The position numbers and the translations under genes are program-made. The notes below the pieces were generated by a model, which was not told the origin of the DNA, searched no databases, and worked only from the letters and a program-made list of their open reading frames with translations. A DNA stretch of 40,710 bases from Candidatus Altarchaeota archaeon (GTDB lineage Archaea; SpSt-1190; DYHY01), in the NCBI GenBank assembly GCA_030622515.1, contig JAUXGB010000002.1, forward strand, positions 1 to 40,710. The letters run 5' to 3'. Within the stretch, counting starts at the first letter, position 1, and each line of letters opens with the position of its first letter. Positions 1 through 40,710 of this stretch are shown here, in pieces.

Positions 1-272
1 AACCGGGCTGCAATACGCGCCTCCCATACCCAACCCTTCCCTTCTCCCCTTATAAACCTATTCTCTTCATTATGGCTTTTCAGGACAAAAAGGTTAACCA
101 TTATTGAATGTTAATCCACAACCAACCGCAAGAACCTTTTGTCGATTCGTGGAAATCAAGGGGGCGGCCAGACATAAACCTAAACTTACTACCAAGTAAT
201 AAGCCATATATACCCAATAACCTCTTTAGAGTGCAAAACCAACTATATAAATACCGACTATTTAAACCAGCC

Positions 273-1514
273 ATGACCTCCATAGTCCTTAATTTCGAAA
301 TCCACCAGCCCATAAGGCTGGACTGGATGAGGGATGAGCACAAAATCAGCAACAACGGGGATTTTTTCAAAAGATACTTTGACATGGGCCTTAACGAGAA
401 AATCTTCAGGCGGGTCGCCAAAAAGTGCTACTACCCAACCAACGACGCCATGCTGGAAACGATTGACGGGATGAAGAAGATTGGGAAGGATTTCAAGCTT
501 TCCTACTCCCTGAGCGGCACCTTCATTGAGCAGGCCAAAATGTGGGAACCCGGACTGCTCGACTCCTTCAAGCGCCTTGCAGAAACAGGCAATGTCGAGT
601 TCCTTGACGAGACCTACTACCACTCACTTTCCTCTCTTTTTGGGGAGAACAAGGATGAGTTTGTCGCCCAGTTGAGAATTCACCGGAAGGCTATGAAAGA
701 GCTTTTTGGCCAGGAGCCAAAGGTTATGAGAAACACTGAGTTTCTCTACAACAACCTGATAGCCCGCACTGCCGAAAGGGCCGGATATCGAGGAATCTAC
801 ACGGAAGGGATTGAATGGATTTTGAGGGGGTGGCGTTCTCCCAATTTCCTCTACCGGCCGATTGGCACAAAAAACATCTCCCTGTTGCTTCGCAACTACC
901 GGCTTAGTGACGACATTGGCTACCGCTTCTCAGCACACGACTGGAACGAATGGCCCCTGACAGCCGACAAGTACGCTTCTTGGCTGGCATCAACCCCTGG
1001 CGACCTCATCAACATCTGCATGGACTACGAGACCTTTGGGGAGCACCAGTGGCAGGAAAGCGGCATCTTCTGGTTTCTAAAATCCCTGCCCTACCAGATA
1101 GCAAATCACGACAACCTTGAGTTTGCAACCCCGAGCGAGGTGATTGAAAAGCACAAGCCCAAGGGGGAAATCGACGTCTTTGACTTTTCAACAATCTCTT
1201 GGGCCGATATGGAGAGGGATGTCTCGGCCTGGTTGGGAAACAAGATGCAGCAGAAAGCCTTTGAACAGGTGAGGAAGCTCGAAAAGTCGGTTTTGAAGAC
1301 GCAAAATCCCGAACTGCTCCACATATGGCGCCTCCTCCAGACAAGCGACCACTACTATTACCTTTGCATGAAGTGGTGGGGCGATGGCGACGTTCACCAT
1401 TACTTTTCACACATGAAAAACCCTCACGAAGCCTATGCAAACTTCATGAACATCATCTACGACTTCAAGGACCATGTAAATGAGTACCTGAAGAAAAACA
1501 ACATTAAAGCTTAA
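273..1514 (+). CDS. Glycoside hydrolase family 57 (alpha-amylase-like); start placed at the internal ATG MTSIVLNFEIHQP
   Basis: N-terminal 'LNFEIHQPIRLDWM', 'SYSLSGTFIEQ', 'EFLDETYYHSLSSLF', 'NTEFLYNN' are typical of GH57; TATA-like actatataaata about 25 nt upstream of ATG 273. Confidence 0.88.
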   Translation: MTSIVLNFEIHQPIRLDWMRDEHKISNNGDFFKRYFDMGLNEKIFRRVAKKCYYPTNDAMLETIDGMKKIGKDFKLSYSLSGTFIEQAKMWEPGLLDSFKRLAETGNVEFLDETYYHSLSSLFGENKDEFVAQLRIHRKAMKELFGQEPKVMRNTEFLYNNLIARTAERAGYRGIYTEGIEWILRGWRSPNFLYRPIGTKNISLLLRNYRLSDDIGYRFSAHDWNEWPLTADKYASWLASTPGDLINICMDYETFGEHQWQESGIFWFLKSLPYQIANHDNLEFATPSEVIEKHKPKGEIDVFDFSTISWADMERDVSAWLGNKMQQKAFEQVRKLEKSVLKTQNPELLHIWRLLQTSDHYYYLCMKWWGDGDVHHYFSHMKNPHEAYANFMNIIYDFKDHVNEYLKKNNIKA

Positions 1515-1557
1515 AAAGTGTGACGTGGTATGAACTATACAACGGAGGACAAAGGCC

Positions 1558-2718
1558 ATGAAAATAGCCCACTTTAGCTGGGAATCGCTCCACTCCATAG
1601 CGATTGGAGGGGTAGCGGCAGCCGTAACAGAACTTGCTGCAGCCCAAGCCCGCAAGGGTCACGAGGTCCACGTCTTCACCCGACCTGCGCCAGGCCAGCC
1701 CTACTTTGAGGAAATCCACGGCGTCCGCTACCACAGGTGCCCCCACCAGCTCCACCCAAACCTGATTGATGAGATGGGAAACATGTCCCGCTCACTGGTC
1801 CACCACTTTTTCGAAACAGAAAAAATAATTGGCGGCTTTGACATCTGTCACTTTCACGACTGGCACGTTGTTGATGCCCTCCACGACATAAAGAACGCCG
1901 GCCGCCGCTGCGTCTTCACCCTCCACTCAACCGAGTACGGAAGATGCGGGAACAACCACTTCAACGGAAGAAGCGACATAATCAAGGGAAAAGAAGGCTA
2001 TGGCGCCCACAAGGCAGACCGGGTAATTGCCTGCTCATTCGCGATGAAGGGGGAAATCGAATGGCTTTACGGGGTTCCCCACTGGAAGACCAAGATGGTT
2101 CGCAACGGAATTTCCGCCCACCAGTACAACGGCTGGCTTGACCCGGCAGAAATCAAGGCAAGGTACCAGATTGGTCCTCTTGACCCAACCGTCCTCTTTG
2201 TCGGGCGAATGTATTCCCAGAAAGGGCCTGACCTGCTTGTCGAAGCCATTCGCTCTGTCCTCAACGACAAAGGAAACGCCAAGTTTGTCTTCGCGGGAGA
2301 CGGACCAATGAAAAACGACCTCCAGAACCGCGCCAACCAGCTCGGCGTTGGCCACGCCGCTAGGTTCCTTGGCTATGTTGACGAAGGAGTCAAGCGAGCC
2401 CTGCTCAAGTCGTGCGATTGCGTTGTGCTCCCTTCAAGAAATGAGCCATTCGGAATAGTCGCCCTCGAGGCATGGGCATCCGGCAAGCCAGTAGTCGCCC
2501 TCCACGGGACCGGCACAAGCGAACTAATCTGGGAAGGTGTCACCGGCCTGAAAGCCTACCATAATCCTGAATCAATTGCTTGGGCAGTAAAGAACCTCTT
2601 CCACGACCACGAACGTGCCCGCTGGATGGGACGAAACGGAAGGCATGGCGCAGAAACCGAATACTCCTGGGATAAAGTTGCCGGAGATATGCTTGGCGTC
2701 TATGGGGAACTATTCTAA
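1558..2718 (+). CDS. Glycosyltransferase family 4 (glycogen/starch synthase-like)
   Basis: 'MKIAHFSWESLHSIAIGGVAAAVTELA', 'LFVGRMYSQKGPDLLVEA', 'PSRNEPFGIVALEAWASGKPVVA' GT-B motifs. Confidence 0.88.
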   Translation: MKIAHFSWESLHSIAIGGVAAAVTELAAAQARKGHEVHVFTRPAPGQPYFEEIHGVRYHRCPHQLHPNLIDEMGNMSRSLVHHFFETEKIIGGFDICHFHDWHVVDALHDIKNAGRRCVFTLHSTEYGRCGNNHFNGRSDIIKGKEGYGAHKADRVIACSFAMKGEIEWLYGVPHWKTKMVRNGISAHQYNGWLDPAEIKARYQIGPLDPTVLFVGRMYSQKGPDLLVEAIRSVLNDKGNAKFVFAGDGPMKNDLQNRANQLGVGHAARFLGYVDEGVKRALLKSCDCVVLPSRNEPFGIVALEAWASGKPVVALHGTGTSELIWEGVTGLKAYHNPESIAWAVKNLFHDHERARWMGRNGRHGAETEYSWDKVAGDMLGVYGELF

Positions 2719-3753
2719 AACTTCTGCCGCCGGGCGATGAACCAAGTGCCGGTACTGGTTTGTGCATGCAGGCCCACTAATGTCAACATCGAAATCAATC
2801 CTGTTTTTTTCAGCATATCTTTCAATTGGGTGTATTGAAGCCTTGAAGCAGTCTGCACTGTGGGTCGAGTCTGTCTCTATTTTCAAAGAATAGTTTCCTT
2901 CGCTGTTTTTCTGCAAGTTTGCATAAAATCCAAGCTTTCTTCCATTTTCTTTAGCTATCAACTTACCTTTAACTTCAAGTTTCTGGAAAATGTCAAAGCT
3001 TGGTGTGAATGATTCTGCAAACAGCGGTTCAAGCGACTCCTCAGCAAGGTTGGTTTTCTGAAGGGGTTTGTCTTCTTTACCATTGGAAGGCGTGTCCCCT
3101 TTAGGCTTAACATCGTAATCGGTAAAGAGTGAAATGTTTCTGTCGGCCCCTTCGAGCATAATGTCGCCTTCAAGCTTAGGGTAAGGGGGAGCTACCGTGA
3201 CATTTGATTTTGTATGTCGCGGGTCAGCATAAACCGAAATCTCCTCAGCAACCATTTGAATTATCGTTTCTTCAGGAGTCACTGCGGGTTCTTTTGAAAG
3301 AATCAGGTTTGCAAAAGGAATGTTTTTCAAAATCACCTGGTAAGACCGTCCCACAACCTTTTCATCACTAATGTATTTTGCACGATTAGCGGCAGTTTCC
3401 TTAATCTCCTTTTCCCTTTGCCACTCGAGTCGGGGTTTTGCCGAAACATCAACTCCTTTGCGCCTCAAATTCATGGTTTTCAGTTGGTTTGAAGTTTTCT
3501 GGTTTTCAGTTGGAGCTTGAACTTCGTTAGTAAGTCCCGGAACAAGCTTGCGTCGTGCCTCATTGTATTTTTCAAGCGCGTTTGCATAGTCTTTATAATC
3601 GTCTATTGTTGGCGCCCAAGGAAGTTTCGGTTCCTCAAGAGAGCCAAGGATAGAACCATTTCTCTTCATACCATCCGTCCCTGCCATAGCCCGTGAATAG
3701 CTTTTCCGTATATAAAACTTTCTTTGATTGCCTACTAAAAAAGGGTTAATCAT
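2710..3753 (-). CDS. Hypothetical protein, 347 aa; last gene of a coupled three-gene operon
   Basis: Long ORF; ATG (3753-3751) overlaps the stop of the preceding small ORF as ATGA. Confidence 0.7.
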   Translation of the reverse strand: MINPFLVGNQRKFYIRKSYSRAMAGTDGMKRNGSILGSLEEPKLPWAPTIDDYKDYANALEKYNEARRKLVPGLTNEVQAPTENQKTSNQLKTMNLRRKGVDVSAKPRLEWQREKEIKETAANRAKYISDEKVVGRSYQVILKNIPFANLILSKEPAVTPEETIIQMVAEEISVYADPRHTKSNVTVAPPYPKLEGDIMLEGADRNISLFTDYDVKPKGDTPSNGKEDKPLQKTNLAEESLEPLFAESFTPSFDIFQKLEVKGKLIAKENGRKLGFYANLQKNSEGNYSLKIETDSTHSADCFKASIHPIERYAEKNRIDFDVDISGPACTNQYRHLVHRPAAEVLE

Positions 3754-3905
3754 TCGGGGTTGTAGACCTCAGGATGGCTGTATTTCGGGTTAGGCTCCGG
3801 GGCTTTGCTGTGGGTGAAAACATAACTTGGCTGTTCCTTTTGGAGACGCTCTATCAGCGGCACGTAGTCGCCATGAACCCTCCAGTCGTCTTTTGTAAAT
3901 ATCAT
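3750..3905 (-). CDS. Hypothetical microprotein, 51 aa (MIFTKDDWRVHGDYVPLIERLQKEQPSYVFTHSKAPEPNPKYSHPEVYNPE); not in the supplied ORF track
   Basis: Fills exactly the gap between two co-directional genes, with ATGA overlaps at both ends. Confidence 0.65.
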   Translation of the reverse strand: MIFTKDDWRVHGDYVPLIERLQKEQPSYVFTHSKAPEPNPKYSHPEVYNPE

Positions 3906-4459
3906 CCTTCAACACTCGCATAGATCGGGTCGCTTGTCCATGTAACATCATATCCAAGCGTTTCTCCGGCAGACTTAATCCCTTCCGCAATGTGACTGAA
4001 ATCCCTCGAGCAGTTAAGCTCGCACTTCCTGCTTGACCTGACATATGCCGAAGCCGTCGGCTTGCCTGACACCTGGATTCCAATATCGACATCTTTTGCC
4101 TCATTTAGTCTTGCAAGAATATCATAACTGTCAATCCCTTCAGGGCCCATGACCGACTTCCCGTCGGTTTCAAGCTGGACCTGATTTTCTAGCCCAAGGC
4201 CTGCGCCAACCTGAACCTTGACAGGCTCATAAATCCTGTTGAACTGTTCAATGACAGACCTTGCCATCGGGTCGCCGTGATAGACCTTAAGCAAGTCAAA
4301 ACTCATCCCTATCAGGTGGACCGGCTCCTCATTCCAGTTCTTAAGAAGCTCTGAAAGCCCTTCGCCCGGCGGAAGCTCAGCCGCATTGCCAAGAAGCTCG
4401 ATAACCGCCGGATGAAATGTCAGCTCTTCCTTTCCCATTGAAACCCAATACTTCCCCAC
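3902..4459 (-). CDS. Hypothetical protein, 185 aa; first gene of a coupled operon
   Basis: Long ORF; TATA-like TATTATAAAGG upstream on the minus strand. Confidence 0.7.
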   Translation of the reverse strand: MGKYWVSMGKEELTFHPAVIELLGNAAELPPGEGLSELLKNWNEEPVHLIGMSFDLLKVYHGDPMARSVIEQFNRIYEPVKVQVGAGLGLENQVQLETDGKSVMGPEGIDSYDILARLNEAKDVDIGIQVSGKPTASAYVRSSRKCELNCSRDFSHIAEGIKSAGETLGYDVTWTSDPIYASVEG

Positions 4460-4497
4460 CTTTATAATACTTTAGAGTAATAGCTACTAAATAGAGG

Positions 4498-5580
4498 TTA
4501 AATCTTCCCCAATTCGGCTGCTGCAAGAAGGAACATTGAGTGGCTCCAGGCTAAAGGCAGGATTGAGATTGGCTTGCCGTTCTTGACCTGCTCGCTGAGG
4601 AAGCCTTGGTGGTTGGTCAGGCCGAGCTTCCACATCTTGTTTGCCTTCCTCCTGTCCCCAAGCAGCTTGTAGACTATTGCGGCTTCGAAGTTAAGCAGCG
4701 GCCAGGCGCCAGCCCCCTTCTTCCTATGGTGCCGATGAGCGATTTCTCCTTCGTAAGCGTCAAAAGGGTAGCGAAGCAGCCCGTCCTTTGTCACACAACC
4801 CTCTTCGATAGCTTTCAGCGTCTTTTTCCACCGCTTGTCTCCCGGCTTGACAAGGCCGAATGGCCAGACAAGGAAAAGCATTGAGGAATCAATTATCGGG
4901 TCGCTATAGTTCTTCCCGTGGCACCGTGCGAAAAACTTTCCGTTAAAGCTTGCCAAAGCTCTTGCCTTCAATTGCTTGGCAGTCTTTACCCAAGCCGCCT
5001 TGGGCTTTCTTCCAACAACCTTCCACAACTCAATCGTATCCAGAAGGCCTTTGGCGCATGCTGCTGCCGAGAATGTGAAGATTTCCTGGGCGTCGGCAAA
5101 GGCGTGCCTCTCCTCCCAAAGGTCTTCGCTTATCCCGCGGAAGCTTTTCCCGTCCCAGTGCTTAACAATGCCGTCCGCAAGAAGTTGCGCAAGTTTGAGG
5201 TTTGTCTTCTCGGTGTAGGCGAAGTGGAAAGCAATCGCCTGAAGGACCAGCCCGTTCTGGTCAGGCTGGAAAGCACCCTCAAAGTAGCGTCCGTTGGTTG
5301 AGTAGTTCTTCCTGAACACTCCGTACTCGCTCAGCCCTTCCACCCGCTCAAGGCACCAGTCAAAGAACGCTTCGGGAATTTTGTGAAGCCCTGCTACATT
5401 TGCAGCCATGCAGGAAAAGGCGGCATCCCGCGGCCAGACGTAACGATAGTCCTTAACCGTTGTTGGGTAAATGTTCAAATCGGTGTTCGAAGCGACAAGT
5501 GCCCCATTCTCAAGGGAGCACCTTCCAAGGACCTCGAGGCTTTTCTTGTAAACCTTCTTGAAAGTGGTGTCCATAAGCAA
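4498..5580 (-). CDS. Glucoamylase / glycoside hydrolase family 15
   Basis: 'YRYVWPRDAAFSCMAAN', 'QPDQNGLVLQAIAFHF', 'RWKKTLKAIEEGCVTKDGLLRYPFDAYEGE'. Confidence 0.85.
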   Translation of the reverse strand: MLMDTTFKKVYKKSLEVLGRCSLENGALVASNTDLNIYPTTVKDYRYVWPRDAAFSCMAANVAGLHKIPEAFFDWCLERVEGLSEYGVFRKNYSTNGRYFEGAFQPDQNGLVLQAIAFHFAYTEKTNLKLAQLLADGIVKHWDGKSFRGISEDLWEERHAFADAQEIFTFSAAACAKGLLDTIELWKVVGRKPKAAWVKTAKQLKARALASFNGKFFARCHGKNYSDPIIDSSMLFLVWPFGLVKPGDKRWKKTLKAIEEGCVTKDGLLRYPFDAYEGEIAHRHHRKKGAGAWPLLNFEAAIVYKLLGDRRKANKMWKLGLTNHQGFLSEQVKNGKPISILPLAWSHSMFLLAAAELGKI

Positions 5581-5618
5581 TAGGCAAGCTTTTTAGCTAT
5601 AAAACTTGTCTAAACAGC

Positions 5619-6815
5619 ATGGATGCATCCTATGTTCCTTGGCTTCACATGCACCAGCCGATGGTCTGGCAGGGCGGCAAGCTTGTTTCCAACCTTGAAA
5701 AGATGCTGGATTCTCCCGACAGCCAGCAGTCTGGCGACGCAAAAAAGATGCTTCGCGCTTACAAGAACCCTGCAACCTACTGCTACCGATTATCGAAAGA
5801 GGGCTTTAGCCCGAAAATGATGCTTGACTTCTCAGGGCTCCTGCTTGAAACCCTGTCTTCCATGGGCGAACGCCTTGCAACAGTTGAGGTTGATGGGGAA
5901 AAAGTCGGTGACATCATTGCCGCCTACAAAAAAGTTTTCAAAGCCTACCCGAAAGCGATTGAGTTTGCAGGGACAGCCTACAGCCACTGCTACTTCCCGA
6001 TAACCCCCAAGGTTGATTGGGAAATGCAAATCACCGAGTGGCGGAAAACCTTTTCCAAGCTGTTCGGCTCTTCGGCTCTTAAGCAGGTGCACGGCTTCTG
6101 GCTGCCTGAGCAGGGTGTTCCCGGAGGAAAGGATTTAGAGCGGCTGATTCACGAGGTGAAGAAAGCAGGCTACCATTGGCTCATTCTCCCGACAGAAGCG
6201 ATTGAGGGGGAGAAGAAGTTCTCCTGGGAGAAGCGGGTCAGCTACTGCGTAAAGCCATGGATACTTAAGCAGGGAAAAGAAAAGATTCCTGTCATCTTCA
6301 GGATGAGGTACGACTTTATTGACCAGCAGGCAGGATGCGATGCGAAAGGGGTTTACGAAAAAGCACTTTCAATCCAGCACCATTCCGGCAAGGTGCCTGC
6401 CCTCGTTTGTCCTGCAAGTGACGGGGAGAACGGGAACGTAATGATGAACCAGTTTTTCAAAGACACCTTTGTCCCCTTCTTCACAAAGCTCGAGAGCAAG
6501 AAGGTGGGCTCGATGCTTGTCAGCCAGTTCCTTGAAAAGTACTATCCATACGGCCCGAAGGAAGAAGTCAAGTTGAAGGTTCAGGGAGGCTCCTGGACAG
6601 GCAGCCATTCCAACTGGACCCAAGGGGAGCGGCGGGAGCAGCTGAGGCAAAAGGTAGAAGCGCTTTCGAAGAGCTTTCACAGGAAAAAGCAGTCGGAAAA
6701 AGCCCTTCAGGCCCTGCTGCTGGCCGAGACATCATGCTACCTCTACTGGAATGTTGACTTCTGGTTTGACCAGGGGGAGATGATGGTCAACTACGCGAAG
6801 AGGCTTCAGAAGTAG
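5619..6815 (+). CDS. GH57-like glycoside hydrolase
   Basis: 'VPWLHMHQPMVWQGGKL', 'HGFWLPEQGVPGGKDLERLI', C-terminal 'LLLAETSCYLYWNVDFWFDQGE'. Confidence 0.78.
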   Translation: MDASYVPWLHMHQPMVWQGGKLVSNLEKMLDSPDSQQSGDAKKMLRAYKNPATYCYRLSKEGFSPKMMLDFSGLLLETLSSMGERLATVEVDGEKVGDIIAAYKKVFKAYPKAIEFAGTAYSHCYFPITPKVDWEMQITEWRKTFSKLFGSSALKQVHGFWLPEQGVPGGKDLERLIHEVKKAGYHWLILPTEAIEGEKKFSWEKRVSYCVKPWILKQGKEKIPVIFRMRYDFIDQQAGCDAKGVYEKALSIQHHSGKVPALVCPASDGENGNVMMNQFFKDTFVPFFTKLESKKVGSMLVSQFLEKYYPYGPKEEVKLKVQGGSWTGSHSNWTQGERREQLRQKVEALSKSFHRKKQSEKALQALLLAETSCYLYWNVDFWFDQGEMMVNYAKRLQK

Positions 6816-7243
6816 CGGTCTATCGAAGGCTTGACCTCGTACCTGCCAACAGTGAAGGTTTTCTCGACCGGCTTGCACCCATCGACAAAGATGAGCGCCC
6901 TGTGCTTGCCAGTCTTTTCAGCAGGGTAAACTGCGTAGAACTTGCCTTTCTCCTCAACTATCGGCTGCATAGCATCCTGCCCCAGCTCATATGGGTCTTT
7001 GCCAAGCTTCCGAAGGCTTACATTTGGGAGGAAGATTCTGGCAGTTCCCGAAGGGGAGACAACCACCACGGCGAGCTTCCGGCGACGGCCAAAGTATCCT
7101 ATTGCAAACCTGTTGTTCTCGAATTCAACAAAGGCTTCCACAGGCTGTCTAGCCAGCAGCCGCTTAATAACCTTACCCAAGACAAAACTTAAAAAGGGGC
7201 TCGAAGGCGAAAGCTCTATGGCTAAAGAAGAGAAGAAAAACAA
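6806..7243 (-). CDS. Hypothetical protein; start uncertain (a TTG near 7180 is more likely than the listed ATG, which overlaps S27ae)
   Basis: ORF ends convergently with GH57; the N-terminus as called overlaps the adjacent divergent ribosomal gene. Confidence 0.5.
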   Translation of the reverse strand: MFFFSSLAIELSPSSPFLSFVLGKVIKRLLARQPVEAFVEFENNRFAIGYFGRRRKLAVVVVSPSGTARIFLPNVSLRKLGKDPYELGQDAMQPIVEEKGKFYAVYPAEKTGKHRALIFVDGCKPVEKTFTVGRYEVKPSIDRYF

Positions 7244-7442
7244 ATCCTCACCAAAGAAGGCTGAAAGTTACAAGATCGAGGGAAACAGGGTTGTCAGGCT
7301 CAAGAAATCATGCCCCCGCTGCGGTTCAGGCACCCTTATGGCAAAGCACAAGGGACGGCTCTACTGCGGTCGCTGCCACTACACAATCTTCGAGGAGAAG
7401 AAGGCCGCCAAGGAACCCAACAAGGATAAAAAGGGCAAGTAG
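7218..7442 (+). CDS. rps27ae: 30S ribosomal protein S27ae
   Basis: 'SCPRCGSGTLMAKHKGRLYCGRCHYTIFEEK' zinc-ribbon; CTTAAAAAG promoter about 30 nt upstream. Confidence 0.85.
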   Translation: MAKEEKKNKSSPKKAESYKIEGNRVVRLKKSCPRCGSGTLMAKHKGRLYCGRCHYTIFEEKKAAKEPNKDKKGK

Positions 7443-7454
7443 TTTCTCTTTTCT

Positions 7455-8420
7455 ATGATATCCCTCGGGATAGAGTCAACAGCGCATACTTTCGGGATAG
7501 GCATAGTCGGGCCCAAGGGAAAAATTTGTCTCAACCTTCGCGAAACCTACAAACCTCCCAAAGGCTCAGGCATAATCCCTGCCGAGGCAAAGGCGCATCA
7601 TGAGGCTGTTGCCAGCAAGCTGCTTGCCAAGGCAAAAAACTCTTTTGATTTTTCAAAACTCAATTTAATCTCCTACAGTAAAGGACCGGGGCTGCCGCCC
7701 TGCCTAAAGGTGGGTCTCACTGCCGCAAGAAATCTTGCCAAGGAACTAAAGCTGCCGCTGCTGGGAGTCAACCACTGCGTCGCTCACATCGAGATTGGCA
7801 AGCTAGCTACCGGCACGAAAGACCCTGTCGTCCTCTACGTCTCGGGAGGCAACACTCAGGTGCTCGCCCTAGCTGGCGGCCGCTATCGCGTCTTCGGGGA
7901 AACCCTTGACATCCCAATCGGCAACGCGATGGATGTTCTTGCGAGAAGGATGGGCTATGGTTTTCCGGGCGGACCTGTAACTGCAAGGCTTGCAGAAAAA
8001 GCTGACAAGTTTATTGAAATGCCGTACAGTGTCAAGGGAACCGATCTCTCCTACTCAGGTCTCCTTACCCATGCCAGCAGACTGATTGGAAAAGAGTCAA
8101 ACGAAAACATTTCCCACAGCTTCAGAGAGACAGGCTTTGCCATGCTGACCGAGGTTGTTGAACGAGCTTTAGCCCACACAGGCAAGAAGGAAGTGCTCCT
8201 CACCGGCGGCGTCGCGGCAAACGTTCGCCTTCAGGAGATGATGGCAAAGATGACCAAAGCCCGCAAGGCAAAAAGCTACGTTGTTCCGGAAAGCGTCAGC
8301 GGCGACAACGGCGCAATGATTGCTTGGACAGGGGTTTTGATGGCGCAGGCAGGCGTTTGCGAAGCAACCCACGACATCTCCCCCCGGCAGCGGACTGACG
8401 AAGTCAAAGTGGTTTGGTAA
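7455..8420 (+). CDS. kae1: tRNA N6-threonylcarbamoyladenosine biosynthesis protein Kae1 (KEOPS)
   Basis: 'LGIESTAHTFGIGIV', 'AKAHHEAVA', 'GVNHCVAHIEIG', 'LYVSGGNTQVLA', 'GGVAANVRLQEMM'. Confidence 0.94.
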   Translation: MISLGIESTAHTFGIGIVGPKGKICLNLRETYKPPKGSGIIPAEAKAHHEAVASKLLAKAKNSFDFSKLNLISYSKGPGLPPCLKVGLTAARNLAKELKLPLLGVNHCVAHIEIGKLATGTKDPVVLYVSGGNTQVLALAGGRYRVFGETLDIPIGNAMDVLARRMGYGFPGGPVTARLAEKADKFIEMPYSVKGTDLSYSGLLTHASRLIGKESNENISHSFRETGFAMLTEVVERALAHTGKKEVLLTGGVAANVRLQEMMAKMTKARKAKSYVVPESVSGDNGAMIAWTGVLMAQAGVCEATHDISPRQRTDEVKVVW

Positions 8421-8451
8421 ATTAGTTAAACCTCTGCCTTTTTCTCAACCC

Positions 8452-9231
8452 ATGCTGAAGGAAAAGCTTGCGAAAGGGGAATTTGTCCGGGCCCTCGAGG
8501 TTATTCCGCCGAAGAATTCAGACATTTCCGGGGTTCTCAAGCACGCCGGGCTTATGGGAGATATCGACCTTATCACCGTTGTTGATTCGCCGCTCGGGCG
8601 CCCGCTAATGAATCCCATCCCTGTCGCCCATCTTATCGAGAAGAAAGTAAAGAGGGAAACCCTTGTCCACTTCACCTGCAGGGACAGGAACCTAAACGAG
8701 ATTAAGGCAAGCCTGCTTGGCGCCCATGCGCTTGGCCTAAGGAACATCTTAGCCCTTACAGGGGATGCGACCCGGCTGGCAAAGCCGGTCTTTGAGCGCC
8801 ACTCAATAACCCTGCTTGAGGAGATTGGGAAACTCAACCGTGAGGCAGGTTGTAGCCTCTTCCCCGGGGCAGGAGGCAACCCAAACGCAAACAACCTCGA
8901 GGCTGAGCTTAAGAAGATAGGGAGGAAAGTCAGCGCCGGGGCAAACTTCATTATGACCCAGCCTGTCTTCGACGCAAAAAAAGCCAAGGCCTACGCAAAG
9001 TCGGTCGATGTGCCTGTCATTTTCGGCATCCTGCTTTTTTCCAACAAAAAGTCTGTTGAGTTTTTCTCAAAAGTGCCGGGAATCACCCTTCCGAAGGAAG
9101 CGGCAGCCCTTGCAGGGAACAGGAAGAAGCTTGAGAAATTTTACAGGAAGCTGCTCAGCGAGCTGAAGGGGTTCGCCAGTGGCATAGCCTTCATGCCGAT
9201 TGATGACGGGGCCTTCTCCTTAGAGCTCTAG
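8452..9231 (+). CDS. Methylenetetrahydrofolate reductase-like (MetF family)
   Basis: 'FVRALEVIPPKNSD', 'HFTCRDRNLNEIKASLLGAHALGLRNILALTGD', 'GANFIMTQPVFDA'. Confidence 0.85.
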   Translation: MLKEKLAKGEFVRALEVIPPKNSDISGVLKHAGLMGDIDLITVVDSPLGRPLMNPIPVAHLIEKKVKRETLVHFTCRDRNLNEIKASLLGAHALGLRNILALTGDATRLAKPVFERHSITLLEEIGKLNREAGCSLFPGAGGNPNANNLEAELKKIGRKVSAGANFIMTQPVFDAKKAKAYAKSVDVPVIFGILLFSNKKSVEFFSKVPGITLPKEAAALAGNRKKLEKFYRKLLSELKGFASGIAFMPIDDGAFSLEL

Positions 9232-9804
9232 CTTTTCAAAAACATCAACCAGCTCAACTTCAGTATCAACACAGCCGTCTTTCTTAAGCTTGACAACCTG
9301 AACAGCAAGCCCTGCTTTTTCAGCAACCGGAATCCCCAAACCCAGCTCTTTCGGGCAGGCAACGCCAATCACGGCCTTTGGCTTCGTCTTCTTGAAAACC
9401 TTGGGCACCATGCTTCCGCCGGGGAGGACGAAAGTCCCCAAGTATCCCAACTCTTTGGCCTTCTTTATTATCTTGTAAACCTGACAGCTCTTCGGGCTGC
9501 AGCTGGCGCAAACAAAACCTAAATCCGTCTTTTTGGCCTTGCATTTTCTCCTCCGCAAGCACTGCGGCAGCAGGACTATTCTCTTGTTTTTCGGGACCTT
9601 GACAAAGTTGTCAAGATGGATTTTGTTTTTCAAGTCAATGTAGGCTTCGTCAACCCGTTCCGACTCAACACCAATAGCCTGCACAGTTCTCTTTGCGGGG
9701 GAGTTTATGAAAAATGCAATTAGTTTTTGGAAGGCTTTCTTCATCAGTTTGGAACGGCGTCTGACATTTAAATAGTTACATGAAAACCCGCTGAAGCACG
9801 ACAA
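9220..9804 (-). CDS. DUF116-family protein
   Basis: 'VLLPQCLRRRKCKAK', 'CSPKSCQVYKIIKKAKELGY', 'VLPGGSMVPKVFKKTKPKAVIGVACPKEL'. Confidence 0.75.
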   Translation of the reverse strand: MSCFSGFSCNYLNVRRRSKLMKKAFQKLIAFFINSPAKRTVQAIGVESERVDEAYIDLKNKIHLDNFVKVPKNKRIVLLPQCLRRRKCKAKKTDLGFVCASCSPKSCQVYKIIKKAKELGYLGTFVLPGGSMVPKVFKKTKPKAVIGVACPKELGLGIPVAEKAGLAVQVVKLKKDGCVDTEVELVDVFEKLEL

Positions 9805-10549
9805 CGAAAACTAGGTTAACGACAGCCAAAGCAATAAGCTTGCTCACATCCCGCGTAATGTACTTGAACGCCTTGCCTCTGATTCCGTGTCTGGTAATTC
9901 CTGCCGACATTATCCCCCCAGCAATCCCTGCAATGTGGTAGGCAAGCAGCTCAGGCAAGATTAACAGGAGAAGTATCGGGCTATTTCCCGCAGGGTCAAG
10001 CGCGACCATGCCAAGAAGGACTCCTGCGACTGAAGCGTTCCAAGTGAGGACAAATGCAATGCCGCCGCCAAAGACAAGAGCCACGATGAAGGTTGAAACA
10101 AGAATCACGAGATTGCTTGCAAATGAAGTTATTGGATGGGCCTGTTCCAAAGCTGATAGCTCACTAATTCCCTCAAACTGAATTTCGAAGATGCTGTGAG
10201 CCGACGGAGGCAAGACAAAATAAAACATGGCGAAGACACAGACAATTGCAAAAAAGTAGGTAAGGAGAAACTGTATGGCCGGCTCGTGCTCTTCAAGGAA
10301 GCGACCTTCATATCCTTTTTTTGCGGCAAGGTAAGCCTTTTTTTCCTCCTTTCCAAGCACCTTTGTCAGCAAGGTGACAGTTGCAACACTTATCAGGGCA
10401 ATTGCAAAAATGCTTGCACTCTTGTTGAAGAGGGTATGGCTCATTGTCAATGCGACACAGCCAATCAGGAATGCGAAGAAGAAATCCCTGAGAAAGTCTT
10501 TTTCTGCCCACTTAGCCGAAAGGCTTGCCTCAAGTACCATATGGGACAT
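9776..10549 (-). CDS. Stage II sporulation protein M (SpoIIM)-family membrane protein
   Basis: Multiple TM segments; 'LTWNASVAGVLLGM...LLLILPELLAYHIAGIAGGIMSAG'. Confidence 0.72.
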   Translation of the reverse strand: MSHMVLEASLSAKWAEKDFLRDFFFAFLIGCVALTMSHTLFNKSASIFAIALISVATVTLLTKVLGKEEKKAYLAAKKGYEGRFLEEHEPAIQFLLTYFFAIVCVFAMFYFVLPPSAHSIFEIQFEGISELSALEQAHPITSFASNLVILVSTFIVALVFGGGIAFVLTWNASVAGVLLGMVALDPAGNSPILLLLILPELLAYHIAGIAGGIMSAGITRHGIRGKAFKYITRDVSKLIALAVVNLVFVVVLQRVFM

Positions 10550-10648
10550 AATGGGCTGTTTGGCTATAATTGAGTTGCTAGAAGCATCAACCTTTAAAAA
10601 CCCCCTCCTACCATTTAACCTCCCAATTATGATAAAAGGTGATTAAAA

Positions 10649-12295
10649 ATGACTAAGAAACTACAAGGCCAGCAGCCTATGGTTATTATGGGCGACGAAG
10701 CCCAAAGGATTCTGGGACGAGATGCCCAGAGGATGAATATTCTTGCCGCACGAGCAGTCGGCGAGGTTGTTAAGACGACATTGGGTCCAAAAGGAATGGA
10801 CAAAATGCTTGTCGACACGCTGGGTGACATTGTTGTCACAGGCGATGGTGTCACAATTCTGAAGGAAATGGAAATTGAGCACCCTGCAGCCAAGATGGTT
10901 GTGGAAGTCGCAAAGACACAGGAAGATATTGTCGGTGACGGGACAACAACAGCTGTCATCCTGACAGGCGAGCTGCTTCGCAGGGCCGAGGAACTGCTTA
11001 ACCAGAATATCCACCCTTCCATAATTGTCAACGGCTACAGGATGGCTGCAGCCAAGGCCCAGGAGGTTTTGGAGAAAAACGCACGCGACATAAAGATAAG
11101 CGACAAGAAGATATTTGTGGACATCGCAGTAACCACCATGAAGGGCAGGGTAACTGAGGCCTCAAGCGACCACCTTGCAAAACTTGTCGTTGACGGCGTC
11201 TCAAAGATTGCCGAGACGGAAAATTCCAACCCGAAAGTCAATATAGACAACCTTAAGGTTGAGAAAAAGGCAGGCGGGAGCCTGGACGACAGCGAGCTGA
11301 TTAGCGGGATAATTGTCGATAAGGAGCGGGTCCACTCAGGTATGCCAACTAGGGTGGAAAACGCAAAAATCGCCCTTGTCAACTCGGCTTTGGAGATTGA
11401 GAAGACTGAGACAGACGCCTCAATCAGGATAACTTCCCCTGAGCAGCTTGAAGCCTTCATGATGAAGGAAGAGGACATGCTTAAGAAAATGGTTGACAAG
11501 ATTGCTGCAACAGGTGCGACCGTCCTCTTTGTCCAGAAGGGAATCGACGATTTGGCCCAGCACTATCTCTCGAAGAAGGGCATCCTTGCCGTCAGGCGGG
11601 TGAAGGAAAGTGATATGACGAAATTGTCCAGAGCTACAGGCGCAAAAATTGCCACAAGCCTAGACGACCTGTCGAAAAGCGACCTTGGCCACTCAAAGAT
11701 TGTCAAGGAGGAGAAGCTTGCCGGGGACTCCATGATTTTTGTCAGGGAGTGCAGGAACCCGAAAGCCGTTACCATCCTTATCAGGGGCGGGACAGAGCAC
11801 ATTATTGACGAGGCTGAGAGAAGCATTTCCGATGCCATAAAGGTTGTTGGAAAGAGTTTCGAGGAGCATAAGATTGTTTCAGGCGGCGGAGCCCCTGAGA
11901 TAGAAGTTGCCCTCGCCCTCAAGAAGTACGCTCCAAAGGTTGGCGGAAGGGAACAGCTTGCCATTGAGGCCTTTTCTGCAGCAATGGAAATCATCCCAAG
12001 GACCCTGGCTGAGAATGGCGGCCTTGACCCTATCGACATTCTTGTAAGCCTGAAGGCGGCCCATGAGAAAGGTCAAACTGAAGCTGGTGTCGATGTGCTT
12101 GAGGGAAAGATAGCCAATCTTGGCAAGAAAGGGATTATCGAACCGCTGCTTGTGAAGACTCAGGCCATTAAGTCAGCAAGCGAGACTGCAATGATGATTC
12201 TCAAGATAGATGATGTCATTGCCGCAGGCGAACTGAAAGGAGGCGGGCCACCGCCAGGAATGCCACCCGGAATGGGCGGAATGCCCGGAATGTAG
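10649..12295 (+). CDS. Thermosome (group II chaperonin) subunit
   Basis: '[14 protein letters not shown]', '[15 protein letters not shown]', C-terminal GGMPGM tail. Confidence 0.98.
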
Positions 12296-12321
12296 GCAAT
12301 TAACCTTTCCAGAGTGACAAA

Positions 12322-12332
12322 CTTATTTAAAG
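12322..12332 (+). promoter_or_regulatory. Putative TATA/BRE promoter for an intergenic RNA
   Basis: 'cttatttaaag' about 25 nt before the structured element at 12354. Confidence 0.4.
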
Positions 12333-12353
12333 CCCGAGTTCTCTCTAGAGCTT

Positions 12354-12432
12354 GGTGATGCCTCACCAATGAGGGGAAGAGCAAAAGTTTTAAGCCACAA
12401 ACTTTCCCCCGCTCTCCCCCCACCCATTTTTT
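12354..12432 (+). ncRNA. Candidate small structured RNA: two hairpins followed by a T-run
   Basis: GGTGA-TGCC-TCACC (12354-12367); GGGGaAGAGC (12373-12382) pairs with GCTCTcCCCC (12411-12420), enclosing AAAGTTT/AAACTTT (12384-12390/12399-12405); TTTTTT 12427-12432. Confidence 0.5.
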
Positions 12433-12470
12433 AAACAAAACTTAAAACCTCCAAGTGTTTAAACTAGGAT

Positions 12471-12662
12471 ATGGCAGAAGATTGGGAGTTTATCTCCGCA
12501 GAGAGGAAAGAGAAGCTTAAGCGAAAGAAAAAGCATAAGAAAGTTGCCGCCAAGCGCCCCCCTGGAGAGTATCTTGAAGACGTCTTTGACGAAAGCAACA
12601 TAAAAGGAGACAAGAGCGATAAGCGCGACAACCTGGAAAGCTACAAACAGCTGGTCTTCTAG
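12471..12662 (+). CDS. Hypothetical small basic protein, 63 aa
   Basis: ORF with upstream cttaaaacc promoter-like element; lysine-rich. Confidence 0.5.
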   Translation: MAEDWEFISAERKEKLKRKKKHKKVAAKRPPGEYLEDVFDESNIKGDKSDKRDNLESYKQLVF

Positions 12663-12704
12663 ATTCAGAAACCCCTAAATACCCAACCTGCCTATTTTCA
12701 CAGT

Positions 12705-14006
12705 ATGCCATACTCTCCAAAAGTCAGGAAACTCCTCGGCAAGGCAAAAGAGGGCGACAAAATCCTTGTCAGTCGAAACGACAAGAGTTCCACCGGCATC
12801 CTAATGCCCTGCTCTGACTCATCTCCAGACACAATAGTCCTTAAGCTTGAAAATGGCTACAATATCTCGGTCAGAGCTTCCAACGCAAAGGTCAAGTTAA
12901 CCAAAGCCGGCCAGCCAGTCAAGGCGAAAACCGCCAAAATCTCCCACAACCCCGAACTCCCCGGCGTCGCCGTCATTGGCACAGGCGGAACAGTTGCCTC
13001 CCGAGTAAATTACAAAACCGGCGGGGTCAGCGCTGCCTTTAGCCCAACAGACCTTGTCAATTCCTCCCCAAAAATCGTCGACTTTGCCAACATTAAGACA
13101 ATTGACCTGATGAGTGTGATGAGCGAGGATTTGGAGCCAAGCGACTGGCAGAAAATCGCCAAAGCAACGGCAAAAGAGCTCGCCCACGGCGAAGGGGTCG
13201 TCCTTGCCCACGGCACCGACACTATGCACTATACAGCGGCTGCACTGTCCTTCATGCTTCAGAATCTAGGCAAGCCTGTCGTCCTGACCGGTTCCCAACG
13301 GTCGAGCGACCGCGGCTCTTCCGACACCATGCTCAACCTCTTGTGCTCAACCATTCTGGCGACCAGCGACATTGGCGAGGTAATGCTTTGCATGCACGGC
13401 ACAAGCGAAGACACCTACTGCCTTGCCCATCGGGGCACCAAGGTTCGAAAAATGCACACTGAGAGAAGGGACGCCTTCCGCTCAATAAACGACACCCCTC
13501 TTGCAAAAGTCTGGCCCGACGGCAAGCTTGAGCTGCTGCGGCAGGATTTCAACCACTCCAGCTCGAGAAAGGTCAAACTGATGGACAAGCTTGAAAAGAA
13601 GGTCGCCTTGGTAAAGGTCTACCCCGGCCTAAACCCTTCCTACATTGACCACTTCATCTCCAAAAAGTACAAGGGTTTGGTCCTCGAGGGAACCGGCTTT
13701 GGCCACGTGCCAACCAAAGGGTTGGGCAGCATTCTCAAACCAATAAAGAAAGCCATCGACGCCGGCATCAAGGTCGTAGTGACCTCCCAATGCATCTACG
13801 GACGGACCAACGCCTATGTCTACTCCAACCTGAGGAAGGTCTCCTCCCTCGGCGCCATCTACGGAGAAGACATGCTGCCCGAGGTCGCCTATGTAAAATT
13901 AATGTGGGTCCTTGCCAACTATCCAAAAGATGTCGCAGCCAAGATGAAAACCAACATCGCAGGCGAGCTCACCCAAAAAACCGCCTTTAACACCTTCTTA
14001 ATCTAA
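12705..14006 (+). CDS. gatD: Glutamyl-tRNA(Gln) amidotransferase subunit D
   Basis: 'VAVIGTGGTVASRVNYKTGGVSAAF', 'VLAHGTDTMHYTAAALSFML', 'VLTGSQRSSDRGSSD' asparaginase-like motifs. Confidence 0.96.
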   Translation: MPYSPKVRKLLGKAKEGDKILVSRNDKSSTGILMPCSDSSPDTIVLKLENGYNISVRASNAKVKLTKAGQPVKAKTAKISHNPELPGVAVIGTGGTVASRVNYKTGGVSAAFSPTDLVNSSPKIVDFANIKTIDLMSVMSEDLEPSDWQKIAKATAKELAHGEGVVLAHGTDTMHYTAAALSFMLQNLGKPVVLTGSQRSSDRGSSDTMLNLLCSTILATSDIGEVMLCMHGTSEDTYCLAHRGTKVRKMHTERRDAFRSINDTPLAKVWPDGKLELLRQDFNHSSSRKVKLMDKLEKKVALVKVYPGLNPSYIDHFISKKYKGLVLEGTGFGHVPTKGLGSILKPIKKAIDAGIKVVVTSQCIYGRTNAYVYSNLRKVSSLGAIYGEDMLPEVAYVKLMWVLANYPKDVAAKMKTNIAGELTQKTAFNTFLI

Positions 14007-14067
14007 GACCTCTCTTAAGTGGTTAAACAACGGAAATCTTTATAAACATTCTACCTTTCAGAAACTC

Positions 14068-15084
14068 ATGGCAATCGAACTGGCAAGAAAACCAACCAGA
14101 ACAGTTCTCGAAAGCGAATTTTTCGGCAGACGGGAGCTTCCTGACGCTATGAAAGCGGCAATAAAGCACGCAAAGAAGGGGGGGCTTGTCGCACCAATGT
14201 ACCTCTTGATGACACACTGGCCATACAAAGGGCTGCTGGCGGCCGGAACAGAAGAGCTTTCAGGAATCGACAAAGAAGGGGTATTCACAAATGCAGGCGA
14301 GCCTGTCGTAATAACACTCAACTACGGAAGAGACGGTAACGGCGTCCTCACTCCAAAAATCCTTAGGAAAGCACGCAAACTGCAAGAAAAAGGCCAAGGG
14401 GGCCTGAAGATAGACTATTTAGTCGACCTTGAACGCGTGTTCCCGAACCAAGACGTCATCACCAGTCTTCTTCAGGGCAAGATGCCCGACAAGACAGATA
14501 TACCATTAAGTTCCTACAATAAGCTTTGCAAGGACGGACCTCCTGTGTATAACTTCGAGCGTCACGCAATTGTCACACCGCTCAAAACGAGACAGCAAAC
14601 AACCTCGGGCTACTCTTCAATCACCGACCCCCTTGACGAGGAAGGACATATAACAGACCCGCAGGTAATACTCTACGCAGACGGAAAAAAACCAGCCGAA
14701 GCATTTATCAACAGGGCGAAAACAAACGATAGATGTCTTGGCCTTTGGCACATCTACAACGAAAAAAACTTCGACCTTGAAAAATCGCAGGGCTTTGTGA
14801 CAAGCCTTGGCTGTCACCTTTACTCCAGCCTAGGCTGCGAGCACGGCATCTTCGGCACCGGGTTTATTGGAGTGGCGCAAGATGCGCTGGCTACGTGGGA
14901 GAACGCAAGGCCCGGATTGGCTGTCAAAGACATTCTCAAAGCCGTGACTTCGAAGACAGAAAAGTTCGTCCGTCCCAAAAATCGTGAGGCTTACAACGAA
15001 GTAGTCGAGTCAGCAATTAAGGCTTCCGTGCCCCAATCGGAAGGGCCATGGCGGGACTACGTGAATTTATATCAAGCCCAATAA
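14068..15084 (+). CDS. Hypothetical protein, 338 aa
   Basis: Long ORF with upstream tttataaac element; no family recognised. Confidence 0.7.
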   Translation: MAIELARKPTRTVLESEFFGRRELPDAMKAAIKHAKKGGLVAPMYLLMTHWPYKGLLAAGTEELSGIDKEGVFTNAGEPVVITLNYGRDGNGVLTPKILRKARKLQEKGQGGLKIDYLVDLERVFPNQDVITSLLQGKMPDKTDIPLSSYNKLCKDGPPVYNFERHAIVTPLKTRQQTTSGYSSITDPLDEEGHITDPQVILYADGKKPAEAFINRAKTNDRCLGLWHIYNEKNFDLEKSQGFVTSLGCHLYSSLGCEHGIFGTGFIGVAQDALATWENARPGLAVKDILKAVTSKTEKFVRPKNREAYNEVVESAIKASVPQSEGPWRDYVNLYQAQ

Positions 15085-15095
15085 TCGAACCCCTT

Positions 15096-15112
15096 TGTTA
15101 AATGATTTAACA
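15096..15112. promoter_or_regulatory. Perfect 17-bp palindrome TGTTAAAT-G-ATTTAACA (operator candidate 1)
   Basis: Arms are exact reverse complements; upstream of gcttaaaaataac. Confidence 0.65.
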
Positions 15113-15135
15113 GAAAAGCTTAAAAATAACCTCCT

Positions 15136-15152
15136 TGTTAAATAGTTTAACA
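15136..15152. promoter_or_regulatory. Near-perfect 17-bp palindrome TGTTAAAT-A-GTTTAACA overlapping the start codon (operator candidate 2)
   Basis: Differs from copy 1 at two positions (centre and one arm base); start-to-start spacing 40 bp. Confidence 0.65.
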
Positions 15153-15505
15153 TGGGCGAGGAAGAGCTGTTTGAAAACCTGATGGAGTTCTGGCAGAGCG
15201 GAGAAGGCCTATTTAAGGAAAGAAAGTTCAACTCCGCAGCAAGCCTCTACTTCAAGGCAATAGTCGCTGCCTGCGACCTGAGCATTTTCAAGAAGCAGAC
15301 CCTTTTTGTCAAAAATCATGACCAACGGTTCAAAATCCTAAGGCTTAACTTCCCACAGGCCTATGAAATCGTAAGCGACCTCTTTTCAACATACACAAGG
15401 GGCTACCGCGCAAGGCTTGGGGAAGATGACGCAGTCAAGATGAGAGGTGGAGTTATTGAAGTTGCCAAGCTTTTCAAGATTGAGCTCAATAGCAAGGAAG
15501 ATTAA
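15152..15505 (+). CDS. HEPN-like helical protein, partner of the MNT nucleotidyltransferase
   Basis: 'FNSAASLYFKAIVAACDLSIFKKQTLFVKNHDQRFKIL' resembles archaeal HEPN-like proteins paired with MNT; no clear RX4-6H motif. Confidence 0.65.
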   Translation: MGEEELFENLMEFWQSGEGLFKERKFNSAASLYFKAIVAACDLSIFKKQTLFVKNHDQRFKILRLNFPQAYEIVSDLFSTYTRGYRARLGEDDAVKMRGGVIEVAKLFKIELNSKED

Positions 15506-15992
15506 AAATCCAAACATCAAGGACATCGTCCTCTTCGGCTCCTTTGCAAGGGGAAAGCTCCAGCCAAACGACATAGATGTCTGCCTGATTGTAGATGGAG
15601 ATATTGACACAAGCAGGCTTGAAAAGAAATTCGGAGAAAAAGTCCACCTTTCCACTCTGAAGACGTCGTCCTTTCCAAAACGCACCTTGTGGACAACCCT
15701 TCTCAACGAGGGTATCAGCCTGAAGACCGGGAAAAAATTCGCCCAAACCTTAGGCTACACCCCTTCTGTCCTCTACTGGTACGACCTGAAAGGATTCACC
15801 CAGTCTGACAAAGTCCGGTTCTTCTACGCTCTCAAGGGAAGGAACAAAAATGTAGGAATCCTCAAGCAGGTCAAGGGGACAGCCCTTGCCAAAGGCGTCT
15901 TGTCAATCCCTCCGGAACACGACAGCGAGATGCAGCAGTTCTTCCTTGACTGGAAGCTCCCTTTCAACAGGCGACCCCTTCTCTTCGCCTAA
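15447..15992 (+). CDS. MNT-type minimal nucleotidyltransferase with a C-terminal extension
   Basis: 'DIVLFGSFARGKLQPNDIDVCLIVDG' = GSFARGx(5)DID; overlaps the HEPN-like ORF by about 59 nt. Confidence 0.8.
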   Translation: MELLKLPSFSRLSSIARKIKNPNIKDIVLFGSFARGKLQPNDIDVCLIVDGDIDTSRLEKKFGEKVHLSTLKTSSFPKRTLWTTLLNEGISLKTGKKFAQTLGYTPSVLYWYDLKGFTQSDKVRFFYALKGRNKNVGILKQVKGTALAKGVLSIPPEHDSEMQQFFLDWKLPFNRRPLLFA

Positions 15993-16108
15993 GTTCAACA
16001 CGTTTTTGATTTAGTTTTCAAAAAAATCCGCCGGAAGTATATACTGGAAAACATGGATAAGACTGAACGAATGAATATATACCCAAATATAGGGTAATTT
16101 AGTGAGTT

Positions 16109-16189
16109 AGCATCCGGTGGGCAAGTTAAGTTGGGCAACTTAATTTCCGGTTAGCTGAAATCTGTTGGGCAAACAGATTCGTATTTTTT
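16109..16189 (+). ncRNA. Candidate structured RNA: tandem hairpins with GGGC(A) loops, upstream of ftsZ
   Basis: TTAAGTT-GGGC-AACTTAA (16126-16143) inside AGC..CCGG/CCGG..GCT; AATCTGTT-GGGCA-AACAGATT (16159-16179); TTTTTT 16184-16189; TATA-like gaatatatac at 16073. Confidence 0.5.
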
Positions 16190-16199
16190 GGGTTAAGAT

Positions 16200-16251
16200 A
16201 GAAGTAGCTAGACTAGTATATAGCCATTGCTATAGCGAGAACTATACTTCT
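16200..16251. promoter_or_regulatory. ftsZ promoter region with nested inverted repeats
   Basis: AGAAGTA (16200-16206)/TACTTCT (16245-16251) enclosing TATAGC-CATT-GCTATA (16219-16234); TATA-like agtatatag. Confidence 0.4.
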
Positions 16252-16276
16252 TTCTGAAAAATCTAACGATAAACCG

Positions 16277-17362
16277 ATGGGGAAGGTAAAAAAAATGGAC
16301 TTCATCATACAGAACACGGCAAATAAAGAAAGTTCTGGCTCTGACATGGATGTCGGGCAAGCCAGAATAGTTGTAATGGGATGCGGCGGTGCTGGCAACA
16401 ACACAGCTGACAGACTATACCGACTTGGCGTAAAGGGAGCAACTGTCATCGCAATAAACACTGACAAGCTCCATCTTGACGCTAGGGAGGCAGACAAAAA
16501 GCTCTTGATTGGACGAGAGCTAACTAAAGGACTCGGAGCGGGAGGCTACCCTGAAATTGGGCGAGCAGCCACGGAAGAGTCCAGGAACGACATAAAGGAC
16601 TTGCTTAGGAACGCAGACCTGACCTTTGTCACCGCAGGACTTGGTGGCGGGACAGGAACTGGCGCAGCTCCAATAGTTGCCCAGCTTGCAAAAGAGCAAG
16701 GCTCTATCGTCATTGGCGTAGTAACCATGCCGTTCAAGATGGAACGTGCAAGGATTTTCAAGGCCGAGGGCGGACTTTATGAGTTCAGGCAGATAGCTGA
16801 CACAGTTATCGTCATCGACAACAACCGGCTGGTCGAAGTCGCCGGCAAATTGCCGATAGGCCAGGCCTTTGCAGTTGCAGACGAACTGATTGCAACCATG
16901 ATAAAGGGAATTGTCGAGACAATTGCGGTACCGAGCTTAGTAAACCTAGACTATGCTGACGTGAAGGCGATTATGACCAATGGAGGCGTAGCAGTAATAG
17001 GAGTCGGTGAATCAACATCCGAAAACAAGGCGGAAGAGGCTGTAAGAAAAGCCCTAACCAACCCACTGTTGGATGTCTCCTACCAGGGAGCGACAGGCGC
17101 ACTTATCCACATTGTTGGAGGCCCTGACATGACTCTGGAGGAAACTACCCAGATTGGTGAGATGGTAGCGAAAGACCTTGACAGCTCAGCCCAGGTTATC
17201 TGGGGAGCGAGAATTGACCCAGCCCTTGAGGGGACCATCCGTGTGATGACTATCATCACAGGGGTTAAGTCACCACACATCCTTGGGCCAGTCAATGCAA
17301 GGGAGTCTTCCATCGAGACCAAGAAGACAGCCAACACCTTGGGGATACCCCTGCTGGTTTAA
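16277..17362 (+). CDS. ftsZ: Cell division protein FtsZ
   Basis: '[16 protein letters not shown]', '[22 protein letters not shown]', '[13 protein letters not shown]'. Confidence 0.97.
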
Positions 17363-17368
17363 ACTCAA

Positions 17369-17604
17369 CTTGGGCGGACGGAAGATTATTTTTAGGCCAC
17401 CCCCCTAACTTACCCCCCTCCGTCTGCCCCAAGTCTTGAGCCAGCATTATGCTCAAGCCAGCCTACCCCATCGGATAGGAGGGCGCGAGATGGGCCACCA
17501 CCCATACCAAACTGGTATACACCCCCGACCCACAAAAAGGTTGTCGAACCTTTAATTGGCGGACACCCTACTGACCCTAGGACTCCGCCAATCTTTTTAT
17601 TTTT
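17369..17604 (+). ncRNA. Candidate structured RNA or long structured 3' UTR after ftsZ, ending in a terminator-like hairpin plus T-runs (strand inferred from the T-runs)
   Basis: CTTGGGCGGACGGA/TCCGTCTGCCCCAAG; CTTGAGC/GCTCAAG; ATACCA/TGGTAT; AAAGGTT-GTCG-AACCTTT; ATTGGCGGA/TCCGCCAAT; then TTTTTATTTTT. Confidence 0.5.
17555..17604 (+). terminator. Hairpin plus T-tract, putative terminator
   Basis: 9-bp perfect stem ATTGGCGGA (17555-17563)/TCCGCCAAT (17584-17592) followed by TTTTTATTTTT (17594-17604). Confidence 0.5.
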
Positions 17605-17640
17605 CAAAAGCCTTAAAAAGCCAGCACTTTTTAGTGGTCT

Positions 17641-18036
17641 ATGGGAGGTCTTGTTAGACAGGTCTGGAACAGGCTTCGATACGGCAAACCATCCGAAAAA
17701 AGATGCCTTTCTCTGGACGACGCCATAGGGTGGGCTTTCCATGACGAAGAATCCGGAGATAGATACAGTGTCAAGGCGCGCATCTCCCACAAAACCCGAG
17801 TGTCTCGCGGTAAAGTACGCATTAACTCGACAGCACCAAAAGGACCAATGGAGAAAGAACTAAGGGATGCTGTCGCACTAACGGACCTAAGGGATGCCGC
17901 TGTCACTTATGAAGTTAGGCGAAATGGAAAAGATAGTTACTTTGAACTGTGCGGTCGGTCGTCCCCATCAGGCGAAAGATCAGAGTATGCTTGGGATGTC
18001 GACATCTCGATATACGCCCAACCTGCCGAAGCATAA
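17641..18036 (+). CDS. Hypothetical orphan protein, 131 aa (orphan run member 1)
   Basis: CCTTAAAAAG promoter about 30 nt upstream; LRDAV and Y-x-WDVDI motifs also seen in the next gene. Confidence 0.65.
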   Translation: MGGLVRQVWNRLRYGKPSEKRCLSLDDAIGWAFHDEESGDRYSVKARISHKTRVSRGKVRINSTAPKGPMEKELRDAVALTDLRDAAVTYEVRRNGKDSYFELCGRSSPSGERSEYAWDVDISIYAQPAEA

Positions 18037-18076
18037 ACCCTTAAAAACCCGACCGGGAAGGCCTTGAGGAAGCAAG

Positions 18077-18403
18077 ATGTACCTTAAGAAAAGACAAATC
18101 CACAGGACCTACATCAGCAAGGAAGCCAGAGCAGCGCTTGACAGCTACTACGAGACAGGATTTGTGGAAGACCTGAGAGATGCAGTTGTCAAAGATATCG
18201 AGTTCAAAGGGTACAAGGTGAGGAAAGCTGTCCTAAATGTGGACGAGTACACCCCCTACAGCGACAGGGATTTCTTCAAGATGAGCGTTGATGCGGAAAC
18301 GAGAGGACAGGCCGACAACTTCAGATATGATGTTGAATTCGAACTCACAGATTCAGGCCCAAAAGTGCTGAAGCTTGAGGAAGTCGCCGAAGCAACAACC
18401 TAA
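18077..18403 (+). CDS. Hypothetical orphan protein, 108 aa (orphan run member 2)
   Basis: CCCTTAAAAA promoter; 'DLRDAVV...FRYDVEFEL'. Confidence 0.65.
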   Translation: MYLKKRQIHRTYISKEARAALDSYYETGFVEDLRDAVVKDIEFKGYKVRKAVLNVDEYTPYSDRDFFKMSVDAETRGQADNFRYDVEFELTDSGPKVLKLEEVAEATT

Positions 18404-18435
18404 ACCCTTAAAAAGCCCCCACTTCCTAATGGTAT

Positions 18436-18744
18436 ATGTTACATACAGACCCAGATTTAATTCAGAGCGCATATTTGACAGTAAACAACCACGTTGACCA
18501 AGAGGCCAAAAAACTTGGTTATGCTGGCGGCAGGATTCTCGGGAAAATAGGAAAAGGTTTCCATCTCAACCCCATCGGGCAGGAGAATGGCATGCAGCTT
18601 GCAGAAGCCGATTTCCAGTCAGTTTGCAAAATGTCTAACGGCGTTACAATCGTTGGCCCGAAAAAGCTAACTATCCAGTATGATGAAGCCAAGGTAACGA
18701 TTTACCAACCGCCTGTTGAAGCAGCTCCAGAGAAGATGGAATAA
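18436..18744 (+). CDS. Hypothetical orphan protein, 102 aa (orphan run member 3)
   Basis: CCCTTAAAAAG about 27 nt upstream of ATG. Confidence 0.6.
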   Translation: MLHTDPDLIQSAYLTVNNHVDQEAKKLGYAGGRILGKIGKGFHLNPIGQENGMQLAEADFQSVCKMSNGVTIVGPKKLTIQYDEAKVTIYQPPVEAAPEKME

Positions 18745-18783
18745 ATTAAAAACCCTTAAAAATCCCAAAGTCCCCACTCATCT

Positions 18784-19200
18784 ATGGGGAGGCGTGTAAG
18801 CAAGCTTCTAGGCTATCTTTCCCGCCTTTTAGAGCTCCAGAAAGAAGCCTGCCGGGACTGGAGATACGGCGAAGGCCAGAAGCCTTTCGACAGCGCTGTC
18901 AAGGAACTCTGCCACGAGGACGAGCGGAGCCTTTTCCCTTGGAAGCACAAGATAACTGGCGAACTTCTTGGCGATGGTTGGAATTCCCACGTCCCTGTCC
19001 GAAGCGGCCGCGTCGAAGGCGAGCACAAAGCGGTCGAGGCGGCAAGAACGCTTGCCGATGTGATTGTCGGGCCGAAAGCAACAGACCACCTTTGCCATGT
19101 CGAATCAGGCGACGGGTACAGGGAGCTTTCCGGAACAGCAACAAGGGCCAACGGGACCCCAGTGAGCTACTTTCTCAAAGACACATTCCAAAAGTATTAG
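18784..19200 (+). CDS. Hypothetical orphan protein, 138 aa (orphan run member 4)
   Basis: CCCTTAAAAA promoter; 'ESGDGYRELSGTATRANG' resembles 'ESGDRYSVKARISHKTR' of member 1. Confidence 0.6.
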   Translation: MGRRVSKLLGYLSRLLELQKEACRDWRYGEGQKPFDSAVKELCHEDERSLFPWKHKITGELLGDGWNSHVPVRSGRVEGEHKAVEAARTLADVIVGPKATDHLCHVESGDGYRELSGTATRANGTPVSYFLKDTFQKY

Positions 19201-19260
19201 CCTGACAGACCATAGCAACCTATATAAATCATAACCCTTTCCAAGTAGCAATAAAGAGGG

Positions 19261-19953
19261 ATGAATATGAATGGAATATGTCATTCAATGGAAGATGTAG
19301 ACAACTATCTTAGCAAGGAAGACAGGAAGCAACTTGAGGGTGCTGTAAGCGAGTGCCTAATGGATATGAGTCCTTTTCACGAAGAAACAGCTGAAGAGAT
19401 TAATGACCTAGAGATTGGGCTTCTCCGCCACGAAAGGCTGACAGACAAGGAAGGTTCCGAGTACGACCAGTTCAGTCTTCACGCCAGTGCAATGGTTAGG
19501 GCGGGAAAGACATGGTCAACCCGAGCGCAACCAATTCAGTATCGCCACGACCTTGGAAGACCGTTCAGCGCATTAGAATCCGATTCCAATGCGGGCTATT
19601 TCCTAGGTGTAGACAATCCTATGAGAAATGTTGTTCGTCTGCTTTCCAATCTAACCACACAGGCAGGAATCAAACTTCAGGAAATAAATCAGGTTAAACC
19701 TCTGGGCGGATGGGACAATTTCAACTACGGCTGCTCCCGTCAGGGAGAGAACGCCCCTCCAGGAAGTGCAACCATGATATACCACATAGAAGGCGTTGGA
19801 AAAAGGGAAGGTGACGAGCCTCTTTCTGTTGAGGGAACTGCCAAAGTCAGTGTCAGGAAGTTTGATGCAGCCCATCCACATGCCTGCTGCCTTGACCTAG
19901 AAATAACGGACTATGCCGAGCCAGGCAAGGTCATGCTTAACCAAGAAGCATAG
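19261..19953 (+). CDS. Hypothetical orphan protein, 230 aa (orphan run member 5)
   Basis: Long ORF, own upstream region with tatataaatc element. Confidence 0.65.
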   Translation: MNMNGICHSMEDVDNYLSKEDRKQLEGAVSECLMDMSPFHEETAEEINDLEIGLLRHERLTDKEGSEYDQFSLHASAMVRAGKTWSTRAQPIQYRHDLGRPFSALESDSNAGYFLGVDNPMRNVVRLLSNLTTQAGIKLQEINQVKPLGGWDNFNYGCSRQGENAPPGSATMIYHIEGVGKREGDEPLSVEGTAKVSVRKFDAAHPHACCLDLEITDYAEPGKVMLNQEA

Positions 19954-19991
19954 GGCAGTAAGAATATAAGCTGCCTATCTTATATGAAAGC

Positions 19992-21818
19992 ATGGACTGG
20001 GGCAAGCTTGGGCTAAAGGTTGGTCTGGAAGTTCACCAACAGCTGAAGAGCTCTAAGTTATTTTGCGCCTGCCCATCCCTCCTGCGGCAGGACCCGCCTG
20101 ATTTGAAGCTTGAGCGGAAGCATCGTCCTGTCGCCAGTGAGGTCGGGACGCTTGACCCGGCTGCTTTGCACGAGTTCCTCAAGGGGAAGGCCTACCTCTA
20201 CGAGGCCTACCGAGATACAACCTGCCTTGTTGAGCTGGACGAGGAGCCGCCGCACAAACTCAACCTTGAGGCATTGAAAATCGTTATCGAGGTTGCCAAG
20301 GGACTGGGAGCGCAGCCCTTCGGCGAGCTTCACATCATGAGGAAAGCCATAATTGATGGCTCATGCCCTTCAGGCTTCCAGCGGACCCTGCTTGTGGCAG
20401 GCGACGGCTCCCTGCCCTTTGGCGGGAAGCAAATCAGGATAGAGACTATCGCCCTTGAGGAAGACGCCGCAAGGATTATTTCAAAAAGCAACAAGATAAC
20501 AGTCTTCCGGTTGGACAGGCTTGGCATCCCCCTTATCGAGATAACAACCTCGCCTGACATGGCTACGCCGGACGAGGCGAAAGCAGGCGCCGAGGCGATT
20601 GGCTTGCTTCTCCGCAGCACAGGCAAGGTTATGAGGGGGCTCGGGACCATTAGGCAGGACCTGAACGTGTCGATAAAGGGTGGCGAAAGGATTGAACTCA
20701 AGGGCGTCCAGCGACTTGATTTAATTCCGGATATGGTCCGAAACGAAGTCGCCCGTCAGCAGGCGCTAATCAGTCTTGCGAAGCAGCTGAAAGGGAAAGA
20801 CAAGGATTTCGAAACCAGCATCAGGGACGTTACCGACATCTTCCAAAGCACAGCCTGCCGGATTCTCAAGCCTCCCATCTACGCAGTCAGAATTCCAAAC
20901 TTTGCAGGCATACTAAAGCTTCCCCTGCACGCAGGAAGGCATTTTGGGAAGGAAGTGGCTGACTATGTAAGAGTCAAGGCCGGCGTTCGCGGCTTCTTCC
21001 ACACAGACGAGATGCCGGCCTACGGGGTAAGCGCTGAGGAAGTAGGCCTGCTCCGCAGCAGGCTGGAGGCCGGTCCAAGAGACCTTGTCGCTTTTGTTTC
21101 AGCCTCAAAAGAGCAGGCGCGCACCGCCCTAGCTGTTGTTGTTGACAGGTGTAAAATGGCATTCAACGGCGTGCCAAAGGAAACCCGTCAGGCTCGCGAG
21201 GACGGCTCAAGCTCCTTCCTTCGGCCTCTTGGCGGCGCAGCAAGAATGTATCCTGAAACCGACCTCCTTCCCATTGTTCTTCCCGAACACTTTGTCAGCA
21301 AAATCAAGCCGCCCCAACCGGTTGAGAAGAAGCTCGAGAAGCTTGAGAGGCTTGGCCTTAACCGCACCCTTGCAAAGGCTATCCTTCTCTCAGAGCGAAG
21401 CAGGGTTTTCCACCACGCTGTCAAGGCTGGTGTGAGGCCGACCCTTGCCGCAAGTATTCTTGAGGAGACGCTGCCTTACCTTAGAAGGGAAGGCCTTGAC
21501 ATTGCGTCCATCAGCGACAGCAGCCTGAGGGAGATGTTTGAAATGCTTGCAAGGGGGAAGCTGACGAAGGAAGTTGTCCCTGACGCGATAGCCCTGCTTG
21601 CGAGGAACATGCCGCTCAACACTCTGGCTTCAGAGAAGCTGACCGAGGACGAGCTGCGCAGGGAGCTGAAAAAACTCATTGGCGAAAATGAGGGCTATAT
21701 TGAGTCAAAGGGAAAGTACGCAATAAGCGGCCTCATGGGAATGGCCATGAAGAGGTTCAAAGGGAAGGCCGAAGGCCAGACAATCAGCAGACTTCTGAAG
21801 GAAGAGCTATCGCTCTAG
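19992..21818 (+). CDS. gatE: Glutamyl-tRNA(Gln) amidotransferase subunit E
   Basis: 'GLKVGLEVHQQLKSSKLFCACPS', 'RLGIPLIEITTSPDM', 'GLGTIRQDLNVSIKGGERIELKGVQ'. Confidence 0.97.
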   Translation: MDWGKLGLKVGLEVHQQLKSSKLFCACPSLLRQDPPDLKLERKHRPVASEVGTLDPAALHEFLKGKAYLYEAYRDTTCLVELDEEPPHKLNLEALKIVIEVAKGLGAQPFGELHIMRKAIIDGSCPSGFQRTLLVAGDGSLPFGGKQIRIETIALEEDAARIISKSNKITVFRLDRLGIPLIEITTSPDMATPDEAKAGAEAIGLLLRSTGKVMRGLGTIRQDLNVSIKGGERIELKGVQRLDLIPDMVRNEVARQQALISLAKQLKGKDKDFETSIRDVTDIFQSTACRILKPPIYAVRIPNFAGILKLPLHAGRHFGKEVADYVRVKAGVRGFFHTDEMPAYGVSAEEVGLLRSRLEAGPRDLVAFVSASKEQARTALAVVVDRCKMAFNGVPKETRQAREDGSSSFLRPLGGAARMYPETDLLPIVLPEHFVSKIKPPQPVEKKLEKLERLGLNRTLAKAILLSERSRVFHHAVKAGVRPTLAASILEETLPYLRREGLDIASISDSSLREMFEMLARGKLTKEVVPDAIALLARNMPLNTLASEKLTEDELRRELKKLIGENEGYIESKGKYAISGLMGMAMKRFKGKAEGQTISRLLKEELSL

Positions 21819-22022
21819 AATGACGCCCCTTCTCATCACATCCTCGATTTTTCCAAGCCGCTTCTCCATCAACTCAACCTTCGTCTCAAGGCCTTTCAGC
21901 AGATTGACCTTGACCTGAAGGTCGTGAAGCGTCTGCTCCATATTCTGAATCCTGAAGGTAAGAACCCTTTCATTCAGCTCTTTCAGCTCCTCTTCGTCAA
22001 AACGCCTGTCCATCTCGTCCAT
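21807..22022 (-). CDS. Small coiled-coil protein, 71 aa
   Basis: Heptad-like 'RIQNMEQTLHDLQVKVNLLKGLETKVELMEKRLGKIEDVM'. Confidence 0.5.
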   Translation of the reverse strand: MDEMDRRFDEEELKELNERVLTFRIQNMEQTLHDLQVKVNLLKGLETKVELMEKRLGKIEDVMRRGVILER

Positions 22023-22054
22023 AGGGAGTCAGGTGATGGGAAAGTAATAAATGT

Positions 22055-22348
22055 TTGTCTGCCTTAGTTGGGCTGATGGTCGGTTTATCCTTTTCTGCAC
22101 CAACCCTTCTCCTAAATGCAGGCATAATCCTCGTTCTTGTATCGGCAATTTTAGGTGGCATAATCTACCAGCAACTTTCAAGGCAATGCACCTTTGACGA
22201 GAATTCGCTTAGCTGCGACTATGCCGGGTACCTGAAGTATGGCATACTTGGCTTTGGGTTTCTGGGCTTAGTCTTTGTTCTTGCCGGGTTCACCCTGAGT
22301 ATAATAGGCGGGCTGGAAAACGAGCCCAGGAGGCTCGGGAAAAAATGA
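22055..22348 (+). CDS. Small membrane protein (start uncertain: TTG 22055 or internal ATG)
   Basis: Three hydrophobic segments. Confidence 0.5.
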   Translation: MSALVGLMVGLSFSAPTLLLNAGIILVLVSAILGGIIYQQLSRQCTFDENSLSCDYAGYLKYGILGFGFLGLVFVLAGFTLSIIGGLENEPRRLGKK

Positions 22349-22668
22349 ATGAAAAAACTTACATCGGTGTAATTGCGGTAACCTTCGGCCTCTGCTTCTT
22401 CATCGCCTCCCTTATGACAATCTTCCTCCCGGGATTTGGTGACCTTCACCTAGGTTTTCTTGGATGGCTTGCCATAACGATTGAAAACATCTTTCCTTCC
22501 CTGAAACACGTAGCCTTCCCCCTTGCAATGTTTCTTGACTGGATAATTGTCTTTGGCGTGGGATTTACAATTGGGGCCTTAATAGTTATTGAAATGAGGG
22601 CCAAGAACAAGGGCAAGTGGGACCAGTTCGCGGTAAAGCATTCAATAGAAACCGCCAACTCGTTCTGA
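22345..22668 (+). CDS. Small membrane protein, 107 aa
   Basis: Hydrophobic segments; 4-nt overlap with the preceding ORF. Confidence 0.55.
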   Translation: MNEKTYIGVIAVTFGLCFFIASLMTIFLPGFGDLHLGFLGWLAITIENIFPSLKHVAFPLAMFLDWIIVFGVGFTIGALIVIEMRAKNKGKWDQFAVKHSIETANSF

Positions 22669-22689
22669 AACAACACAAGAAGGAGGACA

Positions 22690-22990
22690 TCCTACTCGGT
22701 CTTTACCCCGCCTAATCAGGAATGGGTTGTCCTTTCGGAACATCCTCTCAAGACTTGTCAATTACCCCCAAGTCTTTTTCACCTTCCAAATTGGCATGTG
22801 AGGCTGCCAATAAGTGAGAGGTGGCCGGGAGATAGGATGGATGCACTTTGGTGCAAATCCTATCGGCTTATGCACCCCCCGTGCAGCATTGAGCCAAAAG
22901 ATTTGAGGCAACTTCCTTATGATTCCTGTCTCCAAGTTCCGTAAGGTTTGTTTGCCTGTAGGCCCTTGACTTCTACCCCCGCGGCCAAGA
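22690..22990 (-). ncRNA. Candidate large structured RNA (about 300 nt); minus strand favoured, identity unknown
   Basis: Perfect helices: GATAGGAT/ATCCTATC with inner TGCAC/GTGCA; GGCT..TGCAC/GTGCA..AGCC; TTGGCA/TGCCAA; AAGACTTG/CAAGTCTT; AGGCAA/TTGCCT with inner CCTTA/TAAGG; minus-strand TCC-GAAA-GGA; minus-strand TATA-like ATTATTTATA near 23010-23020. Confidence 0.5.
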
Positions 22991-23140
22991 GTATATAGGC
23001 GGTTCGAGTATAAATAATTGCGTTACACCTGTTTGGTTTCTACAAAAACATCGCTTAGCGTCGATTAATCAGGGGTTACTTTGCCGTAATAAAGCACAAA
23101 ACCAAGCAATCTTAATAAGACCCCTGCCCCTTAGTTGCTC

Positions 23141-24568
23141 ATGGGTGGCTCCCTCGGCTTTGCAGTTCTCAGAATGCCTTCCGGAAAAAGAGTTGGCAAG
23201 GCGCCCTACGGAGAGATAGTCAGGACGAAGAAGGAGTTCTTTCCAATTTACAGGATTACGGAAATCCCGCCCCTGTCCGAAACCGACATCTTCCGCATCG
23301 AGAAGGTTCTGAAGATTTACGAGGAGAAGGCAGATTTCCAGTCGCTCGGTGACGAGAGGAAGAAAGACCTTCAAAACCTTGTCTCAAAATACTCTAGTGC
23401 GTTAGGCATCAAGGGGAAGAAACTGTCAGACAGGGAGAAGAAAGTGTATGCAGAGGTCTGCTACATTATGTCTGGCGAAGGCCTTGGGCCGCTCTCGCTC
23501 CTCCTGCCGGACGACGAGCTCGAGGAAATAATGGTCAATGGGCTCAACAAGCCAATCTACGTCTATCACAGGAAGTTTGGCATGTGCAAAACCAACCTAA
23601 CATTTGACCGGCCAGACTACTTTGTTGAAAAGGTAAACCAAATCCTCTCGTCTATCGGACGACGGATAGACGAAACCCACCCGCGGGCACACGGCGTGCT
23701 GAAGAGTGGCGACAGGATTGCTGCACTCATGCCTCCCTATTCCCGGGACTATTCTCTTGACATAAGAAAGTTTTCAGTTCGTCCCCTGACCGTCCTTGAC
23801 CTGATTAAAAAGAATATGCTAACCTACGAAGCTGCGGCCTTTCTCTGGATTATTTTCGAAGCAGGTTGCAACGTAGGAATTGTTGGCAACACCGGAGCCG
23901 GAAAAACAACCCTTCTCAATGCACTCTTCCGATTCGTTCCTTACCACCAAAGGGTCTTGTGCGTGGAGGAAACACCTGAAATCCAGATACCGCAGGAGCA
24001 GTATGTGAGAATGATTTCTGTTGAAAACCTCGACATAACCCTGCAGGATGCAATCCTTGACTCGCTCCGGTTACGGCCTGGCCGGGTGATAATAGGGGAG
24101 GTGAGGAGCCCGCAGGAAGTTGAAGCCCTAAAAGATTCCTGCCTTGCCGGACAAGCCCTCGGCACCTACTTCACTTACCATGCAGAAAATTCCAACTTTG
24201 CAATCCAAAGATTAAACGAACAAGGATTTTCCCCACGCGACCTGACGGCAATCAACCTTCTTGTGGTTTGCAAGAGGTATGAAAAAAAATCTGACTGCAG
24301 GACCCACCGAACGGTTACTGAGATAGTTGAGATAACAAAAAAGTTCAACGCTTTACCAAAACTCAAAACCCTTTTCTCTTACGACTTTGCCAAAGACCTG
24401 CTCAAAAAGAAAACACTAGACGCAGAGCTTGTGAAATCAATATCAAAACTTTACTTCTCCGGAAAAATATCCACCTTCATGAAGGAACTCAAGCGACGGG
24501 AGAGGATTCTGAAATCCCTCAAACCCTTAAGCGATAAAGACTTCTTCACAAAGATTCAGGGAGGCTAA
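23141..24568 (+). CDS. Type II/IV secretion-type ATPase (pilus/archaellum assembly, GspE/FlaI/TadA superfamily)
   Basis: 'NVGIVGNTGAGKTTLLNALFRFVP' Walker A; 'LRLRPGRVIIGEVRSPQEVEAL'; 'ALGTYFTYHAEN'. Confidence 0.92.
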   Translation: MGGSLGFAVLRMPSGKRVGKAPYGEIVRTKKEFFPIYRITEIPPLSETDIFRIEKVLKIYEEKADFQSLGDERKKDLQNLVSKYSSALGIKGKKLSDREKKVYAEVCYIMSGEGLGPLSLLLPDDELEEIMVNGLNKPIYVYHRKFGMCKTNLTFDRPDYFVEKVNQILSSIGRRIDETHPRAHGVLKSGDRIAALMPPYSRDYSLDIRKFSVRPLTVLDLIKKNMLTYEAAAFLWIIFEAGCNVGIVGNTGAGKTTLLNALFRFVPYHQRVLCVEETPEIQIPQEQYVRMISVENLDITLQDAILDSLRLRPGRVIIGEVRSPQEVEALKDSCLAGQALGTYFTYHAENSNFAIQRLNEQGFSPRDLTAINLLVVCKRYEKKSDCRTHRTVTEIVEITKKFNALPKLKTLFSYDFAKDLLKKKTLDAELVKSISKLYFSGKISTFMKELKRRERILKSLKPLSDKDFFTKIQGG

Positions 24569-24569
24569 G

Positions 24570-25148
24570 ATGCTGAAAACAATTTCAGCAGGGTTTCTAA
24601 AGGCGTTGAAAGTCAAGAGACTCGAGAGCGAGCTCCCTTTCGCAACCCGCTACTTTGCCCAGCTGCTCTCCCTTGGCATCGGACCTGAAGAAGCCCTAAA
24701 GAAAATCTCCGAGATGAACTTTGGCGAGTTGTCTACAGCACTACTCGGCGTAATTCAACAGTTCAAAAAAGGAAGCTCCCTTGAAAAAGCATTTTCAATC
24801 AGCCAAAAGGAAATTGGCTCGAAAAACTATGACCGCTTTGTAAGCATTGTGCTTCAGACCTGCAGGATAGGTGTTACAGGGGAATCCTCCGAGCTTGCGT
24901 TAAGGCTCGCCCGCCACTTTATTGAGGAAAAGAAAAGCCAGTATCAGGAATTTGCCTCAAAATCATCCCTCCTCTCGATGCTTGTCGTGACCCTGACAGC
25001 CCTCCTGCCTGCCGTTTTAGCCTTCATCATCGCCTTTACAGGAACCTTCTCCCAGACCCCTGCCCTCATCTATGCAATTTTCCTCGTCCTGCTGCCCCTC
25101 CTCTCATTACTCATGTTTGCCAAAATGAAAACAATCCAGCCTGATTGA
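24570..25148 (+). CDS. Type II secretion system F-domain membrane protein (short, 192 aa)
   Basis: 'LPFATRYFAQLLSLGIGPEEALKKIS', C-terminal TM helices; adjacent to the ATPase. Confidence 0.75.
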   Translation: MLKTISAGFLKALKVKRLESELPFATRYFAQLLSLGIGPEEALKKISEMNFGELSTALLGVIQQFKKGSSLEKAFSISQKEIGSKNYDRFVSIVLQTCRIGVTGESSELALRLARHFIEEKKSQYQEFASKSSLLSMLVVTLTALLPAVLAFIIAFTGTFSQTPALIYAIFLVLLPLLSLLMFAKMKTIQPD

Positions 25149-25149
25149 A

Positions 25150-26034
25150 ATGACAGACTACCAGCTAGCACTTGCGAAGGGAAAGAAGGTTTCGCGGGCC
25201 GCAGCCTTCCTTCAGTTTCTCAAGCAACACAACATAAAGGACGAACAAACCTACCGCAAGGCAGCCATAACTGCATCACTTATCGCCTTCTTCATCATCT
25301 TCCTGCTCTCCAACCTTTGGATTTCACTCTTCACCTCTTTCTTCCTCTTCTCGCTCCTCTTCAACCTCCCTTCTTATCTGGCAAGTAAGTACCGGGAGGA
25401 GCTTGAATGCCACCTTGTTCCTGCCCTCTATGCGGCTGCAAGAATGCCAAAGGGCACACCGTCCTCAAAAGTGATTTCCCGGCTGGCCGAGATGAAAGAG
25501 TTCGGCCTGCTGAGCGAGCTCTTCGCCAGCATCAACGCTCACTATTCAAAGGCATCAGGCCGCCACTCCTATTCCCACATCTTCAGGAAATTTTCATCAA
25601 CAATCGGAAGCAGCAAGCTGGAGAGAATGTTTGAAATCCTCAATCTAGGCCTCAAGCACAACAAGGACGCCAACAGCATCCTGCTGAAAAGTGCAGAAGA
25701 CCTTGAGGACATCGAACTTCTTCTGAGGCAGCGCCGCAGCCAGTTGACCTCACAAAAACTAACCCTCCTCTTCAGCTCCGCCATCCTCCTGCCGGCAATC
25801 CTCTCGGCAACCTCGGAAATCCTATCCATCCTTGTTTCCTCAGGCGTTGGCAATTTCGCCAACCCACAAGTCCTCTTTAACTCCCTTCTGGGCTACACCC
25901 TTCTCGAAGCAATCTTCGCGGCAGTCTGGCTCTCCTATTCAATAGAACAGCGAAAAAGCGCCCTTGCCCTCTATCTTCCAACGTTAACTTTATTAGCAAT
26001 GGCTGTTTTCACCATCGTAGGTGGCCTAATATGA
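25150..26034 (+). CDS. Type II secretion system F-domain membrane protein (294 aa)
   Basis: 'ECHLVPALYAAARMPKGTPSSKVISRLAEM', multiple TM segments. Confidence 0.75.
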   Translation: MTDYQLALAKGKKVSRAAAFLQFLKQHNIKDEQTYRKAAITASLIAFFIIFLLSNLWISLFTSFFLFSLLFNLPSYLASKYREELECHLVPALYAAARMPKGTPSSKVISRLAEMKEFGLLSELFASINAHYSKASGRHSYSHIFRKFSSTIGSSKLERMFEILNLGLKHNKDANSILLKSAEDLEDIELLLRQRRSQLTSQKLTLLFSSAILLPAILSATSEILSILVSSGVGNFANPQVLFNSLLGYTLLEAIFAAVWLSYSIEQRKSALALYLPTLTLLAMAVFTIVGGLI

Positions 26035-26192
26035 GAGCTCTATCTTCCCTGGAATGGCTTGTAATCTTCATAATAGTCGTTGGCGCCCTCTCGGTAGTCA
26101 TCGGCACCTTCTACGACGTCTGGAACCCTGTTCAGGCCAACGCAACGGCAGCCTCAGGCAACCTGCTGGACGCCCTTGGAAACCTTGGCTAA
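26031..26192 (+). CDS. Type IV pilin-like small protein, 53 aa; not in the supplied ORF track
   Basis: Translation MRALSSLEWLVIFIIVVGALSVVIGTFYDVWNPVQANATAASGNLLDALGNLG; ATGA overlap with the F-domain gene; class III signal-like RA|LSSLE with E at +5, then a hydrophobic helix. Confidence 0.7.
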   Translation: MRALSSLEWLVIFIIVVGALSVVIGTFYDVWNPVQANATAASGNLLDALGNLG

Positions 26193-26238
26193 TTAACCTC
26201 TTAAAAGTGAATAAAACTTATAAAGCCCTCCTGTAACT

Positions 26239-26601
26239 ATGGTTCTGGTGACATTAATGAACGACAGGCAGAAGAAAATACTTGACGCTGCGAAACCAAT
26301 TGTAAAACAACTCGCACAGGAACTTAAGCCGGCGTACAATGAAGAGCTTGTACCTTCTACAGAACAGATTCTTTCCGGCCTAACGCTCGAACGCGGACCC
26401 GACAGGAAGTTCGAAATCCCTTGCGGAGCTTCAGTCTACACGAAAGACAAAATGGGATGGATAGGACTGCCAGTTTTCCAAGCAGTTCTAAGTCACAAGG
26501 ACGGAAGCTACCAATTCGAGATTGTGAAAAACCTGTCGGTTGACAGTGGCTTATCTAACCACTACATGGAACAGCTTAACAAAGTTGCAGCAGAAGCTTA
26601 A
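26239..26601 (+). CDS. Hypothetical protein, 120 aa (start may be ATG 26257)
   Basis: ORF with aaaacttataaagc promoter-like element. Confidence 0.6.
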   Translation: MVLVTLMNDRQKKILDAAKPIVKQLAQELKPAYNEELVPSTEQILSGLTLERGPDRKFEIPCGASVYTKDKMGWIGLPVFQAVLSHKDGSYQFEIVKNLSVDSGLSNHYMEQLNKVAAEA

Positions 26602-28250
26602 CCTTTCTTCCGCTCAACAGCCGCCTTAATCAGCCCCATAAACAACGGAGCAGGCTTCAACGGACGCGATTTGAATTCAGGATGCGCTTGCGTTGCGACA
26701 AAGTAGGGGTGGTCTGTCCTTTCAATAAACTCCATAAGCCTTCTATCAGGAGATTGTCCTGAAAAGACCAAACCTCCCATCTCAATCTTCTCAATATACT
26801 TGGGGTTGACTTCCCACCTGTGCCTGTGGCGTTCAGTAACGTCTTTCTTGCCGTAGAGCTCAAAAACTTTTGTCCCCTCTTTCAGGGTCGCAGGATAAAT
26901 CCCGAGCCTCATATTTCCCCCAAGCCCGTGAATCTTCTTCTGCTCAGGCATAACATCAATTACAGGGTGCTTGCACTCAGGCTCAACCTCGGTGGAGTTG
27001 GCCCCTTCAAGCCCAAGCACATTCCTTGCGTGCTCGATAACTGCCATTTGCAGGCCGTAGCAGATGCCGAGGAAGGGAATCTTGTTCTCCCTCACGTAAC
27101 GGACGCATTCTATCTTTCCTTCAACACCGCGGGCCCCAAACCCGGGCGCAACTATCAGCCCGTCAATCCCTTTCAGGACCTCATCAACACTAATCGCTCC
27201 TTTTTCAATATCAGACGTCTCAATCCACTTGACCTTGACTTTTGCACCGCAATGGGCACCGGCGTGCTCCAGAGCCTTGAGTATGCTTGCATAAGAATCC
27301 GCAAGCCCGGTATACTTTCCAGCCATCCCTATTGTGACTGTCTTTCCGCCATTCATTATCTTGCTGACAAATTCTTCCCACTTGACAAACTTCTCCTTGG
27401 CAGCCTGCGGGTCAACCCTATCCTTCAACCCAAGCCTCTTAATGACAGCATCCCCAATCCCTTCCTTGTTCAAGAGGACAGGAACCATATAGATTGTCGG
27501 CACGTCATGCAGGCTAATCACCCTTTCAATCGGCACGTTCGAGAAGATGCTTATCTTCTCCCTGATTTTCTCACCGACCGGCTCGCCAGCCCGGCAGGCA
27601 ATTATGTCTGGCATAATTCCCATTCCCATCAGGGCGCGGATGCCTAGCTGAGCCGCCTTGCTCTTTTGCTCACCAAGCGTTTTTGGATTGAGAATGTAAG
27701 TCAGGTTGACAAAGCAAACATTTTCATCTCCTTCCTCATAAGCCAGCTCCCTCATCGCCTCAATAAAGTAGCCGTTCTCAAGGTCGCCAACAGTCCCGCC
27801 AATCTCGATAAGGACGACATCGGCCTTTGCTTCCATGGAAAGCTTCCGAATAAACCTCTTAATCTCGCCGGTAACGTGGGGAATAATCTGGACATCCCGC
27901 CCAAGAAAGCCCCCCTTCCTTTCCCGCTCAAGAAGTGATTTGAAAAGCTTTCCGGCTGTCATGTAATTCGACTTGGTCAGGTCTTTATGTAGGAACCTTT
28001 CGTAGGTTCCAAGGTCCATATCGCACTCAGTCCCGTCGTTCAGAACAAAGACTTCCCCATGCCTGAACGGGTTCAGGGTGCCTGCATCCACGTTAAGATA
28101 GCCGTCAAACTTGATTGGCGAAACGCTTAAGCCGTGGTTCTCAAGAAGCAGCCCAAGGGCGGAGGCAAAGATGCCCTTCCCAAGACCTGAAATCACGCTG
28201 CCGGTCACGACAACATACTTTGTCTTTCCTTTTTCGTACCCTTTTGGCAT
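26598..28250 (-). CDS. pyrG: CTP synthase (start proposed at MPKGYEKGKTKYVVVTG; the listed ORF extends to 28319)
   Basis: 'KYVVVTGSVISGLGKGIFASALGLLL', 'NVDAGTLNPFRHGEVFVLNDGTECDMDLGTYERF', 'FLGICYGLQMAVIE'. Confidence 0.95.
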   Translation of the reverse strand: MPKGYEKGKTKYVVVTGSVISGLGKGIFASALGLLLENHGLSVSPIKFDGYLNVDAGTLNPFRHGEVFVLNDGTECDMDLGTYERFLHKDLTKSNYMTAGKLFKSLLERERKGGFLGRDVQIIPHVTGEIKRFIRKLSMEAKADVVLIEIGGTVGDLENGYFIEAMRELAYEEGDENVCFVNLTYILNPKTLGEQKSKAAQLGIRALMGMGIMPDIIACRAGEPVGEKIREKISIFSNVPIERVISLHDVPTIYMVPVLLNKEGIGDAVIKRLGLKDRVDPQAAKEKFVKWEEFVSKIMNGGKTVTIGMAGKYTGLADSYASILKALEHAGAHCGAKVKVKWIETSDIEKGAISVDEVLKGIDGLIVAPGFGARGVEGKIECVRYVRENKIPFLGICYGLQMAVIEHARNVLGLEGANSTEVEPECKHPVIDVMPEQKKIHGLGGNMRLGIYPATLKEGTKVFELYGKKDVTERHRHRWEVNPKYIEKIEMGGLVFSGQSPDRRLMEFIERTDHPYFVATQAHPEFKSRPLKPAPLFMGLIKAAVERKKG

Positions 28251-28454
28251 AGGGGTGTAGAACTCGTGTTCATGGCTCCTCTTTGAAACAGAATTAAGAA
28301 TATTTTTCCCACTATCCAAAAAATCCCCTCAAAATACAGAACATTTGTCGGTTGAGCACAGATTTTTTCATCCTGTGGGCTTAAAAGCTTTCCGATATCC
28401 TGTCTCCCCTGCTTGGCAGCAACGTAAATAAAGAAAAGAGCACCACTATACCCT

Positions 28455-29714
28455 ATGGAGCTAAGAACGCCAAGAGGAATGAGGGATTTCCTCCCTGAGG
28501 AGATGCTCTTCAGGGAAAAGGTGATTGAGGTAATCAGAGCCACATTTGAGGCCTACGGCTTCCCCCCTCTTGAGACCCCAATACTCGAAAACCTTGAGGT
28601 CCTGACAGCCAAATCAGGCGAAGCTATCAAGAAGGAAATCTACGCCTTCAAGGACAAAGGCGACCGCGACGTTGGCCTAAGGTTCGACCTCACTGTCCCA
28701 CTGGCAAGGGTCTTTGCCTCCAACCCCCAGCTTCCAAAGCCATTCAAGCGCTACGCAATCTCCCGCGTCTACCGCTACGACGAACCCCAAGCTGGCAGGT
28801 TTAGGGAATTTTGGACAGCAGATATAGACATTTTAGGAACAAACAATCCTCTTGCCGACGCCACCATTGTCGCGGCCGCGGTCGAAGCTCTCAAAAGATT
28901 AGGCTTCACAAACTTTAAGGTAAAGGTAAATGATAGGAAGATAATCAACTCAGCCGTTTTAAAGGCAGGCATAAGGGACGAAAAAACCAACAGTGTCATC
29001 CGGGCAATTGACAAGCTGGAAAAGATTGGAAAAGCAGGAGTCGGGAAAGAGCTTGAAACAGCAGGCATAACCCCAGACCAAAGCAAAAAACTATTTTCCG
29101 TGCTTGAACTCGGCGGCAACAATGTAGAAAAGCTTGAAAAAGCGGAAAAGCTTCTCGGCTCTGGGCCTTTCGCCGAGCTGAAGAAGTTCCTGACAGCAGT
29201 GGCAGGCTTTAATTTCCTCGACCTTTGCGAAGTTGACTTCACTCTTGCGCGAGGTTTTGACTACTACACCAGCTTGGTTTTCGAAATTGTTTCGAACGAG
29301 AAAAAAATAGGCAGCCTTGCGGGCGGCGGAAGGTTTGACAACATGATAGAGCAGTTCGGTGGAGGTAAGGTCCCCGCTGTCGGCATCGGCCTAGGCATCG
29401 AGCGAATCATTGAGTTGATGGACAAGAAAGACTCGCCCAAGACAAGGACAAGCGTCTTTTTCATCCCAATCGGCGAAACGACAGCGACAGCAATTGAGCT
29501 GGCAACCAAGCTGCGCAAGCGCGGAACCAACTGCGACATGGAGATGAGCGGGAGGAAGCTTGGCAAATCCTTGGCCTACGCAGGGAAACTCGGCATCGAG
29601 TGGGCCGTGATTGTCGGCGAAAAAGACCTGACAAAAGGCCAAATAACCTTAAGGAACCTCTACACAGGGAAGGAAGAACGGGTTCCAATCGACAAGCTGG
29701 TTGAGAGGTTCTGA
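28455..29714 (+). CDS. hisS: Histidyl-tRNA synthetase
   Basis: 'LRTPRGMRDFLPEE', 'LRFDLTVPLARVFA', 'RVYRYDEPQAGRFREFWTADIDILG', 'GGGRFDNMIEQFGGGKVPAVGIGLGIER'. Confidence 0.95.
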   Translation: MELRTPRGMRDFLPEEMLFREKVIEVIRATFEAYGFPPLETPILENLEVLTAKSGEAIKKEIYAFKDKGDRDVGLRFDLTVPLARVFASNPQLPKPFKRYAISRVYRYDEPQAGRFREFWTADIDILGTNNPLADATIVAAAVEALKRLGFTNFKVKVNDRKIINSAVLKAGIRDEKTNSVIRAIDKLEKIGKAGVGKELETAGITPDQSKKLFSVLELGGNNVEKLEKAEKLLGSGPFAELKKFLTAVAGFNFLDLCEVDFTLARGFDYYTSLVFEIVSNEKKIGSLAGGGRFDNMIEQFGGGKVPAVGIGLGIERIIELMDKKDSPKTRTSVFFIPIGETTATAIELATKLRKRGTNCDMEMSGRKLGKSLAYAGKLGIEWAVIVGEKDLTKGQITLRNLYTGKEERVPIDKLVERF

Positions 29715-29782
29715 ACAGCTTAAAAATCCCTTTTAAACCCCCAGACCTAAACTCTTAAAGCCTCGAGGGTTTTTGGAAGCCT

Positions 29783-30160
29783 ATGGCAGACGTAAATGAG
29801 GAAGTAACTGGTTCTTTGAGGGAATGCGCCATCTCGATGGCGCTGTTCAATTTGCACCCGGATGTTAATGTGAAGCTGGCGAACCTGCAGCACCTGAACA
29901 AGGCCTACAGCGCTCTCCAGCACAAGGTAGACAGCAAGAAAGTGCAGGTTGGGGAGATTGATACGGCCCTTGAGGATGCGAAAAAAGCCGTCGAAGATGC
30001 AGTTGAGAAGCTCGAACTCAAGCCTGACGTCCGCGAGCGGGTGTCACGGGTGGCGCCAAACACGCTGAACCAGATTGTTGACAATTTGAAAAAGAACAAC
30101 GCAATCCAGATTAATTCAAAGGTAGTTTTCAGGCAGGAAGAAAAGCCAAACGTCGATTAA
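29783..30160 (+). CDS. Hypothetical helical protein, 125 aa
   Basis: ORF; promoter-like ctcttaaagcc upstream. Confidence 0.6.
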   Translation: MADVNEEVTGSLRECAISMALFNLHPDVNVKLANLQHLNKAYSALQHKVDSKKVQVGEIDTALEDAKKAVEDAVEKLELKPDVRERVSRVAPNTLNQIVDNLKKNNAIQINSKVVFRQEEKPNVD

Positions 30161-30384
30161 ATCTGCTCAATCCGCCCTTCATCAACCTGTCTTTCAGAAG
30201 CCCTTTTGGCAGCTTTGTTTAGTGTTGAGATGTAGCCAGCGACCTGATTCCTAAGCCTCTTGCTAAGCTGAAGTTCTTTTATGGTCGCTTTGTTCTTGGA
30301 AAATTCCTCCGAAAACCTCTCAGGATAATCGGCTGCCAACTTTTTCCCGGCCCTTTTGACAAGGCGATTTTTTATTTTGCCCAT
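30157..30384 (-). CDS. rps17e: 30S ribosomal protein S17e
   Basis: '[32 protein letters not shown]'. Confidence 0.85.
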
Positions 30385-30590
30385 TTAAGCACCTCTACCC
30401 TTTCAGAACTGCCGTCAGGGGAAGTTCGGACAACAATAAAAGGTATTCTCCCTTTTTCAAGCTCCTCGCTTGCAAGCCTGATGGGGTCTTTCTTATCGGA
30501 TTTTATCAGAACAGGGGCCCCAAGCGCGATTTGGAGCGACCTCGCCCCTAGTATTCTTGCCAGCTCGTAGCGTGTGATTGAACTTGCCAT
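30372..30590 (-). CDS. rpoK: DNA-directed RNA polymerase subunit K
   Basis: '[25 protein letters not shown]'. Confidence 0.9.
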
Positions 30591-30632
30591 CTAGGTCTTG
30601 GTTGGACAACCACCTTTTAAGCCTTTCTATCG

Positions 30633-31115
30633 CTAAATAGGCTCACTTACTGCTTTCGCCGAAAGAATTCTCGAATTTCCCCCGGGGTCTTCAAGGACAA
30701 GCGTGAAATTTGCTTCCTGCTTCAGCTGCCTGAGCTTTGACAAGGCGGCCGGCTCGCTTGCAAACACTTTCTCAAACCTTTCCAGAACCCCTTCAACATT
30801 TGTTATGTAGCCTTCCGCAATTTCGCCCGGCTTGATTGTCCCACCAATCTCAGGAATAGTTAGTGTTGCTGTGGACGATTTGACAACCCTGACCCCGAGC
30901 TCGTCCAGACTCTCCACCTTGAATGTGATTTTAGACGGCTTCCCTTTCTTCAGCGGATAGACGTCTGTCGCGGAGAAGCCGCAGGATTCGCACTTGTAGT
31001 GAATCTCAATTATCCCTTCGGGAAAAAACTGGGGCTCGTCAATTATGTGCTCACTGACCGACAGCCCATGCTTCTTGCAGACCGGACAAAACAAATGCTT
31101 GGCAAGCTTTTTCAT
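30633..31115 (-). CDS. ZPR1-type zinc finger protein
   Basis: 'FCPVCKKHGLSVSEHIIDEPQFFPEGIIEIHYKCESCGFSATDVYPL'; start placed at MKKLAKH. Confidence 0.8.
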   Translation of the reverse strand: MKKLAKHLFCPVCKKHGLSVSEHIIDEPQFFPEGIIEIHYKCESCGFSATDVYPLKKGKPSKITFKVESLDELGVRVVKSSTATLTIPEIGGTIKPGEIAEGYITNVEGVLERFEKVFASEPAALSKLRQLKQEANFTLVLEDPGGNSRILSAKAVSEPI

Positions 31116-31116
31116 T

Positions 31117-31482
31117 CTAGGTCTTTTCGATAGCAACCGACGGAGGAACAATAATTATCCAGTTGTCGTCAATTGCAGCCAAGTCCCCTCCGGTTGCGGC
31201 GCAGTGGGTCTTAAGCCTGTTTATTGACCTTTTTAATTCAGTCATGTCCTTTTCCCTGAGCGGGGAAATCTTTACCATAACAATCTTGTGCCCGCCCCTC
31301 AGCAGCTGGAGAACAGGCTCAGTGTCCTGGAATCTTTCAAGAACAGACATGTGGAGCGCCAGCTTTTTTGGCTCGCCACCTTCCTTCAAATCAACCTCAA
31401 TTATATCGTCAGAAGGTCCAGTCACACCCCGTTTGGGGTTGAAAAGCTTCGAAGTAAACCTCTTTATGTGTTTCGTCACCAT
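31117..31482 (-). CDS. sepF: Archaeal SepF-like cell division protein
   Basis: 'GGHKIVMVKISPLREKDMTELKRSINRLKTHCAATGGDLAAIDDNWIIIVPPSVAI'; FtsZ is present in the same window. Confidence 0.75.
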   Translation of the reverse strand: MVTKHIKRFTSKLFNPKRGVTGPSDDIIEVDLKEGGEPKKLALHMSVLERFQDTEPVLQLLRGGHKIVMVKISPLREKDMTELKRSINRLKTHCAATGGDLAAIDDNWIIIVPPSVAIEKT

Positions 31483-31522
31483 TCTATATCACCAATCACC
31501 TAAAAACCGCTCTTCTTTCTAT

Positions 31523-31786
31523 TTAATGCTTTCCGCCACTACCCTCAAGAAGGCTCGCTATCTGCCACAACTTTGTTCTTGTGTGGACCGGAATGTTGGG
31601 GTCGTTGCTCATGTCGTCAAGGACGGAGATGGCTGCGTTCAGCCTGACCTGAATGCTCTGTTCCTTGTTGTTAAGCCTTTCAAGAATGTCCTGCGAGTGC
31701 TTCCTTATGTTTTTAGGAACAGAATTGTCCTGCGCAATGCTTTCAAGGGCAGAAATAGCATCTTCAAGCTTTCCCATAGGATTCAC
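31523..31786 (-). CDS. UPF0147 family protein
   Basis: 'SVPKNIRKHSQDILERLNNKEQSIQVRLNAAISVLDDMSNDPNIPVHTRTKLWQI'. Confidence 0.85.
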   Translation of the reverse strand: MNPMGKLEDAISALESIAQDNSVPKNIRKHSQDILERLNNKEQSIQVRLNAAISVLDDMSNDPNIPVHTRTKLWQIASLLEGSGGKH

Positions 31787-31794
31787 CGACGTTC

Positions 31795-32742
31795 TTAAGC
31801 TTGAATTATGCCTTTTATAATCTTTGCTGCCTCTTCAACGCCTTTTTTAGCTTCGCAGGTTAGGTTTGCTGAAGCTGCGCCACCATGGCCTCCGCCAGAA
31901 CCGCCAAGCTTCTTCCCAAGCGGCTCAAACACCTGCTTGCCAAGGTGAATCTTGCTTTCCATCCTCCAGGCTGCCCGTCCGCTTATCCTGCAGCCGTCGC
32001 TCTTCTCAGCGCCAACAACAGCAATGTCGGCCCCTGCCCGGATAAGCGTGCCTGCAACAACAGCCTCAAAGCTGCCGGCTAGACTGCTTGCCAAAAGAAA
32101 ATCGCCAAGCCTTTCCAGCTTGACATTCTTCATCGCCTTGAGGACCGCTATCTTCTCGGATACGTCTGGAGAAGTGCGAAGCAGCTGGACCGCTTCCTTT
32201 GTCTTCAGCTTGTATTTTGAAACTATCTCGGCAAGGGTTTTGAATGTATCAACATCACCAAGGGAGGTGTGCTGGGTATCTGCAAAGATTCCGGCCACCA
32301 TGGCCTTTGCCGACTTCTCGCTAAGCTCTTTCCCGTCCTCCTTAAGCAGCTTGTAGATTACCTCGCAGCACGAAGGCCTTTCCTCCAAAAGGTAGTTTTT
32401 GGTTTTGTTGCTGAACTCCTTGCGGGAATAGTGGTGGTCAATGATGGCAATAACCTTCAGCTTGTCGAAATTGTAGGGAGAGACCTGATCAGGGCTTGGC
32501 ACATCCAGCAGGACCACCCCGTCAAAATTGTCCGCATTAGGGTTGATTTCAACCGTGTATCCAAGCGCGGTTGCCATATTCCTCGCCGACCTGTTTATGC
32601 TTTCAGGGGCACCAATCGAAATCAAGGCGTCTTCCGAATAAGCCTCAGCAATCGCAATTGCGCAAGCGACCCCGTCAGCATCGCCATTGTGGTGCGTAAG
32701 TAACAGCACCTTCTTTCCTTTAATCAAAGAGGATAGTTTCAT
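31795..32742 (-). CDS. DHH family phosphoesterase
   Basis: 'LLLTHHNGDADGVACAIA', 'VVLLDVPSPDQV', 'IAIIDHHYSRKEF', C-terminal GGSGGGHGGAASA. Confidence 0.88.
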   Translation of the reverse strand: MKLSSLIKGKKVLLLTHHNGDADGVACAIAIAEAYSEDALISIGAPESINRSARNMATALGYTVEINPNADNFDGVVLLDVPSPDQVSPYNFDKLKVIAIIDHHYSRKEFSNKTKNYLLEERPSCCEVIYKLLKEDGKELSEKSAKAMVAGIFADTQHTSLGDVDTFKTLAEIVSKYKLKTKEAVQLLRTSPDVSEKIAVLKAMKNVKLERLGDFLLASSLAGSFEAVVAGTLIRAGADIAVVGAEKSDGCRISGRAAWRMESKIHLGKQVFEPLGKKLGGSGGGHGGAASANLTCEAKKGVEEAAKIIKGIIQA

Positions 32743-33092
32743 CCTGAAAGTCCCTGAAGGTGAGGCTTTAGCTTTTCGCCAAGGGCCTTTATCCTGTCAC
32801 CCAGCCTCTTCTCCTGTGCCTCAATCGTCTTAAGCCTCAATCCAATCTTCTCCTTCGAGTCCTTGAGATATTTCTGAACATCATCTTTCTTCGACTTTAC
32901 AAGAATCGGGCCAACCGCCCTGAAGACATCACCGGCAGAATCCTTCAACGCATCTTCAGCAGATTCCATCTCGAGGCTTTGTATCTCCAGCTGCTGGCGC
33001 TGAAGTGCCATTACCTGAGCCTGCTGCTGGTACTGCTGGATTTGCATCAGCAGGTGCTTTATTTCATCCTCTTTATTCTTGTCAACTTTCAT
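32739..33092 (-). CDS. pfdB: Prefoldin subunit beta
   Basis: Coiled-coil 'IQQYQQQAQVMALQRQQLEIQSLEMESAEDAL...VFRAVGPILVK'. Confidence 0.82.
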   Translation of the reverse strand: MKVDKNKEDEIKHLLMQIQQYQQQAQVMALQRQQLEIQSLEMESAEDALKDSAGDVFRAVGPILVKSKKDDVQKYLKDSKEKIGLRLKTIEAQEKRLGDRIKALGEKLKPHLQGLSG

Positions 33093-33227
33093 CTATCTCG
33101 CCTTAACCGTCTTGACAGCCCCGCTTCTTTTTTTCATAAGGACCTTGTACCCGCAGAAGGGGCATCTTATCTTTTTGAAATCCTCATCAAGTTCAACATT
33201 TTTCCCGCATCTCATGCAAACATACAT
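33093..33227 (-). CDS. rpoP: DNA-directed RNA polymerase subunit P; not in the supplied ORF track
   Basis: Manual translation MYVCMRCGKNVELDEDFKKIRCPFCGYKVLMKKRSGAVKTVKAR; fits exactly between prefoldin beta and L37ae. Confidence 0.9.
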   Translation of the reverse strand: MYVCMRCGKNVELDEDFKKIRCPFCGYKVLMKKRSGAVKTVKAR

Positions 33228-33497
33228 CTAGGCACTCTCCTTTTTCTTCATCTCTTCAGAGGCTGCAAAAATCTTGGCAACGCCGGCCTTTGGCTTGTAA
33301 GCGCCTCCGGCAAACTTGGCACCGCACTTTTTACAAAGCCAGATTCCGGAACCAACCCGCTTCACCCTTTGGTAGGTGCAGACCGGGCACGGGTGCTTTT
33401 TCTTCTGGACCTTCTCAATCTCGGCTACATTTTTCCTAATCCTAGTCCCGTATCTGGAGCCAAACCTGCCAGTAGAAAGCGATTTCTTGGTTGCCAT
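33228..33497 (-). CDS. rpl37ae: 50S ribosomal protein L37ae
   Basis: 'GRFGSRYGTRIRKNVAEIEKVQKKKHPCPVC...GIWLCKKCGAKFAGGAYKP'. Confidence 0.9.
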   Translation of the reverse strand: MATKKSLSTGRFGSRYGTRIRKNVAEIEKVQKKKHPCPVCTYQRVKRVGSGIWLCKKCGAKFAGGAYKPKAGVAKIFAASEEMKKKESA

Positions 33498-33605
33498 GGC
33501 TAATGGCCGAAACCGCCCTTTTAAATACTTTTCACTTAAACACTAACGTACGAAACCATACTCTGATGAACAAAAACTATTTAACCTTTCATGACACTAT
33601 ATAGC

Positions 33606-33782
33606 ATGGGAGGGGATAGCATGATTTTCAGGAAAAGAAGTGCAGAGCCGTACCTTGGGAGCAGCCCTTTCGACAGGGCACCGTCGCCAGAGCGGAGGAA
33701 GCCATACCTTCGCCCTGACATAGCCCTTATTCCCTACAGGCACGACTCGCCGTCAAGTTACGCAGAAATAGGGCTTGATTGA
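33606..33782 (+). CDS. Small Pro/Ser/Tyr-rich hypothetical protein (start uncertain)
   Basis: 'AEPYLGSSPFDRAPSPERRKPYLRPDIALIPYRHDSPSSY'; promoter similar to that of the next gene. Confidence 0.5.
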   Translation: MGGDSMIFRKRSAEPYLGSSPFDRAPSPERRKPYLRPDIALIPYRHDSPSSYAEIGLD

Positions 33783-33858
33783 TGTACCAAAATGTACCCC
33801 AAGTGACAAAAATTATTTAACTTAATAACTACCATATAGTAGTAGGAGTGTGTAAATC

Positions 33859-34104
33859 ATGGAAAAAGGAAAAGGCTACCTAACACTATCTGACGGACAT
33901 AAGGTGAAGGTTCCCGGGTCAAGGCTAACAGCATATGGACAGGGACAGGTTCCTTCAGGTCCTGAAAGCCCTTACGAACAGGATGCTAAAACGCCGTCAA
34001 GAGGCGCTGGCCATTATGGCGATATGGAGACCACTACATACCGTAGGGCCAAGGAAAAGTATGGCGACGGCAAAGATTTCGAAGGAAGGGAGTTCAAGCT
34101 CTGA
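33859..34104 (+). CDS. Small hypothetical protein, 81 aa, with LTxYGxxQVPSxPxSPY motif
   Basis: 'SRLTAYGQGQVPSGPESPYEQDA'. Confidence 0.6.
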   Translation: MEKGKGYLTLSDGHKVKVPGSRLTAYGQGQVPSGPESPYEQDAKTPSRGAGHYGDMETTTYRRAKEKYGDGKDFEGREFKL

Positions 34105-34114
34105 GGTGAGAAAG

Positions 34115-34477
34115 ATGACAGCAATCCTGCTTAAGCGAAAAGGAAAGATGCCAGTCAAGATGCCAACCGTTGTTCTCACAGGATATGGAACAGACCAGGT
34201 TCCTTCGCCTCCTGCAAGCCCTTACGATGAGGCCAAATTTGTCACAGGGTATGGCGAGCTTGGCGGCGGCCATGTGGTTAAAGACCCTCTCACAAAAGCT
34301 CCCAAGCACATTCCAAACATTATTACCAACTACTCCCGAATTGGCGCCAAGTTAGAGCCTGCAACCCCTTGGGCCCCTCGCGGCTATTCCGAACGACCTG
34401 TCCATCTAGACCCTGCCGACCTTATAGGCGGACACAATCCGGTCAGAAAGACAGCTTACAAAGAGAAAGAAGCCTGA
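34115..34477 (+). CDS. Hypothetical protein, 120 aa, with the same LTxYGxxQVPSxPxSPY motif (start downstream of the listed ORF start)
   Basis: 'VVLTGYGTDQVPSPPASPYDEAK'; ggtgag SD-like element just before ATG 34115. Confidence 0.6.
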   Translation: MTAILLKRKGKMPVKMPTVVLTGYGTDQVPSPPASPYDEAKFVTGYGELGGGHVVKDPLTKAPKHIPNIITNYSRIGAKLEPATPWAPRGYSERPVHLDPADLIGGHNPVRKTAYKEKEA

Positions 34478-34488
34478 TTTTTGACAAA

Positions 34489-34525
34489 AGTATTACAAAG
34501 AAAACATTTATTACCTAGTAATACT
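34489..34525. promoter_or_regulatory. Operator candidate: inverted repeat AGTATTAC-N21-GTAATACT with an internal TATTAC-CTA-GTAATA palindrome
   Basis: Perfect 8-bp arms at 34489-34496 and 34518-34525, immediately upstream of the nucleotidyltransferase. Confidence 0.5.
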
Positions 34526-34538
34526 CATAAAAGCTACT

Positions 34539-35636
34539 ATGAAAGCAATAGTCCTAGCAGGAGGTTTTGGAAAAAGGCTTCACCCACTCACAAAACTAAC
34601 CCCCAAGCCTCTTCTTCCAATTGTTGGCAAGCCGGTGATGGGCCACATAATTGACAGCCTCTACGCTGCAGGCGTCCGCGAAGTCATTGTCTCCGTGAAC
34701 AAGGCTCATGAAAAGGAACTGAGAAACTTCCTTGGAGACGGCACCAAGTTCGGTGTCAAGGCAAGCTATGTCGTTGAAGACAGCACAAGCGACGAGGCCA
34801 AGCCGGGAGCAGTCGGCGCCCTCGGACAGCTGGCGCAGAAGCTTGACAAAGACAGCAATTACATTGTTGCAGGGGCTGACAACTTTGCCCCTGAATTCGA
34901 CTTCGCCAGGCTTGCGGAGGCCCACAAAGCAGGCGGGGCAGTTGTCACCCTTGCCCTTAACAAGGTTACAGACAAGGGCGAGCTCAAGCACCTTGGCGTT
35001 GTCAAGACTGATGAAAATGGCAAGGTTGTCGCTTTTCAGGAAAAGCCAAATGTCGATGAGGCCATCTCCGACCTGGCTAACACAGCCTTCTTTGTCGCCA
35101 AGCCGGAATTTTTCCACAGGGTTACTGCGAAGTATGTCGCTGGCCAGAAAGCGGCCGGACGCAAGCCAGACAACCTTGGTGACATTTTCAAAAAGATGGT
35201 TGAATGGAACGACCATGTCCATTCCTACACCTTTGACGGGCTCTGGATTGATGTTGGAAACCCAAACGCCTACCTAAGGGCGACAAAATACCTTGTAAAG
35301 TCGGTATGCAACGGCAACGGCCCTGTGGTTGACTGGTCTGCCAGCTTCGACGCGGATGCGGCAGTTGTCGGCACCTCGATTATTGAGAAAAACGTCAAGG
35401 TCGGCCAGGGTTCCCTTGTAAAGGAAGGGTGCCACATTATGGAGAATGTCAAGATTGGCAAGGGCTGCATTGTTGAAGGCTCTGTGATTTTCCCAAATGC
35501 AGAAGTTGGTGACAACGCGAGGCTTCATAACTGCATTGTTACCGAGAATTCAATAGTGCCAAAAGGCCACATAAGCGAGAAGCCGAAAGTTCTTCACAAC
35601 GGCTCTACAGCTCCCCAACCAGAAGGCCTGCAGTAA
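34539..35636 (+). CDS. NDP-sugar pyrophosphorylase / sugar-1-phosphate nucleotidyltransferase
   Basis: 'MKAIVLAGGFGKRLHPLTKLTPKPLLPIVGKPVM', 'WIDVGNPNAYLRA', C-terminal left-handed beta-helix repeats. Confidence 0.92.
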   Translation: MKAIVLAGGFGKRLHPLTKLTPKPLLPIVGKPVMGHIIDSLYAAGVREVIVSVNKAHEKELRNFLGDGTKFGVKASYVVEDSTSDEAKPGAVGALGQLAQKLDKDSNYIVAGADNFAPEFDFARLAEAHKAGGAVVTLALNKVTDKGELKHLGVVKTDENGKVVAFQEKPNVDEAISDLANTAFFVAKPEFFHRVTAKYVAGQKAAGRKPDNLGDIFKKMVEWNDHVHSYTFDGLWIDVGNPNAYLRATKYLVKSVCNGNGPVVDWSASFDADAAVVGTSIIEKNVKVGQGSLVKEGCHIMENVKIGKGCIVEGSVIFPNAEVGDNARLHNCIVTENSIVPKGHISEKPKVLHNGSTAPQPEGLQ

Positions 35637-36810
35637 AGGCATCGCCAAGCCCCAAAGTTGTTTTCGCTCTGATTGGTTTGTTGAAGCAGATTGCAACCTG
35701 CCCGCGGACCTCGCATTCAATTTGCTTATCGGCCACGCGGGACACATCCTTCCATGTTGGCGTTCGTCCGCAGGAAGCTTTCGCCTTCGCCACAAGATTC
35801 CCAAGCGCAAGCGCCTTCAGTTCCTTCTTCGAAGAAAGCCTCGAGCCTTTTGAAACGACAGAAAACGAATGCTCCCTTGCATGCACCACCAGCCTCTCCA
35901 GCTTGGCCCTTGAGGCCAGCTTTCTTCCAGCCCTGACTTGCGCCTCCAACCCCTCAAGCCTTCCCTTTGAAAAAAGTTCCAGTTCTGTTTCATCCATCCC
36001 AACCCGGCCACAGAGCGGGAAAACCTCCTTTAGCAGATAATTCCCGACCCCCCTCTTTCTCATGTCGCCAAGTTCAAGGTGAATAGCAAGCTTCGGGTTG
36101 AATTTTTTCAGCTCGCCTATAACCTCTTTCGCCTTGAGAATGTCCTTGGTGTCCTCGGCAAGAGGAAATCCTGCCACCAGACAGGTGTTGGCGTGATGCG
36201 CCAGCTTATGAAGGGAGTGGGCAAAGTGCGGGTTCACCCTCATCCTTGAATTAATCCTGTCAAAAGTAGCGATAAACCTGTCGGTCTCCTTTGCAACCCT
36301 CTTCCCAAACCTCTGCCCCTTCCTGAAATTAAAAATCCAGTGGAACTCGCGCTCAGGACCGAAGGCAAGCTTACCTGCTGGAAGATACTTGATTCTTCCA
36401 TTATGGTCAAGCCTTGGGAACAAGATTTTGCTGTTGAGCAACTTCCCTTTCAATTCCGACAGGGAATAGGAGTGGCAATATACCTTTTTTGCTTTCAGCG
36501 AAGCAAGCGTTTCACTAACTATCCCTGCCTGCCCCCCGACCTGAAACTTAGCCTTGAAGTTTTTTCCAATCCAGTCGCAGACTTCCTGCGAAGCAATAAT
36601 AGATTCCCCGCCAGCCCCCTTCTCGACAAAGTAAGCAAGGGTCGACAGCAGCTGGTGTTGGTCATAAATCTCCCCGACCAGTTTCGGCTGCGGCAAGCTC
36701 ATCCCCTTCGGCAGCTTCACAACCCCGTCAACGCAGGTGTTGAAGGCGCAGAGGAATCGGCCTTTGGCAGCCTGTTTTTTCCCAAAACGAATTATCTCAG
36801 AGGCCAGCAT
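35605..36810 (-). CDS. ADP-dependent glucokinase/phosphofructokinase family protein
   Basis: 'FNTCVDGVVKLP', 'VGGQAGIVSETLASL', 'HLELGDMRKRG', 'RVGMDETEL', 'TLGLGDAFTAGLL'. Confidence 0.82.
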   Translation of the reverse strand: MLASEIIRFGKKQAAKGRFLCAFNTCVDGVVKLPKGMSLPQPKLVGEIYDQHQLLSTLAYFVEKGAGGESIIASQEVCDWIGKNFKAKFQVGGQAGIVSETLASLKAKKVYCHSYSLSELKGKLLNSKILFPRLDHNGRIKYLPAGKLAFGPEREFHWIFNFRKGQRFGKRVAKETDRFIATFDRINSRMRVNPHFAHSLHKLAHHANTCLVAGFPLAEDTKDILKAKEVIGELKKFNPKLAIHLELGDMRKRGVGNYLLKEVFPLCGRVGMDETELELFSKGRLEGLEAQVRAGRKLASRAKLERLVVHAREHSFSVVSKGSRLSSKKELKALALGNLVAKAKASCGRTPTWKDVSRVADKQIECEVRGQVAICFNKPIRAKTTLGLGDAFTAGLLVGEL

Positions 36811-36811
36811 T

Positions 36812-37123
36812 TTACCCGCTCTCTATCTTGTGGATTTTCGCCTGCGCGACTGCAAGCCAGCTGGAAAGGCTTTCGTAGACCTTAGCGTACTTCTTTGTCG
36901 AAGGCCTGTAAAGGTAGCCTTTCTTTACCAGCTTGCCCATAAGGGTGCGAAGCCACTTGCGCTGCGCACTCTTCACGTTAAGCAGCCGCATGACATCCTC
37001 AAGCTTGAAGTGCTGGCCTGTCCTGAACTCCTTCTTGAGAACAGCGAGCGCAGCCGCGACCTTTGACCTGTCTGATTTGAAAGATGAAAGACTGAGGTGA
37101 GAAAGCATCTCTTCTTCGTCCAT
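36812..37123 (-). CDS. Winged-helix-like protein (start placed at MDEEEMLSHL)
   Basis: 'LEDVMRLLNVKSAQRKWLRTLMGKLVKKGYLYRPSTKKYAKVY'. Confidence 0.5.
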   Translation of the reverse strand: MDEEEMLSHLSLSSFKSDRSKVAAALAVLKKEFRTGQHFKLEDVMRLLNVKSAQRKWLRTLMGKLVKKGYLYRPSTKKYAKVYESLSSWLAVAQAKIHKIESG

Positions 37124-37197
37124 GGTTCTCAGGAAACAGGTTTCGAATAAATGTATATTGGTAAAAAGATATATGGACAATCGTTTATCTAGGGCTT

Positions 37198-37605
37198 ATG
37201 GGAAATCTTGAGATAAAAATCTACTCATACAACAAGGACGAAGTCGGCAAGCTCTCAGTCGTTGACGGCGGAATCAAGCTTGAGCTAACAAGCTACGGAC
37301 CCCTTGCCCTGCCTGCAGCAGCAGTCAGGTCAGCAACTTCCCTAAGGATAGGGAAGGTTGCCCAAAGCATCTATGCCCTGAGGGTTTTCCTCACCCTGCA
37401 GGAAGCGTTCAGGGTTAGGCAGCTGATGAAAGAGCTTAGGCTGGAGTTGCCAGACGGAAAACAGCTCAAGGGTTCGGCCATCTCAAACACCACGGGGGAA
37501 TATGTCGAGTTCTTTGTCGACCCGGTTGATGTTCTTGGCTACGACCAGCGGGAAAAACCGAAAGTTAGGCAGATAATTGACACAATAAACGGGGTCGGAA
37601 AGTAG
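37198..37605 (+). CDS. Hypothetical protein, 135 aa
   Basis: ORF upstream of corA. Confidence 0.6.
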   Translation: MGNLEIKIYSYNKDEVGKLSVVDGGIKLELTSYGPLALPAAAVRSATSLRIGKVAQSIYALRVFLTLQEAFRVRQLMKELRLELPDGKQLKGSAISNTTGEYVEFFVDPVDVLGYDQREKPKVRQIIDTINGVGK

Positions 37606-37643
37606 ATTTATAAAGGCACCCTCTATCTACTCTCCGTGATAAA

Positions 37644-38594
37644 ATGCTGCGCATACTTGGACACAAGAAAAGGGCAGTCGAAATCGATGTCAGGGAATTC
37701 GAGCCGCAGCGCGATATGAAATACTGGATTGACTGCCACGAACCAAAACCGGAAGAACTCCAGTTCATCGCCAAGACGACAAACATCCCTTTCTCAGTCA
37801 TCAAGTCGACTCTTGACGAGGAAGAACGACCTCGGGTCGAAGGTGAGCGCGGCTACTCAATAACAATTTTCAAGGTTCCTTACGAGAGCGAGGATTGGGA
37901 AAGCTTCACCGTCCCCGTAATAATCATCCAGTCGGGAAACTATTTTGTAACAATTCAGCTGAGGAACACCGATTCCATTGACAAGATTTTCAAGAAAGCC
38001 GCCAGCGGCGCAATCGACATCTTTGAGGAAGGCTCCCACTACAAAATCTACAGGATTATCAAGCAGGCTGTCCGCGGCTTCTTCCTCTCCCTCGACACGA
38101 TAGAGAAAAAAATAGACCTTATCGAGGACGCAATCCTGGCCAACACGAAAGAGAACCTTTCCGAGCAGATATTCAGGTCAAAGAAGAGGTTGATTTACTT
38201 CCACAAGGCACTGGTCGCCAACAGGGAGGTAATTATGACTATCGAGGGCGGCTTCCTCGGCAGGCTTCAACCAAAAGACCGCCAAAGGTATAGGGCAGTC
38301 TACAATGATATTGTCCAGCTAATCGATGTGGCAGGAACCCACAGGGACATCCTGACCGGCGCCCTTGACTTCTATCTCGCAAACGCCTCCAACAGGCTGA
38401 ACGAAATCATGTACAAACTGACACTAATCGCCGCACTCTTCGTTATCCCAACCGTCGTTTCATCAATCTATGGCATGAACATCGATTTTCTTCCCTTTTC
38501 CAAAGGACCCCACAGCTTCACAATCCTCATGACAATAATGATTGTCTTTACCCTCACCGCCCTCGGCTTTTTCAGAATAAAGAAGTGGATATAG
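37644..38594 (+). CDS. corA: CorA-type divalent cation transporter
   Basis: 'RLNEIMYKLTLIAALFVIPTVVSSIYGMNIDFLPF', two C-terminal TM helices. Confidence 0.93.
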   Translation: MLRILGHKKRAVEIDVREFEPQRDMKYWIDCHEPKPEELQFIAKTTNIPFSVIKSTLDEEERPRVEGERGYSITIFKVPYESEDWESFTVPVIIIQSGNYFVTIQLRNTDSIDKIFKKAASGAIDIFEEGSHYKIYRIIKQAVRGFFLSLDTIEKKIDLIEDAILANTKENLSEQIFRSKKRLIYFHKALVANREVIMTIEGGFLGRLQPKDRQRYRAVYNDIVQLIDVAGTHRDILTGALDFYLANASNRLNEIMYKLTLIAALFVIPTVVSSIYGMNIDFLPFSKGPHSFTILMTIMIVFTLTALGFFRIKKWI

Positions 38595-38651
38595 CTCGCA
38601 AAACCACCCGAGAAGGGCAAAAATTAAATAGCATACCTATTTTTCTAGACT

Positions 38652-38897
38652 ATGGAAGAAGACCAGATGGAGCTTGAGGAGTTTCTCCAGCAGCTGGTCT
38701 CCCTGATTGACAAAAGGTTTGAAAAGCTCGAGAAGGAGATTTCAGGCTTCAAAGCCGACCTGTCCATGATAAAACATTCCTCCGGTTCCCTTCCTGACCT
38801 TCACAAGAGGCTTAACGAAGCTGAGAACCAAATCAAGGTGCTTCGCTCACGAAAAGAACCAAGCATAAGCACTGACCTGTTGAAGAGGCTTGAATGA
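38652..38897 (+). CDS. Small coiled-coil protein
   Basis: Heptad-rich 81 aa ORF with acctatttttctag element upstream. Confidence 0.55.
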   Translation: MEEDQMELEEFLQQLVSLIDKRFEKLEKEISGFKADLSMIKHSSGSLPDLHKRLNEAENQIKVLRSRKEPSISTDLLKRLE

Positions 38898-39295
38898 TGG
38901 AAGAATCCGAAAAACTGCTTGAACTTGTAGGCTTGTCCAGCGAGAACAAAGCCATAGCCGAGTCGCTCAAGTCAGAGCTTCGCGGCTTCTTTACAAAGCA
39001 GGAGGAGAAAATCAACCAGCTAAATTCAAAGCTCACCAAGCTTGAGAAGCTGATGGTTGACGACTATCCCGCTATCATTGCAAAAAGATTCCAGAACATG
39101 GAGTGGAAGGTTGTCAAGCTGTCCTCTTCCAGCAACGAATCTGTCGAGAGATTTTCCCAGCAGCTTCGCAACCTGCACCACAGGCTTGACGCTCTGGAAG
39201 AATTAGATAACGAGCGCTACATCAAGTCCCTGAAACTGCTTGCAGGAAAAGAGCCGGTGAAAATCAGTTCATCGCTCCTTGAGCAGTTCTATTAA
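38894..39295 (+). CDS. Coiled-coil protein, 133 aa
   Basis: 4-nt overlap (ATGA) with the preceding ORF; heptad-rich. Confidence 0.6.
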   Translation: MMEESEKLLELVGLSSENKAIAESLKSELRGFFTKQEEKINQLNSKLTKLEKLMVDDYPAIIAKRFQNMEWKVVKLSSSSNESVERFSQQLRNLHHRLDALEELDNERYIKSLKLLAGKEPVKISSSLLEQFY

Positions 39296-40211
39296 CCAGC
39301 GCTTCAACGTCCTCAACCGAGCGAAGCGGGGAAACGCGCCTTCTGAACTCTGCCCCGCCAACAAGCCCTTTGGAAAACCAGATTGCCTGCTTCTTAACTT
39401 CCCCAAGCCTCTCTTTCAAACTATGCTTCCTGTACAAACCAAGAAGCTTAAGAAACATCTCCAGCTTCTCCTTTCCTGACGGCAAAGCCAATTCCTCCCC
39501 CGTCCTGAAGTAGTGAAGAATCCTGTGAAAAATATCAGGGTCGCCAACAGCAGCCCTTCCAACCATAACCCCGTCACAGCCGGTTGCTTCGAGAAGCCTC
39601 TTGGCGTCAGCCCCCGTCCAGACATCACCATTCCCAATGACCGGCACCGACAAGGCATCCTTCACTTTCTTGATTTCCCCCCAGCGGGACTTAATCCCGT
39701 AACCTTCCCCAAAGAGCCGGGCGTGAACAGCAACAGCAGCTGCGCCATTCTTTTCGCAAGCCTTCCCAATCTCCACAGCATCAATCTTCTTCCAGCCCAG
39801 CCTAATCTTGGCTGTGACAGGCACCTTAACAGCTTCTGAAACGCTTTTTACAATCTCCCCAACCTTTCCAACATCCTTAAGCAGGGCAGCACCACGGCCT
39901 GTGTTGGTCGCGCTTCCGGCAGGGCACCCGAAGTTCAAATCAATGAGCTGGCAGCTTCGCTCCAGCTTCTTGGCAACAGCGCCAGCAAGCTTCGCATCAG
40001 GCGTCACCAGCTGGATAGACAGTGGAGCTTCCTCTTTCAAGAATTGGCCAAAAACTTCCGGCTTAGCAAGGAAGCCCTGCACATCAACCATTGCTGTCGA
40101 AACCAAACCAGCCCCGGCCTCGCGGCAAAGCAGCCGAAAAGGCAAACTATTCACGCCAGCCATCGGCGCAAGAACCAGCTCGTTTTTCAGCTTGACCTTG
40201 CCAATCTCCAT
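39264..40211 (-). CDS. tRNA-dihydrouridine synthase family protein
   Basis: 'LVLAPMAGVNSLPFRLLCREAGAGL', 'IDLNFGCPAGSATNTGRGAALL', 'PVIGNGDVWTGADAKRLLEATGCDGVMVGRAAVGDP'. Confidence 0.93.
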   Translation of the reverse strand: MEIGKVKLKNELVLAPMAGVNSLPFRLLCREAGAGLVSTAMVDVQGFLAKPEVFGQFLKEEAPLSIQLVTPDAKLAGAVAKKLERSCQLIDLNFGCPAGSATNTGRGAALLKDVGKVGEIVKSVSEAVKVPVTAKIRLGWKKIDAVEIGKACEKNGAAAVAVHARLFGEGYGIKSRWGEIKKVKDALSVPVIGNGDVWTGADAKRLLEATGCDGVMVGRAAVGDPDIFHRILHYFRTGEELALPSGKEKLEMFLKLLGLYRKHSLKERLGEVKKQAIWFSKGLVGGAEFRRRVSPLRSVEDVEALVNRTAQGAMN

Positions 40212-40710
40212 CAGGATTTCACTTCTAGAAAGTACATTGGGGTACTTTTCCCGTAAGGCTGGTCTTTTGCTTCGAAGGTTTTCTGGATTTTGAAGAAATG
40301 TCTATACTCTGCCTCTTCTTCGTCCCTATACGCGTAGAAATAGACCTTTTTGACAAACCTTTTGCACCAAAAGTTCCAGACCTTGTCAAGCAGCTTGTTA
40401 AGTTTTTCACTTTCGAGGTTGAATCCTTTGTCGCCCCCAAGTTTTTCTAACATCTCCTTTGGTTTTGAAAAGGTTCCTTGGTGGTCTTTTGGGTCATAAG
40501 CAAGGATTTGCAGTTCAAGAACAAATTCAAGCGAAGCTCTGTTTGTCGGTTCTTTGTCAGAGAAGCCCTTTAGGAGCTCGTCAATGTTTGCGAAAGGTTT
40601 TTTTCTTGGAACGCAGAAAGCACGCGTGAGAAAGACACCGTTAGGCTTTAGAAACCTCTTGACTTCTGAGAGCAGACGCTCCCTTTCCCCCCACTTGACG
40701 TTTGGCAGCA
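40211..40710 (-). CDS. Partial SAM-dependent methyltransferase-like protein (5' end beyond the window)
   Basis: Frame stays open to the window edge: 'LPNVKWGERERLLSEVKRFLKPNGVFLTRAFCVPRKKPFANIDELLKG...' resembles the class I MTase C-terminal half. Confidence 0.55.
   Translation of the reverse strand, partial: LPNVKWGERERLLSEVKRFLKPNGVFLTRAFCVPRKKPFANIDELLKGFSDKEPTNRASLEFVLELQILAYDPKDHQGTFSKPKEMLEKLGGDKGFNLESEKLNKLLDKVWNFWCKRFVKKVYFYAYRDEEEAEYRHFFKIQKTFEAKDQPYGKSTPMYFLEVKS

Follow-up and report, generated by a model that had tools for sequence, protein, structure and literature searches.

The three minus-strand ORFs between the GT4 and GH15 genes of the window (the whole stretch of DNA analysed, 40,710 nucleotides) probably make up two neighbouring units of orphan genes, each with its own transcript, in a mostly leaderless archaeon. 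Unit A would hold a 178-aa and a 51-aa gene joined by an ATGA overlap, and unit B a single 325-aa gene. The original prediction had assigned the ORFs of 185, 51 and 347 aa to one three-gene operon of fixed stoichiometry, translationally coupled through two ATGA junctions. The ORFs, both ATGA strings (3905–3902 and 3753–3750, minus strand) and the position between GT4 and GH15 are present exactly as it described them (Table 1). GT4 is convergent and its end shares 9 nt with that of the 347-aa ORF (2710–2718); GH15 lies upstream on the same strand as the ORFs. Promoter positions, codon signals and junctions were read from the sequence.

Table 1. Coordinates of the ORFs, the proposed genes and the signals between GT4 and GH15
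Feature	Position in window	Strand	Basis or remark
GT4	1558–2718	plus	flanking gene, convergent to the three ORFs
347-aa ORF (ATG start)	2710–3753	minus	read from sequence
325-aa orphan protein gene, proposed leaderless start ATG 3687 (347-aa ORF minus 22 codons)	2710–3687	minus	hexamer score 0.279, promoter
Probably spurious N-terminal extension of 347-aa ORF (codons 1–22)	3688–3753	minus	codon score; holds unit B promoter
BRE AAAGAAAG and exact TATA box TTTATATA (3716–3709)	3709–3724	minus	unit B promoter, centre ~25 nt before ATG 3687
T6 run, possible unit A transcription terminator	3737–3742	minus	between 51-aa stop and TATA box
51-aa ORF (ATG start)	3750–3905	minus	read from sequence
51-aa orphan small protein gene (candidate)	3750–3905	minus	hexamer score 0.453
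ATGA stop/start overlap joining 178-aa and 51-aa genes	3902–3905	minus	sequence
185-aa ORF (GTG start)	3902–4459	minus	read from sequence
178-aa orphan protein gene, proposed leaderless start ATG 4438 (185-aa ORF minus 7 codons)	3902–4438	minus	codon use, promoter
Unit A promoter (BRE/TATA, TAAAGTATTATAAA region)	4461–4473	minus	~26 nt before ATG 4438
GH15	4498–5580	minus	flanking gene, upstream

Predicted promoters and start codons of the two proposed units

Ahead of 283 genes, the start codon is preceded at constant spacing by an A-rich BRE (−34 to −32) and a TTTATAAA-like TATA box (−29 to −22). This fixed spacing is a signature of leaderless archaeal transcription, and the genome appears to use mostly leaderless mRNAs. 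The promoter motif was trained on the genome's own upstream regions with the 178-aa and 325-aa genes left out, and 7,878 ATGs served as background for its score. The hexamer model behind the codon scores was trained on 521 genes from this genome.

The promoter in front of ATG 3687 (AAAGAAAGTTTTATATA) scores 14.7, a value that none of the 7,878 background ATGs attains and that is better than 99% of promoters. Exact TTTATATA sites are rare, only 20 occurring in 1.7 million strand-bases of the genome; five of them have a downstream ATG-started ORF of at least 200 codons, unit B included, and the ATG stands at 25–27 nt in all five. The ATG at 3753, which overlaps the stop of the 51-aa ORF, scores −5.9, or background. 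Codons 2–22 of the 347-aa ORF score −0.336 in codon use, less than any 21-codon stretch of the 325-aa body and lower than 97.5% of gene N-termini, and the first 22 codons look non-coding. The 325-aa region itself is gene-like but AT-rich. Promoter and codon use thus agree on ATG 3687 as most likely the real start, the 347-aa start being an artefact of choosing the longest ORF. An ATGA at 3753 needs only a TGA preceded by A and 22 open codons, so its chance occurrence would be unremarkable; in sampled contigs 31 of 272 gene ends (~11%) have a TGA stop in this context.

The start of the 185-aa ORF is likewise better placed downstream, at ATG 4438, to judge by its promoter score of 12.8, which only 0.0001 of background ATGs equal and which is better than 94% of promoters. 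The GTG at 4459 scores −9.2, at background level. The resulting 178-aa region has a gene-like hexamer score of 0.546. Both units resemble archaeal genes with leaderless mRNAs, whose BRE/TATA lies ~26 nt ahead of the start codon, and in this distance they match the genome average; for such genes, their predicted promoters show nothing unusual.

Further features separate the large gene from its neighbours. The sole T6 run on the minus strand between 2500 and 4700 is that at 3742–3737. Of 682 stops, 31 (4.5%) have a T6 within 40 nt, versus 1.9% of random 40-mers, which gives modest support to a role as the terminator of unit A. The run would be a weak terminator signal, and transcription might continue from unit A into unit B. 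Third-position GC (GC3) is 0.54 in the 185-aa ORF, 0.61 in the 51-aa ORF and 0.40 in the large gene, the 17th lowest of 522 genes (genome mean 0.60, sd 0.08).

These observations bear directly on the three-gene operon, in which both ATGA overlaps would be used and a 185/51/347 complex of fixed stoichiometry would serve polysaccharide metabolism. Both ATGA strings do exist, and most of each of the three ORFs is gene-like in its codon use. Against such an operon, a top-1% promoter lies within the claimed N-terminus of the 347-aa protein while ATG 3753 stays at background, the first 22 codons resemble non-coding DNA, T6 stands between the 51-aa stop and the large gene, and the GC3 of that gene differs. 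Given this promoter, the T6 run, the differing GC3 and the 62-nt gap between the 51-aa stop and ATG 3687, the proposal that one operon fixes the stoichiometry of all three proteins is not supported, and we consider it very unlikely. Its glycan connection is one of position: GH15 comes with a promoter candidate of its own (ATG 5574), separate from that of unit A, GT4 points the other way, and GH15 was matched in one of nine relatives of the class, weakly. Position is the only tie observed between the three proteins and a starch/glycogen role.

The candidate 51-aa gene and its junction with the 178-aa gene

The hidden 51-aa gene of the original prediction has gene-like codon use and is likely real. 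Its hexamer score of 0.453 per hexamer exceeds 99.9% of 2,401 shadow ORFs of 40–70 aa and falls at the 39th percentile among 50-codon pieces of real genes, while the other five frames over the same stretch score negative. An earlier hexamer model from one third of the genome gave an agreeing result. The promoter score of its ATG at 3905 is −13.9, as expected for an internal cistron. Were the ORF untranslated, positions 3750–3905 would be a 3' untranslated stretch, and this is unlikely: the ORF has no relatives or family in the collections searched, and ORFs of 40–70 aa are plentiful (392 are intergenic), yet the hexamer contrast with shadow ORFs and with the other frames speaks for translation. 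Half of the same-strand gaps in the genome are at most 17 nt, so an empty 150 nt would be unusual.

The 178/51 overlap at 3905–3902 looks like a genuine gene junction, with gene-like codon use in the reading frames on both sides of it. ATGA overlaps are frequent in the genome: of 361 same-strand pairs lying close together, 55 have one. A different origin of the same arrangement is a single gene of ~229 aa split near 3905 by a frameshift, through assembly error or decay. At the junction the coding signal switches frame, as it would also do in a split gene, and with ~11% of gene stops in ATGA context an accidental ATGA is not rare. The junction GAAGGATGATATTTAC, however, has no homopolymer or slippery site, ATGA is used by many real close pairs, and the 178-aa ORF keeps a high codon signal right up to its stop. 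A split gene is accordingly rather unlikely, and a pair of overlapping genes remains the preferred reading.

From these signals we infer how the two units might be transcribed and translated. Unit A would be a bicistronic mRNA (4438–3750) that begins at ATG 4438 and encodes the 178-aa and then the 51-aa protein, the latter being made by termination-reinitiation through the ATGA overlap. Unit B (3687–2710) would use its own strong BRE/TATA promoter within 3724–3709 to produce a soluble 325-aa protein from ATG 3687, with no translational coupling to unit A. In Haloferax volcanii a spacing of 13 nt cuts reinitiation by 60% and one of 22 nt abolishes it (PMC10666635); with a 62-nt gap, coupling between the 51-aa and 325-aa genes is not expected. 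Of the two couplings originally proposed, that of 178/51 is consistent with codon use and the overlap, and that of 51/347 gives way to an independent promoter and a start 62 nt downstream. The 178/51 pair resembles the termination-reinitiation pairs with a 4-nt overlap on one strand that are common in archaea (Huber et al. 2019, PMC6728339; 2023, PMC10666635). Its coupling is predicted from sequence. The 51/347 junction, with its likely start moved 62 nt downstream, departs from these pairs.

The best-supported working idea about function is that the 178-aa and 51-aa proteins most probably work as partners, perhaps in a small heteromer. It builds on the 45.2% of closely spaced Haloferax pairs that encode subunits of one heteromeric complex (PMC10666635), a rate that comes from another archaeon and serves as a prior only. 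On the two-unit reading, the 178-aa/51-aa genes are an ordinary orphan pair beside an independently transcribed orphan gene, and the locus gives no pointer to a new mechanism. The chief value of the analysis is a correction: in an archaeon with leaderless mRNAs, placing gene starts by the longest ORF can create an ATGA junction, and an operon, that are not there. As for the 51-aa gene, it makes a plausible candidate for an overlooked small protein.

Orphan proteins and a segment resembling RqcH

Searches of Pfam, NCBIfam, PHROGs and PADLOC returned nothing above noise for any of the three proteins, which bears out the earlier statement that no family is recognisable in them. Scans of genome contigs, viral contigs and phages, and of 394 archaeal genomes with nine other members of the class among them, turned up no relative of the 178-aa or the 325-aa protein; for the 51-aa ORF, viral contigs and 21 genomes gave none. 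A PDB sequence search with the two larger proteins gave noise only. As far as these searches reach, all three are orphan proteins from a lineage that has been sampled poorly. Structure prediction, which the original prediction had put forward, did not clarify their nature: single-sequence AlphaFold models have a pLDDT of 38 (178-aa) and 40 (325-aa) and are uninterpretable, as are their Foldseek hits (GNATs and fluorescent-protein fragments). GNAT acetyltransferases are numerous in the list for the 178-aa model, with a best E of 0.08 that is not interpretable at this mean pLDDT. A C-terminal kinship of the two larger proteins, considered from a shared beta-beta-beta-alpha-beta prediction, was rejected, sequence similarity not being significant. 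One match, to a P-type ATPase encoded by genome G007, was dismissed as chance.

Within the genome itself, phmmer found no paralogues of the proteins except a segment of the ribosome rescue protein RqcH. Residues 115–152 of the 178-aa protein form a gapless alignment with the first 38 residues of the RqcH C-terminal half (NF041120; G000:C57, L002/L033), with 46% identity over 39 aa (E ~4e-4 for one genome). DNA identity of the segment is only 52%. In comparison with RqcH/NFACT proteins, the 178-aa protein (185-aa ORF) has no NFACT-R, NFACT-N, Pfam or NCBIfam hit, and the RqcH family model does not detect it. The match to most other RqcH proteins of the class is not above shuffles. The 178/51 pair might be a lineage-specific two-subunit protein whose larger subunit carries a short strand-helix element related to the beginning of the lineage's separate RqcH C-half and which acts near ribosome-associated quality control; this is a long shot.

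RqcH is itself split in this genome. The N-half (profile about 2–335; L034, G000:C66:6656-7597) and the C-half (378–644; L002/L033, G000:C57:13857-14615) are separate genes on different contigs, and the loci of other class members are L107–L124. Full-length RqcH was found in none of the ten genomes of the class. Both halves are present in eight class genomes, with the C-half alone seen in G006 and the N-half alone in G008, and the break falls at about the same profile position. No published report of a split RqcH turned up in a brief literature search. The N-half gene L034 lies just downstream of putative ScpA and ScpB genes, which we take to be such from reading their sequences, and is followed by a gene for a membrane protein. 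A membrane protein ORF of similar appearance is also found at the N-half locus of several class relatives.

Other genes in the window and genome

Two further ORFs were noticed in the window. The first, at 6806–7243 (minus strand), encodes 145 aa with gene-like codon use (score 0.32) and no Pfam hit, and it overlaps the ribosomal protein S27ae gene, as called from its longest ORF, in that gene's 5' part; S27ae probably starts further downstream. The second, at 26031–26192 (plus strand), is an intergenic ORF of 53 aa whose score of 0.57 ranks it with the most gene-like of the genome's small ORFs. Elsewhere, clusters of genes with very low GC3 (0.20–0.39, versus the genome mean of 0.60) occur in L069 (15465–18730), L062 (1501–4825) and L083 (7371–8993), and these are possible acquired islands.
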